Below are positions 1 through 64,000 of a stretch of DNA of 64,000 bases, one piece after another. The notes under the pieces are model-generated. The model saw nothing but the letters and a program-made list of their open reading frames with translations, was not told the DNA's origin and did not search any database. Position numbers and translations under genes: made by a program. Source of the DNA: Roseibium sp. (GTDB taxonomy: Bacteria > Pseudomonadota > Alphaproteobacteria > Rhizobiales > Stappiaceae). Position 1 is the stretch's first letter. Each line of letters begins with the position of its first letter. Where the stretch lies: assembly GCA_017643215.1 (NCBI GenBank), contig JAEPNV010000001.1:248001-312000 (forward strand). Reading direction: 5' to 3'.

Positions 1-2
1 CG

Positions 3-746
3 GTCAACGGCACCGTCAAGCTTCTGGACTGGGCACGGGCACGCGGTCATCGGTTCGATGCGTGTATTGTCGGCGAGCCGACCAACCCCGAGATCCTTGG
101 GGAGGCCATCAAGGTGGGGCGCCGCGGATCTTTGTCCGGAACCATCACCGTCACCGGCACGCAGGGCCACGCGGCCTATCCGCATTTGGCTGAAAATCCG
201 ATTTCGGGAATCTTGAAGCTTCTCGCTGCTCTGGATGCGATGGAACTCGATGCGGGAAATGCCCGCTTCCAACCGTCCAATTTGGAGATTGTATCGGTGG
301 ATGTCGGAAATCCGGCGTTCAACGTCATTCCGGCGAAAGCGGAAGGACGTTTCAACATCCGGTTCAACGACGAATGGAGCCTTGAGGGATTGCGGGAACA
401 GGTTCGCAGCGTCTTGGGGAATGCCGCGCCATCGGGTCTAACCTGGAACGTCGTGTTTAAACGCGATGCAAGTGAATCCTTCCTCACCAGGGATGAGACG
501 CTGATCTCCACATTGTCGGATGCGATCGAACAGGTGGTCGGCCGCCGGCCTGAACTGTCCACCGGCGGCGGGACGTCCGATGCCCGGTTCATAAAGAACC
601 ATTGTCCGGTCGTGGAATTCGGTCTGGTGGGCCAGACCATGCACAAAGTCGATGAACATGTACCACTTTGCGACCTGGAACGGCTGACGGCGATCTATCT
701 GAGGTTCCTGGAGCTTTATTTCGGCGAGGCAACCGGACGGTCATGA
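3..746 (+). CDS. dapE: Succinyl-diaminopimelate desuccinylase (5'-truncated by window edge)
   Basis: This zinc-dependent M20-family hydrolase removes succinate from N-succinyl-LL-2,6-diaminopimelate in the succinylase branch of lysine and peptidoglycan biosynthesis. The reading frame is open from base 3, so the N-terminal part with the first metal ligands lies outside the window. Visible are the DapE-typical [20 protein letters not shown] stretch, the dimerisation-domain motif [15 protein letters not shown], and near the C-terminus [11 protein letters not shown] and [14 protein letters not shown], which carry late active-site residues. The stop overlaps the next start as ATGA. dapD lies 1.6 kb away on the other strand, giving two steps of the same pathway close together. 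Confidence 0.95.
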
Positions 747-1336
747 TCACCCTTGGCGAGATCGCCCGGTCGTTGCAGGGCTCGTGGCTGCTGCTGAAAA
801 ACCGGCCGGATGCCTTGAAGTGGTTTGATCTCTCGCTTGGCGGCTTCTGGCGGTCTTTTGGTGTCGTCTTTTTGCTGTTGCCGATGTTCTGGGCAAGTTC
901 CGTTGCGGAGAAGAAGCTGCTGTTGTCCGAAACGGGGCTTGTTGAAAGCGCGTTTCCAAATGCCAACTTCTGGGCAGCCCAGTTTACCGCCCTTGGTCTG
1001 GACTGGATTGCCTTGCCGCTGCTTCTGGCGGCGCTGGCCGGACCGTTGGGGATCTCCAGGTTCTACGTGCCGTTCATAGCCGTCCGGAACTGGTCCAGCC
1101 TCTTGATCTCGTTCCCCTATCTCGCCGTCGCGCTGCTTTATCTGGCCGGTGTGGTCTCGGGTGGGATGATGGTGTTGCTGTCCTTGAGCATCCTCGTCGC
1201 GGTGCTCTGGTACCGCTATTTGATTGCCCGGATCACGCTCCAGGCCGGCATGGGGCTGGCCATCGGGATCGTCATGCTCGACATCGTGCTGTCGCTCTTG
1301 ATCCGCGAAATGGTCGGTCGGATCTGGGGCGCGTAA
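743..1336 (+). CDS. Conserved hypothetical integral membrane protein
   Basis: This 197-aa protein of unknown function starts at the ATG that overlaps the dapE stop by four bases, so it is almost certainly co-transcribed with dapE. After a soluble start (about 25 residues) it has roughly five hydrophobic segments, near residues 34-52, 84-101, 115-135, 140-158 and 166-190, so it should sit in the inner membrane. I see no catalytic motif. Small membrane proteins directly after dapE are common in Hyphomicrobiales, but I know of no assigned role. Confidence 0.75.
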
Positions 1337-1479
1337 GGATTTGCCGCCAACGCTGGTCCGGAGTGTGTAACGGGCACGTGATATCAATGTGCCGCTCCGT
1401 TAACTCAATCCACACTCTCTTTCCTCCACATTTGCATTAAATGTTATAGCGAGTCGCCGCTTTCGCCGGAAGGGATAGG

Positions 1480-2250
1480 TTGCGGCCAAGAATACTGTCT
1501 GGTCGCACCCAGGGGCTGTTTGTGCTGAATATTTCACCCGTATCGCGTAAAAACCTCTTCCGGAAGCGGCGGGTGGCGATGTTTCGTGCCTTGGTGGACG
1601 ATTATGTCCGCCTGAACGGAATTTGCCGTATTATCGATCTGGGCGGCACAATCGAGTTCTGGGACGTTTGGGGACATGAGCTTGGCGAAACGCCGGTCGA
1701 AATCCTGTGTGTCAATATCGAGGCGCAGCCGGAAGTTGGAACGGTGCCGGGCATCCGGAGCATCCGTGCCGACGCGCGTGAACTCAGCGACATACCCGAT
1801 GGCAGCTATGACATCGCGTTTTCCAATTCGGTGATCGAGCATGTCGGCCGTTGGACGGATATGGAGCGGTTTGCTGCCGAAGCGCGTCGGATCGCGCGCA
1901 GCTGTTTCATTCAGACGCCGAATTTCTGGTTCCCCTTTGAGCCGCATGCCCGCTTGCCGCTTGTCCATTGGCTGCCCGATCCGATTGCCTACAGGTTGCA
2001 CATGACGGCGAGAACGGGATTTTACCCCAAGGCCGAGGATGTTGGCTCGGCGATGGATTCCGTCCAGGACGCCCGTCTGCTGGACCAGCGGCAGTTTCAG
2101 CACTTGTTTCCCGATGCCGAAATCCGGGGCGAGCGCTTCATCGGGCTGACCAAGTCATTGCTGGCCATCCGGCATGACGCTCCCGGCCTTGCACAACGCC
2201 AGCCGGACGCTAAAGCGGCCGGCGAAGAACGCCGGCGGCTCTGCGCTTGA
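1480..2250 (+). CDS. Class I SAM-dependent methyltransferase (type 11-like)
   Basis: A predicted methyltransferase of about 256 aa. The Rossmann core is recognisable from IIDLGGTIEFWDVWG (motif I region, with GG in place of the usual GxGxG), the acidic turn CVNIEAQP, and the motif IV/post-IV block GSYDIAFSNSVIEHVGRW, which is typical of the Methyltransf_11 family. The substrate cannot be read from the sequence; relatives often lie in glycan or lipid modification loci. The start is uncertain: TTG 1480 is the longest, GTG 1522 and ATG 1579 are in-frame alternatives. A 143-base gap separates it from the upstream gene, so it probably has its own promoter. Confidence 0.75.
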   Translation: MRPRILSGRTQGLFVLNISPVSRKNLFRKRRVAMFRALVDDYVRLNGICRIIDLGGTIEFWDVWGHELGETPVEILCVNIEAQPEVGTVPGIRSIRADARELSDIPDGSYDIAFSNSVIEHVGRWTDMERFAAEARRIARSCFIQTPNFWFPFEPHARLPLVHWLPDPIAYRLHMTARTGFYPKAEDVGSAMDSVQDARLLDQRQFQHLFPDAEIRGERFIGLTKSLLAIRHDAPGLAQRQPDAKAAGEERRRLCA

Positions 2251-2321
2251 GCGCGGCGACTGGCGCCGCCGCTTAGGTGTTCGGACAGCAAACTGTGTTC
2301 AGGCGGTCGGGCGGACCGTGA

Positions 2322-3170
2322 TCAATCGCGCAAGAGCTCGTTGATCGACGTCTTTGAGCGGGTTTTTTCGTCCACGGTCTTCACGATCACCGCGCAATAG
2401 AGGCTCGGACCGTAGTTCTCGCCGGGCAGGTTCTTGCCGGGCAGCGATCCGGAGACCACGACCGAGTAGGGCGGCACCTTGCCGATATGGATCTGCCCGG
2501 TCTGCCGGTCGACGATTTTCGTCGACTGACCGATGAAGACGCCCATGGAAATGACCGAGCCTTCACCGACGACAACACCCTCGACCACCTCGGAGCGCGC
2601 GCCGATAAAGCAGTTGTCCTCGATGATCACTGGACCGGCCTGCAGCGGTTCCAGGACCCCGCCGATCCCGACACCGCCCGACAGATGAACGTTCTTGCCG
2701 ATCTGGGCGCATGAACCGACGGTCGCCCAACTGTCGACCATCGTACCGTCATCGACATAGGCACCGAGATTGACGAAGGACGGCATCAACACCACGCCCT
2801 TGCCGATATAGGCGGACCGGCGCACCGTACAGTTGGGAACCGCGCGAAAGCCGGCTTCCTCGAAATCGACGCCGCGCCAGCCATCGAACTTAGACGGCAC
2901 CTTGTCCCACCACGTGGCATCACCCGGGCCGCCCTTGATCACCTGCATCGGATTCAGCCGGAAGGACAGGAGCACCGCCTTTTTGGCCCATTGATTGACC
3001 ACCCACGAACCGTCCTTTTTCTCGGCGACCCGCAACTGCCCGCGGTCCAGCAGGTTGAGCGTGGTCTCGACCGCATCACGCACTTCACCGGTCGTGCGGG
3101 TGTCGATCGCGGCCCGGTCCTCAAACGCGGCGTCGATCACGGTCTCAAGCTGGCCAAGGTCGTGGGTCAT
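2322..3170 (-). CDS. dapD: 2,3,4,5-tetrahydropyridine-2,6-dicarboxylate N-succinyltransferase
   Basis: DapD transfers succinate from succinyl-CoA to tetrahydrodipicolinate, the step that commits to the succinylase route of lysine synthesis. The 282-aa length is normal for the family. The N-terminal helical domain is followed by a left-handed beta-helix of hexapeptide repeats (for example [20 protein letters not shown] and [19 protein letters not shown]), the fold of the trimeric enzyme. I start at the ATG giving [19 protein letters not shown]; 19 further in-frame upstream codons lack family similarity. It is separate from dapE, which lies upstream on the opposite strand with three genes between. 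Confidence 0.96.
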
Positions 3171-3423
3171 CAGGTCGGCTGCCTCCGGAAAAAGGGTGGG
3201 TGGTGGCGCGGACCTAAGCGACCGCACGCGGTCCTGTCAAGCGACACGGCCGTTTGCGCGTATCGAACCGCATTCGCCGCTGCCCTGCCGGGTGGTTGAA
3301 CGGCAAACCATGCTGTTGAGCGGGGCTCACACGTCGGTTCGTCTTGCTCAATTGTGGCTTCGACCGGGGGACCGTTAGGCTCGGTGTGTCGAAAGCAGAT
3401 TGCCGCCACGCTCCCGGACGCCC

Positions 3424-4329
3424 ATGGACCTTTGGATTCCCATCACCATTTTTGCCGCGTTTAGCCAAAACGTCCGATCGGCGCTGCAAAAACACCTGAA
3501 GGGGCGCTTGGGCACGACGGGGGCAACGTTCATCCGCTTCGCCTACGGATTTCCGTTTGCGCTCATATATGTCGCAGTCCTGCATGTCGCATTCGCCCAG
3601 CCGCTGCCGGTTCTCAGCGGATCGTTCTTTTTGGCTGGCGCGCTGGGCGGTCTTGCCCAGATCGCGGCGACCTTCCTGCTGCTTCATCTGTTTTCCTACA
3701 AGAATTTCACGGTCGGCACGGCCTACTCCAAGACCGAGCCGATCCAGGCGGCGCTGTTTGGTTGGGTGTTTCTGGGGGAGGTCATCACGCCCTTGATCGG
3801 CCTTGCCATTGGCATCGGTGTATTCGGCGTGGTTCTGATCTCCCTTGCGCGGTCCCGGCCGGACCCGGGTCACGTGCGCAAGGCCTTGATGGGGCGGCCT
3901 GCTCTGATCGGCCTCGCGTCTGCCGCTCTTTTCGGCGCCTCCGCCGCAGCGTACCGGGCGGCATCTCTCAGCCTCGATGGAACCGGCGTGTTCATGCAGG
4001 CCGGCTTTGCGCTGGCTGCGGTCACGATGTTCCAGACCCTCGTCATGGCCGCTTGGATGGTCTTGCGGACACCGGCGGAACTCCAGGCCTGTGCGATGTC
4101 CTGGCGCCAGAGCATCTGGGTCGGACTGGTCGGAGTCGCCGGCTCGGTTGGCTGGTTCACCGCCATGACGCTGCAAAAAGTCGCCTATGTGCGGGCCCTC
4201 GCGCAAATTGAGCTGGTTTTCACGCTGGCCGTATCCGTGTTTGTGTTCCGCGAGCACATTCGCCGGGCGGAGTTGTCGGGATGCGCGCTGATCCTTTCCG
4301 CCGTGGTGATCATCGTTCTGGCATCGTAG
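3424..4329 (+). CDS. EamA/DMT-superfamily transporter
   Basis: A 301-aa inner-membrane protein with about ten hydrophobic segments arranged as two EamA-type halves, the layout of drug/metabolite exporters such as RhaT and YdcZ-like permeases. The segment GTAYSKTEPIQAALFGWVFLGE holds the end-of-repeat motif typical of EamA proteins, and a second related stretch (AQIELVFTLAVSVFVFREHI) closes the second half. The substrate is not predictable. It starts at ATG 3424; an in-frame ATG-less extension to 3400 adds non-family residues. It converges with a LysR gene 10 bases downstream. Confidence 0.88.
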   Translation: MDLWIPITIFAAFSQNVRSALQKHLKGRLGTTGATFIRFAYGFPFALIYVAVLHVAFAQPLPVLSGSFFLAGALGGLAQIAATFLLLHLFSYKNFTVGTAYSKTEPIQAALFGWVFLGEVITPLIGLAIGIGVFGVVLISLARSRPDPGHVRKALMGRPALIGLASAALFGASAAAYRAASLSLDGTGVFMQAGFALAAVTMFQTLVMAAWMVLRTPAELQACAMSWRQSIWVGLVGVAGSVGWFTAMTLQKVAYVRALAQIELVFTLAVSVFVFREHIRRAELSGCALILSAVVIIVLAS

Positions 4330-4339
4330 GCGGGCGCTG

Positions 4340-5233
4340 TCACGACCCCTCACCCTCCGGCCCATAACCGTGGGTCGCCTTTTCCAGCCACGTTTTGAAC
4401 GCCGCAACCGGGCGCGACAACGGCCGGTTCGGAGACCGCACGAACCAATAGCCGGTCTCAAGCTCGACCAGCGGCCAGTCCGGAAGGACGAGATGACCGG
4501 CCGAAACCTCCTGCGTCAGGAAACGCTTGTCGATTACGATTGCGCCCATGCCGGCGATCGCGGCCTGGATGGCCAAATCCCGGCTTTCCAAGACGGTGCC
4601 GGATCCCGCATCCGGATGCTCAAGGCCGGTCCTGCTCAGCCACAGGGCCCAATCGCCCCGTCGTCCGGCGCTGTGCAGAAGGCGCAGTTTCGACAGGTGC
4701 TCTGGTGTAATCTCATCGGCATCTCCGCAAAGCGCCGGAGCCATAGCGATCGCCAGGTGCTCGCGCCATAAAAGAACGCTGTCGACGCCCTGCCAGTTCC
4801 CCGTGCCCAGGCGGATCGCGCAGTCATAGTTCTCACGGTCGAGATCGACCATGCGGGTGGAAGCGGACAGAAGAATTTCGACATCGGGCTGTTGGTGTTG
4901 AAAATCGGGCAATTGCGGAATCAGCCACCGGGTTGCGAATGTCGAAACGGTGCTGATCCGAAGCTCCGTCCGGCTGCGGCGGCGGAACGCGTCGACCGCG
5001 CCCTCAATCTGGTCAAAGGCATCGCCAAGGCCGAGCGCCAGTCGTTGACCTTCCTCGGTCAGGCTGAGGCCGCGGCCGTCTCTGAGAATGAGGCTCGCAC
5101 CAAGCTCGCCCTCCAGTTTGCGCATCAAGTGCGACAGCGCCGAGGGCGACACACCCAGGCGTTCCGCAGCGAGCGAGGCGCGGCCAAGCCGGGCGAGAAG
5201 GGAAAACGCGTGTAGCGCGCGGAGCGAGGCCAT
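4340..5233 (-). CDS. LysR-family transcriptional regulator, GcvA-like
   Basis: A 297-aa LysR regulator. The N-terminal winged helix-turn-helix is clear (AAERLGVSPSALSHLMRKLE, residues about 22-41), followed by the linker helix and a periplasmic-binding-like effector domain with the GcvA-type signature ENYDCAIRLGTGNWQGVDS. Members of this subgroup control amino-acid or beta-lactamase genes, but the effector here is unknown. It converges with the DMT transporter gene, an arrangement from which no target can be inferred with certainty. The start ATG is the first methionine of the family alignment (MASLRALHAFSLLARLG). Confidence 0.92.
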   Translation of the reverse strand: MASLRALHAFSLLARLGRASLAAERLGVSPSALSHLMRKLEGELGASLILRDGRGLSLTEEGQRLALGLGDAFDQIEGAVDAFRRRSRTELRISTVSTFATRWLIPQLPDFQHQQPDVEILLSASTRMVDLDRENYDCAIRLGTGNWQGVDSVLLWREHLAIAMAPALCGDADEITPEHLSKLRLLHSAGRRGDWALWLSRTGLEHPDAGSGTVLESRDLAIQAAIAGMGAIVIDKRFLTQEVSAGHLVLPDWPLVELETGYWFVRSPNRPLSRPVAAFKTWLEKATHGYGPEGEGS

Positions 5234-5333
5234 GGAGCCACCCGGATCGGTTGTTGAGTAAAACTCAATTCTAGTCCGGTCGGTATTGAGATTCCAGTCC
5301 GGCGTGTGCGTCCGCGGCGGCGCACGGTGTGCA

Positions 5334-6083
5334 TCAGGTGTTGTTGAGCGCGTGCCCGACTGCGGTCAGGAAGCTGGTCAGGTTGTCCGTGACGAAGTCG
5401 ACATGACGCGCCTTTTCGCCTTCCAGCGCCCATTCCTCCTCAAAAAGCGGCCGTGTGTTGGCCGGCACGATGAGGACGGTCTGCATGCCCAGGCGATGCG
5501 GCACGATCAGGTTCCGGGACAGGTCCTCGAACATGGCCGCGCGCGCGGGCGAGACGCCGGTCTGCTCCAGGAACATGTCATAGGTTTCGCGGTTCGGCTT
5601 GGGAACGAGATCCGCCGCCACGATATCGAAAATATCCTCGAAATGATCGGTGATCCCAAGCGCCTGGGCTGTCCGTTCGGCATGGGGCCGGTCGCCGTTG
5701 GTGAAGATGAATTTGCGTCCGGGCAGGGCCGCAATGGCTTTTTCCAGCTTTGGGTCAGGGGTGACTGCTGAATAGTCGATGTCGTGGGCATAGGCCAGGA
5801 AGTCGTCCGGATCGACCTCGTGTTCGATCATCAGGCCGCGCAACGTCGTGCCGTAGGTTTCGTAATACCCCTTTTGCCGGATGTGTGCTTCCGCGGGATC
5901 GAGATCGAGCAGTTTGGCGACGTAATCCGCGATCTGCTCGTTGATCTGGCTGAAAAGATCGGTTTCAGCCGGGTAAAGCGTGTTGTCGAGATCGAAGATC
6001 CAGGCTTCGACGCCTTTGAAAACACGCAGATCGCGCCGGCGGGACTGCTCTTTTTTGACGGTTTTGTGCATCTGTTCGCTCAC
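5334..6083 (-). CDS. Pyrimidine 5'-nucleotidase, HAD superfamily (SDT1-like)
   Basis: A 249-aa haloacid-dehalogenase-fold phosphatase. HAD motif I is FDLDNTLYP (nucleophile Asp and acid/base Asp), motif [15 protein letters not shown], motif III the lysine at [10 protein letters not shown] and motif IV FEDLSRN. These place it in the subfamily IA variant 3 group that dephosphorylates pyrimidine nucleoside monophosphates in yeast and plants. It starts at a GTG overlapping the argB stop (GTGA), so it is translationally coupled to argB, a pairing widespread in alphaproteobacteria. Substrate assignment is by family only. Confidence 0.85.
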
Positions 6084-6967
6084 GGCCGGATCAAGGTCCC
6101 GACCCCGCCGTCGGTAAAAAGCTCAAGCAAAACGGCATGGGCAACCTTGCCGTCCAGGATGACGACCCCCTCGACGCCCTGATCCAGCGCTTCGATACAG
6201 GTTTCCACCTTGGGGATCATACCACCGGAAATGGTTCCGTCTGCGATCAGGTCCCTGGCCTTGGCGACCGTCAGCTGTTTGATCAGTTTGCCGTCCTTGT
6301 CGAGGACCCCGGGCACATCGGTCAGGAACAACAGCCGCGTCGCATTCAGCGATCCGGCAATGGCGCCGGCGAAGGTGTCCGCGTTAATGTTGTAGGTGTT
6401 GCCGTCGGGGCCGGGGGCGACGGGTGCGACGACCGGAATAAGGTCTTCCTTGAGAACCAGTCTGAGCACGGTCGGATTGACGTCGGCCGGTTCGCCGACG
6501 AATCCCAGATCGACGAGCTTCTCGATATTGGAATCCGGATCCACAATCGTGCGGCGCAGCTGCTCCGCGGTGACCATGTTGCCGTCCTTGCCACACAGGC
6601 CAACGGCCCGGCCGCCCTCGGCATTGATGGATTGAACGATTTCCTTGTTGATGGAGCCGGCCAGCACCATCTCGACGATTTCCACGGTCGCCTTGTCGGT
6701 GACCCTGAGGCCCGCGCGGAATTCGCTGACAATACCAAGGCGGGTCAGCATGGTGCCGATTTGCGGTCCGCCGCCATGCACGACCACGGGATTGACGCCC
6801 GATTGCCGCAAAAGCGTGATGTCGCGGGCAAACGCCTTTCCAAGCTCGGGGTCTCCCATGGCATGACCGCCATACTTCACGACCACCATCTTGTTGTCGT
6901 AGCGCTGCATATACGGCAATGCCTGGGCAATGACGTGGGCGCGGCTGTGGTGGTCGGGAGCGGTCAT
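6080..6967 (-). CDS. argB: Acetylglutamate kinase
   Basis: ArgB phosphorylates N-acetyl-L-glutamate, the second step of arginine (ornithine) synthesis and usually the feedback-controlled one. At 295 aa it is of normal length and has the amino-acid-kinase fold signatures [21 protein letters not shown] and VGLCGKDGN, with [13 protein letters not shown] near the C-terminus. I take the ATG giving [20 protein letters not shown]; a longer 25-residue extension is low-complexity. It is followed by the coupled HAD phosphatase gene and preceded by engB about 100 bases away. Confidence 0.96.
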
Positions 6968-7066
6968 ATTGGGGGTACTCGTTGGGTGGGTTGGCGGTCC
7001 GGACCCCGGTCTATAGCTCTTTTGGACCGTGGTCTCAATCAAGCAAAGCAGTTCGGAACGGTGTCG

Positions 7067-7714
7067 TCAGGATGCGGTGAGGCGGGCGATCTCGGCACGC
7101 AGGATGTCGATCCCGCGCTGTTTTTCAGAGGAGGTGGCGATCAACTCCGGATGGGCCGCGATGCGTTTGCGCAATGCGGTGCCGGTCTCAGTTTCCAGGC
7201 GAGTGAGTTGCGGCGGCTTGATCTTGTCCGACTTTGTCAAAACGACCTGATAGACCACGGCCGCCTTGTCGAGAAGCTCCATGGCTTCCAGATCGATCTT
7301 CTTCAGGCTATGGCGGCTGTCGATGAGAAGGAAGACCCGGCGCAAATTGGGGCGCCCGCGCAAGTAGGCGAACACCAGATCCGTCCAGGCGGCGACCAGT
7401 TCCTTCGGCGCCTGGGCGTAGCCATAGCCGGGCATGTCCACGATGGTCAGCGGCGTATCCGGTGCGATGAAGAAATTCAGCATCTGTGTCCGCCCGGGTG
7501 TGCCGGAAGTTCGCGCCAGGCCTTTGCGCCCTGTCAAGGCGTTGATCAGGCTTGATTTTCCAACGTTTGACCGGCCGGCAAAGGCAACTTCCGCGCCGCC
7601 TGCCTCTGGCAGGTTGGCCATGTCGGTGACGCTGGTTTGAAAGGCCCACGGCCGGGCGAAAAGCAGCCGCCCGGCCTCCAGTTCGTCTTCTGTAAAGGTC
7701 TGATCTGATGTCAT
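7067..7714 (-). CDS. engB: Ribosome biogenesis GTP-binding protein YihA/YsxC (EngB)
   Basis: An essential cytoplasmic GTPase needed for late assembly of the large ribosomal subunit. The 215-aa protein has the TrmE-Era-EngA-YihA family motifs: G1 GRSNVGKSS, the G2 region [10 protein letters not shown]3 DMPGYGYA and G4 LTKSDK. The N-terminal [20 protein letters not shown] is diagnostic for the family. Its position between yidC and argB is the standard Hyphomicrobiales order. The start ATG at 7714 gives a normal-length protein. Confidence 0.95.
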
Positions 7715-7755
7715 ATGCGCCTTCTATCGTGCCGGCGCGATGCCGTCGAGATGTG

Positions 7756-8403
7756 TCACGAGGCTTCAAAGGCCTCTTCCAAGGCATCGATATCCGCGCC
7801 GCGGATCGCATTCAGATGCCGCGTGATCTTGTGAACCGGCCAGTCCCACCACGCGACCGTTAACAACCGCTCAACCATGTCGGTCTTGAATCGCGTGCGG
7901 ATGACGCGGCCGGGATTGCCGACAACCACGGCGTAGGGCGGGACATTCGAGCCGACGACGGTTTCACTCCCGATGATGGCGCCCGATCCGATGGTGATCC
8001 CCGGCAGGATGGTCGCATTGGTCCCGAACCAGACGTCGTGGCCAACCACTGTGTCACCGCGCAGATGGTCGGAAATCGTCGACGGATCAAAACCCTCCTG
8101 CCAGTCGGCGTGAAAGATATTGAACGGATAGGTGGAGAAGCCGGTCATGGCATGATTGGCGCCGTTCATGATGAACGTCGTGCCCGTGGCGAGCGCACAA
8201 AACCGGCCGATCCTCAGCCGGTCGCCGATGAAGTCGAAGTGATAGCGGACGTTGCGGGTCTCGAAGTCCGCCGCGTGCTGATCATCTTGGTAATAGGTGA
8301 AGTCCCCGACCTCGATCGTCGGGCGGGTGATCACGTTTTTCAGGAAAACCGTGTGCGGTTCACCCCGGAACGGATAGCGGGTTTCAGCGGTTGGGCCCGT
8401 CAT
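7756..8403 (-). CDS. CatB/Vat-type hexapeptide acetyltransferase
   Basis: A 215-aa O-acetyltransferase of the left-handed beta-helix (xenobiotic acyltransferase) group, related to chloramphenicol and streptogramin acetyltransferases. Evidence includes the hexapeptide-repeat stretch VGHDVWFGTNATILPGITIG, the active-site region MNGANHAMTGFSTYPF carrying the expected catalytic His, and the closing PPYAVVVGNPGRVIRTRF. Chromosomal relatives rarely confer resistance, so the acceptor is unknown. I start at ATG 8403; 13 upstream in-frame residues look non-native. It sits in the yidC-engB interval on the same strand and may be part of that operon. Confidence 0.85.
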   Translation of the reverse strand: MTGPTAETRYPFRGEPHTVFLKNVITRPTIEVGDFTYYQDDQHAADFETRNVRYHFDFIGDRLRIGRFCALATGTTFIMNGANHAMTGFSTYPFNIFHADWQEGFDPSTISDHLRGDTVVGHDVWFGTNATILPGITIGSGAIIGSETVVGSNVPPYAVVVGNPGRVIRTRFKTDMVERLLTVAWWDWPVHKITRHLNAIRGADIDALEEAFEAS

Positions 8404-8532
8404 GAGACCTCCAATAAGCAAGCACCAAGGGGAGAAAGACAACGCGTCATGCGCGTGGTCGACCGGCCGGCCGGCGTTCTCGCCTTGCGGATCAGGTCTT
8501 GCTCTACTGGTTCACGGGTCCGGGCTCCTTAT

Positions 8533-8562
8533 CAAAACGAAACCGCCGGTGGCCCGGCGGCT
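8533..8562 (-). terminator. Rho-independent terminator after yidC
   Basis: On the minus strand GCCGCCGG and CCGGCGGT form a GC-rich hairpin with a 4-base loop, followed by a T-rich run (TTTCGTTTTGAT). It lies about 30 bases past the yidC stop codon and fits an intrinsic terminator for the rpmH-rnpA-yidC operon. Confidence 0.75.
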
Positions 8563-8592
8563 CCATTGATGTATCAGATGTTTCGGGTGGCG

Positions 8593-10419
8593 TCAGCCTT
8601 TGTCGTCGGCGGCCGGTTTCTTGCGTTTGACCATCGCTCTCAAATTGTCCCAGAGCTCCACCTTCACGCCCTGGCGGCTCATGATCACCCATTGCTGGGC
8701 GATGGACAGGAAGTTGTTCCACGCCCAATAGATCACCAGCCCGGCCGGGAATGAGGCCAGCATGAATGTGAAGATGACCGGCATCCACGTGAAGATCATC
8801 TGCTGGGTCGGATCGGGCGGCGTCGGGTTCATCTTCATCTGGACGAACATCGTGATGCCCATCAAAAGCGGCCATACGCCCAGCATGAGAAGCTGCGGCG
8901 GATCCCAGGGGATCAGGCCGAACAGATTGAAGATCGATGTCGGATCCGGGGCCGACAGATCCTGGATCCAGCCGAAGAACGGCGCGTGACGCATCTCGAT
9001 CGTCACGAACAACACCTTGTAGAGCGCGAAGAACACCGGGATCTGGATCAGGATTGGCAAACAACCGGCCAGCGGATTGATCTTTTCCTTCTTGTATAGC
9101 TCCATCAGCGCTTGCTGCTGCTTGGTCCGGTCGTCGCCATAGCGTTCCCGGATCTCCTGCATCTGCGGCTGAACGAGCTTCATCTTGCTCATCGACACAT
9201 AGGACTTGTTGGCGAGCGGGAAAAACACCAGCTTGATGCCCACGGTGACCAGCAGGATCGCGACGCCAAAGTTGCCGACAAGGTGGAACAGCCAGTCGAT
9301 CGCGTAGAACATCGGTTTGGTCAGGAAGTAGAACCAGCCCCAATCGATCAGCAACTCGAACCGTTCAATGCTCAGGCTGACTTCATAAGAATCAAGAAGG
9401 TTCGTCTCCTTGGCTCCGGCAAACAGGAAAGCGCTGGTTTCGGCCATGCCGCCGGAGGGAACCGTCTGGCCGCCGCCGAGGAAATCGGCCTGGTAGTTGT
9501 CGGTCACATTGGAGTGGCTGAAGCTCGGCTGAAATGTCTCGCCGGGCGTTGGAATGAGAGTGGCCGCCCAGTATTTGTCGGTGATGCCGATCCAGCCGCG
9601 ATCGACCGGCGCGGGACGGATGGTGCCTTCCTCCGCGATGTCGGAATAATCGACCTCCTGCAAACCCTCCTCGCCGAAAACCCCGAGCAAGCCTTCATGC
9701 AGGATGTAGAATCCGGTCGTGTCCGGCTCTCCGGTCCGCGCAATCAGACCATACGGATAGAGGGTCAAAGACTGGTCGCTGGCGTTCTGGACCGATTGCT
9801 CGACCGTGAACATGTAGTTCTCGTCAATCGAGTAGGTGCGCCTGAAGGTGATACCTTCGCCATTGTCATAGACCAGCGTGACCGGGGTCTGTGGATCGAG
9901 TTGCGAGGACCCTTCCACCGACCAGACCGTGTCCGGACCGGGCAGCGTGACGGCGGCGCTGGCATCGGCGACCCAGCCGAAATCGGCGTAGTAGGGACGG
10001 GCGCTACCCTTTGGCGAGAACAGCACAATGGTCGGACTGCTTCGATCAACCGTCTCGTGATAATCCTTCAAACGAAGGTCGTCGAGCCGGCCGCCGGTCA
10101 GATTGAGGGAGCCGGACAAGCGCGGCGTATCGATGCGAACACGCTCGCTCGTTCCAAGCGCCTGGTCGCGGGATTGGACGCCCGTTTGAGCCACTGATCC
10201 GGGCGCCGCTGTATCAGCGGTTCCCGGGACAGCACCCGGTGCTGTCGTTGGTGACGGGGCTTGCGGGTTTGCCGGCTGGGCCGATTGCGCTTCTTGCTGC
10301 GCGCGCAGCGCTTCCTGTTGCCGTTCCAGTTGTGGCTGGGCGACAAAAAACTGCCAGGCCAGGAGGACGATCAGGGAAAGAACGATCGCAAGAATCGTGT
10401 TTCGGTTTTCGGAGAACAA
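8593..10419 (-). CDS. yidC: Membrane protein insertase YidC
   Basis: YidC inserts and folds inner-membrane proteins, alone or with SecYEG. The 608-aa protein has the Gram-negative layout: one N-terminal membrane segment (residues about 7-24), a Gln/Ala/Pro-rich linker, a large periplasmic beta domain, then the conserved hydrophobic core from about residue 380 with [21 protein letters not shown]-type family residues and a basic C-terminus ([13 protein letters not shown]). The start is TTG, giving [20 protein letters not shown] as in other alphaproteobacteria. It follows rnpA by six bases and a terminator follows it. Confidence 0.97.
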   Translation of the reverse strand: [608 protein letters not shown]

Positions 10420-10425
10420 CGGAAC

Positions 10426-10821
10426 TTACCCCTGTTTACGGCGCGATGTGGCGTCATATCCGGTCGGCCGCGGGCGTTTGGGCCCGCGCGGCGTGCGCGC
10501 GTCAAGCACCTGCGGCAGGCCGGATTTAAGGTCTGCGATCAGTTTTGGAAAGGGAAGCGTCAAGGCATTGTGTCGCGCTACGAGCACAAAATCGGCAGAA
10601 CGCGGCACATCCTGGCGGTCAAGGGCCGCGATAGCGGCGCGCAAGCGGCGTTTGATGCGGCTTCGGACGACGGCGTTTCCGGTTTTTTTGGTGACCGTGT
10701 AGCCAATGCGCGGTTCTTCGCCCCCGTCGCGCTTCAGGCCCTGAACAACAAAAGCGCGCCGCCCAACACGTCCCCCTTTAGAGACTGCGAGGAATTCGGC
10801 GCGCTTTTTCAAAGTTTTCAT
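10426..10821 (-). CDS. rnpA: Ribonuclease P protein component
   Basis: The protein subunit of RNase P, which helps the catalytic RNA bind pre-tRNA 5' leaders. At 131 aa it is slightly long for the family owing to a basic C-terminal tail. It carries the RNR motif NAVVRSRIKRRLRAAI and the N-terminal start MKTLKKRAEFLAVSKGGR. It lies between rpmH and yidC in the near-universal bacterial order and is probably co-transcribed with them. Confidence 0.95.
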   Translation of the reverse strand: MKTLKKRAEFLAVSKGGRVGRRAFVVQGLKRDGGEEPRIGYTVTKKTGNAVVRSRIKRRLRAAIAALDRQDVPRSADFVLVARHNALTLPFPKLIADLKSGLPQVLDARTPRGPKRPRPTGYDATSRRKQG

Positions 10822-10886
10822 GAGCGGCTGACAAGGCTGTGCTGCGGGAGCAATCAGATCCAGATCCGCCCCAGGCGTTGGCTGTG

Positions 10887-11021
10887 TTAGGCGCTCAGGC
10901 GCTTGCGTCCTTTTGCCCGGCGGCGCGCCAGGATCTGGCGCCCGTTTTTGGTCGCCATGCGCGTGCGGAAGCCGTGACGGCGCTTGCGCACAAGACGGCT
11001 CGGTTGATACGTACGCTTCAT
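10887..11021 (-). CDS. rpmH: 50S ribosomal protein L34
   Basis: A 44-aa basic protein that translates as [20 protein letters not shown] followed by [20 protein letters not shown] and RLSA, the L34 consensus throughout. It binds 23S rRNA in the large ribosomal subunit. The TAA stop is 65 bases before the rnpA start, as expected for the rpmH-rnpA pair. Confidence 0.97.
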
Positions 11022-11369
11022 CGTTCTACCCGCGCCTCACGCACGCGGCCCTTGCTGTTCGGTCTTTATTTGGAGAGAGCATCCGGTTCGCTGTAAGTTG
11101 GCAAAGGCCGTCCAGCAGGTTTTCGAATGCGAATTCCAGTTGGACGGGCTTATACGGGGCGTGTTGCGCCAAGTCAACGCGCCGGAGCTTGAAAACGACA
11201 CCGAATTGGGCCTCACAGGGCGGTGATCTGGCGTGCAGGTGACGTCACTTGTCAGTGATAATCACTTCTTGTCGGCGACATTCGTGTACACGTGAGGGCT
11301 GACCAACGACGCCATGTCAATGCGCGACCACCTAAGCCGAAGACGTCCATGAGCTCTGGAGACAACAGA
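11022..11369. other. Gene-free stretch between divergent rpmH and TVP38-family gene
   Basis: About 350 bases between two divergently transcribed genes. It must hold the rpmH operon promoter (minus strand) and the promoter of the TVP38-family gene (plus strand), but I cannot pick out convincing -35/-10 hexamers. No RNA gene or repeat is visible. Confidence 0.5.
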
Positions 11370-12167
11370 ATGCCGGGTGACCAAGCCAAAGCAGACTCAC
11401 ATGTTTCGGCAACCACCCGGGCATCGGACCGCGGTTCCACGGGCCAATGGAAGCGTTGGCTGCCGCTGGCGGCGTTGGTGACCGTGATGGCGATCGGTTT
11501 TTCTCAAGGGTGGCATCAGTACCTGACCCTGTCGTCATTGATCCAGGAGCGCCAATATCTGTTGGATCTGGTGGACGGAAATTTTGTGCTGGCGTTGACC
11601 GGGTTTGCCGCCGTTTACATGACCGCGGTCGCGCTCAGTTTTCCGGGCGCGTCGCTGCTGACCATCACCGGCGGCTTTCTGTTCGGCTGGATCGCCGGCG
11701 GGCTGACCACGGTGGTCGCGGCGACGGTCGGCGCCTCGGCCGTGTTTTTGGTCGCCCGGTCCTCCATCGGCGACTTCCTGACCCGCAAGGCCGGGCCGTT
11801 CTTGAGCCGATTGGCAGATGGCTTTCGGACCAACGGCTTCCACTACCTGTTGTTTTTGCGCCTGACGCCGATCTTCCCGTTCTGGCTGGTCAACATCGCA
11901 CCCGCGGTCTTTCACATGCCGCTCAGGACCTACATGCTGGCGACCTTTGTCGGCATCCTTCCGGGGACCTTTGCCTTCTCGTTCATCGGGTCGGGGCTGG
12001 AAAGCGTCATCGCGGCGCAGGAGGCGGCGAACCCGGGCTGCGCGGCAGCCGGCAATTGCGCGGTCGATGTGGGCGCCCTCGTCACGCCCGAACTGCTTGC
12101 CGCTTTTTTCGCGCTCGGGATCGCAAGCCTGATCCCGGTCGTATTGCGGCGCGTGCGCGGCCGCTAG
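11370..12167 (+). CDS. TVP38/TMEM64-family (VTT/SNARE-associated domain) membrane protein
   Basis: A 265-aa inner-membrane protein of the DedA-related VTT family. About six hydrophobic segments start at residue 34. The family core is FPGASLLTITGGFLFGWIAG and the paired arginine-proline block LLFLRLTPIFPFWLVNIAPA. Family members are thought to act as lipid scramblases or transporters; the substrate here is unknown. ATG 11370 is chosen because GGAGA lies seven bases upstream; GTG 11292 and ATG 11349 are in frame but lack such a site. It is followed 49 bases later by a flavin disulfide reductase, a recurrent partner of this family. Confidence 0.87.
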   Translation: MPGDQAKADSHVSATTRASDRGSTGQWKRWLPLAALVTVMAIGFSQGWHQYLTLSSLIQERQYLLDLVDGNFVLALTGFAAVYMTAVALSFPGASLLTITGGFLFGWIAGGLTTVVAATVGASAVFLVARSSIGDFLTRKAGPFLSRLADGFRTNGFHYLLFLRLTPIFPFWLVNIAPAVFHMPLRTYMLATFVGILPGTFAFSFIGSGLESVIAAQEAANPGCAAAGNCAVDVGALVTPELLAAFFALGIASLIPVVLRRVRGR

Positions 12168-12216
12168 GTCGGATTTTCCAGCTCCATCCCATGTTCATTC
12201 CCATCAGGTGCGTTTC

Positions 12217-13647
12217 ATGAGCTCACGTCTGACCCCGGATATCTGTGTAATAGGCGCCGGATCGGGCGGCCTGTCGGTGGCCGCCGCCGCGGCCGCTTTT
12301 GGCGTCGAGGTCGTCCTGATCGAAAAGGGGCTCATGGGTGGTGATTGTCTCAATTATGGGTGCGTGCCGTCAAAGGCGTTGCTGTCGGCCGGCAAAGCGG
12401 CCCGGTCCTTGGACGCCGCCCGGCACTTCGGGCTTGAAAGCGCGGGTGGGTCCGTCGAGTTTGCCAAAGCCAATGATCACGTCCGCAATGTGATTGCGGC
12501 CATCGCGCCCCATGATTCGATTGAGCGGTTCGAGGGCCTTGGCGTGACCGTTCTTCAAGAAACGGCCGAATTCATCGGACCGGACCGCGTCGAGGCGGGA
12601 GACCATGTGATCGAGGCACGCCGCTTTGTGGTCGCCACGGGCTCGTCGGCGGCCATTCCGCCCATCGACGGTCTGACCGACGTGCCGTACCTGACCAACG
12701 AAACCCTGTTTGAATTGCGCGATGCACCGGAGCATCTGGTGATCGTCGGCGGCGGCCCGATCGGGCTGGAAATGGCGCAGGCCCACCGGCGGCTGGGAAG
12801 CCGGGTCACCGTCCTTGAAGCGCTAAAACCGCTCGGCCAGGATGATCCGGACCTTGCGGCCATCGTCGTGCAGCAACTGGCGGCCGAGGGCGTTGAGATC
12901 CTGACCGGCACCGCCGTCACGTCGGTCGCCAGGGACGGCGACGACATCATCGTGCGCTGGACCTCCGACGCTGCCGGCCCCGGCGAGGCGCGCGCGTCCC
13001 ATCTCCTGATTGCCACCGGCCGGACGGCGAACGTGGACGGCCTCGGACTGGAGGCGGCCGGGATCGATCATGACAGGCGCGGCATCAAGGTGGGCGCCGA
13101 TTTGCGCACCACGAATCGCCGGGTTTATGCGGTCGGGGATGTCGCGGGCGGGCCGCAATTTACCCACATTGCCGGGTATCATGCAGGACTTGTGATCCGC
13201 GCGATTTTATTCCGCCTGCCGGCAAAGGAAAACCGGGATCTGGTGCCATGGGTGACCTATACTTCGCCGGAATTGGGACATGTGGGATTGACCGAGGCCG
13301 AAGCGCGGCGCCGGCACGGTGCCAGGGTCAAGATCTTGAGCGCCGAATACGCGGGCAACGACCGCGCGCAGACGGAGAACCTGACGACCGGCAAATTGAA
13401 GCTGATTGTCGGACCGCGCGGGCGGTTGCTGGGCGCCGACATTGTGGGCGCTCAGGCCGGGGAAATCGTCAATCTGTTGTCGCTGGCGCTGTCGAAGAAA
13501 CTCGCAATGAAGGATCTCGCCGGTTTCATCGCCCCCTATCCCACGCTTGGCGAACTGGTCCGGCGGGCCGCGATTTCCTATTATGCCGACGCGCCGCGCA
13601 GTCCCTGGGTCCGCCGTCTGCTCAAGCTGTTGCGAAAACTCGGGTAA
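12217..13647 (+). CDS. Pyridine nucleotide-disulfide oxidoreductase, mercuric reductase/lipoamide dehydrogenase-like
   Basis: A 476-aa FAD enzyme of the class I disulfide reductases. The FAD dinucleotide fold is VIGAGSGGLSVAAAAAA, the redox-active cysteines are in GGDCLNYGCVPSKAL, the NAD(P) fold is VIVGGGPIGLEMAQAHRR, and the second FAD motif is RVYAVGDVAGGPQFTH. The dimerisation domain is intact and ends with APYPTLGELVRRAA, where lipoamide dehydrogenases have an active His; here the usual HxHPTxxE is replaced by APYPTLGE, so classical dihydrolipoamide chemistry is doubtful. The electron acceptor is unknown. Co-occurrence with the upstream TVP38-family gene is frequent in proteobacteria. 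Confidence 0.87.
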   Translation: MSSRLTPDICVIGAGSGGLSVAAAAAAFGVEVVLIEKGLMGGDCLNYGCVPSKALLSAGKAARSLDAARHFGLESAGGSVEFAKANDHVRNVIAAIAPHDSIERFEGLGVTVLQETAEFIGPDRVEAGDHVIEARRFVVATGSSAAIPPIDGLTDVPYLTNETLFELRDAPEHLVIVGGGPIGLEMAQAHRRLGSRVTVLEALKPLGQDDPDLAAIVVQQLAAEGVEILTGTAVTSVARDGDDIIVRWTSDAAGPGEARASHLLIATGRTANVDGLGLEAAGIDHDRRGIKVGADLRTTNRRVYAVGDVAGGPQFTHIAGYHAGLVIRAILFRLPAKENRDLVPWVTYTSPELGHVGLTEAEARRRHGARVKILSAEYAGNDRAQTENLTTGKLKLIVGPRGRLLGADIVGAQAGEIVNLLSLALSKKLAMKDLAGFIAPYPTLGELVRRAAISYYADAPRSPWVRRLLKLLRKLG

Positions 13648-13696
13648 TCCGTTCCGGTATTGCAAAAAGCGGGAATGCTGTGGGAAATTGGACCAC

Positions 13697-15169
13697 ATGA
13701 AACACGAGGGCCAGCCGAAAGGCTCCGTTGAGCCGTCTTCCGAGCCGTCCGCTGGTGCATTTCCGGCTTGGGAAAAACAAACCCGCAAGCGGCCGCCATT
13801 TGCCGGCCTGTCGGGCAAGCTTCTGTTTTTGACGATCTTTTTTGTCATGTTGGCCGAGGTTCTGATTTATCTGCCATCGGTCGCCAACTACCGCAACACA
13901 TGGCTCCTCGACCGTTTGACCACCGCTGGTGTCGCCGCGTCCGTTCTGGCCGAAACCAACACCATTGCGCCGCGGCTTCAGGAGGAGTTGCTGCGCACGA
14001 CCGGCGCCGTCGCGATTGCGCTCGACCAGGGCAGCCGCCGCAGCCTGATTGCCATGAACGAGGTGCCGCCGGCCATCGACTTCACCGTCGACATGGCAAA
14101 TGTGCCGCCGCTCATGGCCATCTGGGACAGCCTGCGGGTGTTGATGTATCAGGGGGACGGTCTGATGCGGGTGGTGGGCGCGGGCCAGATGGGCCATACC
14201 GAGCGGGTGGATGTGGTTTTGCCGGTCGCCTTGCTGCAGCAGGACATGCTCGCCTTTTCCGGACGCATCCTTGCCCTGTCGCTGGTCATCTCCATGTTCA
14301 CGGCCACCTTGGTCTATGTCAGCCTGCGGGCCCTGTTTGTGCGGCCGTTGCAGAACCTGACACGGTCGATGGATGAATTCGCCGAGGACCCGGAAGACCA
14401 CGGGCGTGTGATCCGTCCGAGCGGCCGGGGCGATGAACTGGGGGACGCGGAAGTGCGTCTGGCGGCCATGCAGGAGGTGCTGTCCCGCAACCTTCACCAG
14501 AAGCAGCGGCTCGCCGATCTCGGGCTTGCCGTGTCGAAGATCAACCACGATCTGCGCAATCTGCTGGCCTCCGCGCAGCTCTTCATCGAGCGGCTGGAAA
14601 ATGTACCCGATCCCACCGTGACCCGGTTGGCGCCCAAGATCCTGGCAACGCTCGACCGCGCGGTCGGATACACCCAGGCGGTGATGGCCTACGGCAAGGC
14701 GCAGGAAAGACCGCCCGAGCGCCGGCTGATCGCCCTGGCGCGGGTCGCCGATGACGTTGCCGAGGTCCTGGGCCTTGCGGACCATTCAGTGATCGGGTTT
14801 GAAAACGCCGTGCCCAAAAACCTGGAGGTCACCGCGGATCCCGAGCACCTCTTCCGGGTCTTGTTGAACCTGTGCCGGAATTCCGTTCAGGCGCTGGAGG
14901 CGGACCGGGACGAGACGCTGGTCAAGCGCATCGCGATCGAGGCGCGCCGGGCCGGGACGGGCGTTGTCATCACGGTCACCGACACCGGTCCGGGCATTCC
15001 GCAAAACATCAAATCGGCTCTCTTCAAGGCCTTTCACAGCGGCTCCAAACAGGGCGGGATCGGGCTTGGCCTTGCAATCGCCGCGGAGCTGATCAAGGCG
15101 CATGGCGGGAAGATCGGCTTGGACGACACCCGCCAGGGCACCTGTTTTTGCATCGAGTTGCCCGACTGA
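13697..15169 (+). CDS. Sensor histidine kinase (orphan)
   Basis: A 490-aa two-component sensor. Two membrane segments (about residues 38-58 and 190-215) flank a periplasmic sensor of about 130 residues. A HAMP-like linker follows, then a HisKA-type H-box in LAVSKINHDLRNLLAS, and the HATPase modules N-box LLNLCRNSVQALE, G1 DTGPGIP and G2 GGIGLGLAIA. It starts at ATG 13697; an in-frame opening extending upstream into the reductase gene has no kinase similarity. No response regulator lies next to it, so its partner is elsewhere and the signal is unknown. Confidence 0.9.
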   Translation: MKHEGQPKGSVEPSSEPSAGAFPAWEKQTRKRPPFAGLSGKLLFLTIFFVMLAEVLIYLPSVANYRNTWLLDRLTTAGVAASVLAETNTIAPRLQEELLRTTGAVAIALDQGSRRSLIAMNEVPPAIDFTVDMANVPPLMAIWDSLRVLMYQGDGLMRVVGAGQMGHTERVDVVLPVALLQQDMLAFSGRILALSLVISMFTATLVYVSLRALFVRPLQNLTRSMDEFAEDPEDHGRVIRPSGRGDELGDAEVRLAAMQEVLSRNLHQKQRLADLGLAVSKINHDLRNLLASAQLFIERLENVPDPTVTRLAPKILATLDRAVGYTQAVMAYGKAQERPPERRLIALARVADDVAEVLGLADHSVIGFENAVPKNLEVTADPEHLFRVLLNLCRNSVQALEADRDETLVKRIAIEARRAGTGVVITVTDTGPGIPQNIKSALFKAFHSGSKQGGIGLGLAIAAELIKAHGGKIGLDDTRQGTCFCIELPD

Positions 15170-15621
15170 GGGGACTTTGCGCGCCTTGGTCGCTTGAGGG
15201 CTGTTCACCCTCAAAGGTTCGGTTCGGAGCGCGGGTACGCGGTTCAAAATCCCAAGATGGGCATGTACCATTGATCCGATTTCACACGTCGCGACAAGAG
15301 TGCTTGGGGGCATGCGATCGGGCGGTGGCGCGGCGTTTCAAGTGAAAAAGGCACGTTCCCGGATGGCGGGACCCCGGCGCGGGGACCGGGGTGGCGCGGT
15401 GAGGTTCACCGGTTCACACCAGCCAGCCAGCGATGGAATGGAACCGGACAACAGTGGGGTCGGCGCGGCCGTGACGGCGCGGCAAAAAAGTCAAAAAGGT
15501 TCTTGCATTCACCCGGCCCGCGTTTTAGACGTAGCGCCCTGTTGAGAGGGCGATGGCCACTCTGTTGGTCCTCATCGGCGCATGTCCGACACGCGGCAGA
15601 ACGTCCGATAAACGACCGATT
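15170..15621. other. Gene-free stretch between sensor kinase and tRNA-Arg
   Basis: About 450 bases with no convincing gene. A hairpin of TTGAGGG and CCCTCAA (15194-15214) sits just past the kinase stop and may help end transcription, though no T-run follows. The second half carries the candidate tRNA promoter and a stable leader hairpin listed separately. Small open frames here have no recognisable content. Confidence 0.5.
15502..15530 (+). promoter_or_regulatory. Candidate sigma-70 promoter of tRNA-Arg
   Basis: CTTGCA (15502-15507) and TTAGAC (15525-15530) are 17 bases apart and lie about 92 bases upstream of the tRNA. They resemble the alphaproteobacterial -35/-10 pattern. A perfect 6-bp hairpin, CGCCCT and AGGGCG with a 6-base loop, follows at 15535-15552. 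Confidence 0.4.
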
Positions 15622-15698
15622 GCACCGGTAGCTCAGCTGGATAGAGCACCAGACTACGAATCTGGGGGTCGGGGGTTCGAATCCTCCCCGGTGCGCCA
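15622..15698 (+). tRNA. tRNA-Arg (anticodon ACG)
   Basis: The 77-base sequence folds as a cloverleaf. The acceptor stem GCACCGG pairs with CCGGTGC, the D-arm is GCTC...GAGC, the anticodon stem CCAGA/TCTGG encloses loop CTACGAA with anticodon ACG, and the T-arm contains GGTTCGAATCC. The CCA end is encoded. In alphaproteobacteria this is the sole tRNA for CGU/CGC/CGA codons after A-to-I editing, and it is a frequent integration site for phages and islands, which fits the prophage remains that start right after it. Confidence 0.96.
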
Positions 15699-15778
15699 TA
15701 ACTTCCAATGACTTAGATGAGTATGAGTGTCTAGCAGGGTGTTGAAGAAGTCAGTCGAATGGCTTTGAGTGTTGTAGC

Positions 15779-15819
15779 GCGCAACTTCATTTGGCACATC
15801 GCGCAACTTCACTTGGCAC
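15779..15819. repeat. Two 19-bp near-identical direct repeats
   Basis: GCGCAACTTCATTTGGCAC (15779-15797) and the same sequence with one change (C for T at the eleventh base, 15801-15819) repeat with a 22-base period. They sit between the tRNA and the first prophage gene. They resemble the multiple terminal repeats of some insertion sequences, but no transposase is attached. Confidence 0.6.
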
Positions 15820-15823
15820 CCAT

Positions 15824-16027
15824 TTAAGGACCCGCTGAAGGCCGCTCGTTCAGGCTCACGCGCCAATCGCCGGTAAAGCCGAAGTCAGGCGCCGGGGCGC
15901 GCTCAGAGAACCAGAAGTCGGTGAAGGCGACAACGTTGGGGACGCAATACCAAAAGGCCTCGCCGTTGGCATCCACCGCCCACCACCGCGCGCCCTTGGG
16001 TGCTTGCTTCCAATCGAATTCGGTCAT
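15824..16027 (-). CDS. Small hypothetical protein, phage-type
   Basis: A 67-aa protein rich in Trp, Ala and Pro (FDWKQAPKGARWWAVDANGE and APDFGFTGDWRVSLNERP). Short proteins with this DWxxAPxGAxxWAxDxxGxxxWY and final DWRxSLxERP pattern are common hypotheticals in tailed phages of proteobacteria; their function is not known. It lies downstream of the ABC-ATPase/GNAT gene on the same strand, within the prophage remnant. Confidence 0.6.
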   Translation of the reverse strand: MTEFDWKQAPKGARWWAVDANGEAFWYCVPNVVAFTDFWFSERAPAPDFGFTGDWRVSLNERPSAGP

Positions 16028-16137
16028 CGGCCGCCCCCTTTCAAAGCCTGATTAAACGCCATTTAAGGGGCCGTTTAAAGACGGCCGCCGGCGCCGTGCG
16101 CTGGGCTCAATCCGAGCGAAGACATTACCTATCGCCG

Positions 16138-17250
16138 TTATTCCTCCACCCCCTCGATATACCGGAACCCTTGCACCGCCCGGAAGTGGCCGCCGTAGCC
16201 GGCGGCGTGTTCCATCGTTCGTTGGATCTTTTCCTTGGACTTGAGCTTGTTCTGACCGCACAGGAAGGCGGAGACCTGGACCCATAGGTTCGAGCGCCGG
16301 AACGCTCTGGCAAGGCCGGGATGCGACGTGTTGATCAGGGTCAGCAAGGGCCGGTTGTAGCGGTTCTCGCCCCGCCGCCACAGGGCGCAGATTTCATTCA
16401 AAAAGGTGAGACCCAGCCCCATGCCCTGCCATTCGGGCATGACAACAAACCGGCAGGCCCTGACCTCGCACAGCCCCGGACGGGGCGAAAAGGCGACATG
16501 CGCCACCGGCCGGCCGTCGAAAAACCCGGTGTAGTAGGTCGCCGCAATCGGCAAGGGCATTTTCAAATAGTGATGCGGTTCAAAAAGCGGCCAGTAGGCG
16601 CTGTTGGTTTCATGAATGTCGAGTTTGATGGGCGGGCGTCGTCGAAGATACCTCCCGGAAAACTGACCCGTCGCTGTGTCATAGGTCCAATCCGGCTGCA
16701 GCCAATCGGCAATGTCGCGATGGCAGGACAACAACACGGCCTGCCCGCCGGTCCGGCGCCACGCCTTGGCAAAGGCATGGGCGCCCACCTTTGCCACCTG
16801 CCGGTCCACCACGGACGTGAATTCGTCTATGACGATCCGCTCGGGCGCGTCGCAGATGATCCGCGCCAGATCGGCCCGGAACTTCTCGCCGTTTGACAGG
16901 ACCGCATACGGGCGAAGCCATGCCGGCACGGTGCCAAGGCCAACGGCCGACAGGGCGGCCGTCACGTGATCAACGGAAAGGCCCGGACCGATCGCGTCAA
17001 TGATGGGCGTGTCATTTGGCCATCCGGCCGGCCGATAGAGCGCATCCGGCCCGAAAATCTCAGTGCCGATCGAGGTCTTGCCGGAGCCGGACGGGCCGAC
17101 GATCAGGCCGATTTGCCAATCATGGTCCTCAATCGGCAGGTCGGCCTTGATCTCGACATTTGCCCCGGTCTCGACATTGAACAGGGATTTCACGCGGGCG
17201 GCCCGGTAGCTGTCGAAGTCATCGCAGCGGTGATTGATGTCGATCCTCAT
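16138..17250 (-). CDS. ABC-type ATPase fused to GNAT acetyltransferase domain (COG2401-like)
   Basis: A 370-aa two-domain protein. Residues about 1-205 form an ABC ATPase: Walker A GPSGSGKTS (52-60), an abbreviated signature LSNGEKFRADLARI (118-131), Walker B ERIVIDEFTSVVD (137-149) and the switch histidine in LLSCHRDI (173-180). Residues about 206-370 look like a GNAT fold, with motif A CRFVVMPEWQGMGLGLTFL (266-284) supplying the acetyl-CoA-binding Q-G-G pattern. No membrane segment is present, so it is not a transporter. The start overlaps the preceding 61-aa gene by four bases. In phage Mu the place after com is held by mom, itself GNAT-related, so a role in DNA modification is plausible but unproven. 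Confidence 0.8.
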   Translation of the reverse strand: MRIDINHRCDDFDSYRAARVKSLFNVETGANVEIKADLPIEDHDWQIGLIVGPSGSGKTSIGTEIFGPDALYRPAGWPNDTPIIDAIGPGLSVDHVTAALSAVGLGTVPAWLRPYAVLSNGEKFRADLARIICDAPERIVIDEFTSVVDRQVAKVGAHAFAKAWRRTGGQAVLLSCHRDIADWLQPDWTYDTATGQFSGRYLRRRPPIKLDIHETNSAYWPLFEPHHYLKMPLPIAATYYTGFFDGRPVAHVAFSPRPGLCEVRACRFVVMPEWQGMGLGLTFLNEICALWRRGENRYNRPLLTLINTSHPGLARAFRRSNLWVQVSAFLCGQNKLKSKEKIQRTMEHAAGYGGHFRAVQGFRYIEGVEE

Positions 17251-17432
17251 GTCACCACCACCATGAACTTGGCGCCGGCGACCGCCCTCAGGCCCTCATA
17301 GACGGCCTTTTGCGCATCCTCGTTGGGGCATACGACCACAACGCCGTATTGTTCCCGGTAGCGATTGTTCGGCGGGATGCCGGTCGAGTTTTCAGGAAGA
17401 GGCGGCAGGTCCGCCTTTTTTGACTTGGCCAT
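17247..17432 (-). CDS. Small hypothetical protein in com-ABC/GNAT module
   Basis: A 61-aa protein I do not recognise. It has a basic start (MAKSKKADLPPLPENSTGIP), then NNRYREQYGVVVVCPNEDAQ and AVYEGLRAVAG, which would form a small beta-alpha-beta unit ending in VVVT. It overlaps the com-like gene by 41 bases at its 5' end and the ABC-ATPase/GNAT gene by four bases at its 3' end. Three genes locked in overlapping order imply translational coupling, so it is probably a working part or accessory of that module. Confidence 0.65.
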   Translation of the reverse strand: MAKSKKADLPPLPENSTGIPPNNRYREQYGVVVVCPNEDAQKAVYEGLRAVAGAKFMVVVT

Positions 17433-17616
17433 TCAAAGCCTCGGTGTCTCGGCGTTCCTGTCGCTCTGAGACGGGCTCTTGTTGGTCGATGACCACGGGC
17501 CTCAAATTGTTCATCGTGCCGCAACGCGGGCACTTGATTTCTATCGCATCGATGATCGCATTGGGACGCGCTTTCATCAACAGCTTGCGGCAACTCCCGC
17601 ATCTGATTTCGTTCAT
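17392..17616 (-). CDS. com: Com-family zinc-finger translational regulator (phage Mu Com-like)
   Basis: A 74-aa protein whose first 40 residues match the Mu Com pattern: two CxxC knuckles (C6/C9 in RCGSCRKLL and C29/C32 in IEIKCPRCG) separated by about 20 residues, followed by a short tail. In phage Mu, Com binds mom mRNA and frees its start for translation of the DNA-modification enzyme Mom. Here the gene likewise overlaps the next gene downstream, by 41 bases. The C-terminal tail is variable and includes a QEPVSERQERRD stretch. Confidence 0.85.
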   Translation of the reverse strand: MNEIRCGSCRKLLMKARPNAIIDAIEIKCPRCGTMNNLRPVVIDQQEPVSERQERRDTEALNGQVKKGGPAASS

Positions 17617-17738
17617 GACAACCTTGCGGCGACTCGGCCAAGATGCCCGGGCAACGCGTCTTAGGGGCGCGGTGCAGCGGGTGCGGTGGTTGTCTACGGC
17701 TACCGGGCGGGCTCTGAGTTTGGCGACCTTGGCCCGCC

Positions 17739-17760
17739 GTCCGGACTTTCGGGTCCGGAC
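17739..17760. promoter_or_regulatory. Perfect 8-bp inverted repeat between divergent com and membrane-protein genes
   Basis: GTCCGGAC occurs at 17739-17746 and 17753-17760, and each copy is itself a palindrome. It lies between the com-like gene (minus strand, starting 17616) and the plus-strand gene at 17789. It could be an operator for either gene or a transcript hairpin. Confidence 0.4.
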
Positions 17761-17788
17761 CGCCCGTCCGGTTCAGGGAGGCAATGTG

Positions 17789-18394
17789 ATGACAACGGTG
17801 CTGGGTATTGAGCAGCCGATTTGGACGATAGGCGGGTTATTTATCGACATCATTGGGTGTTTTGTCGTTGCTATAAATTGGCGGAGAATTGCAGCTCGAA
17901 TTGCACATGAATGGATAGTCAGACGCCTGCGTGAAGATCTAGGAGACGTGCAGAAACTTGATAGGGAGTGGATCGCTCCTATTGATCGGCCCCATCGCAC
18001 CAAGGCAGCAGGTGCATTCTTACGCAGCATAGGTACTGCAATTCTCAGCATACCATTTCCTGGCGTGAAGATATGGCTGATATACTGGGCGGCGACTGAA
18101 TATGGAACGCGTAACAAAAGAGTAATCAGACGGATTGCACGGGATTTGAACGCTGCGGATATTGATGGGGCGATCAGGGCCCAGTTTAATGAAGCGGTTT
18201 TGACGACCAGATACAGTCTAGAATTAACAAATCCGTACATGCCGTTGCGCCCAATCATTGAAAACGCCATTCGGGCGACGAAAGCGAATTGGAACGAAAG
18301 GAAAAACAGCATTATCTGGAACCCGCTGTGGCAATACCTATCCATTCTCGTTGTCGGCTTCGCCTGCCAAATAGTAGGCGCTTTTCCGCTATGA
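17789..18394 (+). CDS. Hypothetical membrane protein of foreign composition
   Basis: A 201-aa protein of unknown function. It has hydrophobic segments near residues 10-29, 84-105 and 180-197, with a basic amphipathic middle (VIRRIARDLNAADIDGAIRA). ATG 17789 is preceded by AGGGAGG at eight bases; GTG 17786 is an alternative. Its codons are clearly more AT-rich than those of the neighbours (frequent AAT, ATA, TTA, AGA), and it points against the surrounding prophage genes, so it looks like a separately acquired cargo gene. I find no domain that would name its role. Confidence 0.65.
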   Translation: MTTVLGIEQPIWTIGGLFIDIIGCFVVAINWRRIAARIAHEWIVRRLREDLGDVQKLDREWIAPIDRPHRTKAAGAFLRSIGTAILSIPFPGVKIWLIYWAATEYGTRNKRVIRRIARDLNAADIDGAIRAQFNEAVLTTRYSLELTNPYMPLRPIIENAIRATKANWNERKNSIIWNPLWQYLSILVVGFACQIVGAFPL

Positions 18395-18545
18395 AACGGC
18401 CAAAACTTTCTCGTACTCCCCTTGGGCTCCGTCATCACCTCTCCAGATTCACCAGCGTCGTGTAACCGTCGCTGTCCATACGGTGACGGGCGATCTAGAC
18501 AGACTAGGAATCGCCGTTTTTTTAAGCAGTCCTCCCGGGTCACAC

Positions 18546-19533
18546 TCACTCCTTCATTTCCGCCGTGCCGGACGTGGTGTAGCTGTCGGTTTCCGCGTCA
18601 TACTCATGCACCGCCTGTGTAACGATCCACTGGCCGGAAACCTCCGGTGACACATCGGAGAAGGTCAAAAGCACCTGTTCAAGGACGTCCGGATCGCCGC
18701 ATTTGCAGGTGAAATCGATGCGCCGTTCGGCCCGGCTCAACTGCTTGGCTTTGGATGTGGCGGCCGTCTCGGCAAGCTTTTCAGTCGGGAACTCCTTGCG
18801 GATCTCATACCAGGGCTCGCCCTTGCCCAACGGGGCTTTCACCACCTTGCGCTTGCCCTTGTCATGGTCCCGGCTCGACGCCTTCACGCCGGCGTAGTTG
18901 TTGCGGAAGTTCCGGCTCCAGGACTACCCCTTCAGCGTGTCCCGACCGAGGCCGTGGCTGAGGAGATTACCGGCCAGATCCACGCCGGCGGCGCGGGCCA
19001 AAAAGAACACCGTGCCGTCCTTGTATTTCTCGATCGCGTCGTGGATCCCGGCCAGCTCGCCGACCATCTGCATCAGGCTTTTTTCGCCGCGAAAGAAGTG
19101 GGGATAGGGGAAGCTTTCAAACTCCGGGCTGACCTTCAGGCCAAAGCCTTCGGCGCCGGCTTCCGTTTTCAGGATCTCGCCCAATGCCGTGTCGGTGTGG
19201 GTGCGGGTTGCCCGGTTCTTGGCACCGGCCGAGAAGTCCACGGACGTTCCGGTGATCGTGAGGTATTCGCCGTCATCCTCTTCGAAGTCGCCGCTGTATT
19301 CATCGACCAGAAACGGGCCGTGGGTGCGGCTTCGGCCGTCCTCATAGCCGATCGCGCACAACATGCCGGCGCGTTCGCGCGGCCTGGGCAGCTTGGCGCC
19401 TGGATCGGCGAGCCGACCGCCATAGGCGGTCCGGCTCGCCGCCGCTTTCCAAGGTGAGCGTTGCCGACAACAGGTGCTCGGTCACCGAGGCGCTCGGCGC
19501 GCCATCAAAGGACAGTCTGCAAAACGGGATCAC
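18546..19533 (-). pseudogene. Phage late control protein D (tail hub), broken
   Basis: Remains of the P2/Mu-type D protein, the baseplate/tail-hub scaffold. The N-terminal piece begins at a GTG (19533) with MIPFCRLSFDGAPSASVTEH, then shifts frame near 19440. The central piece (from about 19440 to 18924) contains LCAIGYEDGRSRTHGPFLVD and VSPEFESFPYPHFFRGEKSL, and ends in an in-frame TAG at 18924-18926. The C-terminal piece (18546-18887, same frame) resumes 12 codons later with YAGVKASSRDHDKGKRKVV and reaches a normal end at a stop. One frameshift plus one nonsense codon make it nonfunctional unless suppressed. The start overlaps the end of the preceding small frame as GTGA, as in phage operons. 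Confidence 0.8.
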
Positions 19534-19733
19534 GATGCGCCCCCGGTGATGCCATCGCGCACCGGGCTTACCGGCGGTTCGGGCGCCAGCGGGGTCCAGT
19601 CGGGCAAGGTCGCGTCCTGGTCAATACCTTCCTCAAAGATGTTGACGATCACCGTCGCGCCATCAACGCCCGCGAACACGGTGTCGAGAGCCCGACATTG
19701 CGGAGCTGATGATCGAACCACTTGCCCGCGCAA
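19530..19733 (-). pseudogene. Probable remnant of phage tail protein X
   Basis: A 67-codon frame directly upstream of the D remnant, ending by a GTGA overlap with its start. The C-terminal part (DATLPDWTPLAPEPPVSPVR) has the Leu-Pro-Pro-rich ending seen in P2-type X proteins, which precede D in phage tail operons. The expected N-terminal LysM-like sequence is not intact in this frame; a fragment reading VDLICAGKWFDHQL lies in the neighbouring frame, suggesting a frameshift. The assignment rests mainly on position. Confidence 0.35.
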
Positions 19734-19744
19734 ATCGACTTCAT

Positions 19745-19763
19745 TAACATGCTAGTATGATTA
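19745..19763 (+). promoter_or_regulatory. Operator copy 1 (TAACATGCTAG), before fuconate dehydratase
   Basis: TAACATGCTAGTATGATTA matches the 11-mer TAACATGCTAG found at three other regulatory positions of this locus. It is an imperfect palindrome (ACATGCTAGTATG) 40 bases upstream of the fuconate dehydratase start, a fitting place for repression by the GntR/FCD regulator. Confidence 0.75.
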
Positions 19764-19802
19764 GTCGATGGATGACTGTACTGAAATCGGGGAATACGCA
19801 TT

Positions 19803-21098
19803 ATGTCCGCGCGAATCTCAGGCATAACGACGCACGATGTAAGGTTCCCAACCAGCCGTTCCCTCGATGGATCAGATGCAATGAATGAGGCGCCGGACTA
19901 TTCGTCCGCGTACGTCATTTTGCATGTCGATCACGGACCAGACGGACACGGCATGACGTTTACAATTGGACGCGGCAATGAAATCTGCTGCGCGGCAATT
20001 GAAGCTATCGGAAAGTTGCTGGTCGGCCGGGAGATTGAAGGCCTGTTTTCTGATATGGGGGCGAGCTGGAAACTGGTGACCGGGGACAGCCAGCTGCGCT
20101 GGACAGGACCGGAAAAAGGCGTCATCCATCTCGCGGCGGCCGCGGTCATGAATGCCATATGGGACATGTATGGAAAACAGGCCGGCCTGCCGGTCTGGCG
20201 CCTGATTTCCGGGATGACACCGGAGCAACTGGTGGGTCTTGTCGATTGGACGTACCTGTCCGATGCCCTGGCTCCCAGGGAGGCCGTCGAACGCTTACAA
20301 GACAAGGCCGGCTCCCGCGCCTCCCGTATTGCTGAGATGGAAATCAATGGATATCCGGCCTACACCACATCGGCTGGCTGGCTGGGCTATTCCGACGACA
20401 AAATCCGATCGCTCGTCCGGAATGCCATTGCGGACGGTTGGACTCACTTCAAGATGAAGGTTGGCGCGAACATAGATGATGATTGCCGCCGCGCCGCGCT
20501 CATTCGAGACGAGATTGGTCCGGACCGGCGGTTGATGATGGACGCCAATCAGGTTTGGGGCGTCAATGATGCCATCGCCAATATGGCACGGCTTCGGGAG
20601 TTTGATCCGTGGTGGATTGAGGAGCCCACAAGCCCGGATGATATTCTAGGGCATGCCCGCATAGCCCGGAATGTGGAGCCCATCCGGGTTGCGACCGGAG
20701 AACATTGCCACAACGCTGTAATGTTCAAGCAACTGATGCAAGCTGACGCGATCGGTATCTGCCAGGTCGACAGCTGCAGACTGGCAGGTCCGAACGAGAT
20801 ACTTGGCGTCATGCTGATGGCGGAGAAGTTCGGTGTTCCGGTCTGTCCGCATGCCGGCGGTGTGGGCTTGTGCGAGTTGGTCCAGCACATGAGTTTTGTC
20901 GATTACATTGCCGTGTCCGGAACACTGGAAAATCGGCTGCTTGAGTATGTTGACCATTTGCACGAGCATTTCGTCGATCCGGTCAAAACAAAGAACGGCC
21001 GGTATAGGGCGCCGGCACTCCCAGGTTTTTCTGTTGAAATGAAATCAGAAAGCCTCAGCCGCTATATCTTCCCGAGCGGCGAAGTATGGCGCGCTTGA
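19803..21098 (+). CDS. L-fuconate dehydratase (enolase superfamily)
   Basis: A 431-aa enzyme of the mandelate racemase branch of the enolase superfamily that dehydrates L-fuconate to 2-keto-3-deoxy-L-fuconate. The KxK base motif is HFKMKVGAN, Mg2+ ligands lie in MMDANQVW, WWIEEPTSPDD and ATGEHCHN, and the closing HAGGVGLCELVQHMSFVDYI is characteristic of the fuconate dehydratase subgroup. The length is normal. It is the first gene after the prophage and has its own operator copy upstream. All other steps of the L-fucose route are encoded in the next 18 kb. Confidence 0.92.
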   Translation: MSARISGITTHDVRFPTSRSLDGSDAMNEAPDYSSAYVILHVDHGPDGHGMTFTIGRGNEICCAAIEAIGKLLVGREIEGLFSDMGASWKLVTGDSQLRWTGPEKGVIHLAAAAVMNAIWDMYGKQAGLPVWRLISGMTPEQLVGLVDWTYLSDALAPREAVERLQDKAGSRASRIAEMEINGYPAYTTSAGWLGYSDDKIRSLVRNAIADGWTHFKMKVGANIDDDCRRAALIRDEIGPDRRLMMDANQVWGVNDAIANMARLREFDPWWIEEPTSPDDILGHARIARNVEPIRVATGEHCHNAVMFKQLMQADAIGICQVDSCRLAGPNEILGVMLMAEKFGVPVCPHAGGVGLCELVQHMSFVDYIAVSGTLENRLLEYVDHLHEHFVDPVKTKNGRYRAPALPGFSVEMKSESLSRYIFPSGEVWRA

Positions 21099-21212
21099 AC
21101 CCATTTGGTCGGATGAGCGGACAATCCATCCAACTGGCCGTCTTCGAAAGCCGTACACGCACAGCTGTTCACTGCGCAACAACGGGCACTTGCCCGCCCC
21201 CGCCGCAAATTG

Positions 21213-21230
21213 TAACATTCTAGCATGTTA
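21213..21230 (+). promoter_or_regulatory. Operator copy 2, at the start of the GntR regulator gene
   Basis: TAACATTCTAGCATGTTA is the most symmetric copy. Its minus strand reads TAACATGCTAGAATGTTA, sharing the exact 11-mer with the other copies. It lies directly upstream of ATG 21240 and includes the alternative ATG 21225, so binding here would give autoregulation. Confidence 0.75.
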
Positions 21231-21239
21231 ATTCATGAC

Positions 21240-21959
21240 ATGACGAGCCGTGAGGGCGAGGCGCCGGACGCCGTCGAGTTGACGCCTCTGTCGTCCTATG
21301 AGGGGACACTATCCAGCCGCGTTTACCTCAGCCTCAAGGATGCAATTCTTTCCTTGGCCTATCAGCCAGGTCAGATCCTGAGAAAGGGTGATATCTGCGA
21401 TCAGCTCGGTATATCGCGCAGCCCGGTTTCTGAGGCAGTCACAAGACTGGCCGCCGATGGCCTGGTCAATGTTGTTCCGCAGGCCGGGACGTTTGTTGCT
21501 CGGTTTTCGATGGAGGAAATCCGGGAAGGCGCGTTCCTCAGAGAGGCGTTGGAATTGGCGGCTGTCGAACAGGTGGCCAGCACGATCACCAAAAGCCAGG
21601 TCACGCTGCTGCGACGCAATTTACGGGTCCAACAGGCCTTTGTCGAAGACCTTGATGTGCAAGGGTTTTACAAGCTCGACACAGAAATGCACAATCTGAT
21701 TTTGGGATTTACAAACTACCGCAGACTTGCGGCCATGGCGGAGACAAGCTGGCTACAGGTCAATCGTGCCCGTCAGCTCATTCTGCCCAATCCAAATCGG
21801 GTTTCCGATACGCTTGAAGAACACCGAGCCATCGTGGATGCCTTGGAAGCCCGTGACCCGGAGGGGGCAAGGCAGGCGACGAAGTTCCACTTGAGTCAGT
21901 TGCTGCGCCACTTGGAGGCGGTTGAGCGCGATCGGCCGGACCTTTTTGCCCAATCATGA
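21240..21959 (+). CDS. GntR/FCD-family transcriptional regulator of the sugar locus
   Basis: A 239-aa regulator with an N-terminal GntR winged helix (QLGISRSPVSEAVTRLAADG, recognition helix included) and a C-terminal all-helical FCD effector domain with the usual Asp/His metal-ligand spacing (FYKLDTEMHNLILG, then EEHRAIVDALEARDPEGAR). FCD regulators commonly sense sugar acids. Start choice: ATG 21225 is longer but lies inside the palindromic operator, so ATG 21240 is preferred; neither has a good ribosome site. It overlaps the next gene by four bases (ATGA) and is the likely reader of the four TAACATGCTAG sites. Confidence 0.9.
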   Translation: MTSREGEAPDAVELTPLSSYEGTLSSRVYLSLKDAILSLAYQPGQILRKGDICDQLGISRSPVSEAVTRLAADGLVNVVPQAGTFVARFSMEEIREGAFLREALELAAVEQVASTITKSQVTLLRRNLRVQQAFVEDLDVQGFYKLDTEMHNLILGFTNYRRLAAMAETSWLQVNRARQLILPNPNRVSDTLEEHRAIVDALEARDPEGARQATKFHLSQLLRHLEAVERDRPDLFAQS

Positions 21960-22927
21960 CAACACGTAACCGTCCCCTGTATGCGGCCCGTTTGAATGCG
22001 TTCAAGCAGCTTTCACCGGGGTCGGATGTCCGTGACTGGATCGCTGCGGCCGGACAAGTTGGGCAACTTGGGGCCGCTGACCTTAATTTCCCCGACCACT
22101 TTACCGGTCACAACGAGGGTCAACTGGCAAGTTCATTGCAGGATGCACGGCTTAAGCTGAACGGTGTGGCGATGCGCTACTACACCGACCCCGGCTTCAG
22201 GCTGGGCGCCTTTACCCATCCCGATGCCGACATCCGGCAAAAAGCGATCGACGTCACCAAAACGGGTATCGATGCTTGCGCGCGGCTGGGCGGGAAGACA
22301 GTGACGCTATGGATGGGACAGGACGGGTTCGACTACGCCTTTCAGTTGGATTACGCGGCCGCCTGGGATCACACAATTGCTGCCATAACAGACGTCTGTG
22401 CGCACAATCCGACTATTGATATTGCCATTGAATACAAACCCAACGAGCCGCGTGCCTATGCCTTGATGCCGGACATTGGAACCACACTGCTCGCTTGCCG
22501 GGAAATCGCGGCCCCAAACCTGGGGGTGACGCTTGACTTCGCCCATGTTGTCTATGCCGATGAGATGCCGGCGCATTCTGCCGCACTGATCGGCCGGCAT
22601 GCCCGCATGATCGGGCTTCACTTGAATGATGGTTACGGGAAGCGCGACGATGGCCTGATGGTTGGATCGGTCCATGCCATCCAGACCGTCGAGCTTCTCG
22701 TGGCCACGCTTCGGATGAACCAGACTGATGTCATCTACTTCGACACCTTCCCGGACATGGGTGGCCTCGACCCAATCGAGGAAGCCCGGACCAACGTCCT
22801 GTTGACGGACCGCCTGATGGATGTGGCCGAGGCGCTTTCAGACAACGCAGAGCTGGACGCTGCGATCAATCGGCAGGACGCGGCGCTCTCGCATCGGATC
22901 GTCGCCAAAGAACTGTTTGGCCTGTGA
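21956..22927 (+). CDS. Sugar phosphate isomerase/epimerase-like TIM-barrel protein
   Basis: A 323-aa protein of the xylose-isomerase-like (AP endonuclease 2) barrel family. Metal-ligand-type positions are seen in DIAIEYKPNEPRA (Glu), GVTLDFAHVVYADE (Asp/His), IGLHLNDGYGKRDDG (His, Asp) and VIYFDTFPDMGG. This pattern resembles sugar isomerases and epimerases acting on unphosphorylated sugars, such as L-rhamnose or tagatose epimerase relatives. The exact substrate is unknown. It is translationally coupled to the regulator upstream and to a PfkB kinase downstream, which points to an isomerise-then-phosphorylate step. Confidence 0.75.
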   Translation: MTTRNRPLYAARLNAFKQLSPGSDVRDWIAAAGQVGQLGAADLNFPDHFTGHNEGQLASSLQDARLKLNGVAMRYYTDPGFRLGAFTHPDADIRQKAIDVTKTGIDACARLGGKTVTLWMGQDGFDYAFQLDYAAAWDHTIAAITDVCAHNPTIDIAIEYKPNEPRAYALMPDIGTTLLACREIAAPNLGVTLDFAHVVYADEMPAHSAALIGRHARMIGLHLNDGYGKRDDGLMVGSVHAIQTVELLVATLRMNQTDVIYFDTFPDMGGLDPIEEARTNVLLTDRLMDVAEALSDNAELDAAINRQDAALSHRIVAKELFGL

Positions 22928-23772
22928 CCCTTTTTGTTGTCGGCGCCTTGCATTGGGATGTCGTGGTGCGCGCACCGCGGCTGCCTCATCTGGATGAAAC
23001 CTTGCGCGGCTCATCCGTGGCCTATCAATTCGGCGGCAAAGGCGGAAACCAGGCGATTGCTGCAGCGCTGGCCGGGGCCGATGTGGCCTTTGCTGGGCGG
23101 ATCGGCGCTGATGACGCCGGAAAAGCCATGCGGAACCGGTTGATTGATGCGGGGGTTGATGTAACCGGGTTACAGGTGGGCAGCGGCGCATCGGGGATGA
23201 GCGCGGCAATTGTGGATGCGGACGGGAACTATGGCGCGGTCATCGTATCTGCGGAAAACCAGCAGTTCGACCCACATTCAACGGCGGTTCCGCGGGACTG
23301 CGGGTTGGTGCTTTTGCAGAACGAGATGGCGCATGATGCGTTTGTCGAGACGGCCCAAAAGGCACGCGCTGCAGGCGTGCCGGTTGCTTTCAATGCAGCA
23401 CCGGCAAAAGGCCTTCATAGTGCCGACCTCGAACTTATCGACACACTGATTGTCAATCGGGTCGAGGCCGCGGACCTACTTGGTTGGACAAACACCGAAC
23501 TGGACCCCAAGGATGCGATAACAGGCCTCAAGACCCTCGCGCCCGGAGCAGACATCATTATGACGCTTGGCGAAGACGGCGTGGGTTTCGCCGCCAGGAA
23601 CGGCGCGGTCGCGTTTCAGCGTGCCATTGATGTCGACGTCCAGTCCACCCATGGGGCAGGGGACGTTTTTGTCGGCACCTATGCCGCTGAGATCCTCCAC
23701 GGCCGTGCCATGTTCGCTGCGATTGAAGCGGCGCAGGAAGCCGCAGCCGTTCACATCTCTCAGATCCGGTAA
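22924..23772 (+). CDS. PfkB-family carbohydrate kinase (first)
   Basis: A 282-aa ribokinase-like sugar kinase starting at a GTG that overlaps the previous stop (GTGA). The N-terminal PfkB signature is YQFGGKGGNQAIAAALAGAD, and the C-terminal signature with the catalytic base is STHGAGDVFVGTYAAE, where the usual DTTGAGD reads STHGAGD. The substrate is unknown, but pairing with the isomerase-like gene suggests a ketose. Its 3' end overlaps the convergent lactonase gene by 13 bases. Phosphorylation is not part of the fucose oxidation pathway encoded around it. Confidence 0.85.
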   Translation: MTLFVVGALHWDVVVRAPRLPHLDETLRGSSVAYQFGGKGGNQAIAAALAGADVAFAGRIGADDAGKAMRNRLIDAGVDVTGLQVGSGASGMSAAIVDADGNYGAVIVSAENQQFDPHSTAVPRDCGLVLLQNEMAHDAFVETAQKARAAGVPVAFNAAPAKGLHSADLELIDTLIVNRVEAADLLGWTNTELDPKDAITGLKTLAPGADIIMTLGEDGVGFAARNGAVAFQRAIDVDVQSTHGAGDVFVGTYAAEILHGRAMFAAIEAAQEAAAVHISQIR

Positions 23773-24596
23773 AACCGCGCAGCGGTTCCGCCGAAGATCA
23801 TGTCTTGCTCTTCCGCTGAAAGGTGGCTGGTCAAAGTCCGTGCCGCCGCAAACCATGCATCGTATTCAGCTTGCAATCGGCAGACCGGCCAGTCCGACCC
23901 CCACATGATCCGCTCGGGGCCAAAAACGGATAAAATGTGATCCACATAGGGGCGGAGCGATTCAATGCTCCAGCCGTCGGTTTCCGTAACCAATCCGGAG
24001 AGTTTGCAATAGGCTCCGGTGTCTTCGGCAAGGCGCGACATGCCGTTGGCCCAATGGCAAAAATTCGCGTCTGAATGGCTCCGTATTTGCGGTTTCATGC
24101 AGTGATCAATGACCACCCGCATGTCCGGATAGCGGGTTAGGAGCGTATGGAAATTCGCCAGATGCCGCGGAAAGCCCAACGCATCGAACGTGAGGTCGTT
24201 GTCGATGACGGCCTGATAGCCCCATTGCACATCGTCGCGCAGCATCCAGTTGTCATCCGGGATATCCTGGATCATCGGGCGCACGCCCAGAAACTTTGGA
24301 TGATCCGCCAGCCGCTTTAGGTGTTTCACATCACCCGGTTTTTCGAAATCGATCCAGCCGACCACACCGGCAACATTCGAAGATGCATCGGCAAGACCCA
24401 GCATATATTCGGTTTCGTGGATCGTTGCCGCCGCCTGGACAAGAACGGTGCGGTCAACATGGTTTGTTGCCAGATGTCCGCCGAGATCCTTTGGGCCATA
24501 GGTCCGGGCGAGGATCTGATTGTCCATCGGCATCCAGTCATAGTCACCACGCGCGGGATTCCAATAATGCTGATGCGCATCAATCCGTGCGGTCAT
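23760..24596 (-). CDS. L-fuconolactone hydrolase, amidohydrolase_2 family
   Basis: A 278-aa metal-dependent TIM-barrel hydrolase of the COG3618 lactonase group, opening L-fucono-lactone to L-fuconate. The metal motif HxH is in RIDAHQHYWNPARGDYDWM, which is the hallmark start of fuconolactonase and rhamnonolactonase proteins. A late motif RIMWGSDWPVCRL holds the active-site Asp. The chosen ATG at 24596 overlaps the stop of the fucose dehydrogenase gene by four bases, so oxidation and lactone opening are coupled in one operon. Confidence 0.88.
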   Translation of the reverse strand: MTARIDAHQHYWNPARGDYDWMPMDNQILARTYGPKDLGGHLATNHVDRTVLVQAAATIHETEYMLGLADASSNVAGVVGWIDFEKPGDVKHLKRLADHPKFLGVRPMIQDIPDDNWMLRDDVQWGYQAVIDNDLTFDALGFPRHLANFHTLLTRYPDMRVVIDHCMKPQIRSHSDANFCHWANGMSRLAEDTGAYCKLSGLVTETDGWSIESLRPYVDHILSVFGPERIMWGSDWPVCRLQAEYDAWFAAARTLTSHLSAEEQDMIFGGTAARFYRI

Positions 24597-25615
24597 GGTG
24601 CATCCTCGCGCACGAGGCCCTCTTTCTTCAGATCCACCCAAAGCCCCTCCGGGATTTCGGCGCTGTCGGCAGCGATGTTGCTTTCCATTTCGTCTATGCC
24701 CTGACCACCGGGAATGACTGAAATGACCGCGGGGTGGCGGAGCGGAAACTTGAATGCGGCGTCAACCAAGCGCACGTCATGACGAGAACAGACATTCTCG
24801 ATCCGGCTCACGCGTTCCAGGATATCGTCCAGCGCCGGTTCGTAATTGTAGAAGGCACCCGGTTTGGGACCGGTCGCCAGGATGCCGGAATTGTAGGGTC
24901 CGCCAATCACCACACCGATCCCGCGCTCTTCGCAAAGCGGCATGAAGCTGTCCAACGCTTCCTGTTCCAAAAGCGTGTATCGGCCAGCCAGCAGGAAGAT
25001 GTCGAAGTCACCGCGTTCGGCCAGCCACCGGCACGGCTGCCATTCGTTGACGCCGGCTCCAAAAGCCTTGATGACACCTTGATCACGAAGGGAGAGCAGA
25101 GCCTTGTAACCGCCCTCCATGAGTTCATTGAGCTTGGCTTCCAATGCCGCCTGGGAGCCGTGATTGAAAACATCGAGATCGTGGGCAAACAATATGTCGA
25201 TCCGGTCGATCCCCAGTCTTTCAAGGCTGAACTCGATTGAACGGAGGACACCGTCGTAGGTGTAGTCGTAGACCTCGTTCCGGGCCGGGACGTCAAACCA
25301 CTTGCCGAAACCATCGCGCTTTTCTGGTGTTGTGGCTCGAAGGAGCCGCCCGATTTTGGTCGACAACACGTAGTCGTCTCGGTTCTTGCCGCGTAAAAAC
25401 GGATTGAGCCGGGTCTCTGCCAAGCCTAGACCGTAGAGCGGCGCGGTATCGTAGTAGCGCACGCCGGCATCCCACGCGCGCGCCAAAACCGACTGGGCAT
25501 CCTCGTCGCTTATCGGCCGATAGAGGTTGCCAAGCGGCGCCGTCCCGAATCCCAGTTCTGTGACTGTGGTGCCACCATTTCCGAGCCTGTCCCAATGCCG
25601 TGTGCGCAATGCCAT
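24593..25615 (-). CDS. L-fucose dehydrogenase / D-threo-aldose 1-dehydrogenase (aldo/keto reductase)
   Basis: A 340-aa aldo/keto reductase that would oxidise L-fucose to its lactone with NAD(P). The catalytic tetrad is visible: Asp and Tyr in YYDTAPLYG, Lys in VLSTKIGR, His in ILFAHDLD. The family-specific start LGFGTAPLGNLYRPISDEDA and the cofactor-loop end SVIPGGQGIDEMESNI fit the D-threo-aldose 1-dehydrogenase group. It is divergent from the BtpA gene, and an operator copy lies between the two. Confidence 0.88.
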   Translation of the reverse strand: MALRTRHWDRLGNGGTTVTELGFGTAPLGNLYRPISDEDAQSVLARAWDAGVRYYDTAPLYGLGLAETRLNPFLRGKNRDDYVLSTKIGRLLRATTPEKRDGFGKWFDVPARNEVYDYTYDGVLRSIEFSLERLGIDRIDILFAHDLDVFNHGSQAALEAKLNELMEGGYKALLSLRDQGVIKAFGAGVNEWQPCRWLAERGDFDIFLLAGRYTLLEQEALDSFMPLCEERGIGVVIGGPYNSGILATGPKPGAFYNYEPALDDILERVSRIENVCSRHDVRLVDAAFKFPLRHPAVISVIPGGQGIDEMESNIAADSAEIPEGLWVDLKKEGLVREDAP

Positions 25616-25632
25616 ACCAATTTCCTCCCAAC

Positions 25633-25650
25633 TAACATGCTAGAATGAAA
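25633..25650 (+). promoter_or_regulatory. Operator copy 3 between fucose dehydrogenase and BtpA-like genes
   Basis: TAACATGCTAGAATGAAA, 17 bases upstream of the aldo/keto reductase start and about 55 bases upstream of the BtpA-like start, shares the 11-mer with the other three sites. Its central position could control both divergent units. Confidence 0.75.
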
Positions 25651-25704
25651 CGGGCTGGACTGCATCCCCGTTTTTGGGCAGCATTGGCAGCGCGGAGGCT
25701 TTAC

Positions 25705-26508
25705 ATGCAGAAATTCGAAGCCGTATTCGGCACATCCAAGCCTGTCATTGCGATGGTTCATCTCGGCGCCCTTCCAGGCACGCCGCTTTATGATGCAGAT
25801 CGCGGTCTGGACGGCCTGGTCGGCGGAGCCGAAGAGGACCTTTTGGCCCTACAGGCGGCAGGGATCGACGCGGTCATGTTTGGCAATGAAAATGATCGGC
25901 CGTATGAATTCTCGGTCGATCCGGCCAGCACGGCGACCATGGCTTTTGTCATCGGGCGGTTGCGCGACAAGATAACCGTGCCATTCGGCGTCAACGTTCT
26001 CTGGGATCCTGAAAGCACCATTGCCCTTGCAGCCGCCTGCGGCGCCTCATTCTGCCGCGAGATTTTCACAGGCACATACGCCAGCGACATGGGGCCCTGG
26101 GCGCCCGATGCCGGCCGGGCATTGCGGTATCGTAGGCGGCTGGGGCGGGACGACCTCCTGATGCTTTACAATGTCAGCGCCGAGTTCGCTGACAGCCTCG
26201 ACCGGCGATCGTTGCCTGATCGGGCGCGCTCCGCAGTGTTCTCGTCAATCCCGGACGCCGTCCTTGTCTCGGGTCAAATTACGGGCGAGGCAGCCCGGAT
26301 GGAGGATCTTGAAGCTGTCAAGGCGGTTCTCCCCAGTGTGCCCGTTCTGGCCAATACCGGGGTCAAACATGACACCGTTGCGAATGTCATGCGGATCGCC
26401 GATGGGTGCATTGTCGGATCGAGTTTGAAGGTCGATGGCGATACCTGGAACGCCGTCGATCCTGAGCGCGCGAAAGATTTCATGGACCGGGCACGGGCCG
26501 CACGATGA
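25705..26508 (+). CDS. BtpA/SgcQ-family TIM-barrel protein
   Basis: A 267-aa protein of the BtpA family (photosystem I biogenesis protein BtpA, E. coli SgcQ). Recognisable are KPVIAMVHLGALPGTPLY at the start, GVNVLWDPESTIALAAACGA in the middle and GCIVGSSLKVDGDTWNAVDP at the end. Enteric relatives lie in uncharacterised sugar operons and are thought to be sugar-metabolising enzymes of unknown reaction. ATG 25705 is chosen; an extension to 25645 would run into the operator. It overlaps the M42 peptidase gene by four bases. Confidence 0.85.
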   Translation: MQKFEAVFGTSKPVIAMVHLGALPGTPLYDADRGLDGLVGGAEEDLLALQAAGIDAVMFGNENDRPYEFSVDPASTATMAFVIGRLRDKITVPFGVNVLWDPESTIALAAACGASFCREIFTGTYASDMGPWAPDAGRALRYRRRLGRDDLLMLYNVSAEFADSLDRRSLPDRARSAVFSSIPDAVLVSGQITGEAARMEDLEAVKAVLPSVPVLANTGVKHDTVANVMRIADGCIVGSSLKVDGDTWNAVDPERAKDFMDRARAAR

Positions 26509-27575
26509 TCGCCGATGACCTGAAGGCGCTTATGCGGGTTCCTGGGCTCTCGGGGTATGAGGGCCGTGTCGCTTCCGAAATTGCCGGCCGCATGCCGGTT
26601 CCGTGCCGAAGCGACCGGATGGGAAACCTAATTGCCACCTTTCCCGGAACACGCCCCTCCGTGATGCTTTTCACGCATATGGATCAGCTTGGATTCGTTG
26701 TACGGAAAATTGAAGCCGATGGCCTTATCCGTGTCCATCGGCTGGGCGGAGTGCCGGAACGCGCGTTGCCGTCTCAGGCGGTTGTACTGTCCACGCGTGA
26801 CGGGCGCGACATTCCGGGGGTCCTCGCCAACAAGAGCCATCATGCGACATTGCCGGAAGAAAAACATCTCGTGCTCAGCGCCCCGGAACTGTTCATTGAT
26901 GCGGGACACGGAACAAAGGCAGACGTTGAAGCGGCGGGCATTTCGATTGGCACGCCGGTAACCTACGCGCCAAACGTAATTGACCTTGCCGGCGGGCGTA
27001 TCGCAGGCACCGCCGTCGATGATCGGGCCGGATGTGCAGTGCTGTTGGACGTCGCCCGTCACCTGGCCGAACGGCACGGTGGCCCGACGGTGCATTTGGT
27101 CTTTTCCGCTCAGGAGGAGTTCAATTTGCGCGGTGCCGCCGTCGCCGCTCAATCTCTTGAGCCCGCCATCGCCATACAAGTGGATCTGATGCTTGCGTGC
27201 GACACCCCGGACATGGCCCACCTCGGCGAAATGGCGTTGGGCGGCGGACCGGGAATGAGCCTTTACAGCTTTCACGGCCGGGGGACGCTGAACGGCGTGT
27301 TGCCGCATCCCGCGCTGGTTTCCCTGTTTGAAGACACAGCCGGGGCATTGGACATGAGCCTTCAAAAATCAGCCCAAACCGGGGTTCTGACGGACCTCAG
27401 TTACGTCCAGTTGGTCGGTGAAGGCGTTGCGGCGATCGATGTCGGCTTTCCCATACGCTACAGCCATTCGTCGCTGGAGGTGTGCCAAATCAGCGATCTG
27501 GAGGATCTATCCCACCTGCTGGTCGAGGCGATCGGGCGGATAAAGTCTGGCATTCATTTGGAACGCTGGTCATGA
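26505..27575 (+). CDS. M42-family metallopeptidase (FrvX/SgcX-like)
   Basis: A 356-aa M42 aminopeptidase/endoglucanase-family hydrolase. Metal and catalytic residues are visible in FTHMDQLGFVV (His, Asp), AGTAVDDRAGCAVLL (bridging Asp), FSAQEEFNLRGA (catalytic Glu-Glu) and IRYSHSSLEVC (His). Such genes occur beside BtpA/SgcQ-like genes in enteric sugar operons (sgc, frv), and the same pairing here, with four-base overlaps on both sides, supports a shared although unknown function, perhaps cleavage of an amide- or glycoside-linked substrate. Confidence 0.85.
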   Translation: MIADDLKALMRVPGLSGYEGRVASEIAGRMPVPCRSDRMGNLIATFPGTRPSVMLFTHMDQLGFVVRKIEADGLIRVHRLGGVPERALPSQAVVLSTRDGRDIPGVLANKSHHATLPEEKHLVLSAPELFIDAGHGTKADVEAAGISIGTPVTYAPNVIDLAGGRIAGTAVDDRAGCAVLLDVARHLAERHGGPTVHLVFSAQEEFNLRGAAVAAQSLEPAIAIQVDLMLACDTPDMAHLGEMALGGGPGMSLYSFHGRGTLNGVLPHPALVSLFEDTAGALDMSLQKSAQTGVLTDLSYVQLVGEGVAAIDVGFPIRYSHSSLEVCQISDLEDLSHLLVEAIGRIKSGIHLERWS

Positions 27576-29059
27576 ACTACACTCTTGGCGTCGATATCGG
27601 CACGTTTGAGACCAAAGGCGTTTTGGTGGACGCGGATGGAAATGTCGTCGCGACGTCCCGCAATCCCCATGAAATGGTCGTACCGCAGCCGGGCTGGGCG
27701 GAGCACCGGCCGGAAGAGGATTGGTGGGGCGATTTCGTCACCGTCACACGGGATCTGATCGCACAGACCGGCATCAGCGGTGATGAGATCAAGGCCGTCG
27801 CCTGTTCGGCTATCGGACCCTGCATGCTGCCTGTAGATGTAGACGGCGCGCCGTTGATGAACGGGGTCCTTTACGGCGTCGATACAAGGGCCATGGCCGA
27901 AGTCGTGTCTTTAACCGAAAAGATCGGCGAGAACATGCTGCTGGAGCGGTGCGGCAATGCGCTGACATCGCAGTCCGTCGGCCCGAAGATCCTTTGGCTC
28001 AAGACCAATCGGCGGGAGGTCTACGACAGGACCCACAAGATCCTGACCTCGACCAGTTTCATCGTCCACCGGCTGACCGGCGAATATGTGATCGACCATT
28101 ACACCGCCGCCAACTTTTCACCACTCTACGACGTGGAGACGCAGGACTGGAGTTTTGACCTGGCGCCCGAGATTGTCAGGCCCGAGGGGCTGCCGCGGTT
28201 GATGTGGTCGTCGGACATCGCCGGCTATGTCACAGCAGAAGCCGCATCCGCGACCGGACTGGCGGAGGGGACCCCGGTTACCGCGGGAACCATCGATGCC
28301 GCCGCCGAAGCGCTCAGCGTTGGCGTGCGATCCACCGGCGACATGATGATGATGTATGGTTCGACCATCTTCATCATCACGTTGACCGCAAGCCGGGTAC
28401 GCGATGGCCGTCTCTGGTATGCGCCGTGGCTGTTTGAAGGACAACATGCGTCCATGGCCGGCCTGGCGACCTCCGGCACGCTGACCCACTGGTTTCGGGA
28501 CCAGTTTGCACGTGAGCTTCCGCGAGAGACCGCATTTGAGGTTCTGGCGGCAGAGGCGGAAACGGTCGAGCCGGGCTCCAACGGCCTGCTGTTTCTTCCC
28601 TATTTTTCCGGCGAACGGACGCCGTTACATGACCCGCATGCCAAAGGGACTTTCTTCGGTCTGAACCTGACCCATACAAGGGCGCATATGTACCGTGCCT
28701 TGATCGAAGGGATCACCTACGGCACCGCACATGTGGTTGAGACCTACCGAGACGTAGGGGTCGAGCCAAAGCGGATATTGGCCGTTGGCGGCGGCACGAA
28801 GAACGCGCTTTGGCTGCAAGCGACATCCGACACGTCAGGCCTCGCCCAGATCGTCTGCGACAAGACCGTGGGGGCGAGCTATGGCGATGCCTTCCTCGCG
28901 CGTCTCGCGATCGGCGAGGCCAAAATCGATGATATCGGGTCGTGGAATCCGGCGGCACAATCGATAAAGGCTGCAAGAGTTCCCGGTTACGAAAAGGCCT
29001 ATCCGTTGTTCAAGCGCCTTTATGAACAAACCAAGGATATCGCCGCCGAATTGGGATAG
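27572..29059 (+). CDS. FGGY-family carbohydrate kinase (xylulokinase-like)
   Basis: A 495-aa sugar kinase of the FGGY family. The ATP-binding start is LGVDIGTFETKGVLVDADG, the family signature region is SNGLLFLPYFSGERTPLHDP, and the ADP-binding late motif is RILAVGGGTKNALWLQ. The length is typical of xylulokinase, fuculokinase or rhamnulokinase, and the substrate cannot be told apart by eye. ATG 27572 overlaps the M42 stop (ATGA). It is the last gene of the BtpA-M42-FGGY operon, and an intergenic gap separates it from the convergent transporter genes. Confidence 0.87.
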   Translation: MNYTLGVDIGTFETKGVLVDADGNVVATSRNPHEMVVPQPGWAEHRPEEDWWGDFVTVTRDLIAQTGISGDEIKAVACSAIGPCMLPVDVDGAPLMNGVLYGVDTRAMAEVVSLTEKIGENMLLERCGNALTSQSVGPKILWLKTNRREVYDRTHKILTSTSFIVHRLTGEYVIDHYTAANFSPLYDVETQDWSFDLAPEIVRPEGLPRLMWSSDIAGYVTAEAASATGLAEGTPVTAGTIDAAAEALSVGVRSTGDMMMMYGSTIFIITLTASRVRDGRLWYAPWLFEGQHASMAGLATSGTLTHWFRDQFARELPRETAFEVLAAEAETVEPGSNGLLFLPYFSGERTPLHDPHAKGTFFGLNLTHTRAHMYRALIEGITYGTAHVVETYRDVGVEPKRILAVGGGTKNALWLQATSDTSGLAQIVCDKTVGASYGDAFLARLAIGEAKIDDIGSWNPAAQSIKAARVPGYEKAYPLFKRLYEQTKDIAAELG

Positions 29060-29110
29060 TCGGTCTCTTGGCGTGTCATTGCACCAAAAAACTCGCTACT
29101 TGCGGCCCCG

Positions 29111-30028
29111 TTATTTTACCGCGCCGGCCGCCATGCCCTTAATGATGTAACGCTCCAATGCGATCCCGATGATGATCAGCGGCAGGATTGCGGCGAAACT
29201 CAAAGCGGCCATTGACCACCAACTGATCCCTTGAGAGCCGGTCTGGCTGGCCACCATCACAGGCAATGTCTTTGCGTGGCTTGATGTGAGAAGGGCAGCG
29301 AAGAAATACTCGTTCCAGGTGAGCACAAGCGAGAGGATGAAGGAAGCCACCATACCCGGAGCCGCGATGGGAAGGATGATCGTTAAAAACGCCCCCCAGA
29401 TCGACAGGCCATCGACAAGCGCTGCTTCTTCAAGTTCGGTCGGAATGGATCCGAACTGATCGCGCATGATCCAGATGACGATCGGCAGGACTGTGAGCGT
29501 GTAGAGAAGGATCAGCCCGATGCGGGTATCGAGCATTGCAAGCGACTTGTAGAGGACCAGGAACGGCAATGCCAATACAACCGGCGGTAAAATAAGCTGG
29601 CTAAGGAAGAAGAAGGAAATATCCGAGTTCCGCATGAAGCCAAAACGATAACTAAATCGCGACAGACCGTAAGCCGCCATACTGCCGAGGGCCACGGCAA
29701 GCGTTGAAGCCGATACCGCAACAACCGTGGAATTCCAGAACCGTTTCAGGAACTCTTCACGTACGGTGCTCTCGTTTCCGATCGTGTCCGGCGACAGTCC
29801 GAGCGAACGCCAGCCAAGCCACCTTGGCACGTAATCCCACCATGGCACCATATTGCCTTTCATGACATCCGGCGCCATTTTGAAGCTTGTGGTGATGGTC
29901 CAGTAGATCGGAAAGATTGAAATGAAGGCCCACAGGATCAGGATGCCATAGACGATCACGCGGCCCGTAATCCATTTTGCGCGATAGGCGCGGTCGGTGT
30001 CGCTGTCGTGGAAAATCTGGGCGGTCAT
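29111..30028 (-). CDS. Carbohydrate ABC transporter permease, MalG type
   Basis: A 305-aa inner-membrane permease with six hydrophobic segments and the EAA loop ELEEAALVDGLSIWGAFLTIILP that contacts the ATPase. It belongs to the CUT1 class of sugar importers, forming the channel with the adjacent MalF-type permease one base upstream. The gene order on the minus strand is binding protein, MalF-type, MalG-type, with the ATPase divergent. The position inside the fucose locus suggests import of L-fucose or a fucose-containing sugar. Confidence 0.92.
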   Translation of the reverse strand: MTAQIFHDSDTDRAYRAKWITGRVIVYGILILWAFISIFPIYWTITTSFKMAPDVMKGNMVPWWDYVPRWLGWRSLGLSPDTIGNESTVREEFLKRFWNSTVVAVSASTLAVALGSMAAYGLSRFSYRFGFMRNSDISFFFLSQLILPPVVLALPFLVLYKSLAMLDTRIGLILLYTLTVLPIVIWIMRDQFGSIPTELEEAALVDGLSIWGAFLTIILPIAAPGMVASFILSLVLTWNEYFFAALLTSSHAKTLPVMVASQTGSQGISWWSMAALSFAAILPLIIIGIALERYIIKGMAAGAVK

Positions 30029-30029
30029 C

Positions 30030-31136
30030 TCAGTACCTCGGGCGCATCCAGCGGTCAGCGACCTTGATCAAAATGGTCATCGCAACAACGATGATCACCA
30101 GATACACAATGGCCAGAAGCGTACCGTAGCCGACATTGGACCGGTCCCGGTACTCTCGGAAAATGAAGCTTGTTACGCTGTCGGTCGCCCCGCCGGGTCC
30201 GCCGGCCGTCACGTTGATGATGATGTCGGCGAGCTTCAGCTTGAAGATGATCCGTATGAGGATTGCTGTGATGGAGACCGGCAGCATGAGAGGGAAGGTC
30301 ACCTCCCAGAACTGGGTCCATGCCCCCGCCCCATCGACTTTCGCCGCTTCATTCAGTTCGCGCGGTATGGCCTGCAGGCCCGCCAGAATCATGATCATCA
30401 TGAAGGGGATGTATGTCCATGCGTCCATAAGCATGATCATCAGTTGCGCAATTTCGGGCGAGGAAAAGAACGACGGATTGTCAACACCCAGCTCCCGCAG
30501 CATCCGGGCTACGGGCCCAAACCGATTTTCGAGCATCGATTTGCCGATCATCCAAGACACCGCAACGGGCGAGAGCATCAAAGGCAACAGGAAAGCGACC
30601 CGGAAAAACTTGCGCGCCTTGATCTCTGCATTCAGCAATAGCGCCAAGCCGAATGCGATCGCGTATTCCACGATGATGGCAAGCGTGTACCAGACCATGT
30701 TGCGCAGAGCGTTCCAGTAAAAAGGATCGCTCCACATCTGGCGCACATTATCCAGACCGTTGAATTGTCGCCCGTCGGGCGACGCAAGGTTCCAGTCCGA
30801 GAACGCGATCACCAGCCCGAATAAAAGCGGGAAAACCACCATTGAAACCACAAAAAGGGTGGCTGGAAGAACGAACAGCGTTCGCTTGCCGTGTTCGCCG
30901 CGCATGATGACCTGCGCCGCGCAAAGGCAAATGCCCCAAAAAATATACGCGTAAAGGGTGGGCCGCCAATTGGTGAACCCTATGTCGATCCAGCCATTCT
31001 GGTCGGCGGTTTGCAGAACTGCAATGAAAATCATCAGCACTGCCGATCCCCAGACAAGGGATTTGCCAAAGCGCAACCGGCTATCGGCAATATCGTCGGC
31101 GGTTACCACATGAAGTCGATCGCCTTCGGCACTCAT
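30030..31136 (-). CDS. Carbohydrate ABC transporter permease, MalF type
   Basis: A 368-aa CUT1 permease. It has an extended N-terminus with hydrophobic segments near residues 30-40, 65-80 and 90-115, then the core transmembrane domain and the EAA loop PRELNEAAKVDGAGAWTQFWEV. It pairs with the MalG-type permease one base downstream. A 69-base gap precedes it after the binding-protein gene, and all three are read in the same direction. Confidence 0.92.
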   Translation of the reverse strand: MSAEGDRLHVVTADDIADSRLRFGKSLVWGSAVLMIFIAVLQTADQNGWIDIGFTNWRPTLYAYIFWGICLCAAQVIMRGEHGKRTLFVLPATLFVVSMVVFPLLFGLVIAFSDWNLASPDGRQFNGLDNVRQMWSDPFYWNALRNMVWYTLAIIVEYAIAFGLALLLNAEIKARKFFRVAFLLPLMLSPVAVSWMIGKSMLENRFGPVARMLRELGVDNPSFFSSPEIAQLMIMLMDAWTYIPFMMIMILAGLQAIPRELNEAAKVDGAGAWTQFWEVTFPLMLPVSITAILIRIIFKLKLADIIINVTAGGPGGATDSVTSFIFREYRDRSNVGYGTLLAIVYLVIIVVAMTILIKVADRWMRPRY

Positions 31137-31205
31137 TCCAGAATTGCCTGTCTAAAAATTGCCGATGACGGGCTGGCGGATCTACCGCCAGCCAGCCCGC
31201 CTGAA

Positions 31206-32837
31206 CTATATCCCGAGGGACGCCTTATAGAGTTTGATCTGGCTGTCTCGGCCGATTTGATCGGTGATCTTCTCCCAGGCAGCGGCGATCGCATCGCCAA
31301 TTTCCTGGGCTGATCCATATTGGCCCGCATACCCTTTGGCCAATTCGTCCTCGGCGACCGAGTAGTACTGGAAAATCCCGGGAATTCGGGGCTCGATTGC
31401 CGCGTTCGGATGGTTGTAGCTATCCGCATTCGACCCCAGATAGTCCTCGATAAAGGCGCGGTCGTATCCGGCAGCTTCCCATTCATCGTATTGGAAGTGC
31501 GAATTCCGGTAAGGCTGGAAACCAGACGGATAGGCAGACATCCAAAGGCTGATGTCCTTGCCGCCCAGATGCGCTGCCGCGCTCCAGGCCGCCTTGCGTT
31601 TCTTTTCATCGCCTGAGACCCGTTTGGTGACGTAAACGCCCCAGCCGAGATACGCCATGTTCGGCGCTTCGTTGTAGGTGTCTTCCCAGGAGCCGGTCTG
31701 GCTGTTGTAGACGCGGTCGGATCCGGGATTGATGCCGAAGCCCACGACGTCGCCAACAACCGAGGTGTCCGAGGTCCGGGCGTTGGAGCCAATATCGCCC
31801 CACCACATCAACATGGAACCCGTTCCGGCGAGGAATTGCTGGAAGCCCGTTGTACCTGGATCGGCGTTGATCTGGTCGGCGGGATAGGCGCCGGCTTCGA
31901 TGAGATCGAGAACATCCTGGATGGCCTGCACCCACGCCGGATTGTTGACGCGCGGTTTCATGGTGTCAGGATCAAACAGCCAAGCCGGATCATCGGGATG
32001 TTTGGCGTAGGCCGCGGCCCGGTTTTCCAGGAAATAGAACCCGAAGCCACCCCATCCTTTGAGCGGATCAAGATACCCGTGCGCAGGCAGACCGGTGAGC
32101 GGGTCTTCCTTGCCAATCAGTGCTTTTGATACCGCGTTGACTTCCTGCCAGGTTTTGGGCACCGATGGCCCGCCAATGGCGCCATCGCCAAAATAGTCGG
32201 TCCGGTACGAGAAGGTATGGCAGTCGCCATCGATCGTGATGCGGTATTTCTTGCCGTCCCAAGTGCCGACGGGCGGTTGCAGGTAGCCGACAAGATCATC
32301 GGCTTCGATCTGCTCTTCCACCCATCCGGGCATTTCGTCGAGGAGGCCCTTTCCGGCGGTGTCACCCTCGAACGGGGCGCCCATTTCGATAATGTCGAAA
32401 TCGACCGTGCCGGTCGCGATGGCCTGCTGAAGCCGCGGATTGTAGTCGGCCTGGGCAAGGTCCACCCAGTTGATCTTTGCGCCCGTGTACGCTTCCCATG
32501 GCTTCAAAAATCCGCGGAAAAGGAAGTTGTGAAGGTTTTGGTTGTTCAGCCCCATAAAGGTCAACTCAACCCCTTCAAACTCGCCCTCAGCCACGCGTTC
32601 TTTCGTCGGTCCGAGGCACAGCTCGCCAACCTTTTGCCAATCGGCATCCGTGGGCGACCCCGTTCCCACGCCCGGTATTTTCAGGATTTCCGCGCGGAGG
32701 CCCGCTTGCGCGTGCGCGGGCCGCATGGTTGCGAGCCCGCCGACCGCCGCCATAGCGCCGACGCTTGCTGCCCCTTGCAACAACCTGCGCCGGTTCATTT
32801 GAGCGCGAACGACAGCGTTGTAATGTTCGACTTTCAC
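31206..32837 (-). CDS. Sugar ABC transporter substrate-binding protein (Tat-exported)
   Basis: A 543-aa extracellular solute-binding protein of the family 1 type. The N-terminus NRRRLLQGAASVGAMAAVGG is a twin-arginine-like signal with cleavage likely after AHA. The mature part has an unusual extended start before the binding domain and contains GTGSMLMWWGDIGSNARTSD, typical of sugar-binding lobes. GTG 32837 is preferred as the start because GGAGG lies seven bases upstream; the frame continues a little further without such a site. It is longer than many CUT1 binding proteins (about 430 aa), suggesting a larger or oligomeric ligand. Confidence 0.9.
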   Translation of the reverse strand: MKVEHYNAVVRAQMNRRRLLQGAASVGAMAAVGGLATMRPAHAQAGLRAEILKIPGVGTGSPTDADWQKVGELCLGPTKERVAEGEFEGVELTFMGLNNQNLHNFLFRGFLKPWEAYTGAKINWVDLAQADYNPRLQQAIATGTVDFDIIEMGAPFEGDTAGKGLLDEMPGWVEEQIEADDLVGYLQPPVGTWDGKKYRITIDGDCHTFSYRTDYFGDGAIGGPSVPKTWQEVNAVSKALIGKEDPLTGLPAHGYLDPLKGWGGFGFYFLENRAAAYAKHPDDPAWLFDPDTMKPRVNNPAWVQAIQDVLDLIEAGAYPADQINADPGTTGFQQFLAGTGSMLMWWGDIGSNARTSDTSVVGDVVGFGINPGSDRVYNSQTGSWEDTYNEAPNMAYLGWGVYVTKRVSGDEKKRKAAWSAAAHLGGKDISLWMSAYPSGFQPYRNSHFQYDEWEAAGYDRAFIEDYLGSNADSYNHPNAAIEPRIPGIFQYYSVAEDELAKGYAGQYGSAQEIGDAIAAAWEKITDQIGRDSQIKLYKASLGI

Positions 32838-33083
32838 TTCACTTCCTCCCTTGCAGCTGTTCTTAAACGCCACCCGCGACGAAGGTCCCACTGACTGCAG
32901 CTCTTCTTTTTTGCTTGTTCAGCAAGCCGGCTTCGTCGAGAGAAAACAAACTGTCAGACTCTACCGTCCCTCTAAGACCCCTGCCTGTCAAGTATCTAAC
33001 ATGCTAGTCATGTCAGAGGTGGACAAAGGCGTGACAATGAGCTACCCGGTGAAGAGGGTAAGCACCGGATTGTGTGGGGGTTT
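32838..33083. other. Divergent promoter region of the transporter
   Basis: About 245 bases between the binding-protein gene (minus strand) and the ATPase gene (plus strand). Operator copy 4 lies within it. No other gene or RNA is evident. Confidence 0.6.
32997..33012 (+). promoter_or_regulatory. Operator copy 4 between binding-protein and ATPase genes
   Basis: TAACATGCTAGTCATG contains the exact 11-mer shared with the other three sites, with one extra base in the right half. Its position between divergent transporter genes would couple uptake to catabolism. Confidence 0.75.
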
Positions 33084-34148
33084 ATGGCCGAGGTTTCCGT
33101 TAGACAGCTGCGTAAGAGCTACGGTGCCACGGAAGTGATACACGGAATTGATGTGGACATCGCCGACGGTGAATTCGTCGTACTCGTCGGGCCGTCCGGA
33201 TGCGGAAAATCCACCTTGTTGCGCATGATCGCTGGACTGGAAGAAATCACCTCCGGCGATATCAACATCGGTGAGCGCCGGGTGAACCATCTTCCCCCCA
33301 ATCAGCGTGACATCGCCATGGTGTTTCAGTCCTATGCGCTTTATCCGCACAAGACTGTCGAAGCGAACATGGGATTTTCGCTGAAACTCCAGAAAATGGA
33401 CAAGGCCGCGATCAAGAAACGGGTCGCCGATGCAGCCGAAATCCTCGGTTTGACGCCCTATCTTGGCCGCTACCCGCGTGCCCTGTCCGGCGGTCAACGC
33501 CAGCGCGTCGCTATGGGGCGTGCGATTGTGCGGGATCCGCAAGTGTTCCTTTTTGACGAGCCATTGTCGAACCTCGACGCCAAGCTGCGGGTGCAGATGC
33601 GGACCGAAATCCGGGAACTTCACCAGCGGTTGAAAACGACAACAGTCTACGTCACACATGATCAGATCGAAGCAATGACCATGGCTGACAAGATCGTCGT
33701 CCTGAACAGTGGGCATGTCGAGCAAATTGGCGGACCGCTGGACCTCTATGATCGGCCGAAGAATAAGTTTGTGGCCAGTTTTATCGGATCACCTTCAATG
33801 AACTTGATTGATGGGACGGTAAGTGGCGTGGCTGACGGGCGCATGCAACTTGCAATGGGCGATGTCTCGATTGATCTGCCAACACACGATGGTATCAACG
33901 CGGGACAGAAGGTCAGTCTCGGCATTCGGCCCGAGCATTTAAGTCTGGCTGAAAGCGGTTTGCCCGCACGGGTGCGGGTTGTCGAACCCACCGGGCCGGA
34001 GCTCCATGTGGTGTTTCAGTTTCAAGACCAGGAAATCACGGCGATATTCCGGGAACGGCATTCGCTGTCCCCTGGCGATACGATTCATCTTGAACCGGAT
34101 ACCGCGCAATTTCACTTGTTCGATGGAGAAAACGGCGCACGGTTATGA
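33084..34148 (+). CDS. Sugar ABC transporter ATP-binding protein, UgpC/MalK type
   Basis: A 354-aa ATPase that powers the transporter encoded by the divergent genes. Walker A GPSGCGKST, Q-loop VFQSYALYPHKTV, signature LSGGQRQRVAMGRAIV, Walker B VFLFDEPLSNLD and the H-loop TVYVTHDQIEA are all intact. The C-terminal 120 residues form the TOBE/regulatory domain of the MalK class. I use ATG 33084; a GTG four codons upstream is possible. It begins the plus-strand operon ATPase-fucU-PfkB-SDR-FAH. Confidence 0.94.
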   Translation: MAEVSVRQLRKSYGATEVIHGIDVDIADGEFVVLVGPSGCGKSTLLRMIAGLEEITSGDINIGERRVNHLPPNQRDIAMVFQSYALYPHKTVEANMGFSLKLQKMDKAAIKKRVADAAEILGLTPYLGRYPRALSGGQRQRVAMGRAIVRDPQVFLFDEPLSNLDAKLRVQMRTEIRELHQRLKTTTVYVTHDQIEAMTMADKIVVLNSGHVEQIGGPLDLYDRPKNKFVASFIGSPSMNLIDGTVSGVADGRMQLAMGDVSIDLPTHDGINAGQKVSLGIRPEHLSLAESGLPARVRVVEPTGPELHVVFQFQDQEITAIFRERHSLSPGDTIHLEPDTAQFHLFDGENGARL

Positions 34149-34225
34149 GACGGGCCTGAAAACAACCGGCGCAAGATTGAGTGCGCCATCCGCCGACCAG
34201 GCCATCGGAAAAGGGGGAGACGTCA

Positions 34226-34678
34226 ATGTTGAAAGGGATTGATCCACGTCTCAATGCGGACGTGCTGCATTGCCTGAGGGCCATGGGTCACGGGGATGCA
34301 CTGGTGATCGCCGACACGAATTTTCCATCCGACAGCGTCGCCCGGAGCACCGTTCGCGGAAGCCTCTTACGCATGGAAAATCTGACATGCGGCGAAGCGA
34401 TCGGGGCCATCCTCTCCGTCTTTCCGCTCGACACGTTTGTGGACGATTTCGCGATGCGGATGGAGATCGTGGGCGCACCGGACGATATCCCGCCGGTACA
34501 GGTCGAGGTCCAGGAGCAAATCAACAAGGCAGAAGGGCAGGCCCGCCCGATGATTGGGGTCGAACGTTTCAAATTTTATGATCTGGCACGTCAAAGCTAC
34601 GCGGTCATTCAAACCGGCGAACGGCGCTTTTATGGCTGTTTCATTCTTCGCAAAGGTGTTGTTGGGCCAGACGCATGA
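34226..34678 (+). CDS. fucU: L-fucose mutarotase (RbsD/FucU family)
   Basis: A 150-aa protein interconverting alpha and beta anomers of L-fucose so that the pyranose dehydrogenase gets its preferred form. The family start MLKGIDPRLNADVLHCLRAM and GHGDALVIADTNFP are diagnostic, with the catalytic His in GHGD and the C-terminal FYDLARQSYAVIQTGERRFY. AAGGGGGAG precedes ATG 34226. It overlaps the following kinase gene by four bases. Presence of this gene strongly supports L-fucose as the locus substrate. Confidence 0.93.
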   Translation: MLKGIDPRLNADVLHCLRAMGHGDALVIADTNFPSDSVARSTVRGSLLRMENLTCGEAIGAILSVFPLDTFVDDFAMRMEIVGAPDDIPPVQVEVQEQINKAEGQARPMIGVERFKFYDLARQSYAVIQTGERRFYGCFILRKGVVGPDA

Positions 34679-35604
34679 CCTTGGACATAGTGATACTGGG
34701 GGTCTTTGTCGCTGACACCGCTTATCGGGCGGAGCGGCAACCGAAAATGGGCGAGACCATCCTCGGCAAATCCTTTGCGCTAGGGCCCGGCGGAAAAGGA
34801 TCCAATCAAGCGGTTGCGGCGGGGATGGCCGGCGCAAAAGTCGGCATCATTACCAAGCTTGGACAAGACCCCTTTGCCGATATGGCTTTGGCAACCTGGT
34901 CAAAGGCGGGTGTGACCTCGTTGGCATCACAGCATCCGGAGAGTTACACCGGCGCTGCCTACATTTTTGTAGACGATGCGACCGGAGACAATGCAATCAT
35001 TGTCTGTCCGGGGATCGCAGCGTCACTGAGTCCAGCGGATATTGACCAGCAACTCAACACTATTCGTGGCTGCAAGGTGTTCATGACCCAGCTCGAACAG
35101 CCGTTGGAAACCGCAGAACATGCGCTGCAGTGTGCCCGGAACGCCGGCGCGACAACAATCCTAAATCCGGCACCCGCTGCTGAGTTGCCGGCGTCTATTC
35201 TCAAGCTGTGTGACTATGTGACCCCGAATGAGTCGGAAGCTGAGGCGGTGGTGGGATTCTCCGTTGCCTCCATCGCCGACGCAACGAAGGCGGCCGAGGC
35301 GTTGGTCGATCGGGGTGCTGGCGCAGCGATCGTCACGCTTGGAGAAAATGGCTGCCTGTTCCACGACGGGAAAGCCGCAGTCCAAGTGCCGGCACTCTCT
35401 GCGGGACCGGTGGTTGAGACCACAGGCGCGGGCGATGCATTTAACGGCGGATTAGCGGCCGGATTGGCAGAGGGCATGCCGCCGATTGAGGCGATCCGAT
35501 TTGGCACCGCCACCGCCGCCCTTTCGGTCACGAGGCCAGGAACGGCGCCATCAATGCCGTCCCGCACAGAAATCGATGACCTGTTAAGGAGTAACCCAGC
35601 TTAG
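34675..35604 (+). CDS. PfkB-family carbohydrate kinase (second, ribokinase-like)
   Basis: A 309-aa ribokinase-type kinase. Signature 1 is ALGPGGKGSNQAVAAGMAG and signature 2 ETTGAGDAFNGGLAAGLAEG with the catalytic Asp. The ribokinase-like middle NPAPAAELPASILKLCDYVT and PNESEAEAVVGF are present. It overlaps fucU by four bases (ATGA) and clearly belongs to this operon. Like the first PfkB gene it has no place in the oxidative fucose pathway, so it likely serves a side route. Confidence 0.9.
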   Translation: MTLDIVILGVFVADTAYRAERQPKMGETILGKSFALGPGGKGSNQAVAAGMAGAKVGIITKLGQDPFADMALATWSKAGVTSLASQHPESYTGAAYIFVDDATGDNAIIVCPGIAASLSPADIDQQLNTIRGCKVFMTQLEQPLETAEHALQCARNAGATTILNPAPAAELPASILKLCDYVTPNESEAEAVVGFSVASIADATKAAEALVDRGAGAAIVTLGENGCLFHDGKAAVQVPALSAGPVVETTGAGDAFNGGLAAGLAEGMPPIEAIRFGTATAALSVTRPGTAPSMPSRTEIDDLLRSNPA

Positions 35605-35675
35605 GGCAATGCACACTGGCAATTGCCTTTTGAGAAACAGGATTAGTGACGCCAATCGCCATGACCGCCCGATAG

Positions 35676-36461
<786 letters not shown>

Positions 36462-36471
36462 GGGAACAGCA

Positions 36472-37317
36472 ATGAAACTGATGCGCGTCGGCCCTCGCGG
36501 CCGGGAAAAACCTGCCCTGCTTGATGCGTCAGGCGTTGTTCGGGATCTTTCCGCTCATATCGACGATATCGCCGGGCCCGCCTTGGAAGATGCGGCCCTT
36601 GACCGCCTTCGTGCAGTCGATCCCGAGAGCCTGCGGGCCCTGGCCGCAGATAGTCGCATCGGACCGTGCGTTGGAAATGTCGGCAAATTCATATGCATCG
36701 GGTTGAACTATGCCGATCATGCGGCGGAATCCGGCATGAGCCTGCCGGACGAGCCGGTCGTGTTCTTCAAGGCAACATCCGCGATTATGGGCCCGAACGA
36801 CGAAGTCGAAATACCGCGCGGCTCCGAAAAGACGGACTGGGAAGTGGAACTCGGCGTCGTGATCGGCAAGGACGCAAAGTACGTTTCCGAAGCAGACGCA
36901 CTCGGCTATGTCGCCGGTTATTGCGTGGTCAACGATCTCAGCGAGAGGGACTTTCAGCTCCACCGCTCTGGCCAGTGGGTTAAGGGGAAGTCAGCCGACA
37001 CCTTCGGGCCCATCGGCCCCTGGCTCGTCACGCGGGACGATGTGCCCGATCCCCAAAACCTTGGGATGTATCTTGAGGTCAACGGGAAACGATTTCAGGA
37101 CGGATCGACGCGCACAATGCATTTCAGCGTTGCCACTGTCGTCTCCCATCTGTCTCAATTCATGAGCCTCCAACCCGGCGACATCATCTCGACTGGGACG
37201 CCACCTGGAGTGGGAATGGGGCAGAATCCGGAGGTCTATCTGACACCCGGCGACAAGATCGAACTTGGTATCGACGGCCTCGGCACGCAAACACAGAATG
37301 TGGCCGCGGCCGGTTGA
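36472..37317 (+). CDS. 2,4-diketo-3-deoxy-L-fuconate hydrolase (FAH family)
   Basis: A 281-aa fumarylacetoacetase-fold hydrolase that would cleave 2,4-diketo-3-deoxy-L-fuconate to pyruvate and L-lactate. The family motifs are present: KFICIGLNYADHAAESGMSL, metal-binding Glu in DWEVELGVVIGKDAKYV, GYCVVNDLSERDFQ, and STGTPPGVGMGQNPEVYL. Length and ordering fit the COG0179 group. It ends the operon and completes the pathway. AGGGAA lies just upstream of ATG 36472. Confidence 0.9.
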   Translation: MKLMRVGPRGREKPALLDASGVVRDLSAHIDDIAGPALEDAALDRLRAVDPESLRALAADSRIGPCVGNVGKFICIGLNYADHAAESGMSLPDEPVVFFKATSAIMGPNDEVEIPRGSEKTDWEVELGVVIGKDAKYVSEADALGYVAGYCVVNDLSERDFQLHRSGQWVKGKSADTFGPIGPWLVTRDDVPDPQNLGMYLEVNGKRFQDGSTRTMHFSVATVVSHLSQFMSLQPGDIISTGTPPGVGMGQNPEVYLTPGDKIELGIDGLGTQTQNVAAAG

Positions 37318-37585
37318 AGTTCAGGAGCAGATTAAACTCTGCCGGCATTGCCAAGCTCTACGGCGACTGGTTTTTGGTCGCGATTGCGAATTCATTTTTT
37401 TGCGATTGCGGTCTGACGCCCACAACGGTCCGGAATCCTGCAAACCGTGCTCGTGGACTTTCGGGAAACACTGGTTCGCATCTCGCTCATGACGCTCCAA
37501 GCCGTTCTGGCTTTGGAGCCTTGAAAACCGGTGCGGTTCCGTCGGCCATTCAGCGGGCCGGCAAATTGGAGGTTTCAAACAACCG
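37318..37585. other. Gene-free stretch after the sugar operon
   Basis: About 270 bases without a recognisable gene. It contains a 9-base direct repeat (GCGATTGCG twice, around 37380 and 37405) and an imperfect hairpin CTCCAAGCC/GGCTTTGGAG near 37496-37520 that may act in transcript ending, though no T-run follows. Confidence 0.4.
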
Positions 37586-37705
37586 CTACTGCATGATCAT
37601 ACCGCCGTCGATCATGATGAGCTGCCCGGTCATGTAGTCGGATTCATTGGAACACAAGAATGCCGCCGTGCCCTTGACGTCATCAGGGATTGAGAGCTTC
37701 TTCAT
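37586..37705 (-). pseudogene. C-terminal remnant of a short-chain dehydrogenase
   Basis: Reading on the minus strand, 39 codons give KLSIPDDVKGTAAFLCSNES then DYMTGQLIMIDGGMIMQ and a TAG stop, which is the C-terminal end of a typical SDR (normally about 250 aa). Upstream similarity is lost at about 37710, roughly 90 bases before the IS3 element. The rest of the gene is absent on the far side of the element, so this is a deletion remnant. Confidence 0.75.
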
Positions 37706-37834
37706 TAAGATCATTGTTTGGGCAAGGTGGTTGACCTGAGCCCTTTGGTTCCCTCATTTGTTAGGAGAGTCCTTGAGTCTGTTGGAGTGCTCCCCAACGT
37801 GCCCCCGGAGCGGGCTAGAGTTTTCCGGACCAAA

Positions 37835-38638
37835 TCAGGAACACGGGCTGGCTGCGTGTTCTGATTTTATCAGGTCCATCGGCACCTTGTTACCGATGGC
37901 GCCGTGAGGTCTGTGTTCATTGTAGTCCTTGCGCCAATCCTCCAACTTTTCGGCTGCATCTGCAAGGCTCAGGAACCAATGGGCGTTCAAGCACTCTGCT
38001 CTGAACCTTCCGTTGAAGGCCTCGATGAAGGCGTTGTCCGTCGGTTTTCCCGGCCTGGAGAAGTCCAGCGTAACCCCTCTTTGGTATGCCCATAAGTCCA
38101 GATCCCTTGAGATGAACTCCGAGCCCTGATCGACCCGGATCGTCTTCGGAAAGCCAATACGAGAACACACGCTGTCCAGGGTTCTCACAACATCCTCTCC
38201 CCGATAGCTGAAGCGCGGGTCAAGCGCCGGCACATAGCGGGAATACGTGTCGATCACCGTCAGAACGCGGATCTTCCGACCGGTCGCGAGCTGGTCATGC
38301 ACGAAGTCCATCGCCCAGACATCGTTCGGCCCGACAGCTTCCTGCCGGTCTTCCCTGAGCTTTGCCTTCACCCGGCGCTTGGGATGCTTGTTCCTCAGTT
38401 GCAAGCCCAACTCGTTGTAAATCCGGCGCGTTTTCTTCTGATTGATCATCCAGCCCTCCCGGCGCAGCAATACATGCACGCGCCGGTATCCGAACCGGAC
38501 GCGCGTCTGGCAAATCTCCTTGATCCGCTGTTCCAAAGCGGCCTGACCGGGCCGACGGGATCTGTAACGGTAGGTCGTCGGGTCAAACCGGATCACCGCG
38601 CACGCGCGGCGAATGGACACCGACCAGTCCGACCGCAT
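37835..38638 (-). CDS. IS3-family transposase OrfB (DDE integrase core)
   Basis: A 267-aa reading as listed, but its frame continues upstream through LRPARKRTLVDE, so it is normally made as an OrfAB fusion by -1 frameshifting near 38677 (around CGAAAG). The DDE triad is visible: Asp in VWAMDFVHDQL, Asp in IRVDQGSEFISRDL and Glu in NAFIEAFNGRFRAE. The HTH_21 stretch RVRFGYRRVHVLLRREGW precedes it. The frame is intact to NKVPMDLIKSEHA, so the element may still be active. Confidence 0.9.
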   Translation of the reverse strand: MRSDWSVSIRRACAVIRFDPTTYRYRSRRPGQAALEQRIKEICQTRVRFGYRRVHVLLRREGWMINQKKTRRIYNELGLQLRNKHPKRRVKAKLREDRQEAVGPNDVWAMDFVHDQLATGRKIRVLTVIDTYSRYVPALDPRFSYRGEDVVRTLDSVCSRIGFPKTIRVDQGSEFISRDLDLWAYQRGVTLDFSRPGKPTDNAFIEAFNGRFRAECLNAHWFLSLADAAEKLEDWRKDYNEHRPHGAIGNKVPMDLIKSEHAASPCS

Positions 38639-38670
38639 CTCATCGACCAGCGTTCTCTTCCGGGCAGGCC

Positions 38671-38937
38671 TCAGAGCTTTCGTTTGACGATGTCCTGGAG
38701 CATTTCCTTGTCGAGAGACAGGTCCGCGACGATCTTCTTGAGACGCGCGTTCTCCTGCTCCAGCTCTTGGAGCCGCTTCATCTCCGACGGCATCAGACCC
38801 GCATACTTCTTGCGCCAGTTGAAATAGGTCGCCTGGCTGATCCCCGCTTCACGGCAGATCTCAGCCACTGGCACGCCTTCGCCCCCGCGCTTCACGATGA
38901 ACGCCTTCTGCGCATCCGAAAATTTCGATGCCTTCAT
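38671..38937 (-). CDS. IS3-family transposase OrfA (HTH_Tnp_1)
   Basis: An 88-aa DNA-binding subunit with the helix-turn-helix CREAGISQATYFNWRKKYAG, followed by the leucine-zipper-like RLQELEQENARLKKIVADLS that mediates dimer formation. The ending DKEMLQDIVKRKL is shared by IS407-group OrfA proteins. The start ATG at 38937 follows a GGAGCG-type ribosome site. Confidence 0.9.
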   Translation of the reverse strand: MKASKFSDAQKAFIVKRGGEGVPVAEICREAGISQATYFNWRKKYAGLMPSEMKRLQELEQENARLKKIVADLSLDKEMLQDIVKRKL

Positions 38938-39125
38938 CAATTCCGCTCCTTCCCAGCCAGGAAAATCACCGCGGAAAACTCTAACCCAAACCGAGGGCAT
39001 TTGGCGGGGGCACAGCATCTGATAGCTCATCGTTTGCTTTGCCGCGCGCGCAGGGCGCTAGCTGCTATCAGTCGCAATCCCGATGATTGAATGCCATCAC
39101 AATCGCTTCCGGCAAGCATGGACCG

Positions 39126-40067
39126 TCAACCTTGTGGCCGCCCGAAAGGGTTTTCAGCGTCGGCGATTGTGCGGGGCAATGTCTGTGCGCAATGATCGAG
39201 AAAAAGCCGCAGCAAACGCGATGCATTGCCTGTTCCAGGCGTTACCACGGATATGGTGGTCGGCTCGAACGACCAATCAGCCAGTATTCGGACAAGTCGA
39301 CCCTGATGCACCGCGGCAGCGCAGAGGATTGTGGGTATCCGGGCTATCCCGCCTCCGGTCAGCGTGGCTGCAAGGATGCCCGAGAAGTCGTTGACCATGA
39401 GTTGCGGCATGACGGAGACAGTGGCGGTTTCAGTCCGGCCGCCTGGAAGCGTGGCGTTCAGGTCCCAGTTGATCTGCCCCTCGCCGGCCTGGAACACAAT
39501 CGTTCTGTGTTCCGCCAGATCCTCCGGATTGCGGATGGGACCATGCTGCTTCAGGTAGTCCGGTGCCGCCACAAGGTAGCTGGTATAGCTCGCAAGTTTC
39601 CTGGCCATGAGGCGACTGTCTTTCAAGCGACCAATTCGGAAGGCGATATCGATCCGCTCATGCAACAAATCGACGTACCGTTCGGTGCTCAAGACAGCGA
39701 TCCGGGCATTTGGATAACGGTTTTGAAAGGCGGTAATCATCGGGATAAAAAACGGTTTGACCAGATTGGGTGGAACGGTCATGCGAAGCAGGCCCGCGAC
39801 ATCCGATTGTCGGTTCTGGATCACCAAGTTTGCGCTTTCGAACTCTTGTAGTCCCTTACGGCAGTGTTCGTAGTAGATTTCTCCAAGGTCAGTGAGGCGG
39901 ACCGTTCTTGTCGAACGTTCCAAAAGGCGGATGCCGAGGCTCTGCTCAAGTTCCGCAATCCGCCGGCTGACCGTGGACAACGGCTCTCTCAAGTAGCGCG
40001 CCGCCGCGGTGAACCCCCCGCGCTCCACCACGTGAACGAAAAGGGCCATTGCGGTGTAGTCCTGCAT
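39126..40067 (-). CDS. LysR-family transcriptional regulator
   Basis: A 313-aa regulator starting at the ATG for MQDYTAMALFVHVVERGGFT. The helix-turn-helix is AAARYLREPLSTVSRRIAELE, followed by the effector domain with DIAFRIGRLKDSRLMARKLA. It belongs to the large group regulating nearby oxidoreductase or quinone-stress genes. It is divergent from the NTF2-like gene, with an AT-rich shared promoter carrying a palindrome (40107-40120), the expected place for its own binding. Confidence 0.92.
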   Translation of the reverse strand: MQDYTAMALFVHVVERGGFTAAARYLREPLSTVSRRIAELEQSLGIRLLERSTRTVRLTDLGEIYYEHCRKGLQEFESANLVIQNRQSDVAGLLRMTVPPNLVKPFFIPMITAFQNRYPNARIAVLSTERYVDLLHERIDIAFRIGRLKDSRLMARKLASYTSYLVAAPDYLKQHGPIRNPEDLAEHRTIVFQAGEGQINWDLNATLPGGRTETATVSVMPQLMVNDFSGILAATLTGGGIARIPTILCAAAVHQGRLVRILADWSFEPTTISVVTPGTGNASRLLRLFLDHCAQTLPRTIADAENPFGRPQG

Positions 40068-40106
40068 GGAGATCCCGGCTTTTTTGCGCAATTCGAATGT
40101 ATATTA

Positions 40107-40120
40107 TCCCAATTATGGGA
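40107..40120. promoter_or_regulatory. Palindrome in divergent LysR promoter
   Basis: TCCCA and TGGGA separated by four bases (TCCCAATTATGGGA) lie in an AT-rich segment 40 bases upstream of the LysR start and about 90 bases upstream of the NTF2-like gene. A related half-symmetric sequence, TCCCAAATATGAGA, occurs at 45185-45198. This is a candidate binding site of the divergent LysR protein. Confidence 0.5.
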
Positions 40121-40207
40121 ATTAGTATATTAAAATTAAAGTATTATCTTAAGTAGGGGAGCGTCCTTTAATGATGTCCTGAGCCGGATTTTTCAAAGGA
40201 CAAGCAG

Positions 40208-40684
40208 ATGTTGAAATCCAGAACACTCGCAGGCGCTGTTATTGGCGGCGTGCTGGCAGCATCGGCCACCGCAGCGAACAGTCAGTCAAGGGACGCGGTG
40301 GCAGGCATTACCGAAACACTTGCTGGCTATGAACGTGCACTCAACGGCAGCGACACCGACGCGGTCATGGCCCTTTATGCTCCAGATGGTGTGTTTATGC
40401 CTCAGCACTTCCCTTCCGCCGTCGGCGCTGAACAAGTGCGCGCTGCCTATGACGGTGTATTTGGCGCCATCAAGCTGGATGTCGTTTTTGAAATTGCCGA
40501 AGTTGTTCCGGTGGCCGAAGACTGGGCCTTTGCAAGAACCAACTCGTCTGGAACAGTAACTATTTTGGCAAATGGCCAGAGCGGCCCAGAAGCCAACCAG
40601 GAATTGTTTGTGTTTCAAAGATTGGCGGGAGACTGGAAGATCGCGCGTTATGCTTTCTCCACGATCAATCCGCCGCGGAATTGA
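40208..40684 (+). CDS. Exported NTF2-like (SgcJ/SnoaL, DUF4440-type) protein
   Basis: A 158-aa protein with a signal peptide (MLKSRTLAGAVIGGVLAASA, cleavage likely after TAANS) and an NTF2-like fold: ITETLAGYERALNGSDTDAV, MALYAPDGVFMPQHFPS and ANQELFVFQRLAGDWKIARY. Such proteins act as small isomerases or ligand-binding modules, with no assigned substrate here. It is the first gene of the cluster divergent from LysR and is followed by two YceI-type genes. Confidence 0.8.
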   Translation: MLKSRTLAGAVIGGVLAASATAANSQSRDAVAGITETLAGYERALNGSDTDAVMALYAPDGVFMPQHFPSAVGAEQVRAAYDGVFGAIKLDVVFEIAEVVPVAEDWAFARTNSSGTVTILANGQSGPEANQELFVFQRLAGDWKIARYAFSTINPPRN

Positions 40685-40886
40685 GAATCCAAACCAACAA
40701 GTTCAATTCGACGCCGGCTGTTTCGAATTGGCGGCGCTGTTGGGAAGACAAGGCGCAAACTTGGTCAGACGTGTCTTTCAGCGGACAGCTATCCGTCTCA
40801 CCCAGAACTGCGGCCCCGTCTGCGGTGCTTAAATATCCCTCCTGATGAATTTCGATCGCATTTTAACTATGAAAGGGCGCAGTCCT

Positions 40887-41459
40887 ATGAAGACAGCTTT
40901 TCTTGCTGCTGCATTTGCAACGGTCTCAACATGTGTTCTGGCGGATGCGGACACTTACCTCTTGGATCCGAGCCACAGCCAGGTGGTCTTCAGCTACAAC
41001 CATCTCGGATTTTCAACGACCCACGGCATGTTTTCCGGTTTTAACGGCGAGATCCAGTTCGATCAGGAAAATCCCGCCGCCTCTAGCGTGGCGGTTTCCT
41101 TCCCCGTTAAGTCAATGTTGACGGGCTGGGAGGCCCGTTTTGCCCATTTCATGAATCCCGATTTTTTCGCCGCCAAAGAGGGCGACATGATCTCGTTCGT
41201 GTCGACTGGCATCGAGGTGACCGGCGACAACACTGCGGTTATCACCGGCGACTTGACCATGAACGGCGTGACCAGGTCCGTCGAGCTGAATGCTAAGTTG
41301 AATCAAGCGGGGACTCACCCGTCAGAGGGCAAACCTTGGGCGGGTTTTGACGCTACGACATCTTTGCTTCGGTCGGACTATGATCTTGGCAAGTTCGCAC
41401 CTTATGTCAGCGATGAAGTCGCGGTGAATATCTCGATCGAAGCGATGAAAGCCGATTAA
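40887..41459 (+). CDS. YceI-family periplasmic lipid-binding protein
   Basis: A 190-aa lipocalin-like protein with a signal peptide (MKTAFLAAAFATVSTCVLA). The YceI pattern is DTYLLDPSHSQVVFSYNHLG, then TGDLTMNGVTRSVELNAKLN and the closing LLRSDYDLGKFAPYVSDEVA. Family members bind polyisoprenoid or quinone-like lipids and are often acid- or stress-induced. ATG 40887 is preceded by an AAAGGGCG site. It lies 200 bases after the NTF2-like gene and 270 bases before a cytochrome b561-YceI fusion gene. Confidence 0.92.
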   Translation: MKTAFLAAAFATVSTCVLADADTYLLDPSHSQVVFSYNHLGFSTTHGMFSGFNGEIQFDQENPAASSVAVSFPVKSMLTGWEARFAHFMNPDFFAAKEGDMISFVSTGIEVTGDNTAVITGDLTMNGVTRSVELNAKLNQAGTHPSEGKPWAGFDATTSLLRSDYDLGKFAPYVSDEVAVNISIEAMKAD

Positions 41460-41730
41460 TCTCTGTTGGTCGCAGAACCCGCCGACGTTCCATTCAAAAA
41501 CGGGCACTAGCCGTACCGGGCGAACCAAACAGATCGAGCGGATTTGAAAAACCACGCGTTGCCAACTGGGGTTCAGTTTGCCGCTCCGGTCCGCGCGGCG
41601 GACCTCGGCTTTGAAGCACGGCCGTATGGGTCTTTTGCCCGCAAGGGTGGTGAGAGGACGGTGCCGCCGGCCTCAATACTAACTGTGACCGCCGATCATG
41701 AAACCGGGCAGACGAGGAGATGAGGGCCGG

Positions 41731-42966
41731 ATGCCATTTGCCAATACACCGACCGAATTCGGAAGTGCGGCAAAAGCGTTCCATTGGATCACCGCCCTGA
41801 TGGTCGTCGCCATGTTCCCGTTGGGGATCGTTGCAAACGATTTGGCGGAAGCGATCCGGGATCCGAGCGTCGCGGTGACGAAACCGGAGATTGCAAGGAC
41901 CACTTTGATCTTCACCGTGCACAAGACGCTGGGACTCGCCGTTTTTTTTATCGCGATTGCCCGCATTGGCTGGGCCATATTCCAGCCGCGGCCTGGGCTT
42001 CTGAATGCCGGCAACAAGGTGGAGGCGTTTGCCGCGGAAACCGTGCACTGGCTTCTATACGGTTCTTTGATCATTGTGCCGTTATCCGGCTGGGTGCATC
42101 ATTCTGCGACGACCGGTTTCGCGCCCATTTGGTGGCCGCTCGGACAGGACCTTCCATTGGTTCCAAAAAGCGAGCCCCTGGCCGAAGTCGCGTCCGGCCT
42201 TCATTTCGTCTTTCAGTACGTGTTTTTGGCCGCTTTGTTCCTGCATGTCGCCGGCGCACTCAAACACCATGTGGTCGACCGGGACGCGACGCTTCTCAGG
42301 ATGCTGCCGGGCCGGGCCGGCGCGCCGGCGCCGCCGGAGCGGTCACCGCAAAGGCTGACGCTGGTCGCCGCAATATTGGTGTGGGCCGGGGCCATCGGCG
42401 GCGGCGTCCTGGCTGGCGCGCTGCATTTTCCAACGCGATCGCCCGAATTGCGGGAACTGGCTGAGGTGCGTTCTGACTGGGTCGTGACAGACGGACAGTT
42501 GGAATTTCAGATTACTCAATTGGGAAGCCGGGTGGCGGGCAGCTTCTCGGACTGGACTGCGGAAATCGCCTTCACGGAACCTGCCGAGCCGGGTTGGGCA
42601 GGATCCGTCCACGTCGTTGTGTCCACGGAATCTTTAGCAGTCGGATCGGTCACGGATCAGGCGAAGGGCTCAGACTTCTTTGAGGTGGAGATATTCCCGA
42701 CGGCGAACTTCACCGCCGACATCTACAAGACCGATATGGCCTATAAGGCCCGCGGCAAGCTCACGATAAAGGATCAGTCAACGGATATTGTGCTGCCCTT
42801 CGAACTTGAGCTCCAAGGACCGCACGCGGCGATGACCGGATCGGTATCTTTGAACCGAATGGATTTCGGCATTGGCCAAGGCATAAATGATGAGGAAACA
42901 CTTGGGCTTGAGGTCTTGGTGAGCGTTGAGCTAACCGCGCAAAAACAAGGGGAGCCCGGGGCATGA
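41731..42966 (+). CDS. Cytochrome b561-YceI fusion protein
   Basis: A 411-aa protein joining a cytochrome b561-type four-helix membrane domain (residues about 1-180) to a C-terminal YceI domain (about 225-405) through a fifth membrane segment. Haem-ligand His are seen in [41 protein letters not shown] and [13 protein letters not shown]. The YceI part shows [20 protein letters not shown] and [20 protein letters not shown] precedes ATG 41731. It overlaps the MDR gene by four bases, and could pass electrons to a lipid-bound quinone held by the YceI domain. Confidence 0.88.
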
Positions 42967-43946
42967 CAGCACAATCGATGAAGGCCGTCGTTATACATGA
43001 GGCCGGCGGCCCCGACGTGTTGAAGATTGAGAACCGCCTGATACCCGAACCGAAACACGGCTGGGTCCTTATCCGTGTACGGGCGTTTGGGCTGAACCGA
43101 TCGGAACTCTTCACCCGCCAGGGCCACTCGCCAAACGTGCTGTTTCCCAGAGTTCTTGGGATTGAGGCGGTTGGGACGGTCGTCGCGGCGCCCGACGGCG
43201 GATTTGCCGAGGGCGATACCGTGGCGACAGCGATGGGGGGCATGGGCCGGCTATTCGACGGGGGGTATGCTGAGTACACCTTGGTTCCTGCGGGGCAGGT
43301 GCAAAAACTCACCAGCACGCTGTCCTGGGAGGTGCTGGGCGCCCTGCCGGAAATGGTCCAAACGGCCTGGGGCTCACTCCACACCGCACTCCGAATTCAA
43401 AAGGGCGAGACACTTCTCGTCCGCGGCGGCACAACGTCAGTGGGCCTGACGGCTGCCATTCTTGCAAGAAATGACGGTCTTCGGGTTCTCGCCACCTCCC
43501 GGCGGGAAGACCGGCGCGCGATGTTGATCAAAAACGGTGCGAACGAGGTTTATATCGACGACGGTCATATCGCCGATGCCGTCCGAGCGGGGCATCCTGG
43601 TGGCGTGGAGCGTGTTCTGGAGCTCGTTGGAACCACCACTTTAAAAGACAGTTTGCAATGCGCCGCAGCCGGAGGATCGGTGTGTATGACCGGCATGGTT
43701 GGCAACGCTTGGGAATTCGAGCGCTTCAGCCCGATGGGTGCCATTCCGACGGCGGTCAACCTGACAACCTACGCGGGTGGATCGGAGGATTTCATTTCCA
43801 CGCCGTTGCAGCAAATCGTCGATGCAGTGCACGCGGGCACGTTCGCACCGCCGATCGGAAGGGTCTTTTCCATCGACGAGATCGTCGAAGCGCATCGTGC
43901 GATGGAGGAAAATTCCGCCGGAGGGAAGATCGTGGTGATGACATAA
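42963..43946 (+). CDS. Zinc-free MDR-family oxidoreductase (quinone oxidoreductase-like)
   Basis: A 327-aa medium-chain reductase. The N-terminal GroES-like domain begins [20 protein letters not shown] and contains [20 protein letters not shown] (quinone-reductase type, no catalytic zinc cysteines). The cofactor domain has [20 protein letters not shown], where a nucleotide-binding GxTxxVGxxA motif sits. It starts inside the stop of the cytochrome gene (ATGA) and lies 13 bases before ohr, implying co-expression in a redox or peroxide response. Confidence 0.9.
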
Positions 43947-43959
43947 CGAGGACAGAAGA

Positions 43960-44388
43960 ATGGCATCGGAAATCTATGTGACGACCATGGTCGCAACAGG
44001 CGGCCGTGAGGGGGAATGCGTGTCGCCTGACAGGACATGCAGATTTCCGTTGTCGGTCCCGGTCGAAATGGGCGGCAGCGGAGGTGGCGGCACGAACCCG
44101 GAGCAGCTTTTTTCGGCCGGCTATGCGTCATGCTTTCTTGGCGCCCTTGGCCTCGCCGCCCGCCGCAAACACGTTTCATTGCCGGATGACACGAAGGTGT
44201 CCGCGACGGTTCACCTGCACACGCAGGACAAGGGATACGGCATCTCGGTCGATCTGGCAGTCGACATCCCCTCAATGCACACGGAACAAGCGCAGACCCT
44301 TGCCGCTCTCGCGCATTCTATTTGTCCGTATTCACGTGCCCTTACATCTGGCGCGCCGGTTTCGGTGAACGTTGTCCGACCGGATTGA
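43960..44388 (+). CDS. ohr: Organic hydroperoxide resistance protein (Ohr/OsmC family)
   Basis: A 142-aa thiol peroxidase that reduces organic hydroperoxides. The two redox cysteines lie in SAGYASCFLGALGLAA (peroxidatic) and AHSICPYSRAL (resolving), the standard Ohr spacing, with Arg near GGREGECVSPD completing the active site. It sits at the end of the oxidoreductase cluster, followed by an IclR gene rather than the usual OhrR MarR regulator. Confidence 0.95.
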   Translation: MASEIYVTTMVATGGREGECVSPDRTCRFPLSVPVEMGGSGGGGTNPEQLFSAGYASCFLGALGLAARRKHVSLPDDTKVSATVHLHTQDKGYGISVDLAVDIPSMHTEQAQTLAALAHSICPYSRALTSGAPVSVNVVRPD

Positions 44389-44442
44389 CATCTGTGCGCG
44401 AACCTTTTCCGCTTGCCTGAAGGCAACGCTGGAAGAGATGAC

Positions 44443-45177
44443 ATGATCAAGTCAGTCGTGAAAATGGGCGATGTGCTCGATGCGCTCGCCGAGGCCCGTC
44501 AGGATGTGGGCCTTTCAGAAATTGCTGTTCGATCAGGTCTGCAATCGGGTCAGGCACACAAGTATCTTGCCAGCATGATCGAGATCGGGATTGCGGAGCA
44601 AGACCCCAGAACCGGCAAATACCGGCTCGGACCTGCGGCTCTCAAGGTCGGACTGTCCGCACTCGCGCGCCAAGATATTCTCAGCACCACACAATCCGCA
44701 GTGAAGGCATTTTGCGAAGATCAAGGTTTGACCGGACATGTGGCAGTATGGGGCCCGTCCGGACCAGTCATCGTGGCATTGTACCGCGCCGGGTCCCCAT
44801 TTGTGACGACCTTGGGCCTGGGCGTTGTTGCCCCCCTGACCACCAGCGCGACCGGGCTGATCTTCTTGGCTTTTTCCTCGCCAAGTCTCGTGAAAAGCGT
44901 TCTTGAAGGCGAAAGCGGCGACGCTCCAACGGCAACTGAAGCGATGGAGGGTCGTATTGCAGAAATCCGCGAAACACGGAGCGCATTTGTCAGCGGAACG
45001 ATGATCCCGGGCCTTTGCGCCCGGAGCGCACCTATCCTCAATTTGCAGAATGAGGTGGCCTGTTCAGTGACATTGGTTTCATCTTCCGAGACCGTGTTGA
45101 CGCGTGACTCGGAAGCCACCAACGCACTTCATGACCTTTGCCGGACGCTGTCCAGCAGGTTCGGCGCGACGATTTAA
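44443..45177 (+). CDS. IclR-family transcriptional regulator
   Basis: A 244-aa regulator with an N-terminal winged helix (SEIAVRSGLQSGQAHKYLAS) and the IclR effector domain (LGVVAPLTTSATGLIFLAFS and GTMIPGLCARSAPILNLQNE). GGAAGAG precedes ATG 44443; an in-frame extension to 44413 is unlikely. Family members regulate aromatic or carboxylic acid catabolism, and a near-palindrome (45222-45239) resembling IclR-type sites follows the gene. It could control the peroxide cluster, the aromatic operon, or both. Confidence 0.9.
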   Translation: MIKSVVKMGDVLDALAEARQDVGLSEIAVRSGLQSGQAHKYLASMIEIGIAEQDPRTGKYRLGPAALKVGLSALARQDILSTTQSAVKAFCEDQGLTGHVAVWGPSGPVIVALYRAGSPFVTTLGLGVVAPLTTSATGLIFLAFSSPSLVKSVLEGESGDAPTATEAMEGRIAEIRETRSAFVSGTMIPGLCARSAPILNLQNEVACSVTLVSSSETVLTRDSEATNALHDLCRTLSSRFGATI

Positions 45178-45525
45178 CTGGTTATCCCAAATATGAGAAG
45201 CAGCCTTCCAATTTTTCATATTGAGAAATAAATTTCTTATTGTGATAAATTGTGGTTTGATTGGGAGGAACTCTCGTGAACAGCATCACATGGGTCACGG
45301 ACGCGATGGCGCTCTTGCTGTCATCATTATCGTGATCGCGATGTCCTGGCCCAAGCGATGCGCCTCCTAAACTGCGGCGACATCAGGCAGGACCTTGACA
45401 TTCCGATGATCGCATATCGGCTTGCCGATCCCATCGATTGGTTTGCCAAAGGCACTGAGGCTGATGTGAAACCAAAAGAGTGAGCCTCGCGCGCCGGGAC
45501 CATTCCGCCAGATCCGGAGGGAGAG
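45178..45525. other. AT-rich intergenic region before AraC
   Basis: About 350 bases. The first 80 are AT-rich and carry the candidate regulatory sites 45185-45198 and 45222-45239. A possible tiny gene (45358-45483, 41 codons, MRLLNCGDIRQDLDIPMIAY) has no recognisable relatives and no clear ribosome site, so it is noted but not called. Confidence 0.45.
45222..45239. promoter_or_regulatory. Near-palindrome resembling an IclR-type operator
   Basis: TGAGAAAT and ATTTCTTA (7 of 8 bases complementary) are separated by two bases. IclR-family sites often read as A/T-rich inverted repeats of this kind. It is about 45 bases past the IclR stop and roughly 290 bases upstream of the AraC gene. Confidence 0.4.
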
Positions 45526-46494
45526 ATGCGAACCGACATCGATACAACAAAGATCGCGCCCAACAGACGGTTGACCTTTTGGCGCGAAGCTGTTTGCGCA
45601 AATCTTGTCGGCGTGGAGTGTTTCGCCAGCCGAAAGCCGACGTTGAATGGGCGGTTCACGCAAATAGAACATGAGGGATTTGCAATTGCCCGTCTAAGGG
45701 CGGAAGCTCACAAGGCAATTCGAGAACGGTCAACACTCCGAAAATCCGACACCGATTTTTACATGCTGTTCTTGCAAAAATCCGGAACGATGCGGGTGAG
45801 GCGCAACAAAAGGGACTTCGTGGTCCGTCCGGGTGATATGTATTTCTATGACGGCGCAACAGAGCACCAACTGGTGTTTGACGAGCATTTCGATCATCTC
45901 GCGATCCGTATTCCGCGAAAAATCCTTGAGAAGCGCTGGTCGGCGCTCGCCGACATCGGGTCGTTCCGCACAAAATCGGACGAGTCGGTCGTTGACCGGG
46001 TGCTGATGCCGATGGCCGGCGCGGCGATCGGCTCTAGCAGTGCCCAGGAATTGCCCGCCGTGGTGATCTCGGTGATCGACCTGTTCGCCTTTCGGCTGGA
46101 CGAGGATAAGAGAGCTGTCCAGAACGAAACGGATTATGCCCGGCTTATTCTGACAAAGGCAGAGTATTTTATTGACGATCACCTGGAGGACTCCGACCTG
46201 GACGCGGAACGCACCGCACGGGCGTTTCGCATTTCGCGCCGACAACTGGATCGATTGCTTGCGCAAAGCGGAACGAGCTTTTCAAAGCTCCTGATGGCCA
46301 AGCGATTGAACCGGGCGGCAGACCTGCTTGAGGACCCCAAAATGGCGGGTCACTCCATCACCAGGATCGCGCTCGAAGTGGGATTCGAGAACCATTCGTT
46401 CTTCGCACGCAAATTCCGGGAACGGTTTGGGACAACACCACGTGCCTATAGGTCCATCAACCTCGAGCGGATGCAGTCTTTCAGCGTACAGTGA
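45526..46494 (+). CDS. AraC-family transcriptional activator
   Basis: A 322-aa regulator. The N-terminal cupin-like AraC_binding_2 domain (RRNKRDFVVRPGDMYFYDGA) senses a ligand, and the C-terminal pair of helix-turn-helix units is seen in ARAFRISRRQLDRLLAQSGT and TRIALEVGFENHSFFARKFR, ending in GTTPRAYR. It lies 84 bases upstream of an ABC importer and aromatic-degradation genes on the same strand, so it is the likely activator of that operon. Members of this subgroup (FeaR, XylS relatives) respond to aromatic compounds. Confidence 0.9.
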   Translation: MRTDIDTTKIAPNRRLTFWREAVCANLVGVECFASRKPTLNGRFTQIEHEGFAIARLRAEAHKAIRERSTLRKSDTDFYMLFLQKSGTMRVRRNKRDFVVRPGDMYFYDGATEHQLVFDEHFDHLAIRIPRKILEKRWSALADIGSFRTKSDESVVDRVLMPMAGAAIGSSSAQELPAVVISVIDLFAFRLDEDKRAVQNETDYARLILTKAEYFIDDHLEDSDLDAERTARAFRISRRQLDRLLAQSGTSFSKLLMAKRLNRAADLLEDPKMAGHSITRIALEVGFENHSFFARKFRERFGTTPRAYRSINLERMQSFSVQ

Positions 46495-46578
46495 ACTGTC
46501 CTTGAAAGAACAGCGCAGGATTTTCCAACTGGCACTCTTTCCCGAGTTGGCGAAGAAACGCCACCAGGGAGGAAGTCC

Positions 46579-47859
46579 ATGTCCAACGCTCTTTCGGGCG
46601 GCCTGACACGTCGCCATTTGCTCAAGCTCACCAGCGCAGCAGTTGCAAGTTCGCTCGCCGCTCCCGCGATCGCGCAAGCCCGGCCAATTCGTCTTGGGTA
46701 CGTTACGCCCAGGACCGGCCCGCTCGCGTTGTTCGGCGAAGCGGATGAATTTGCATTGAAAGTCGCCGGTGAGGCCTTCGCCAACGGCTTCACGATCAAC
46801 GGAACGAACCATCCGGTTGAAATCATCACCAAGGATACGCAATCCAGCGTGAACCGCGCAGCCGAGGTGACCAGCGAACTCATTCTGAGTGACGAAGTCG
46901 ACATGGTCTTGGTGTCGTCGGCCCCTGAAACGGTCAATCCGGTTGCCGATCAGTGTGAGTTGAACGGTGTGCCATGCGTTTCGACCGTTGCGCCCTGGCA
47001 AGCCGTCACCTTCCCCAGAGGCAGCAATCCTCAGGACGGATTTGAATCCACCTTCCATTTCTTCTGGGGGCTGGAAGACATCATTCGCACGTTTGCCGAC
47101 ATGTACGATGCGGTCGAGAACAATGGCCGCGTTGGGGGGCTATTCCCCAACGACGAAGACGGCAGGGCCTGGGCCGACGAAATCAATGGTTCACCGGCGT
47201 TGTTCGCGAAACGCGGATATAAGGTGGTTCCGTCAGGATTCTACCGAAATCTGACGGACGATTTCAGCACCGTTATTTCCATCTTCGAGGATCAGGAGTG
47301 CCAGCTTCTGACCGGAGCGCCGATCCCGCCCGATTTCACGACATTCTGGACCCAGGCGCGTCAACGCGGCTATCGGCCGAAAGTGGCGACAATTGCCAAG
47401 GCTATTCTTTTTCCGGCCGCGGTCGAAGCGCTTGGCGACACGGGTCACAACCTGTCCAGCGAGATCTGGTGGTCGCCATCGCACCCCTATGCGTCGTCCC
47501 TCACGGGTCAATCGGCGTCCGACCTCGCGGCGGATTATGAAAGCTCGACCGGGCGACAATGGACGCAGCCGATCGGTTTCGCGCATGCGCTTTTTGAAGT
47601 CGCAACGGCGGCCTTCTCTGCCGCTGGCGGCACGGGTGACCCTTCCGCGGTCATATCAGCGCTTCGTGGTCTTCGCGCCGAGACGGTCGTGGGCCCGGTC
47701 GATTGGGCGAACTCTCCGATCGCAAACGTTGCAAAGACCCCGCTTGTGGGAGGTCAGTGGCGGCTGAGCGATGTCGGCCCGCATGCCTACGATCTCGTGA
47801 TCACCACGAACAATGCGCACCCCGAAATTGCCGCCGCGGCGGAATTCGAGCTTCTGTGA
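46579..47859 (+). CDS. Branched-chain-type ABC transporter substrate-binding protein
   Basis: A 426-aa periplasmic binding protein of the Leu/Ile/Val (PBP type I) family. The twin-arginine signal is TRRHLLKLTSAAVASSLAAP, cleaved near AIA. The mature start RPIRLGYVTPRTGPLALFGE is the family signature. Homologues in aromatic operons bind aromatic acids rather than amino acids. A GGGAGGAAG site precedes ATG 46579. The four other transporter subunits follow directly. Confidence 0.92.
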   Translation: MSNALSGGLTRRHLLKLTSAAVASSLAAPAIAQARPIRLGYVTPRTGPLALFGEADEFALKVAGEAFANGFTINGTNHPVEIITKDTQSSVNRAAEVTSELILSDEVDMVLVSSAPETVNPVADQCELNGVPCVSTVAPWQAVTFPRGSNPQDGFESTFHFFWGLEDIIRTFADMYDAVENNGRVGGLFPNDEDGRAWADEINGSPALFAKRGYKVVPSGFYRNLTDDFSTVISIFEDQECQLLTGAPIPPDFTTFWTQARQRGYRPKVATIAKAILFPAAVEALGDTGHNLSSEIWWSPSHPYASSLTGQSASDLAADYESSTGRQWTQPIGFAHALFEVATAAFSAAGGTGDPSAVISALRGLRAETVVGPVDWANSPIANVAKTPLVGGQWRLSDVGPHAYDLVITTNNAHPEIAAAAEFELL

Positions 47860-47867
47860 AAAGACAT

Positions 47868-48596
47868 ATGGCCCACCTTGAGCTGACAGGATTGTGTAAG
47901 GCGTACGGCGCCATCTGCATCGCCGACCGCATGTCGCTGTCGGTGCCCGAAGCTCAGGTGCTCGGGATCATCGGTCCGAACGGAGCGGGAAAGTCGAGCC
48001 TGTTCAATATGATATCAGGCGATGTGCAACCGGATGCCGGCACGATCTCGATCTCGGGCCGCGATACCACCGGCTTGCCGTCACGGCGCCTCGCAAAGCT
48101 TGGCGTTGGACGTACCTATCAGATCCCAAGGCCGTTCGGCGGCATGACGGTCTTTGAAAACCTGCTTGTCGCGGCAAGATTCGCTGGCGGGCTCGGTGCG
48201 TCCGATGCCCGCAAGAAATGCGGGGAAGTCCTGGAGGCCACCGAGCTCTCGCACCTTACCGACGAAACGGCTGGCGGGCTGAGGCTGCTGGACCGCAAAC
48301 GTCTGGAACTCTCCCGTGCGTTGGTCACGGACCCGGAGCTTCTGCTCCTGGATGAGATCGCCGGCGGGCTGACCGACGCCGAATGCATCAGTTTGGTCGC
48401 CTTCATCGGTGAGCTCAACAAGGCCGGGATCACCATTTTGTGGATCGAACACGTCCTGCATGCGCTTATTGAAGTCGCCCATCGCGTGATTGCGGTCAAC
48501 GCCGGTCAAATACTCGCGGACGGAAGCGCCGAAGACGTTATGGCCTCAAAAGACGTCCGCGAAATCTACCTTGGAAGCGCGGAGGCATTGGCATGA
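47868..48596 (+). CDS. ABC transporter ATP-binding protein, LivG type
   Basis: A 242-aa ATPase. Walker A GPNGAGKSS, the LivG-typical IPRPFGGMTVFENLLVAARF, and Walker B LLLLDEIAGGLTD are clear. The signature region reads LRLLDRKRLELSRALV, where the LSGGQ pattern is replaced by LLDRKR, a change seen in some divergent LivG proteins but noteworthy. ATG 47868 is chosen; GTG 47856 overlapping the previous stop is a possible start. It is coupled to the LivF-type gene by ATGA. Confidence 0.88.
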   Translation: MAHLELTGLCKAYGAICIADRMSLSVPEAQVLGIIGPNGAGKSSLFNMISGDVQPDAGTISISGRDTTGLPSRRLAKLGVGRTYQIPRPFGGMTVFENLLVAARFAGGLGASDARKKCGEVLEATELSHLTDETAGGLRLLDRKRLELSRALVTDPELLLLDEIAGGLTDAECISLVAFIGELNKAGITILWIEHVLHALIEVAHRVIAVNAGQILADGSAEDVMASKDVREIYLGSAEALA

Positions 48597-49303
48597 GCCT
48601 TCTTGAACTTGAGGGCGTTGAGGCCTTCTACGGTGATTTCCAGGCCCTTTTTGGAGTTGGCCTCTCGCTGGACGAGGGGGAGTGCCTTGGCCTGGTCGGA
48701 TCCAATGGTGCGGGCAAATCCACGTTGATGCGCACGATCGTGGGTGCCCATGATGGCGTTGTGCGCGGCCATTTGCGGTTTGACGGCGGCGAACTCCCGC
48801 ACCATGAACCGCACAAGGCCGTGGGGCTGGGCTTGGCCCTGGTGCCGGAGGGACGGAAGCTCTTCCGGTCGCTTACGGTTGAAGAAAATCTGTTGCTGGC
48901 CGAAGAAGCCGGCCGCAAGGGACAGTGGACCCTGGCCCGGGTCAACGAACTATTCCCGATCCTGAAAGAGTTTGCGAAAAGGCCAGCAACCAGGCTTTCC
49001 GGTGGCCAGCAGCAAATGGTGGCGATCGGGCGCGCGCTTTTGAGCAATCCAAGACTGCTGTTGTGTGACGAGCTTTCCTTGGGTCTGGCGCCAATTGTCA
49101 TCAAGGACATCTACGCAAGCCTGGAAAAAGTGAGATCTGAAGGGACGTCGCTGCTGGTTGTCGAGCAGGACGTTGAGGCGGCGCGGCGGGTTTCCGATCA
49201 CCTAGTTTGCATGCGGAGCGGCCGCGTCGTCCTTTCCGGGAGTTCTGACGAGCTCTCGGCCGGCCAGGTTACGGCCGCCTATTTCGGAACGGAGGCGGCA
49301 TGA
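48593..49303 (+). CDS. ABC transporter ATP-binding protein, LivF type
   Basis: A 236-aa ATPase with Walker A GSNGAGKST, the LivF-typical GLALVPEGRKLFRSLTVEEN, signature LSGGQQQMVAIGRALL and Walker B LLLCDELSLGLAP, all intact. With the LivG-type protein it energises the two permeases that follow. It overlaps its neighbours by four bases on both sides (ATGA). Confidence 0.93.
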   Translation: MSLLELEGVEAFYGDFQALFGVGLSLDEGECLGLVGSNGAGKSTLMRTIVGAHDGVVRGHLRFDGGELPHHEPHKAVGLGLALVPEGRKLFRSLTVEENLLLAEEAGRKGQWTLARVNELFPILKEFAKRPATRLSGGQQQMVAIGRALLSNPRLLLCDELSLGLAPIVIKDIYASLEKVRSEGTSLLVVEQDVEAARRVSDHLVCMRSGRVVLSGSSDELSAGQVTAAYFGTEAA

Positions 49304-50166
49304 GCACTCTCGCCGATATCCTGGTCCAGGGCGTGCTTCTGGGCGGTCTTTACACCATTTCCGCGCTTGGCCTGTCCCTCGTCTTTGGCGTGATGCGCCT
49401 GGTAAACTTGTCCCATGGCGACCTGATGATCGCCGCGGTTTATCTTGCGCTCGCGTTTTCGTTCGGCTCGCCGGAAGTCAATGCCGTGTTGCTTATCCTG
49501 GTTGCGGTAGCGTTCGCGCCAATTGGTTACGCATTGCAACGCCTGCTCTTGAACCAGGTCCTGGATCCGGATCCGTTGCGGCCGCTTCTTGTGACCTTCG
49601 GGCTCTCCATCGTCCTTCAGAACCTGTTTTTGCTATCTTTCAGCGCCGATACGCAAAGGCTGCGGATCGACGCGCTCACCGAAGCTGTGGTTTCCAGCGG
49701 TGCGGTGTCCTTCGGCGCCCTCGATGCCTTGATACTGGTGACCGCGATCGGGTTGGCGTTCGGCCTTCAGACGATCTTCTTCCACACCAAGCTGGGCCGG
49801 CGCTTGCGGGCCGCATCAGATGATTCATCGACGCTCGGGCTCATGGGCTTGAACTGGCGTCACGTCTTTGGCCTGGCCAGTGCAATCGCCTTTGTCGTAA
49901 TCGCGATCGCCGGTCTTCTTCTGGCGCTCCGCAGCAACGTGGATCCGTTTTCAGGCCCGTCTCGCCTGCTTGTTGCTTTTGAAGCCGTGATCATCGGCGG
50001 GCTTGGCAGCTTCTGGGGAACGCTACTGGGCGCGATGCTGATCGGGATCGCACAAGTGGTAGCCGGCACGATCGATCCGGGTTGGCAGTCGCTCGGCGGC
50101 CACCTCGTCTTCCTGGTCATCCTCGCGCTTCGCCCGCAAGGCCTTATGCCGAGGGTCGCTCAATGA
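49300..50166 (+). CDS. ABC transporter permease, LivH type
   Basis: A 288-aa inner-membrane permease with about eight hydrophobic segments. Family signatures are the start LVQGVLLGGLYTISALGLSL, MRLVNLSHGDLMI, and near the end FEAVIIGGLGSFWGTLLGAM. It forms the channel with the LivM-type permease that overlaps it by four bases. Confidence 0.92.
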   Translation: MSTLADILVQGVLLGGLYTISALGLSLVFGVMRLVNLSHGDLMIAAVYLALAFSFGSPEVNAVLLILVAVAFAPIGYALQRLLLNQVLDPDPLRPLLVTFGLSIVLQNLFLLSFSADTQRLRIDALTEAVVSSGAVSFGALDALILVTAIGLAFGLQTIFFHTKLGRRLRAASDDSSTLGLMGLNWRHVFGLASAIAFVVIAIAGLLLALRSNVDPFSGPSRLLVAFEAVIIGGLGSFWGTLLGAMLIGIAQVVAGTIDPGWQSLGGHLVFLVILALRPQGLMPRVAQ

Positions 50167-51197
50167 GTATCGATCTCAAAATGACCGTCTCCGGATGCAT
50201 CCGTGTCTTAGTAGCGGTGACGGCGATCGCATCGCTTCCGTTCGTGCTGGCCACGGCGAATATCCGCCTTGGCACGGAAATCCTTATTCTTTTGAACCTT
50301 GCGATGCTTTGGAACCTCTTGGCCGGCTACGCGGGTCTGGTTTCGGTTGGCCAACAGGCGTTCGTCGGCCTCGGGGCCTACGCCACGTGGATGGCGCTGG
50401 TCTGGTTTGGTTTTCCGTTTTGGATCGCGGTCGCGGCCGGCGCGCTCGCCGCCGGGCTGGCGGCAAGTGCATTTGCGCCGTTCCTGTTCCGTCTGCAGGG
50501 CGCAACGTTTGCCATCGGCACCTGGGTGATGGCCGAGATCAGCCTTCTGGTGATCGCCAACACATCCGCCGTTGGCGGCGGCGCGGGGGTCAGCGTTCCA
50601 GCCCGGATCGCAAGAGAGATCGCACCGGATCGCGCGGGCCGGGAAAGCGCGATCTTCTGGACCGCCCTCATGGTTGCCTTGGTTGTTCTGTTGTCCAGCT
50701 ACCTATTGATGCGCAGCCGCTGGGGCCTTGCTCTGACCGCGATGAGAGATGAACCCACGGCCTCGGAAGCGGTCGGCATCAACACCCGGCAAGTGGCCGT
50801 CAGCATCTTTCTTGCGGTCGCAGTGCTGACCGGCGCGGTCGGCGGTTTGATCCTGCTAGCAAAACTCAGGATCACGCCCGATTCAGCCTTCAGCCTGTTC
50901 GACTGGACCGCCTATACGATCTTCATCGTGGTCATCGGCGGGATCGGCCGGCTCGAAGGGCCGATCATTGGGACCGCCGTATTCTTCACCTTGCGCGTTT
51001 TGCTGGCCGATTTCGGTCCTGTCTACCTGATCATTCTCGGTGTGCTCGGCATTGCCGTGATGCTGTTCGCTCCCAAGGGCATCTGGGGCGCGGTTCAGAC
51101 CCGAACCGCGTTCAGCGCCTTGCCGGTCAACTGGCCATTCCGATCGATTGCAATTCAACCGAACTTAAAAATCCCAGCGGAGGAGACCAAGCAATGA
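50163..51197 (+). CDS. ABC transporter permease, LivM type
   Basis: A 344-aa permease partner of the LivH-type protein, with about nine hydrophobic segments. LAGYAGLVSVGQQAFVGLGA and TAMRDEPTASEAVGINTRQV are the LivM hallmarks, and VIGGIGRLEGPIIGTAVFF closes the core. It overlaps the aldehyde dehydrogenase gene by four bases, tying uptake to the catabolic genes in one transcript. Confidence 0.92.
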   Translation: MSIDLKMTVSGCIRVLVAVTAIASLPFVLATANIRLGTEILILLNLAMLWNLLAGYAGLVSVGQQAFVGLGAYATWMALVWFGFPFWIAVAAGALAAGLAASAFAPFLFRLQGATFAIGTWVMAEISLLVIANTSAVGGGAGVSVPARIAREIAPDRAGRESAIFWTALMVALVVLLSSYLLMRSRWGLALTAMRDEPTASEAVGINTRQVAVSIFLAVAVLTGAVGGLILLAKLRITPDSAFSLFDWTAYTIFIVVIGGIGRLEGPIIGTAVFFTLRVLLADFGPVYLIILGVLGIAVMLFAPKGIWGAVQTRTAFSALPVNWPFRSIAIQPNLKIPAEETKQ

Positions 51198-52669
51198 ACG
51201 ACCTTTTGGCCGATGCAGTCCTGCTGTCATCCGACTACCGCGGCGCCATCGTTTTGGAGGGTCCGACTGAAGCTCGGGGCGGACAGGTGGAAGTTGCCGA
51301 CAAGGCAACCGGCGAGGTGTTGTTCACGGCCGGGCTGGCGTCACAGGAAGACGTCGACCTGGCGGTTGCCACAGCCCGCAAGGCGCAAGAAGAGTGGGCG
51401 AAGAAAAGCCCGATCGAGCGGGGCGATGTCCTTCGCGAATTCGCGCGGCTTTGCGATGAGCACCAGGAAGAAATCGGCCGCTGGATAATCCGTGAGACAG
51501 GCTCCATCCCGCCGAAGGCCCCCTTTGAGGTGATGACGTCGGCGCGCGACGCACTTGGTGCAACAGCACTGACTGAACAGCCGCAAGGGTACTTGCTTTC
51601 GACCTCGCTGCCACGGGAAAGCAAGGCACGGCGCGTTCCCCTTGGGATCGTTGCGGTGATCACACCTTGGAATTCGCCGTTCATCCTGGCCGCCCGGATT
51701 GTTTTGCCGGCTCTCGCGATGGGGAACGGCTGCGTTCTAAAGCCGGATGTTCTAACGCCCGTTTGCGGCGGATACCTTTTTGCAAAACTCATTGAGCTCG
51801 CCGGGGCAGCAAAAGGCCTCGTGACGGTCGTTCCGGGCGCCGGCGATGTCGGGGCAGCGCTCTGCAATCATCCGGGCGTTGACATGGTGTCCTTTACCGG
51901 CTCTACGGCGACCGGAAAGAAAGTGGGCGCCGCCGCCGGCGGAAGCCTGAAGAAGGTCGCGCTGGAGCTCGGCGGCAACAACGCAACGATCATCTTTCCG
52001 GACGCCGATCTGGACGCTGTCGCGTCCGCGACGGCGTTCGGTTCCTTTTTTCACCAGGGCCAGATCTGCTTCACCATCGGCCGCCACCTGGTTCATGAAA
52101 GCGTCGTCGACGCCTATTCGAAAATTCTCGCCGAGAAAGCAAGGAACCTTCATGTCGGCGATCCGGCCAAGCAGCAGGTTCATCTTGGTCCAATGATCAA
52201 CGAGACGCAGGCGGCACGGGCACAGGATATCTACGACCGCAGCGTCGCCATGGGGGCGGATGTCCTTTTTGAAGGCGGCCGCGAGGGCCTGATGTACAAG
52301 CCCGCCGTCGTCAAGGGTGTGACCAAGGACATGCCTCTCTTTGGCGAAGAGATTTTCGGTCCGGTTGCGCCGATCATTGCCTTCAAGACCGAGGAAGAGG
52401 CGATCGAACTGGCCAACTCGGTCGAGTATGGATTGGCCACATCGATCTTCACCGCCGATCTCGCCCGCGCCAACCGGATCGCCGATGGCGTGAAAACGGG
52501 CATCATTCACGTCAACGATCAGACCGTTGTCCATGAGGTTTTCGGCCCGATCGGCGGGATGAATGCGTCCGGAAACGGTGCGCGCTCCGGCGGCCCGTCG
52601 ATGGCGGATGAATACAGCCAGTGGCAGTGGATCACGGTCAATGACCGGGTCCCCGAGTACCCGTTCTGA
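51194..52669 (+). CDS. Aromatic aldehyde dehydrogenase (benzaldehyde dehydrogenase-like)
   Basis: A 491-aa NAD(P)-dependent aldehyde dehydrogenase. The Asn of VVAVITPWNSPFILAARIV region, the active-site Glu in KKVALELGGNNATIIF and the nucleophilic Cys in FFHQGQICFTIGRHLV are in the expected order. Sequence features (PLFGEEIFGPVAPI) match the benzaldehyde/salicylaldehyde dehydrogenase group. In this operon the likely substrate is a hydroxybenzaldehyde that yields a gentisate-pathway acid. The start overlaps the permease stop (ATGA). Confidence 0.9.
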   Translation: MNDLLADAVLLSSDYRGAIVLEGPTEARGGQVEVADKATGEVLFTAGLASQEDVDLAVATARKAQEEWAKKSPIERGDVLREFARLCDEHQEEIGRWIIRETGSIPPKAPFEVMTSARDALGATALTEQPQGYLLSTSLPRESKARRVPLGIVAVITPWNSPFILAARIVLPALAMGNGCVLKPDVLTPVCGGYLFAKLIELAGAAKGLVTVVPGAGDVGAALCNHPGVDMVSFTGSTATGKKVGAAAGGSLKKVALELGGNNATIIFPDADLDAVASATAFGSFFHQGQICFTIGRHLVHESVVDAYSKILAEKARNLHVGDPAKQQVHLGPMINETQAARAQDIYDRSVAMGADVLFEGGREGLMYKPAVVKGVTKDMPLFGEEIFGPVAPIIAFKTEEEAIELANSVEYGLATSIFTADLARANRIADGVKTGIIHVNDQTVVHEVFGPIGGMNASGNGARSGGPSMADEYSQWQWITVNDRVPEYPF

Positions 52670-52682
52670 CGGGAGTGCTGGC

Positions 52683-53834
52683 ATGCCCGAAGCCCTTCAG
52701 ATAAAGGCCGCAGTCCTGCATGAGCAGGGTGGACTCTTCGAGATTGAGGATCTGCATCTAAATCCCCCAGACGCGGGCGAAGTCCTTGTTGAGATCGAAG
52801 CCTGCGGCATTTGCCACACGGACCTCATGATCCGGGATGGCGGCTATCCAACGCCGCTTCCGGTCGTCCTTGGCCACGAGGGCGCTGGAATTGTGAGCGC
52901 CGTTGGCGAAGGGGTCAGAAGTGTCGTGGCTGGCGACAAGGTCCTGCTGTCTTATGCGGCTTGCGGGCAATGCGCGAGTTGCGATGCAGGCGAGCCGGCC
53001 TATTGCTGGCATCACATGGAGATGAACTTCTCGGCCTACCGATACCGCAATGGCGAATGGTCGACGCCGTCAGCCCTATCTTGGCCTTTAAGTTCTGGGA
53101 CACCTGAGAAGGCACCGGTTCACGGGGCGTTCTTTCAACAATCGTCGTTTGCAACGCATGCTGTCGCGACCGAGAACAATGTCGTCCGCGTGCCGACCGA
53201 TACCGATCTCTCTGTTTTTGCCCCACTCGGCTGCGGTTTCCAGACCGGGGCCGGCGCAATCTTCAATACGCTACGGCCGCGCTTCGGCGCCGGCGTGGTG
53301 GTCTATGGCGTCGGCAATGTGGGTCTGGCGGCCATTGCCGCAGCGCGGTCAGAAGGGGCAGGCACCATTCTCGCGGTCGATCCGAACAAAAAACGCCATG
53401 CCCTGGCGCGAAAGTTCGGTGCCGACCAGGCCCTGACGCCGGAAGAGGCGGCCGCGGATGATCTGAAAGAGATGCTCGGTGGCGGCGCGGATATCTGTCT
53501 TGATACCACCGGGCGCCCACAGGTGCTCCGGGCCGCCACCGACATTCTGGCGCCGCGCGGTATTGCCGGCCTGATCGGCGGCTCGCCCCTGGGAACAGAA
53601 GCCTCCATAGACATGACGCACATGCTGTTCGGGCGGACGGTCCGGGGCATTCTTCAGGGCGACAGCCGGCTGAAGGATTTCCTGCCCAAGCTCATCGCCC
53701 TCCAGCAACGCGGCCGTTTCCCGATCGAAAAGCTGATCAAGACCTATCCGCTCGGCGAGATCAATCAAGCGGTCGCGGACATGGAGGCGGGCAAGGTGGT
53801 CAAGCCGGTCCTTTTGATGAAGGACCGGAATTAA
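52683..53834 (+). CDS. Zinc-dependent aryl-alcohol dehydrogenase (class III-like MDR)
   Basis: A 383-aa alcohol dehydrogenase. Catalytic-zinc ligands are in EACGICHTDL (Cys) and LGHEGAGIVSAVGEGV (His-Glu), and the structural-zinc loop is CGQCASCDAGEPAYC. The NAD fold is VVYGVGNVGLAAIAAARSEG. It resembles benzyl-alcohol dehydrogenases (XylB, AreB). It begins 13 bases after the aldehyde dehydrogenase, so the pair would turn an aromatic alcohol into the acid via the aldehyde. Confidence 0.92.
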   Translation: MPEALQIKAAVLHEQGGLFEIEDLHLNPPDAGEVLVEIEACGICHTDLMIRDGGYPTPLPVVLGHEGAGIVSAVGEGVRSVVAGDKVLLSYAACGQCASCDAGEPAYCWHHMEMNFSAYRYRNGEWSTPSALSWPLSSGTPEKAPVHGAFFQQSSFATHAVATENNVVRVPTDTDLSVFAPLGCGFQTGAGAIFNTLRPRFGAGVVVYGVGNVGLAAIAAARSEGAGTILAVDPNKKRHALARKFGADQALTPEEAAADDLKEMLGGGADICLDTTGRPQVLRAATDILAPRGIAGLIGGSPLGTEASIDMTHMLFGRTVRGILQGDSRLKDFLPKLIALQQRGRFPIEKLIKTYPLGEINQAVADMEAGKVVKPVLLMKDRN

Positions 53835-53896
53835 AGCCGGGCCTTCTAGCGCCAAGCCGAAACCGAACACCTCAATCCCCAACCGGGTCAATTGAA

Positions 53897-54592
53897 ATGA
53901 ACTATGTCTTTTCCGCTCCCGAACAGCCCACCGTTTCCGTGGCGGGTCATAATGCGCGCATTCCTGTGAGACGGATTTTCTGCGTCGGTCGAAATTATGC
54001 CGAGCACGCGCGCGAGATGGGAAAGGACCCGGACCGGGATCCGCCGTTTTTCTTCACCAAACCCGCGGACGCTGTCGTTGAGACCGGGGAGACAGTTGCC
54101 TATCCGCCTGAGACCGAGAATTTTCACTACGAAGCTGAGCTTGTCGTGGTGATCGGCGAGGCCGGAAAGAACATTTCTGAAGACGACAGCCTGTCTCACG
54201 TTTGGGGATATGCCGTCGGCAATGACCTCACGCGCCGCGATCTGCAACTTGATGCGCGCGAAAAGGGAAGGCCCTGGGACTGGGGCAAGGCCTTTGACCG
54301 ATCCGCGGTCATCGGGCCAGTGCATCCGGTAAGCAAGGTGGGCCATCCCGCATCCGGGACCATTCAACTGACGGTAAATGGCGACATCAAACAGAGCGCC
54401 GACCTGGCGGGTCTCATCTGGTCCGTGCCCGAAATCATCTCGATCCTGTCGCATTCGATGGAACTGCGTCCGGGCGACTTGATCATGACCGGAACGCCGG
54501 CAGGTGTCGGTCCGCTTGTTCCCGGGGACATCTGCATCGTCTCGATCGAAGGGCTCAGCCACATCGAAACACCAATCGGACCGCGGGAATGA
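53897..54592 (+). CDS. Fumarylpyruvate hydrolase (FAH family)
   Basis: A 231-aa hydrolase that splits fumarylpyruvate into fumarate and pyruvate, the last step of the gentisate pathway. The family core is RRIFCVGRNYAEHAREMGKD, FHYEAELVVVIGEAGKN with metal-binding Glu residues, and LIMTGTPAGVGPLVPGD. Length and features match NagK-type enzymes rather than the larger sugar-acid hydrolase at 36.5 kb. It overlaps the isomerase gene by four bases (ATGA). Confidence 0.92.
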   Translation: MNYVFSAPEQPTVSVAGHNARIPVRRIFCVGRNYAEHAREMGKDPDRDPPFFFTKPADAVVETGETVAYPPETENFHYEAELVVVIGEAGKNISEDDSLSHVWGYAVGNDLTRRDLQLDAREKGRPWDWGKAFDRSAVIGPVHPVSKVGHPASGTIQLTVNGDIKQSADLAGLIWSVPEIISILSHSMELRPGDLIMTGTPAGVGPLVPGDICIVSIEGLSHIETPIGPRE

Positions 54593-55239
54593 CGCTCAAG
54601 CTCCACAATTTCTTCCGGTCTTCGACATCGGTTCGTGTGCGGGTGGCCCTGAACGTCAAGGGGCTGGACTATGAGTACGTGGCCTATGTTTTGCGAACCG
54701 GAGAGACCCGAACGCCGGAGTATCTGCGCCGCAATCCGCAAGGGCTGGTTCCAACCCTGGAACTGGATGACGGACGGCACCTGACCCAGTCCTTGGCCAT
54801 TATTGAGTGGCTTGAGGAAACCCATCCGGAGCCACGGCTTCTACCGTCCGACCCGTTCGGCAGGCAACGGGTGCGCAGCCTGGCTTACATGATCGCCCAC
54901 GAGATCCATCCGCTTAACAATTTGCGGGTTTTGTTCCGGCTGCGCGATCAGTTCGGAGCCGATGAGGGTGCCCAGAACGCATGGTTCGTCCATTGGGTCA
55001 GCATGACCTTTGACGCGCTGGAAACGTTGCTTGAAGGCGATCCGTCCATGGGAATCTACTGCCATGGCGACACTCCGAGCCTCGCCGACATTTGTCTTTA
55101 TGCGCAGGTTTGGAACAACCGGCGGTTCGATATTCCGCTCGACCCCTGGCCCACAGTAGCGCGCATCTTTGCCGAACTCGATGCGCTGCCAGCCTTCCAC
55201 AATGCCGCACCGCCAAATCAACCGGATGCAGTCTCATGA
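54589..55239 (+). CDS. Maleylpyruvate isomerase, GST zeta-type
   Basis: A 216-aa glutathione-dependent isomerase (NagL/maleylacetoacetate isomerase family) converting maleylpyruvate to fumarylpyruvate. The N-terminal thioredoxin-like domain carries FFRSSTSVRVRVALNVKGL with the SSTSxRVR active-site signature, and NPQGLVPTLELDDGRHLTQS. The C-terminal helical domain ends PSLADICLYAQVWNNRRFDI. It is coupled to the hydrolase upstream and lies 12 bases before the gentisate dioxygenase gene. Confidence 0.93.
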   Translation: MTLKLHNFFRSSTSVRVRVALNVKGLDYEYVAYVLRTGETRTPEYLRRNPQGLVPTLELDDGRHLTQSLAIIEWLEETHPEPRLLPSDPFGRQRVRSLAYMIAHEIHPLNNLRVLFRLRDQFGADEGAQNAWFVHWVSMTFDALETLLEGDPSMGIYCHGDTPSLADICLYAQVWNNRRFDIPLDPWPTVARIFAELDALPAFHNAAPPNQPDAVS

Positions 55240-55251
55240 ACGGAGAGTCCA

Positions 55252-56352
55252 ATGACTGACCAGGCCACTCAACCGGCTTCCGGGCACTCAATGCAGCCCG
55301 ACGACAGTCCGGAATTGCGCGCGCTCTATCAGGGGTTCAAGGACAATCACCTCAACCCGTTGTGGACGCAGACCGGCGATCTGATGCCCATGCACCCCAA
55401 TCCGGCTGCCGTTCCGCACGTCTGGAAGTGGAAGGTGCTCCTGCCGCTTGCTGAGGCCTCGGGCGACCTTGTGCCGGTGGGCCGAGGGGGCGAACGGCGT
55501 GCCATTGGGCTTGCAAACCCGGGTCTTGGCGGAAATGCCTACGTTTCTCCGACCCTTTGGGCGGCCATCCAGTACCTTGGGCCGCGCGAAACGGCGCCAG
55601 AACATCGGCATTCCCAGAACGCCTTCCGGTTTGTTGTCGAAGGCGAGGGTGTCTGGACGGTTGTGAACGGAGACCCCGTGCGCATGTCCCGCGGGGATCT
55701 GCTGCTGACGCCGGGCTGGTGTTTCCACGGACATCACAACGACCGTGATGAGCCGATGGCCTGGATCGACGGTCTCGATATTCCATTCGGCCAGCAAATG
55801 GATGTCGGTTTCTTCGAGTTCGGATCGGACCGGGTGACGGATTATGCCACGCCGAGCGTCTCGCGCGGGGAGCGTCTTTGGTGTCATCCAGGACTTCGTC
55901 CGCTTTCGGCGCTTGAGGAAACGGTTGCCTCGCCCATCGGAGCCTACCGGTGGGAATTCACGGACCGTGCCCTGACCGAACAGCTCCGGCTCGAGGACGA
56001 GGGGCATCCGACGACCGTTGAACAAGGTCATGCAGCTATACGCTATGTGAACCCGACGACCGGGGGCGACGTTCTGCCGACCATCCGCTGCGAGTTCCAT
56101 CGTTTGCGGGAGGGTTGCGAAACATCGACGCGTCAAGATGTCGGATCAACCGTGTTTCAGGTGTTTGAGGGCACGGGCAGCGTTTTGCTTGGAGAGGAAT
56201 GGAAAAAGATCGAAAAGGGAGATCTTTTTGTCGTCCCTTCGTGGGTGCCCTGGGCATTGAAGGCGGAAACGCAGTTCGATCTGTTCCGGTTTTCCGACGC
56301 GCCGATCATGGAACGTCTGGGTTTCATGCGTTCTCAGACCGGCGCGGCGTGA
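55252..56352 (+). CDS. Gentisate 1,2-dioxygenase
   Basis: A 366-aa double-cupin Fe(II) dioxygenase that cleaves gentisate between C1 and C2 to give maleylpyruvate. The first cupin supplies the iron ligands: EHRHSQNAFRFVVEGEGVWT and CFHGHHNDRDEPMAWIDGLD contain the conserved His set. The second cupin is visible in TVFQVFEGTGSVLLGEEWKK. The extended N-terminus with AVPHVWKWKVLLPLAEASG is typical. It comes last of the pathway enzymes in this operon except for the divergent isomerase-like gene that follows. Confidence 0.95.
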   Translation: MTDQATQPASGHSMQPDDSPELRALYQGFKDNHLNPLWTQTGDLMPMHPNPAAVPHVWKWKVLLPLAEASGDLVPVGRGGERRAIGLANPGLGGNAYVSPTLWAAIQYLGPRETAPEHRHSQNAFRFVVEGEGVWTVVNGDPVRMSRGDLLLTPGWCFHGHHNDRDEPMAWIDGLDIPFGQQMDVGFFEFGSDRVTDYATPSVSRGERLWCHPGLRPLSALEETVASPIGAYRWEFTDRALTEQLRLEDEGHPTTVEQGHAAIRYVNPTTGGDVLPTIRCEFHRLREGCETSTRQDVGSTVFQVFEGTGSVLLGEEWKKIEKGDLFVVPSWVPWALKAETQFDLFRFSDAPIMERLGFMRSQTGAA

Positions 56353-56357
56353 GCCTG

Positions 56358-56927
56358 ATGGCTGAATACCCGGAAGCAACCTCTGGAGCCGTTTCTAGTC
56401 CCGGATCAGCTCGCTTCCCAGTTTCGGACGGTGCGCCACATGACGATCTGTTGCTGGCCCGCCGAGGAACGGCGTATTTCGCTCGTATACTCAATGCATT
56501 GAGCGACACTGAGCTCGATCTACCGTCACTCAGGGCCGGGTGGAGCCGGCGCCGGATCATCGCGACCGTCAGCTACCAGGCCCGCGCTTTGGCAAACGCG
56601 ATCAACGCCGTGCGCACGGGACAACGGCCGCGGCTCAAAGTGAGTGACCGTGAGCTTGTATCGGGCGCGACCCTTCCAGCCCGCGCACTGCGTCACCTGT
56701 TTCACCACACGGCTGTCCATCTCGACGCGGAATGGAGGGATCTCCGAGCCCGGGAATGGGAGGCAGTGCTCGAGTTGCCGGACGGATCGCAGATCGCGTT
56801 GAGCCAAACCCCGATTGTCCGGGCCAAGGAACTCTGGAGCGGGGCTGTTGATTTGGGCAATGGCGGCAAGCACACCGATAACCCGGAACGGCTGCTCAAC
56901 CTCCAAAACCTGCAAGAAACCTGGTGA
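56358..56927 (+). CDS. Mycothiol-dependent maleylpyruvate isomerase-like (DinB/MDMPI) protein, zinc ligands altered
   Basis: A 189-aa protein of the MDMPI_N (DinB-like helical bundle) family. Matching positions include SLRAGWSRRRIIATVSYQARA (residues 57-77) and IVRAKELWSGAVDLGNGG (153-170), the two metal-site regions. In the characterised Corynebacterium glutamicum enzyme the zinc ligands are a His in GWxRxHLxxH and Glu/His in ExxxH. Here Thr70 and Gly162 replace the two His residues and only Glu158 remains. It may start four codons earlier at GTG 56349 (GTGA overlap with the dioxygenase stop). A second, GST-type isomerase for the same step is already in the operon. Confidence 0.7.
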   Translation: MAEYPEATSGAVSSPGSARFPVSDGAPHDDLLLARRGTAYFARILNALSDTELDLPSLRAGWSRRRIIATVSYQARALANAINAVRTGQRPRLKVSDRELVSGATLPARALRHLFHHTAVHLDAEWRDLRAREWEAVLELPDGSQIALSQTPIVRAKELWSGAVDLGNGGKHTDNPERLLNLQNLQETW

Positions 56928-56947
56928 TTTAGACCAATTTCAATTGA

Positions 56948-57407
56948 TCAGAATCCATTTGCCCAATCCCGCACTCCGACAGACATGATTGTCCATGGTT
57001 GATCTGTGAGTTTGTTCCCTGCACGGCAGCACAGATCGACAATCTGTTCGCAGGACTTGAAAGTCCTGTTTGACAGCCAGGTGTCGCGCATGAATTGCCA
57101 GATGTTCTCTACCGGATTGAGTTCCGGTGCCTTGGGTGGCAAAGGCGGGATCGTAATGGTATCCGGGACTTCAAGCTTGCCGGTCATATGCCAGCCGGCC
57201 GGTCCATCATCAGGTGCGCATGGGCCCCCGGGCGAACAACCTGGGCCGCGATGTCATCGAGGTGGAGCTGCATTATGGCCGTGTTGCAGCAGGGACAACA
57301 AAACCGGCGCCAACGCCTCTTTGCGGACAAATGGCGCCGAAAATCCAGGCCGACTTGATGCGCTGATCCTTCTGGGCCACCGGCCGGGTTCCCTTGCGCG
57401 CCCACCA
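56948..57407 (-). pseudogene. IS630-family transposase remnant, two frameshifts
   Basis: The C-terminal half of an IS630/DDE_3 transposase read in three frames on the minus strand. Frame one gives WWARKGTRPVAQKDQRIKSA then FGAICPQRG, frame two NTAIMQLHLDDIAAQVVRPG and AHAHLMMDRPAG, frame three MTGKLEVPDTITIPPLPPKA then ELNPVENIWQFMRDTWLSNR and ends WANGF. The last piece holds the final Glu of the DDE motif in NPVENIW. The N-terminal half is missing. Confidence 0.8.
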
Positions 57408-57584
57408 CATGCAATTTCTAGTCGTTGCGCGCAGGAGAGTTGTGCCTGTCCTACACTATTCCGGCGGTGGAGCCAGTAAACATAGAGGTCGTTTTCCTCA
57501 CGCGCGGCTAAGACGGTGCAGGTCTCGCGTGGTGATCCCGGGGTCGGTCCCCCCATCGCAGACGCAAAATCTAATTCTTTCCAC

Positions 57585-57598
57585 TTGACCATCGTCAA
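57585..57598. promoter_or_regulatory. FNR/NnrR-type box upstream of nosR
   Basis: TTGACCATCGTCAA is a perfect inverted repeat with the TTGAC-N4-GTCAA pattern bound by FNR/NnrR/Dnr-family regulators of denitrification. It is centred 67 bases upstream of the nosR start, near the usual activating distance once a short leader is allowed for. Confidence 0.75.
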
Positions 57599-57658
57599 GA
57601 CATCCGGTTTCGCGACGACCGAATATCACACCGAACGTCATTCGAGGCAGATGCCGGA

Positions 57659-59881
57659 GTGCGCAAGGTGCGGCCACAACGTCACATTTTTCATCTTCTT
57701 GCAGCTGGCATCTTGGTGATGCTGCTGGACACGGGCTTTGCCGTTGCTCAATCCGATGCCGCTCTGATTGGCCAATTTCTCGACAAGGTTGAGGTTGGGG
57801 AACTGGTTCCAGGTGCCGACAGTTTCGGCGCCCTTCAGCAAGATGTCTCAGTGGTGCCGGCGCTCAAGGACGGCGAGACTATCGGCTGGGTGTTCCTGAC
57901 CTCGGACTTCGTGCCGACCACCGGCTATTCCGGCAAGCCGATCCATACCCTGGTCGGTGTAGACCTCGACGCAGTGGTCACGGGCGTGCGGCTGGTCAAG
58001 CATTCAGAACCGATCGTGCTGATCGGCATACCGGAATCGAAAGTCCGGAGCGTGACTGAAGGCTATGCCGGGCTCGACCTGAAGAAAGAAGCCGACAGCG
58101 GCGGATCAGCGCACGAACTGGATATCATCTCCGGAGCCACGGTGACGATCATGGTGATCGACGATTCCATCGTCCGCTCCGGGCTCAAGGTCGCCCGGGC
58201 TCTTGGTCTCGGCGGTCTGGCACCGGAAATGATCGATCAGGGCCCAAAGAAGCAGATCGACACCAGCCGCCAGGAAACGCTCGACTGGATGACGCTGACC
58301 GGGGACGGGTCTGTGCGCCGCATGTCGCTGGATGTCGCACAACTCAATGCAGCCTTTGCCCGGCAGGGCGATCCGCGCGCGATCGCGCGCCCGGAAACGG
58401 GGCCCGACACGGATACGTTCATTGATCTTTATGTGGCGATGGCTAACGTCCCGACGATTGGCCTGTCTCTGCTTGGCGAAGCTGAATACGCCAATCTCAA
58501 GACGCGCATGAAAGAGGGGGAACACGCCCTGTTGGTGATGGGGCGCGGGCGCTACTCCTTCAAGGGATCTGGCTATGTCCGCGGCGGGATCTTCGACCGG
58601 ATCCAGATGATCCAGAACGACATCTCGGCGCGGTTCTTCGACAAACAGCATAGGCGCGTCGGCGAGGTGGCTGCGGAAGGTGCGCCGTCCTTTGTCGAGA
58701 TGGACCTTTTTATCATCCCGGCCGATATCGGCTTCGATCCGGCAAAGGAGTTCCGTCTGCAACTCCTCGTACAACGCGCCGTCGGTCCGATTGAAAAGGT
58801 GTTCCTGACGTTCGATCTCGGCTACGCCCTGCCCGAAGGATACCTGAAAACACTGCCGACGGCTGTTGCGGCACGGCCGGGCAGTGCTTTCGCGGCGACC
58901 GCCGCAGCGCCAGACGACAGGGGCGTCGAACAGCTCTGGATGCGCATCTGGCGGGACCGCACCGTTGATATAGCCGTTCTGGGCATCGCAATCGGTGTTC
59001 TGACGCTGGTGTTCTTTTTCCAGATGCAGGTCACGCAGCGCGAGAGCTTCACCTTCTGGTTCCGGATCGGTTTCCTGACGTTCACGCTTGTCTGGCTTGG
59101 CTGGATCGAAAACGCCCAGCTCTCCGTCGTCAATGTCATGGCGTTCTTTTCGGCCGTGACGCAGGAGTTCAACTGGGATGCGTTCCTGATGGACCCGCTG
59201 GTGTTCTTGTTGTGGTTCTCCGTGGCGGCGGCCCTTCTGTTCTGGGGAAGGGGCGCGTATTGCGGCTGGCTGTGCCCGTTCGGGGCACTCCAGGAGCTGA
59301 CCAACCGTCTGGCAAAGGTCTGCCGCGTGCCGCAGATCGAGGTGCCATGGGGGCTGCACGAGCGCTTGTGGCCGGTCAAATACATGATTTTCCTCGGGCT
59401 GTTCGGACTTTCCCTCTATTCGCTGGACATTGCCGAGCAATACGCTGAAGTCGAGCCGTTCAAAACGGCGATCATTCTGAAATTTCAGCGCGCCTGGCCG
59501 TTTGTCTTGTTTGCCGTCGCGCTTCTGGCTGCCGGCCTGTTTATCGAGCGGTTCTATTGCCGCTACCTGTGCCCGCTTGGCGCGGCGCTTGCGGTTCCGG
59601 CAAGACTCAAAATGTTCGACTGGCTAAAGCGCTACCGCGACTGCGGCGATCCCTGCCATCGCTGCGCCAAGGAATGCATGGTCCAGGCCATCCATCCGGA
59701 AGGCAACATCAATCCCAACGAGTGCCTGAACTGCCTGCATTGCCAGGCTCTTTATCAGCACGATCAGAAATGTCCCGTCTGCATCAAGAAGCTCGCCAAA
59801 AGACGGCGCTTTGAAGTGCAGACCGGGCTTTTGAAGCCGGATGCGCCCGCCAAGACGGCAGAGCCATCTCCGGTGAAATGA
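57659..59881 (+). CDS. nosR: NosR, nitrous oxide reduction membrane flavoprotein
   Basis: A 740-aa inner-membrane protein needed for nosZ expression and electron supply to nitrous oxide reductase. Layout: signal/anchor at residues 8-28, a periplasmic FMN-binding domain (LDIISGATVTIMVIDDSIVR, where the second Thr takes FMN), several membrane segments from about residue 440, and C-terminal iron-sulfur motifs CGWLCPFGALQE, CRYLCPLGAALA, CHRCAKEC and CLNCLHC. GTG 57659 is the first plausible start. The C-terminal membrane part keeps the polyferredoxin-like clusters typical of NosR. nosZ follows 30 bases later. Confidence 0.95.
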   Translation: MRKVRPQRHIFHLLAAGILVMLLDTGFAVAQSDAALIGQFLDKVEVGELVPGADSFGALQQDVSVVPALKDGETIGWVFLTSDFVPTTGYSGKPIHTLVGVDLDAVVTGVRLVKHSEPIVLIGIPESKVRSVTEGYAGLDLKKEADSGGSAHELDIISGATVTIMVIDDSIVRSGLKVARALGLGGLAPEMIDQGPKKQIDTSRQETLDWMTLTGDGSVRRMSLDVAQLNAAFARQGDPRAIARPETGPDTDTFIDLYVAMANVPTIGLSLLGEAEYANLKTRMKEGEHALLVMGRGRYSFKGSGYVRGGIFDRIQMIQNDISARFFDKQHRRVGEVAAEGAPSFVEMDLFIIPADIGFDPAKEFRLQLLVQRAVGPIEKVFLTFDLGYALPEGYLKTLPTAVAARPGSAFAATAAAPDDRGVEQLWMRIWRDRTVDIAVLGIAIGVLTLVFFFQMQVTQRESFTFWFRIGFLTFTLVWLGWIENAQLSVVNVMAFFSAVTQEFNWDAFLMDPLVFLLWFSVAAALLFWGRGAYCGWLCPFGALQELTNRLAKVCRVPQIEVPWGLHERLWPVKYMIFLGLFGLSLYSLDIAEQYAEVEPFKTAIILKFQRAWPFVLFAVALLAAGLFIERFYCRYLCPLGAALAVPARLKMFDWLKRYRDCGDPCHRCAKECMVQAIHPEGNINPNECLNCLHCQALYQHDQKCPVCIKKLAKRRRFEVQTGLLKPDAPAKTAEPSPVK

Positions 59882-59911
59882 CCACCTTCAAAGGCAATAA
59901 GGAGATCAGCC

Positions 59912-61822
59912 ATGAAGGAGAAGGAAAACCATCAGGGCATGTCCCGCCGGGATCTACTTGGCGGTACAGCAAAGACGGCCGTTGTGGCCGGCATGGGAGC
60001 CGTTGCTGTCGGTGGAGCCAATCCGGCCAATGCCCAGGGCGGCCATACGCAGTTTGCGCTCGCGCCCGGTGAACTGGACGAATATTACGGCTTCTGGTCC
60101 TCTGGCCAGACCGGCGAGGTTCGAATTCTCGGTGTGCCCTCCATGCGCGAACTGATGCGCATTCCAGTTTTCAACCGCTGTTCGGCAACCGGTTGGGGCC
60201 AGACCAACGAATCCCTGAAGATCCTGACCGAAGGCCTTTTGCCGGAGACAAAGGCGTACCTGGCTGCGCAGGGCAAGGTGACCTACGACAATGGCGACCT
60301 GCACCATCCGCACATGTCCTTCACGGACGGCACCTATGACGGCCGGTACATTTTCGCAAATGACAAGGCGAACACCCGTGTCGCCCGCATCGACTGCACA
60401 ACGATGAAATGCGACAAGATCATCGAGATTCCGAACGCGCATGACATTCACGGGATGCGGCCGCAGAAGTATCCGCGCACTGGATATATTTTCGCCAACG
60501 GCGAGCATGAGGCACCGCTTGTCAACGACGGCCAGATCTTGGATCAGCCCGATCAGTACAACTGCATCTTCACCGCCATTGACGGCGATGAGATGAAGGT
60601 TGCTTGGCAGGTAATTGTGTCCGGTAATCTGGACAATACCGACGCGGATTATCAGGGAAAATATGCCTTCTCGACCAGCTACAACTCGGAAATGGGTACC
60701 AATCTGGCCGAAATGACCGAGAACGAACTGGATCACTGCGTCGTCTTCAACATCAAGGCGATCGAAGAGGCGGTGGCTGCTGGTAACTACCAGGAACTGA
60801 AAGGGGTGCCGGTGGTCGATGGCCGCAAGGAAGCAAACTCCCAGTTCACCCGTTACATCCCGATCCCGAACAGCCCGCACGGCTGCAACGCGGCGCCGGA
60901 CAAGAAGCACATCGTCATCAATGGCAAACTGTCGCCGACGGTTTCGATCATTGATGTCTCCAAGGTCGATGCGCTGTTCGCCGACAATGCCGATCCGCGC
61001 TCCGCAATCGTCGGGGAGCCGCAGCTCGGCCTTGGTCCGCTGCACACGGCTTTCGATGGCAAGGGCAATTGCTTCACGACGCTGTTCCTGGACAGCCAGG
61101 TTGTGAAATGGAACATGGACAAGGCCATCCGGGCCTATGCCGGCGAGGATGTCGACCCGATTGTTTCGAAGGTGGATGTCCATTATCAGCCGGGCCACAA
61201 TTCCACCTCCATGGGCGAAACCGCGGAGGCGGATGGCAAGTGGCTGATTTCAATGAACAAGTTCTCCAAGGACCGGTTTTTGAATGTAGGCCCGCTGAAA
61301 CCGGAAAACGAGCAGCTCATCGATATCTCCGGTGACGAGATGAAAGTGGTCCATGACGGCCCGACCTTTGCCGAGCCGCATGACAGCATCATCGTTCACC
61401 GTTCCAAGGTGAATCCGGCCATCGTCTGGGACCGGTCCGACCCGAGCTTCGCCGATGCGATCCGGCAGGCCGAGGCGGATGGTGTCGATCTGGAATCAGC
61501 TGCCGACGTCATCCGTGATGGCAACAAAGTCCGGGTCTATATGCACTCCGTTGCGCCGACCTTCAGTCTTGAAAAGTTCTCGGTCAAGCAAGGTGATGAA
61601 GTCACCGTCTATGTCACAAATATCGATGACATCGACGACCTGACGCACGGCTTCTGCCTGGCGAACTACGGTGTGGCCATGGAAGTTGGACCTCAGGCCA
61701 CGGCATCAGTGACGTTCATCGCCGAACGTCCCGGCGTTCACTGGTTTTACTGCCAGTGGTTCTGCCATGCGCTGCATATGGAAATGCGCGGCCGGATGTT
61801 CGTCGAGCCGAGAGGAGCCTGA
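59912..61822 (+). CDS. nosZ: Nitrous-oxide reductase (clade I, Tat-exported)
   Basis: A 636-aa periplasmic copper enzyme reducing N2O to N2, the final step of denitrification. The twin-arginine signal is [20 protein letters not shown], cleaved near AQG. The seven-bladed propeller carries the CuZ histidines in [26 protein letters not shown] and [14 protein letters not shown]. The C-terminal cupredoxin has the CuA motif [14 protein letters not shown] (ligands C, W, C, H, M). These features define clade I. A ribosome site (AAGGAGATCAG) precedes ATG 59912. nosD starts four bases after its stop. Confidence 0.97.
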
Positions 61823-61825
61823 GCC

Positions 61826-63109
61826 ATGCTTCGCGCCCTGCACATCCTGACCGGAAACCTGAGCTTTCTTTGTGCGGCAATAGTGGTCTGCGGACCGCTG
61901 ACGGCCGAGGAATGGGGTGTTCCGGCAGTGCAGGGCGCGCTGCAGACCGCATTGGAAAAAGCGCAAGCCGGGGATGTTCTCCGGCTTGCGCCCGGATCGC
62001 ATCGTGGCCCCATCAACCTCGATAAAACCTTAGAACTTCACGGTGCCGGTAATGCGGAGATCCGCGCGATAGGGTCCGGAAGCGTCATAACGGTCACGGC
62101 ACAAAACGTCGTGGTTTCCGGTTTGACGCTCACCGGATCCGGGCTTTCCCACGAAACGCTTGATGCGGGGGTTAAACTCACCAAAACCGCCCATAATGCC
62201 GTTGTCCGCAACAACAGGATCTTGAACAACCTTACCGGCGTCGATGTGCACGGCGCCAGGAATGCCATCGTCTCGAACAACCTGATCGAGGGGCGCCAGG
62301 ACCTGCGCATGAATGAGCGCGGCAACGGTATTTACGTCTGGAATGCGCCCGATCTGCTGGCCGAATTCAATACGATCCGCTACGGCCGGGACGGGGTTTT
62401 CGTCAACACCAGCCACAAGGATACGTTCCGCAACAATCGCTTCGAGGAGTTGCGGTTCGCGATCCACTACATGCATGGCAACAGCGGCGTCATAGAGGAC
62501 AATGTCTCGATGGGCAACGATATCGGCTACGCGCTGATGTTCTCCGATCGCCTCACGGTGCGCAACAACGTATCGATCGGCGACCGGCATCACGGTCTGA
62601 TGCTGAACTATGCCAACCGGGCCGTGATTGCCGGCAACCAGGTGTTTGCTGGCGGTGAGAAATGCCTGTTCATGTACAACGCCAACAAGAACACGGTGAT
62701 GGACAACCGCTTCGAAGGCTGCCCGATCGGCGTCCACTTCACCGCGGGCTCCGCCAAGAATACGTTTGAGGGCAACGCCTTCATACGCAACCGGACCCAG
62801 GTCAAATATGTCGGCAGCCGTGTGCTGGACTGGAGCACCGACGGCCGCGGCAATTTCTGGAGTGACCACGCCGCCTTTGACATGAACGGTGACGGTCTTG
62901 CCGACACGGCCTATCGGCCGAACGACATGGTCGACCAGGTGCTGTGGACCCAGCCTTCCGCAAAGCTTTTGATCGGCAGCCCGGCGGTGCAACTGCTGCG
63001 CTGGACGCAGTCCCAATTCCCGGCCCTGCTGCCGGGAGGCATCGTCGACAATGCCCCGTTGATGAATCCGCCGGTTCACAACGAACCGAACGCAGGAGTT
63101 CAGGGATGA
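61826..63109 (+). CDS. nosD: NosD, CuZ-maturation periplasmic beta-helix protein
   Basis: A 427-aa exported protein with an N-terminal signal (LHILTGNLSFLCAAIVVCGP) and a right-handed beta-helix of CASH-type repeats rich in Asn, such as NVVVSGLTLTGSGL, NAVVRNNRILNNLTGVDVHG and NRAVIAGNQVFAGGEKCLF. NosD works with the NosFY ABC transporter and NosL to build the CuZ sulfide-copper centre of NosZ. It overlaps nosF by four bases (ATGA). Confidence 0.95.
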   Translation: MLRALHILTGNLSFLCAAIVVCGPLTAEEWGVPAVQGALQTALEKAQAGDVLRLAPGSHRGPINLDKTLELHGAGNAEIRAIGSGSVITVTAQNVVVSGLTLTGSGLSHETLDAGVKLTKTAHNAVVRNNRILNNLTGVDVHGARNAIVSNNLIEGRQDLRMNERGNGIYVWNAPDLLAEFNTIRYGRDGVFVNTSHKDTFRNNRFEELRFAIHYMHGNSGVIEDNVSMGNDIGYALMFSDRLTVRNNVSIGDRHHGLMLNYANRAVIAGNQVFAGGEKCLFMYNANKNTVMDNRFEGCPIGVHFTAGSAKNTFEGNAFIRNRTQVKYVGSRVLDWSTDGRGNFWSDHAAFDMNGDGLADTAYRPNDMVDQVLWTQPSAKLLIGSPAVQLLRWTQSQFPALLPGGIVDNAPLMNPPVHNEPNAGVQG

Positions 63110-64000
63110 CGAATTCCACCCTTACCGTTCAATCGATCACCAAGCGTTTCAAGGGGCAAACGGCTGTCGATCAGGTGTCGTTTGACCTCAAGCCGGGTGA
63201 ACGCGTGGCGCTACTCGGACACAACGGGGCCGGCAAAACCACGCTTTTTAAAATGATCCTGGGGTTTTTGAAGCGCGACAATGGCGATATCTCGGTTCTG
63301 GGGAGCATGCCTGGGAGCAGTCCGGCCCGCCAGGGCACCGCCTATCTGCCGGAATCGGTTGTGTTTCCGGCGGCCCTGACGGGTGAGGAAATCATCCGGT
63401 TCTATGCACGGCTGAAGCGGCAGAAGGCCGGTCGCGCGCTAGAGCTCCTGGAGCGCGTCGGGCTGGCGGAGGCCTCCAAACGGCGTGTCGGAACCTATTC
63501 AAAAGGCATGCGCCAGCGGCTCGGTCTTGCGCAGGCGCTCATTGGAACGCCGCAACTGGTTGTTCTGGACGAACCGACATCCGGCCTCGATCCGATTTCG
63601 CGCCAGAATGTCTACCAGTTGATCGGAGAGATCGCGCAACAGGGTGCGACCGTTCTCTTGTCGTCCCATGCCTTAACCGAATTGGAAGCGCGAACGGACC
63701 GGATCCTGATCCTGTCCAAGGGGCAACTCGTCGCAAATGACGCCCTTGGCTCGTTGCGGGCTCAAGCCGGTCTGCCGATCCGGCTCAAGGTCTGGACCAA
63801 ACCGGGTGCGGCCCAGGAAGTCGCGGACCAGCTTGGCGCCGGCAAGATGAACGGGCGGTCTGTGGAACTTGATTGCGGCCTGGACGACAAGGTGCGGACA
63901 TTGTCGGCGATCAGTGCGCTTGGCCCTCTGGTCGAGGATCTCGACGTCCATGCACCGAGCCTCGATGACGTTTATCGGCACTTTTCGAACACAGCGCACA
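63106..64000 (+). CDS. nosF: NosF, ABC ATPase of the CuZ maturation system (3'-truncated by window edge)
   Basis: About 298 codons of the NosF ATPase are present. Walker A GHNGAGKTT, signature YSKGMRQRLGLAQAL, Walker B LVVLDEPTSGLDP and the H-loop LLSSHALTELE are intact. With the NosY permease, expected just outside the window, and NosD it is thought to supply a sulfur species for CuZ assembly. The reading frame is open to the last base, so the stop lies outside. Confidence 0.95.
   Translation, partial: MTNSTLTVQSITKRFKGQTAVDQVSFDLKPGERVALLGHNGAGKTTLFKMILGFLKRDNGDISVLGSMPGSSPARQGTAYLPESVVFPAALTGEEIIRFYARLKRQKAGRALELLERVGLAEASKRRVGTYSKGMRQRLGLAQALIGTPQLVVLDEPTSGLDPISRQNVYQLIGEIAQQGATVLLSSHALTELEARTDRILILSKGQLVANDALGSLRAQAGLPIRLKVWTKPGAAQEVADQLGAGKMNGRSVELDCGLDDKVRTLSAISALGPLVEDLDVHAPSLDDVYRHFSNTAH

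Follow-up and report, generated by a model that had tools for sequence, protein, structure and literature searches.

Three overlapping genes on the minus strand of a Roseibium sp. prophage remnant, encoding a Com-like zinc ribbon, a 61-aa protein and a fusion of an ABC ATPase to a GNAT domain, raise the question of whether they form a nucleic-acid modification system under translational control by Com, as in com-mom of phage Mu, or are the leftovers of a dying prophage. The stretch of DNA that was analysed, 64,000 nucleotides in all, is referred to here as the window. Our reading, which we hold to be somewhat probable, is that the locus is a formyltransferase-less subtype of a Com-linked phage module for nucleic-acid modification, putatively by base acylation.

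Genes of the locus and their prophage setting

The head-to-tail overlap of the three minus-strand ORFs given in a preliminary description of this DNA was confirmed by their coordinates (17392-17616, 17247-17432 and 16138-17250), with 41 nt common to the com-like gene and the gene for the 61-aa protein (the "tail" gene, for reasons given below) and 4 nt common to the tail gene and the ABC-GNAT gene. The features of the locus are as follows.

17392..17616, minus strand: com-like gene, 74 aa, with a CxxC...CxxC zinc ribbon (Zn_ribbon_Com, phrog_6417)
17247..17432, minus strand: gene for the 61-aa "tail" protein, free-standing (phrog_28816, tail HMM)
16138..17250, minus strand: gene for the 370-aa ABC ATPase-GNAT fusion (phrog_11143)
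16642..17250, minus strand: ABC ATPase domain, residues 1-203
16138..16635, minus strand: GNAT domain, residues 206-370, with QGMGLG at 275-280
16330..16332, minus strand: codon of residue 307, Asn in the window
17391..17510, minus strand: stretch that is the site of the Com-type hairpin in com-bearing relatives, without CC(N)2-3GAG in the window
15700..16137, minus strand: usual position of the formyltransferase gene in close relatives, without a match in the window
15622..15698, plus strand: tRNA-Arg(acg), edge of the remnant (ARAGORN)
18546-18887 and 18924-19364, minus strand: two ORFs that match separate parts of a single phage tail protein (phrog_52)

The eroded state of the prophage that had been described was borne out by the last two of these ORFs, which match separate parts of the single phage tail protein profile phrog_52 (677 positions; 402-514 matched by 18546-18887 and 278-376 by 18924-19364), a sign of prophage decay. 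The tRNA-Arg(acg) gene is a possible integration site; when an attachment repeat of it was looked for, nowhere else in the window did positions 15600-15800 recur as a direct repeat of 12 nt or more. Past the module, a 67-aa ORF (15824-16027) gave a weak match to phage families of unknown function (phrog_14495, 7e-8).

The com-like protein is a clear member of Pfam Zn_ribbon_Com (1.6e-14, 53.5 bits against a cut-off of 22.9), in agreement with the Com-type CxxC...CxxC zinc finger first reported, and it also matches the translational regulator family phrog_6417 (2.6e-13). The 370-aa protein falls into phrog_11143, a family of unknown function that is widespread in phages and that it matches over residues 1-366 of 370 (2.4e-146). 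Alignments upheld the statement that its key ABC motifs are intact: GPSGSGKTS at 52-60, LSNGE at 118-122, D142, E143 and H177, which we take to be those motifs, are all preserved, as is QGMGLG at 275-280, presumably the acyl-CoA loop of the GNAT domain, and the window protein agrees with the family at each of the 54 positions whose residue is shared by 97% or more of 94 sequences (window included). It departs from the consensus at 9 of 141 conserved columns, the most of any protein in a 25-sequence set, and lies outside the 15 most deviant of 87 sequences; its end branch is long, at 0.53 changes per column (median 0.2).

AlphaFold models of the whole protein and of its C-terminal part (pLDDT 85.9 and 86.3) gave structural matches to ABC ATPases and acetyl-CoA GNATs, and the best whole-length match among predicted viral proteins was a putative GNAT of Leptospira phage LE4 (TM 0.79, 27% identity). 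Pfam GNAT models matched 53/55 and 47/55 aligned members of the family. When the GNAT domain was searched by structure, the best-scoring matches were ordinary acetyl-CoA GNATs, with RimI and SpeG among the high scorers. A PADLOC mad3 match of the ABC part (4.8e-7, 27.6 bits, residues 113-151) was set aside as generic ATPase similarity. Streptococcus phage Javan141 carries the ABC ATPase (5992-6669) and the GNAT (6744-7055) as separate ORFs behind a ParB-like gene, which suggests that the two domains need not be fused or that the copy is a broken one. In a Moraxella MAG (locus L010, 6001-7155) the ABC-GNAT frame stops early (221 aa) and GNAT-like stretches lie in other frames before the formyltransferase, the mark of a damaged copy or a sequencing error.

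Module composition among relatives

By tblastn, relatives of the ABC-GNAT protein were found in 75 of 50,697 phage records, 39 of them with at least 80% protein coverage, and in IMG/VR scans 28 of 28, 430 of 431, 2 of 5 and 12 of 12 matching stretches held relatives, as did at least 595 of the 600 matching stretches listed in another such scan. Full-length relatives are rare in bacterial genomes. Matches at E <= 0.001 were obtained in 24 of 61 genomes searched, full-length in the window's own genome only, those in the others being short and confined to the ABC part; 178 of 385 genomes of the class gave matches, and among the matches listed only the window's own genome and one other (G406) had full-length ones, in a search that scored five candidates per genome and may therefore have missed some. 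In a scan of GTDB contigs, 6 of 15 matching stretches were full-length. The resulting set of 199 loci (named phage records, IMG/VR, genomes and the window) yielded 186 full proteins, or 143 that were non-redundant at 97%, 136 of which are above 48% identity to the window; a distant clade comprises 7 loci at about 40% identity.

The 61-aa protein had been described as unrecognised, which held for Pfam (up to E 1), PADLOC and NCBIfam, where it had no match, but not for phage families: it matches phrog_28816 (8.5e-8), which also matches residues 152-186 of a ParB fusion protein (L029), and it is found by a tail HMM that was built without the window sequence (1.6e-16). Direct tblastn against Gordonia ParB-like proteins gave an E of 0.08, by itself not significant, and no ParB N-terminal domain was found in the 61-aa protein (Pfam, up to E 1). 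Judged by these profile matches, the ORF is a free-standing copy of the C-terminal tail that is fused to a ParB-like domain in other phages, and the targeting or control role first proposed for it fits such an origin.

Of 134 loci offering 620 nt or more of upstream sequence, 131 have the tail: in 43 it is fused to ParB, in 66 it is a separate ORF preceded by com, and in 22 it is separate with no com recognised. Com and ParB occurred together in none of the 134. The adjacency of com and ABC-GNAT thus recurs, with com directly upstream in 66 of the 134 loci with enough upstream room; the test covered -520 to -120 only, and on a looser pattern six of the 22 remaining loci hold a Com-like zinc ribbon that it had missed. 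Up to 1600 nt upstream of the 43 ParB loci (the full 1600 nt being available in 30), nothing matched a stricter Com-like pattern common to all 66 com loci; three loose CxxC patterns were present (L108, L115 and L156). The tail and ABC-GNAT are the core of the module, and com and ParB are alternatives that exclude each other in the loci examined. Among 129 close loci where a tail was recognised, the tail and ABC-GNAT genes share exactly 4 nt in 114, and M1, C35, Q41, L48, V58 and V59 of the tail are invariant in 21 aligned rows. The ParB part is similar to the N-terminus of phage DNA methyltransferases (phrog_498, 1.7e-28; PADLOC MTase_II, 1.6e-11). Porphyromonas phage records label the tail gene "acr candidate" (L003, 7876-8004), a default anti-CRISPR reading against which the operon context argues.

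The first account, which described three genes, needs an addition here: the usual module of close relatives has a fourth gene, for a formyltransferase (PF00551, 1.2e-19), found behind ABC-GNAT in 104 of 116 assessable close loci (those with a formyltransferase match within 3 kb, or with at least 800 nt downstream and no match). In 86 of the 104 the match starts at or before the ABC-GNAT stop. No formyltransferase was found downstream of ABC-GNAT in the window; its own genome holds three distant matches elsewhere (28-36% identity), probably host genes of the PurN/Fmt/PurU type. None of eight virus records of formyltransferase-less loci had a match, in a search whose empty result, with no positive control, carries no weight by itself and with L206, L213, L222, L235, L252 and L269 outside it, and none was found in the 7 loci of the distant clade. 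In one of these, phage Jace (L005), the cassette is followed by a gene annotated as aspartate decarboxylase (7110-7535), a possible alternative donor enzyme. The best PDB profile match of the phage formyltransferase was 10-formyltetrahydrofolate dehydrogenase (4.7e-39). PurN-type enzymes have a catalytic Asn at the position before HPSLLP, and in the alignment of phage formyltransferases Gly precedes (Y/F)HPSLLP in 21 of 21 rows (in the L011 protein, residues 89-91), which may make formyl transfer unusual. In phage Axumite the formyltransferase is annotated "tRNA-methyltransferase", a label only.

The Com hairpin and residue 307

The Com target of Mu is given, in the part of PMC6483171 used here, as CC(N)2-3GAG within a hairpin loop. 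At -260 to -140 from the ABC-GNAT start this motif was found in 62 of the 66 com-bearing loci, compared with 10 on the reverse strand of the same stretch and 16, 2, 2 and 19 in other stretches of these loci, and with 11 and 9 (two stretches) of 44 loci that lack com and have a long tail ORF, a ParB fusion in 40 cases. In 33 of the 66 the motif was doubled, as GAGNNCC(N)2-3GAG, a form present in none of the five control stretches and in 1 and 0 of the 44 com-less loci. A stem of exactly four pairs encloses 86 of 149 motif sites, with none longer, whereas 119 of 2051 control sites have four or more, and a stem-closed Com-type hairpin occurs in 53 of the 66 com-bearing loci; in Mu itself the hairpin at the mom start reads ATGC-CTGCGA-GCAT. 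In a covariation test, where related loci and overlapping sites are not independent, pairs 1-3 past the closing C-G were formed at 117, 103 and 93 of the 149 sites (shuffle maxima 115, 82 and 82) and pairs 4-6 were not enriched; when each locus contributed its last site only, pairs 2 and 3 were above all 1000 shuffles and pair 1 was not. Near the tail start, folding energy did not stand out strongly (mean z -0.78 on 65 starts, with shuffles preserving single-base composition; an earlier run gave -1.7 on 12 starts, several of them misplaced), and the hairpin surfaced only through the search for the published motif.

Like L060, L239 and L227, the window bears com and lacks the motif (four loci in all): no CC(N)2-3GAG lies between -260 and -140 from its ABC-GNAT start and no hairpin is recognisable, while in Agrobacterium vitis (L011) the motif is present with no stem. 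The proposal that Com controls translation of the module is therefore well supported for the family, by the hairpin near the small-ORF start in com-bearing relatives, but for the window copy, which has no recognisable Com-type motif, we infer it only.

Position 307 of the ABC-GNAT protein is His in all 104 close loci that bear the formyltransferase. Among the 12 close loci without it, five have Asn (the window, L094, L116, L123 and L252) and seven keep His, so Asn does not simply follow loss of the formyltransferase; L116 has an abnormal C-terminus and may be a damaged copy. A further 20 loci, with too little downstream sequence, comprise 17 with His, two with Asn and one with a gap at this position, and the distant clade has Val, Tyr or Ser. 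A scan of 367 columns identified 307 as the sole strong association with the formyltransferase (hypergeometric p 4.9e-6, a value that ignores relatedness; next best 0.0033). On a quick maximum-likelihood tree with column 307 masked, H/N changes 7 times and the formyltransferase 11 times. In 3 independent, well-supported pairs differing in H/N the formyltransferase agreed in direction in 2.7 on average, with no opposite case, and in 7 independent pairs differing in the formyltransferase residue 307 followed in 2.3, was unchanged in 4.7 and never opposed, numbers of pairs too few for significance in both cases. The AlphaFold model places residue 307 in strand 303-308, just ahead of helix 311-319, where, by analogy with GNAT folds in general, it may line the donor site.

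Proposed base acylation by the module, alternatives and known systems

In the proposed mechanism, the tail peptide and the ABC-GNAT enzyme, made from overlapping genes, would act together: the GNAT domain would take the acyl group of a donor resembling acyl-CoA and transfer it to an amine of a nucleobase in phage DNA, the ABC domain, probably dimerising, would use ATP to gate or open the substrate, and the tail would dock or control the enzyme, a job tied to the ParB-like domain in other phages. In Mu-like phages Com takes the place of ParB and would switch on translation through the hairpin near the tail start, so placing modification in late infection, as with mom. Where the formyltransferase is present, it could use 10-formyl-THF to make or finish the transferred group, with His307 tuned to it; Asn307 and the missing formyltransferase suggest that the group installed by the window enzyme probably differs. 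The likeness of the ParB part to the DNA methyltransferase N-terminus and the mom form of the Com hairpin point to DNA as the substrate. Going further, one may tentatively see in residue 307 a chemistry switch, His307 with the formyltransferase giving a folate-derived formylated group and lineages that lose the formyltransferase turning repeatedly to Asn307 and a different group, an idea we consider possible though doubtful. Should it be right, the window might be one such lineage, with a Com-linked, ATP-dependent base modification distinct from that of mom, a suggestion that we put forward just as tentatively.

It is also conceivable, though unlikely, that the formyltransferase and the Com target were lost in a dying prophage, that the module is dead and that its open frames are recent leftovers. 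The missing formyltransferase, the missing Com motif and the fragmented gene for the phage tail protein agree with such decay, as do the 9 departures in 141 conserved columns and the long end branch. The three frames are nevertheless open with their usual overlaps, and Asn307 recurs in four other formyltransferase-less relatives across the tree (one of them possibly damaged), which would be unexpected from random decay. The open frames had been put down to selection, a view that the kept overlaps and the 54 intact positions support and that the missing formyltransferase and Com motif, with the long end branch, weaken. That all 54 positions are intact despite such a branch favours a working subtype, or perhaps one inactivated only recently.

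We think it improbable that the enzyme, rather than modifying DNA, serves counter-defence or host takeover by acylating protein or RNA, for instance host RNA polymerase, a restriction enzyme or the ribosome. The protein and small-molecule acetyltransferases among the structural matches, RimI and SpeG, would suit this alternative, as would two annotations that are labels only, those of the Axumite formyltransferase and the Porphyromonas phage tail gene; against it stand the ParB-like partner, of a kind fused to DNA methyltransferases, and the Com-type hairpin that the module has in common with mom. That the GNAT domain is a true relative of Mom making carbamoylmethyl-adenine, with the ABC domain as an add-on, seems to us very improbable. 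The com-first order, the overlap, the RNA hairpin and the GNAT fold are all as expected from Mu com-mom, yet hhalign of the whole protein and of the GNAT domain against Mom gave a probability of 0.1, with a shallow Mom alignment (six rows, 85-96% identical to the first). Of the structural comparison with Mom suggested at the outset, the GNAT fold of the region was recovered and its best scorers were acetyl-CoA GNATs; the Mom structure 8bv8 lay outside the 50 matches listed, and absence from such a list by itself excludes nothing.

If the formyltransferase-less, Com-linked subtype is the right reading, a single RNA switch (Com and its hairpin) would serve two different modification enzymes. A large uncharacterised phage family would become testable, with a core of tail and ABC-GNAT, a Com or ParB front end, an optional formyltransferase and a residue linked to it, and the modification would be approachable by mass spectrometry, with a genetic handle on donor choice.

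The closest precedent is a prediction (Iyer et al. 2013), reported in the part of PMC7824862 used here, that an ABC-ATPase-coupled GNAT acylates a DNA base, with Tenacibaculum phage pT24 named as an example; pT24 is a tblastn match of the window protein (34% identity, 85% coverage), the protein accession in the review not having been matched to the place. Beyond this source, a literature search at the level of titles and listings gave no pointer to a module in which ABC-GNAT is joined by Com or a formyltransferase, and the word "formyl" does not occur in the part of PMC12839542 that was seen. The window has the ABC ATPase and GNAT of the family predicted in that part of PMC7824862, and differs from it in its link to com, its separate tail in place of ParB, its lack of a formyltransferase and its Asn307; it is a variant of that family, whose association with ParB, tail and formyltransferase may partly be in Iyer et al. 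2013 already.

With Mu com-mom (NC_000929) the locus has in common the Com zinc ribbon as first gene, an overlapping downstream ORF and a GNAT-fold enzyme, and relatives of the window have a hairpin of the Mu form (ATGC-CTGCGA-GCAT), though the window's own motif is missing. The enzyme is an ABC-GNAT fusion without detected similarity to Mom and the small tail ORF lies between; in layout the module works like com-mom, while membership of the enzyme in the Mom family has no support from the profile comparison with its shallow Mom alignment. The cassettes of Gordonia and Rhodococcus phages (Axumite, Jace) have a ParB-fused tail with the same 4-nt overlap with ABC-GNAT, where the window has com; Axumite carries the formyltransferase, and none was found in Jace (about 40% identity). 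The phage formyltransferase, a gene absent in the window, differs from PF00551 enzymes in the Gly before (Y/F)HPSLLP, and its closest solved relative is the hydrolase domain of 10-formyltetrahydrofolate dehydrogenase, with which it shares HPSLLP and a conserved Asp.
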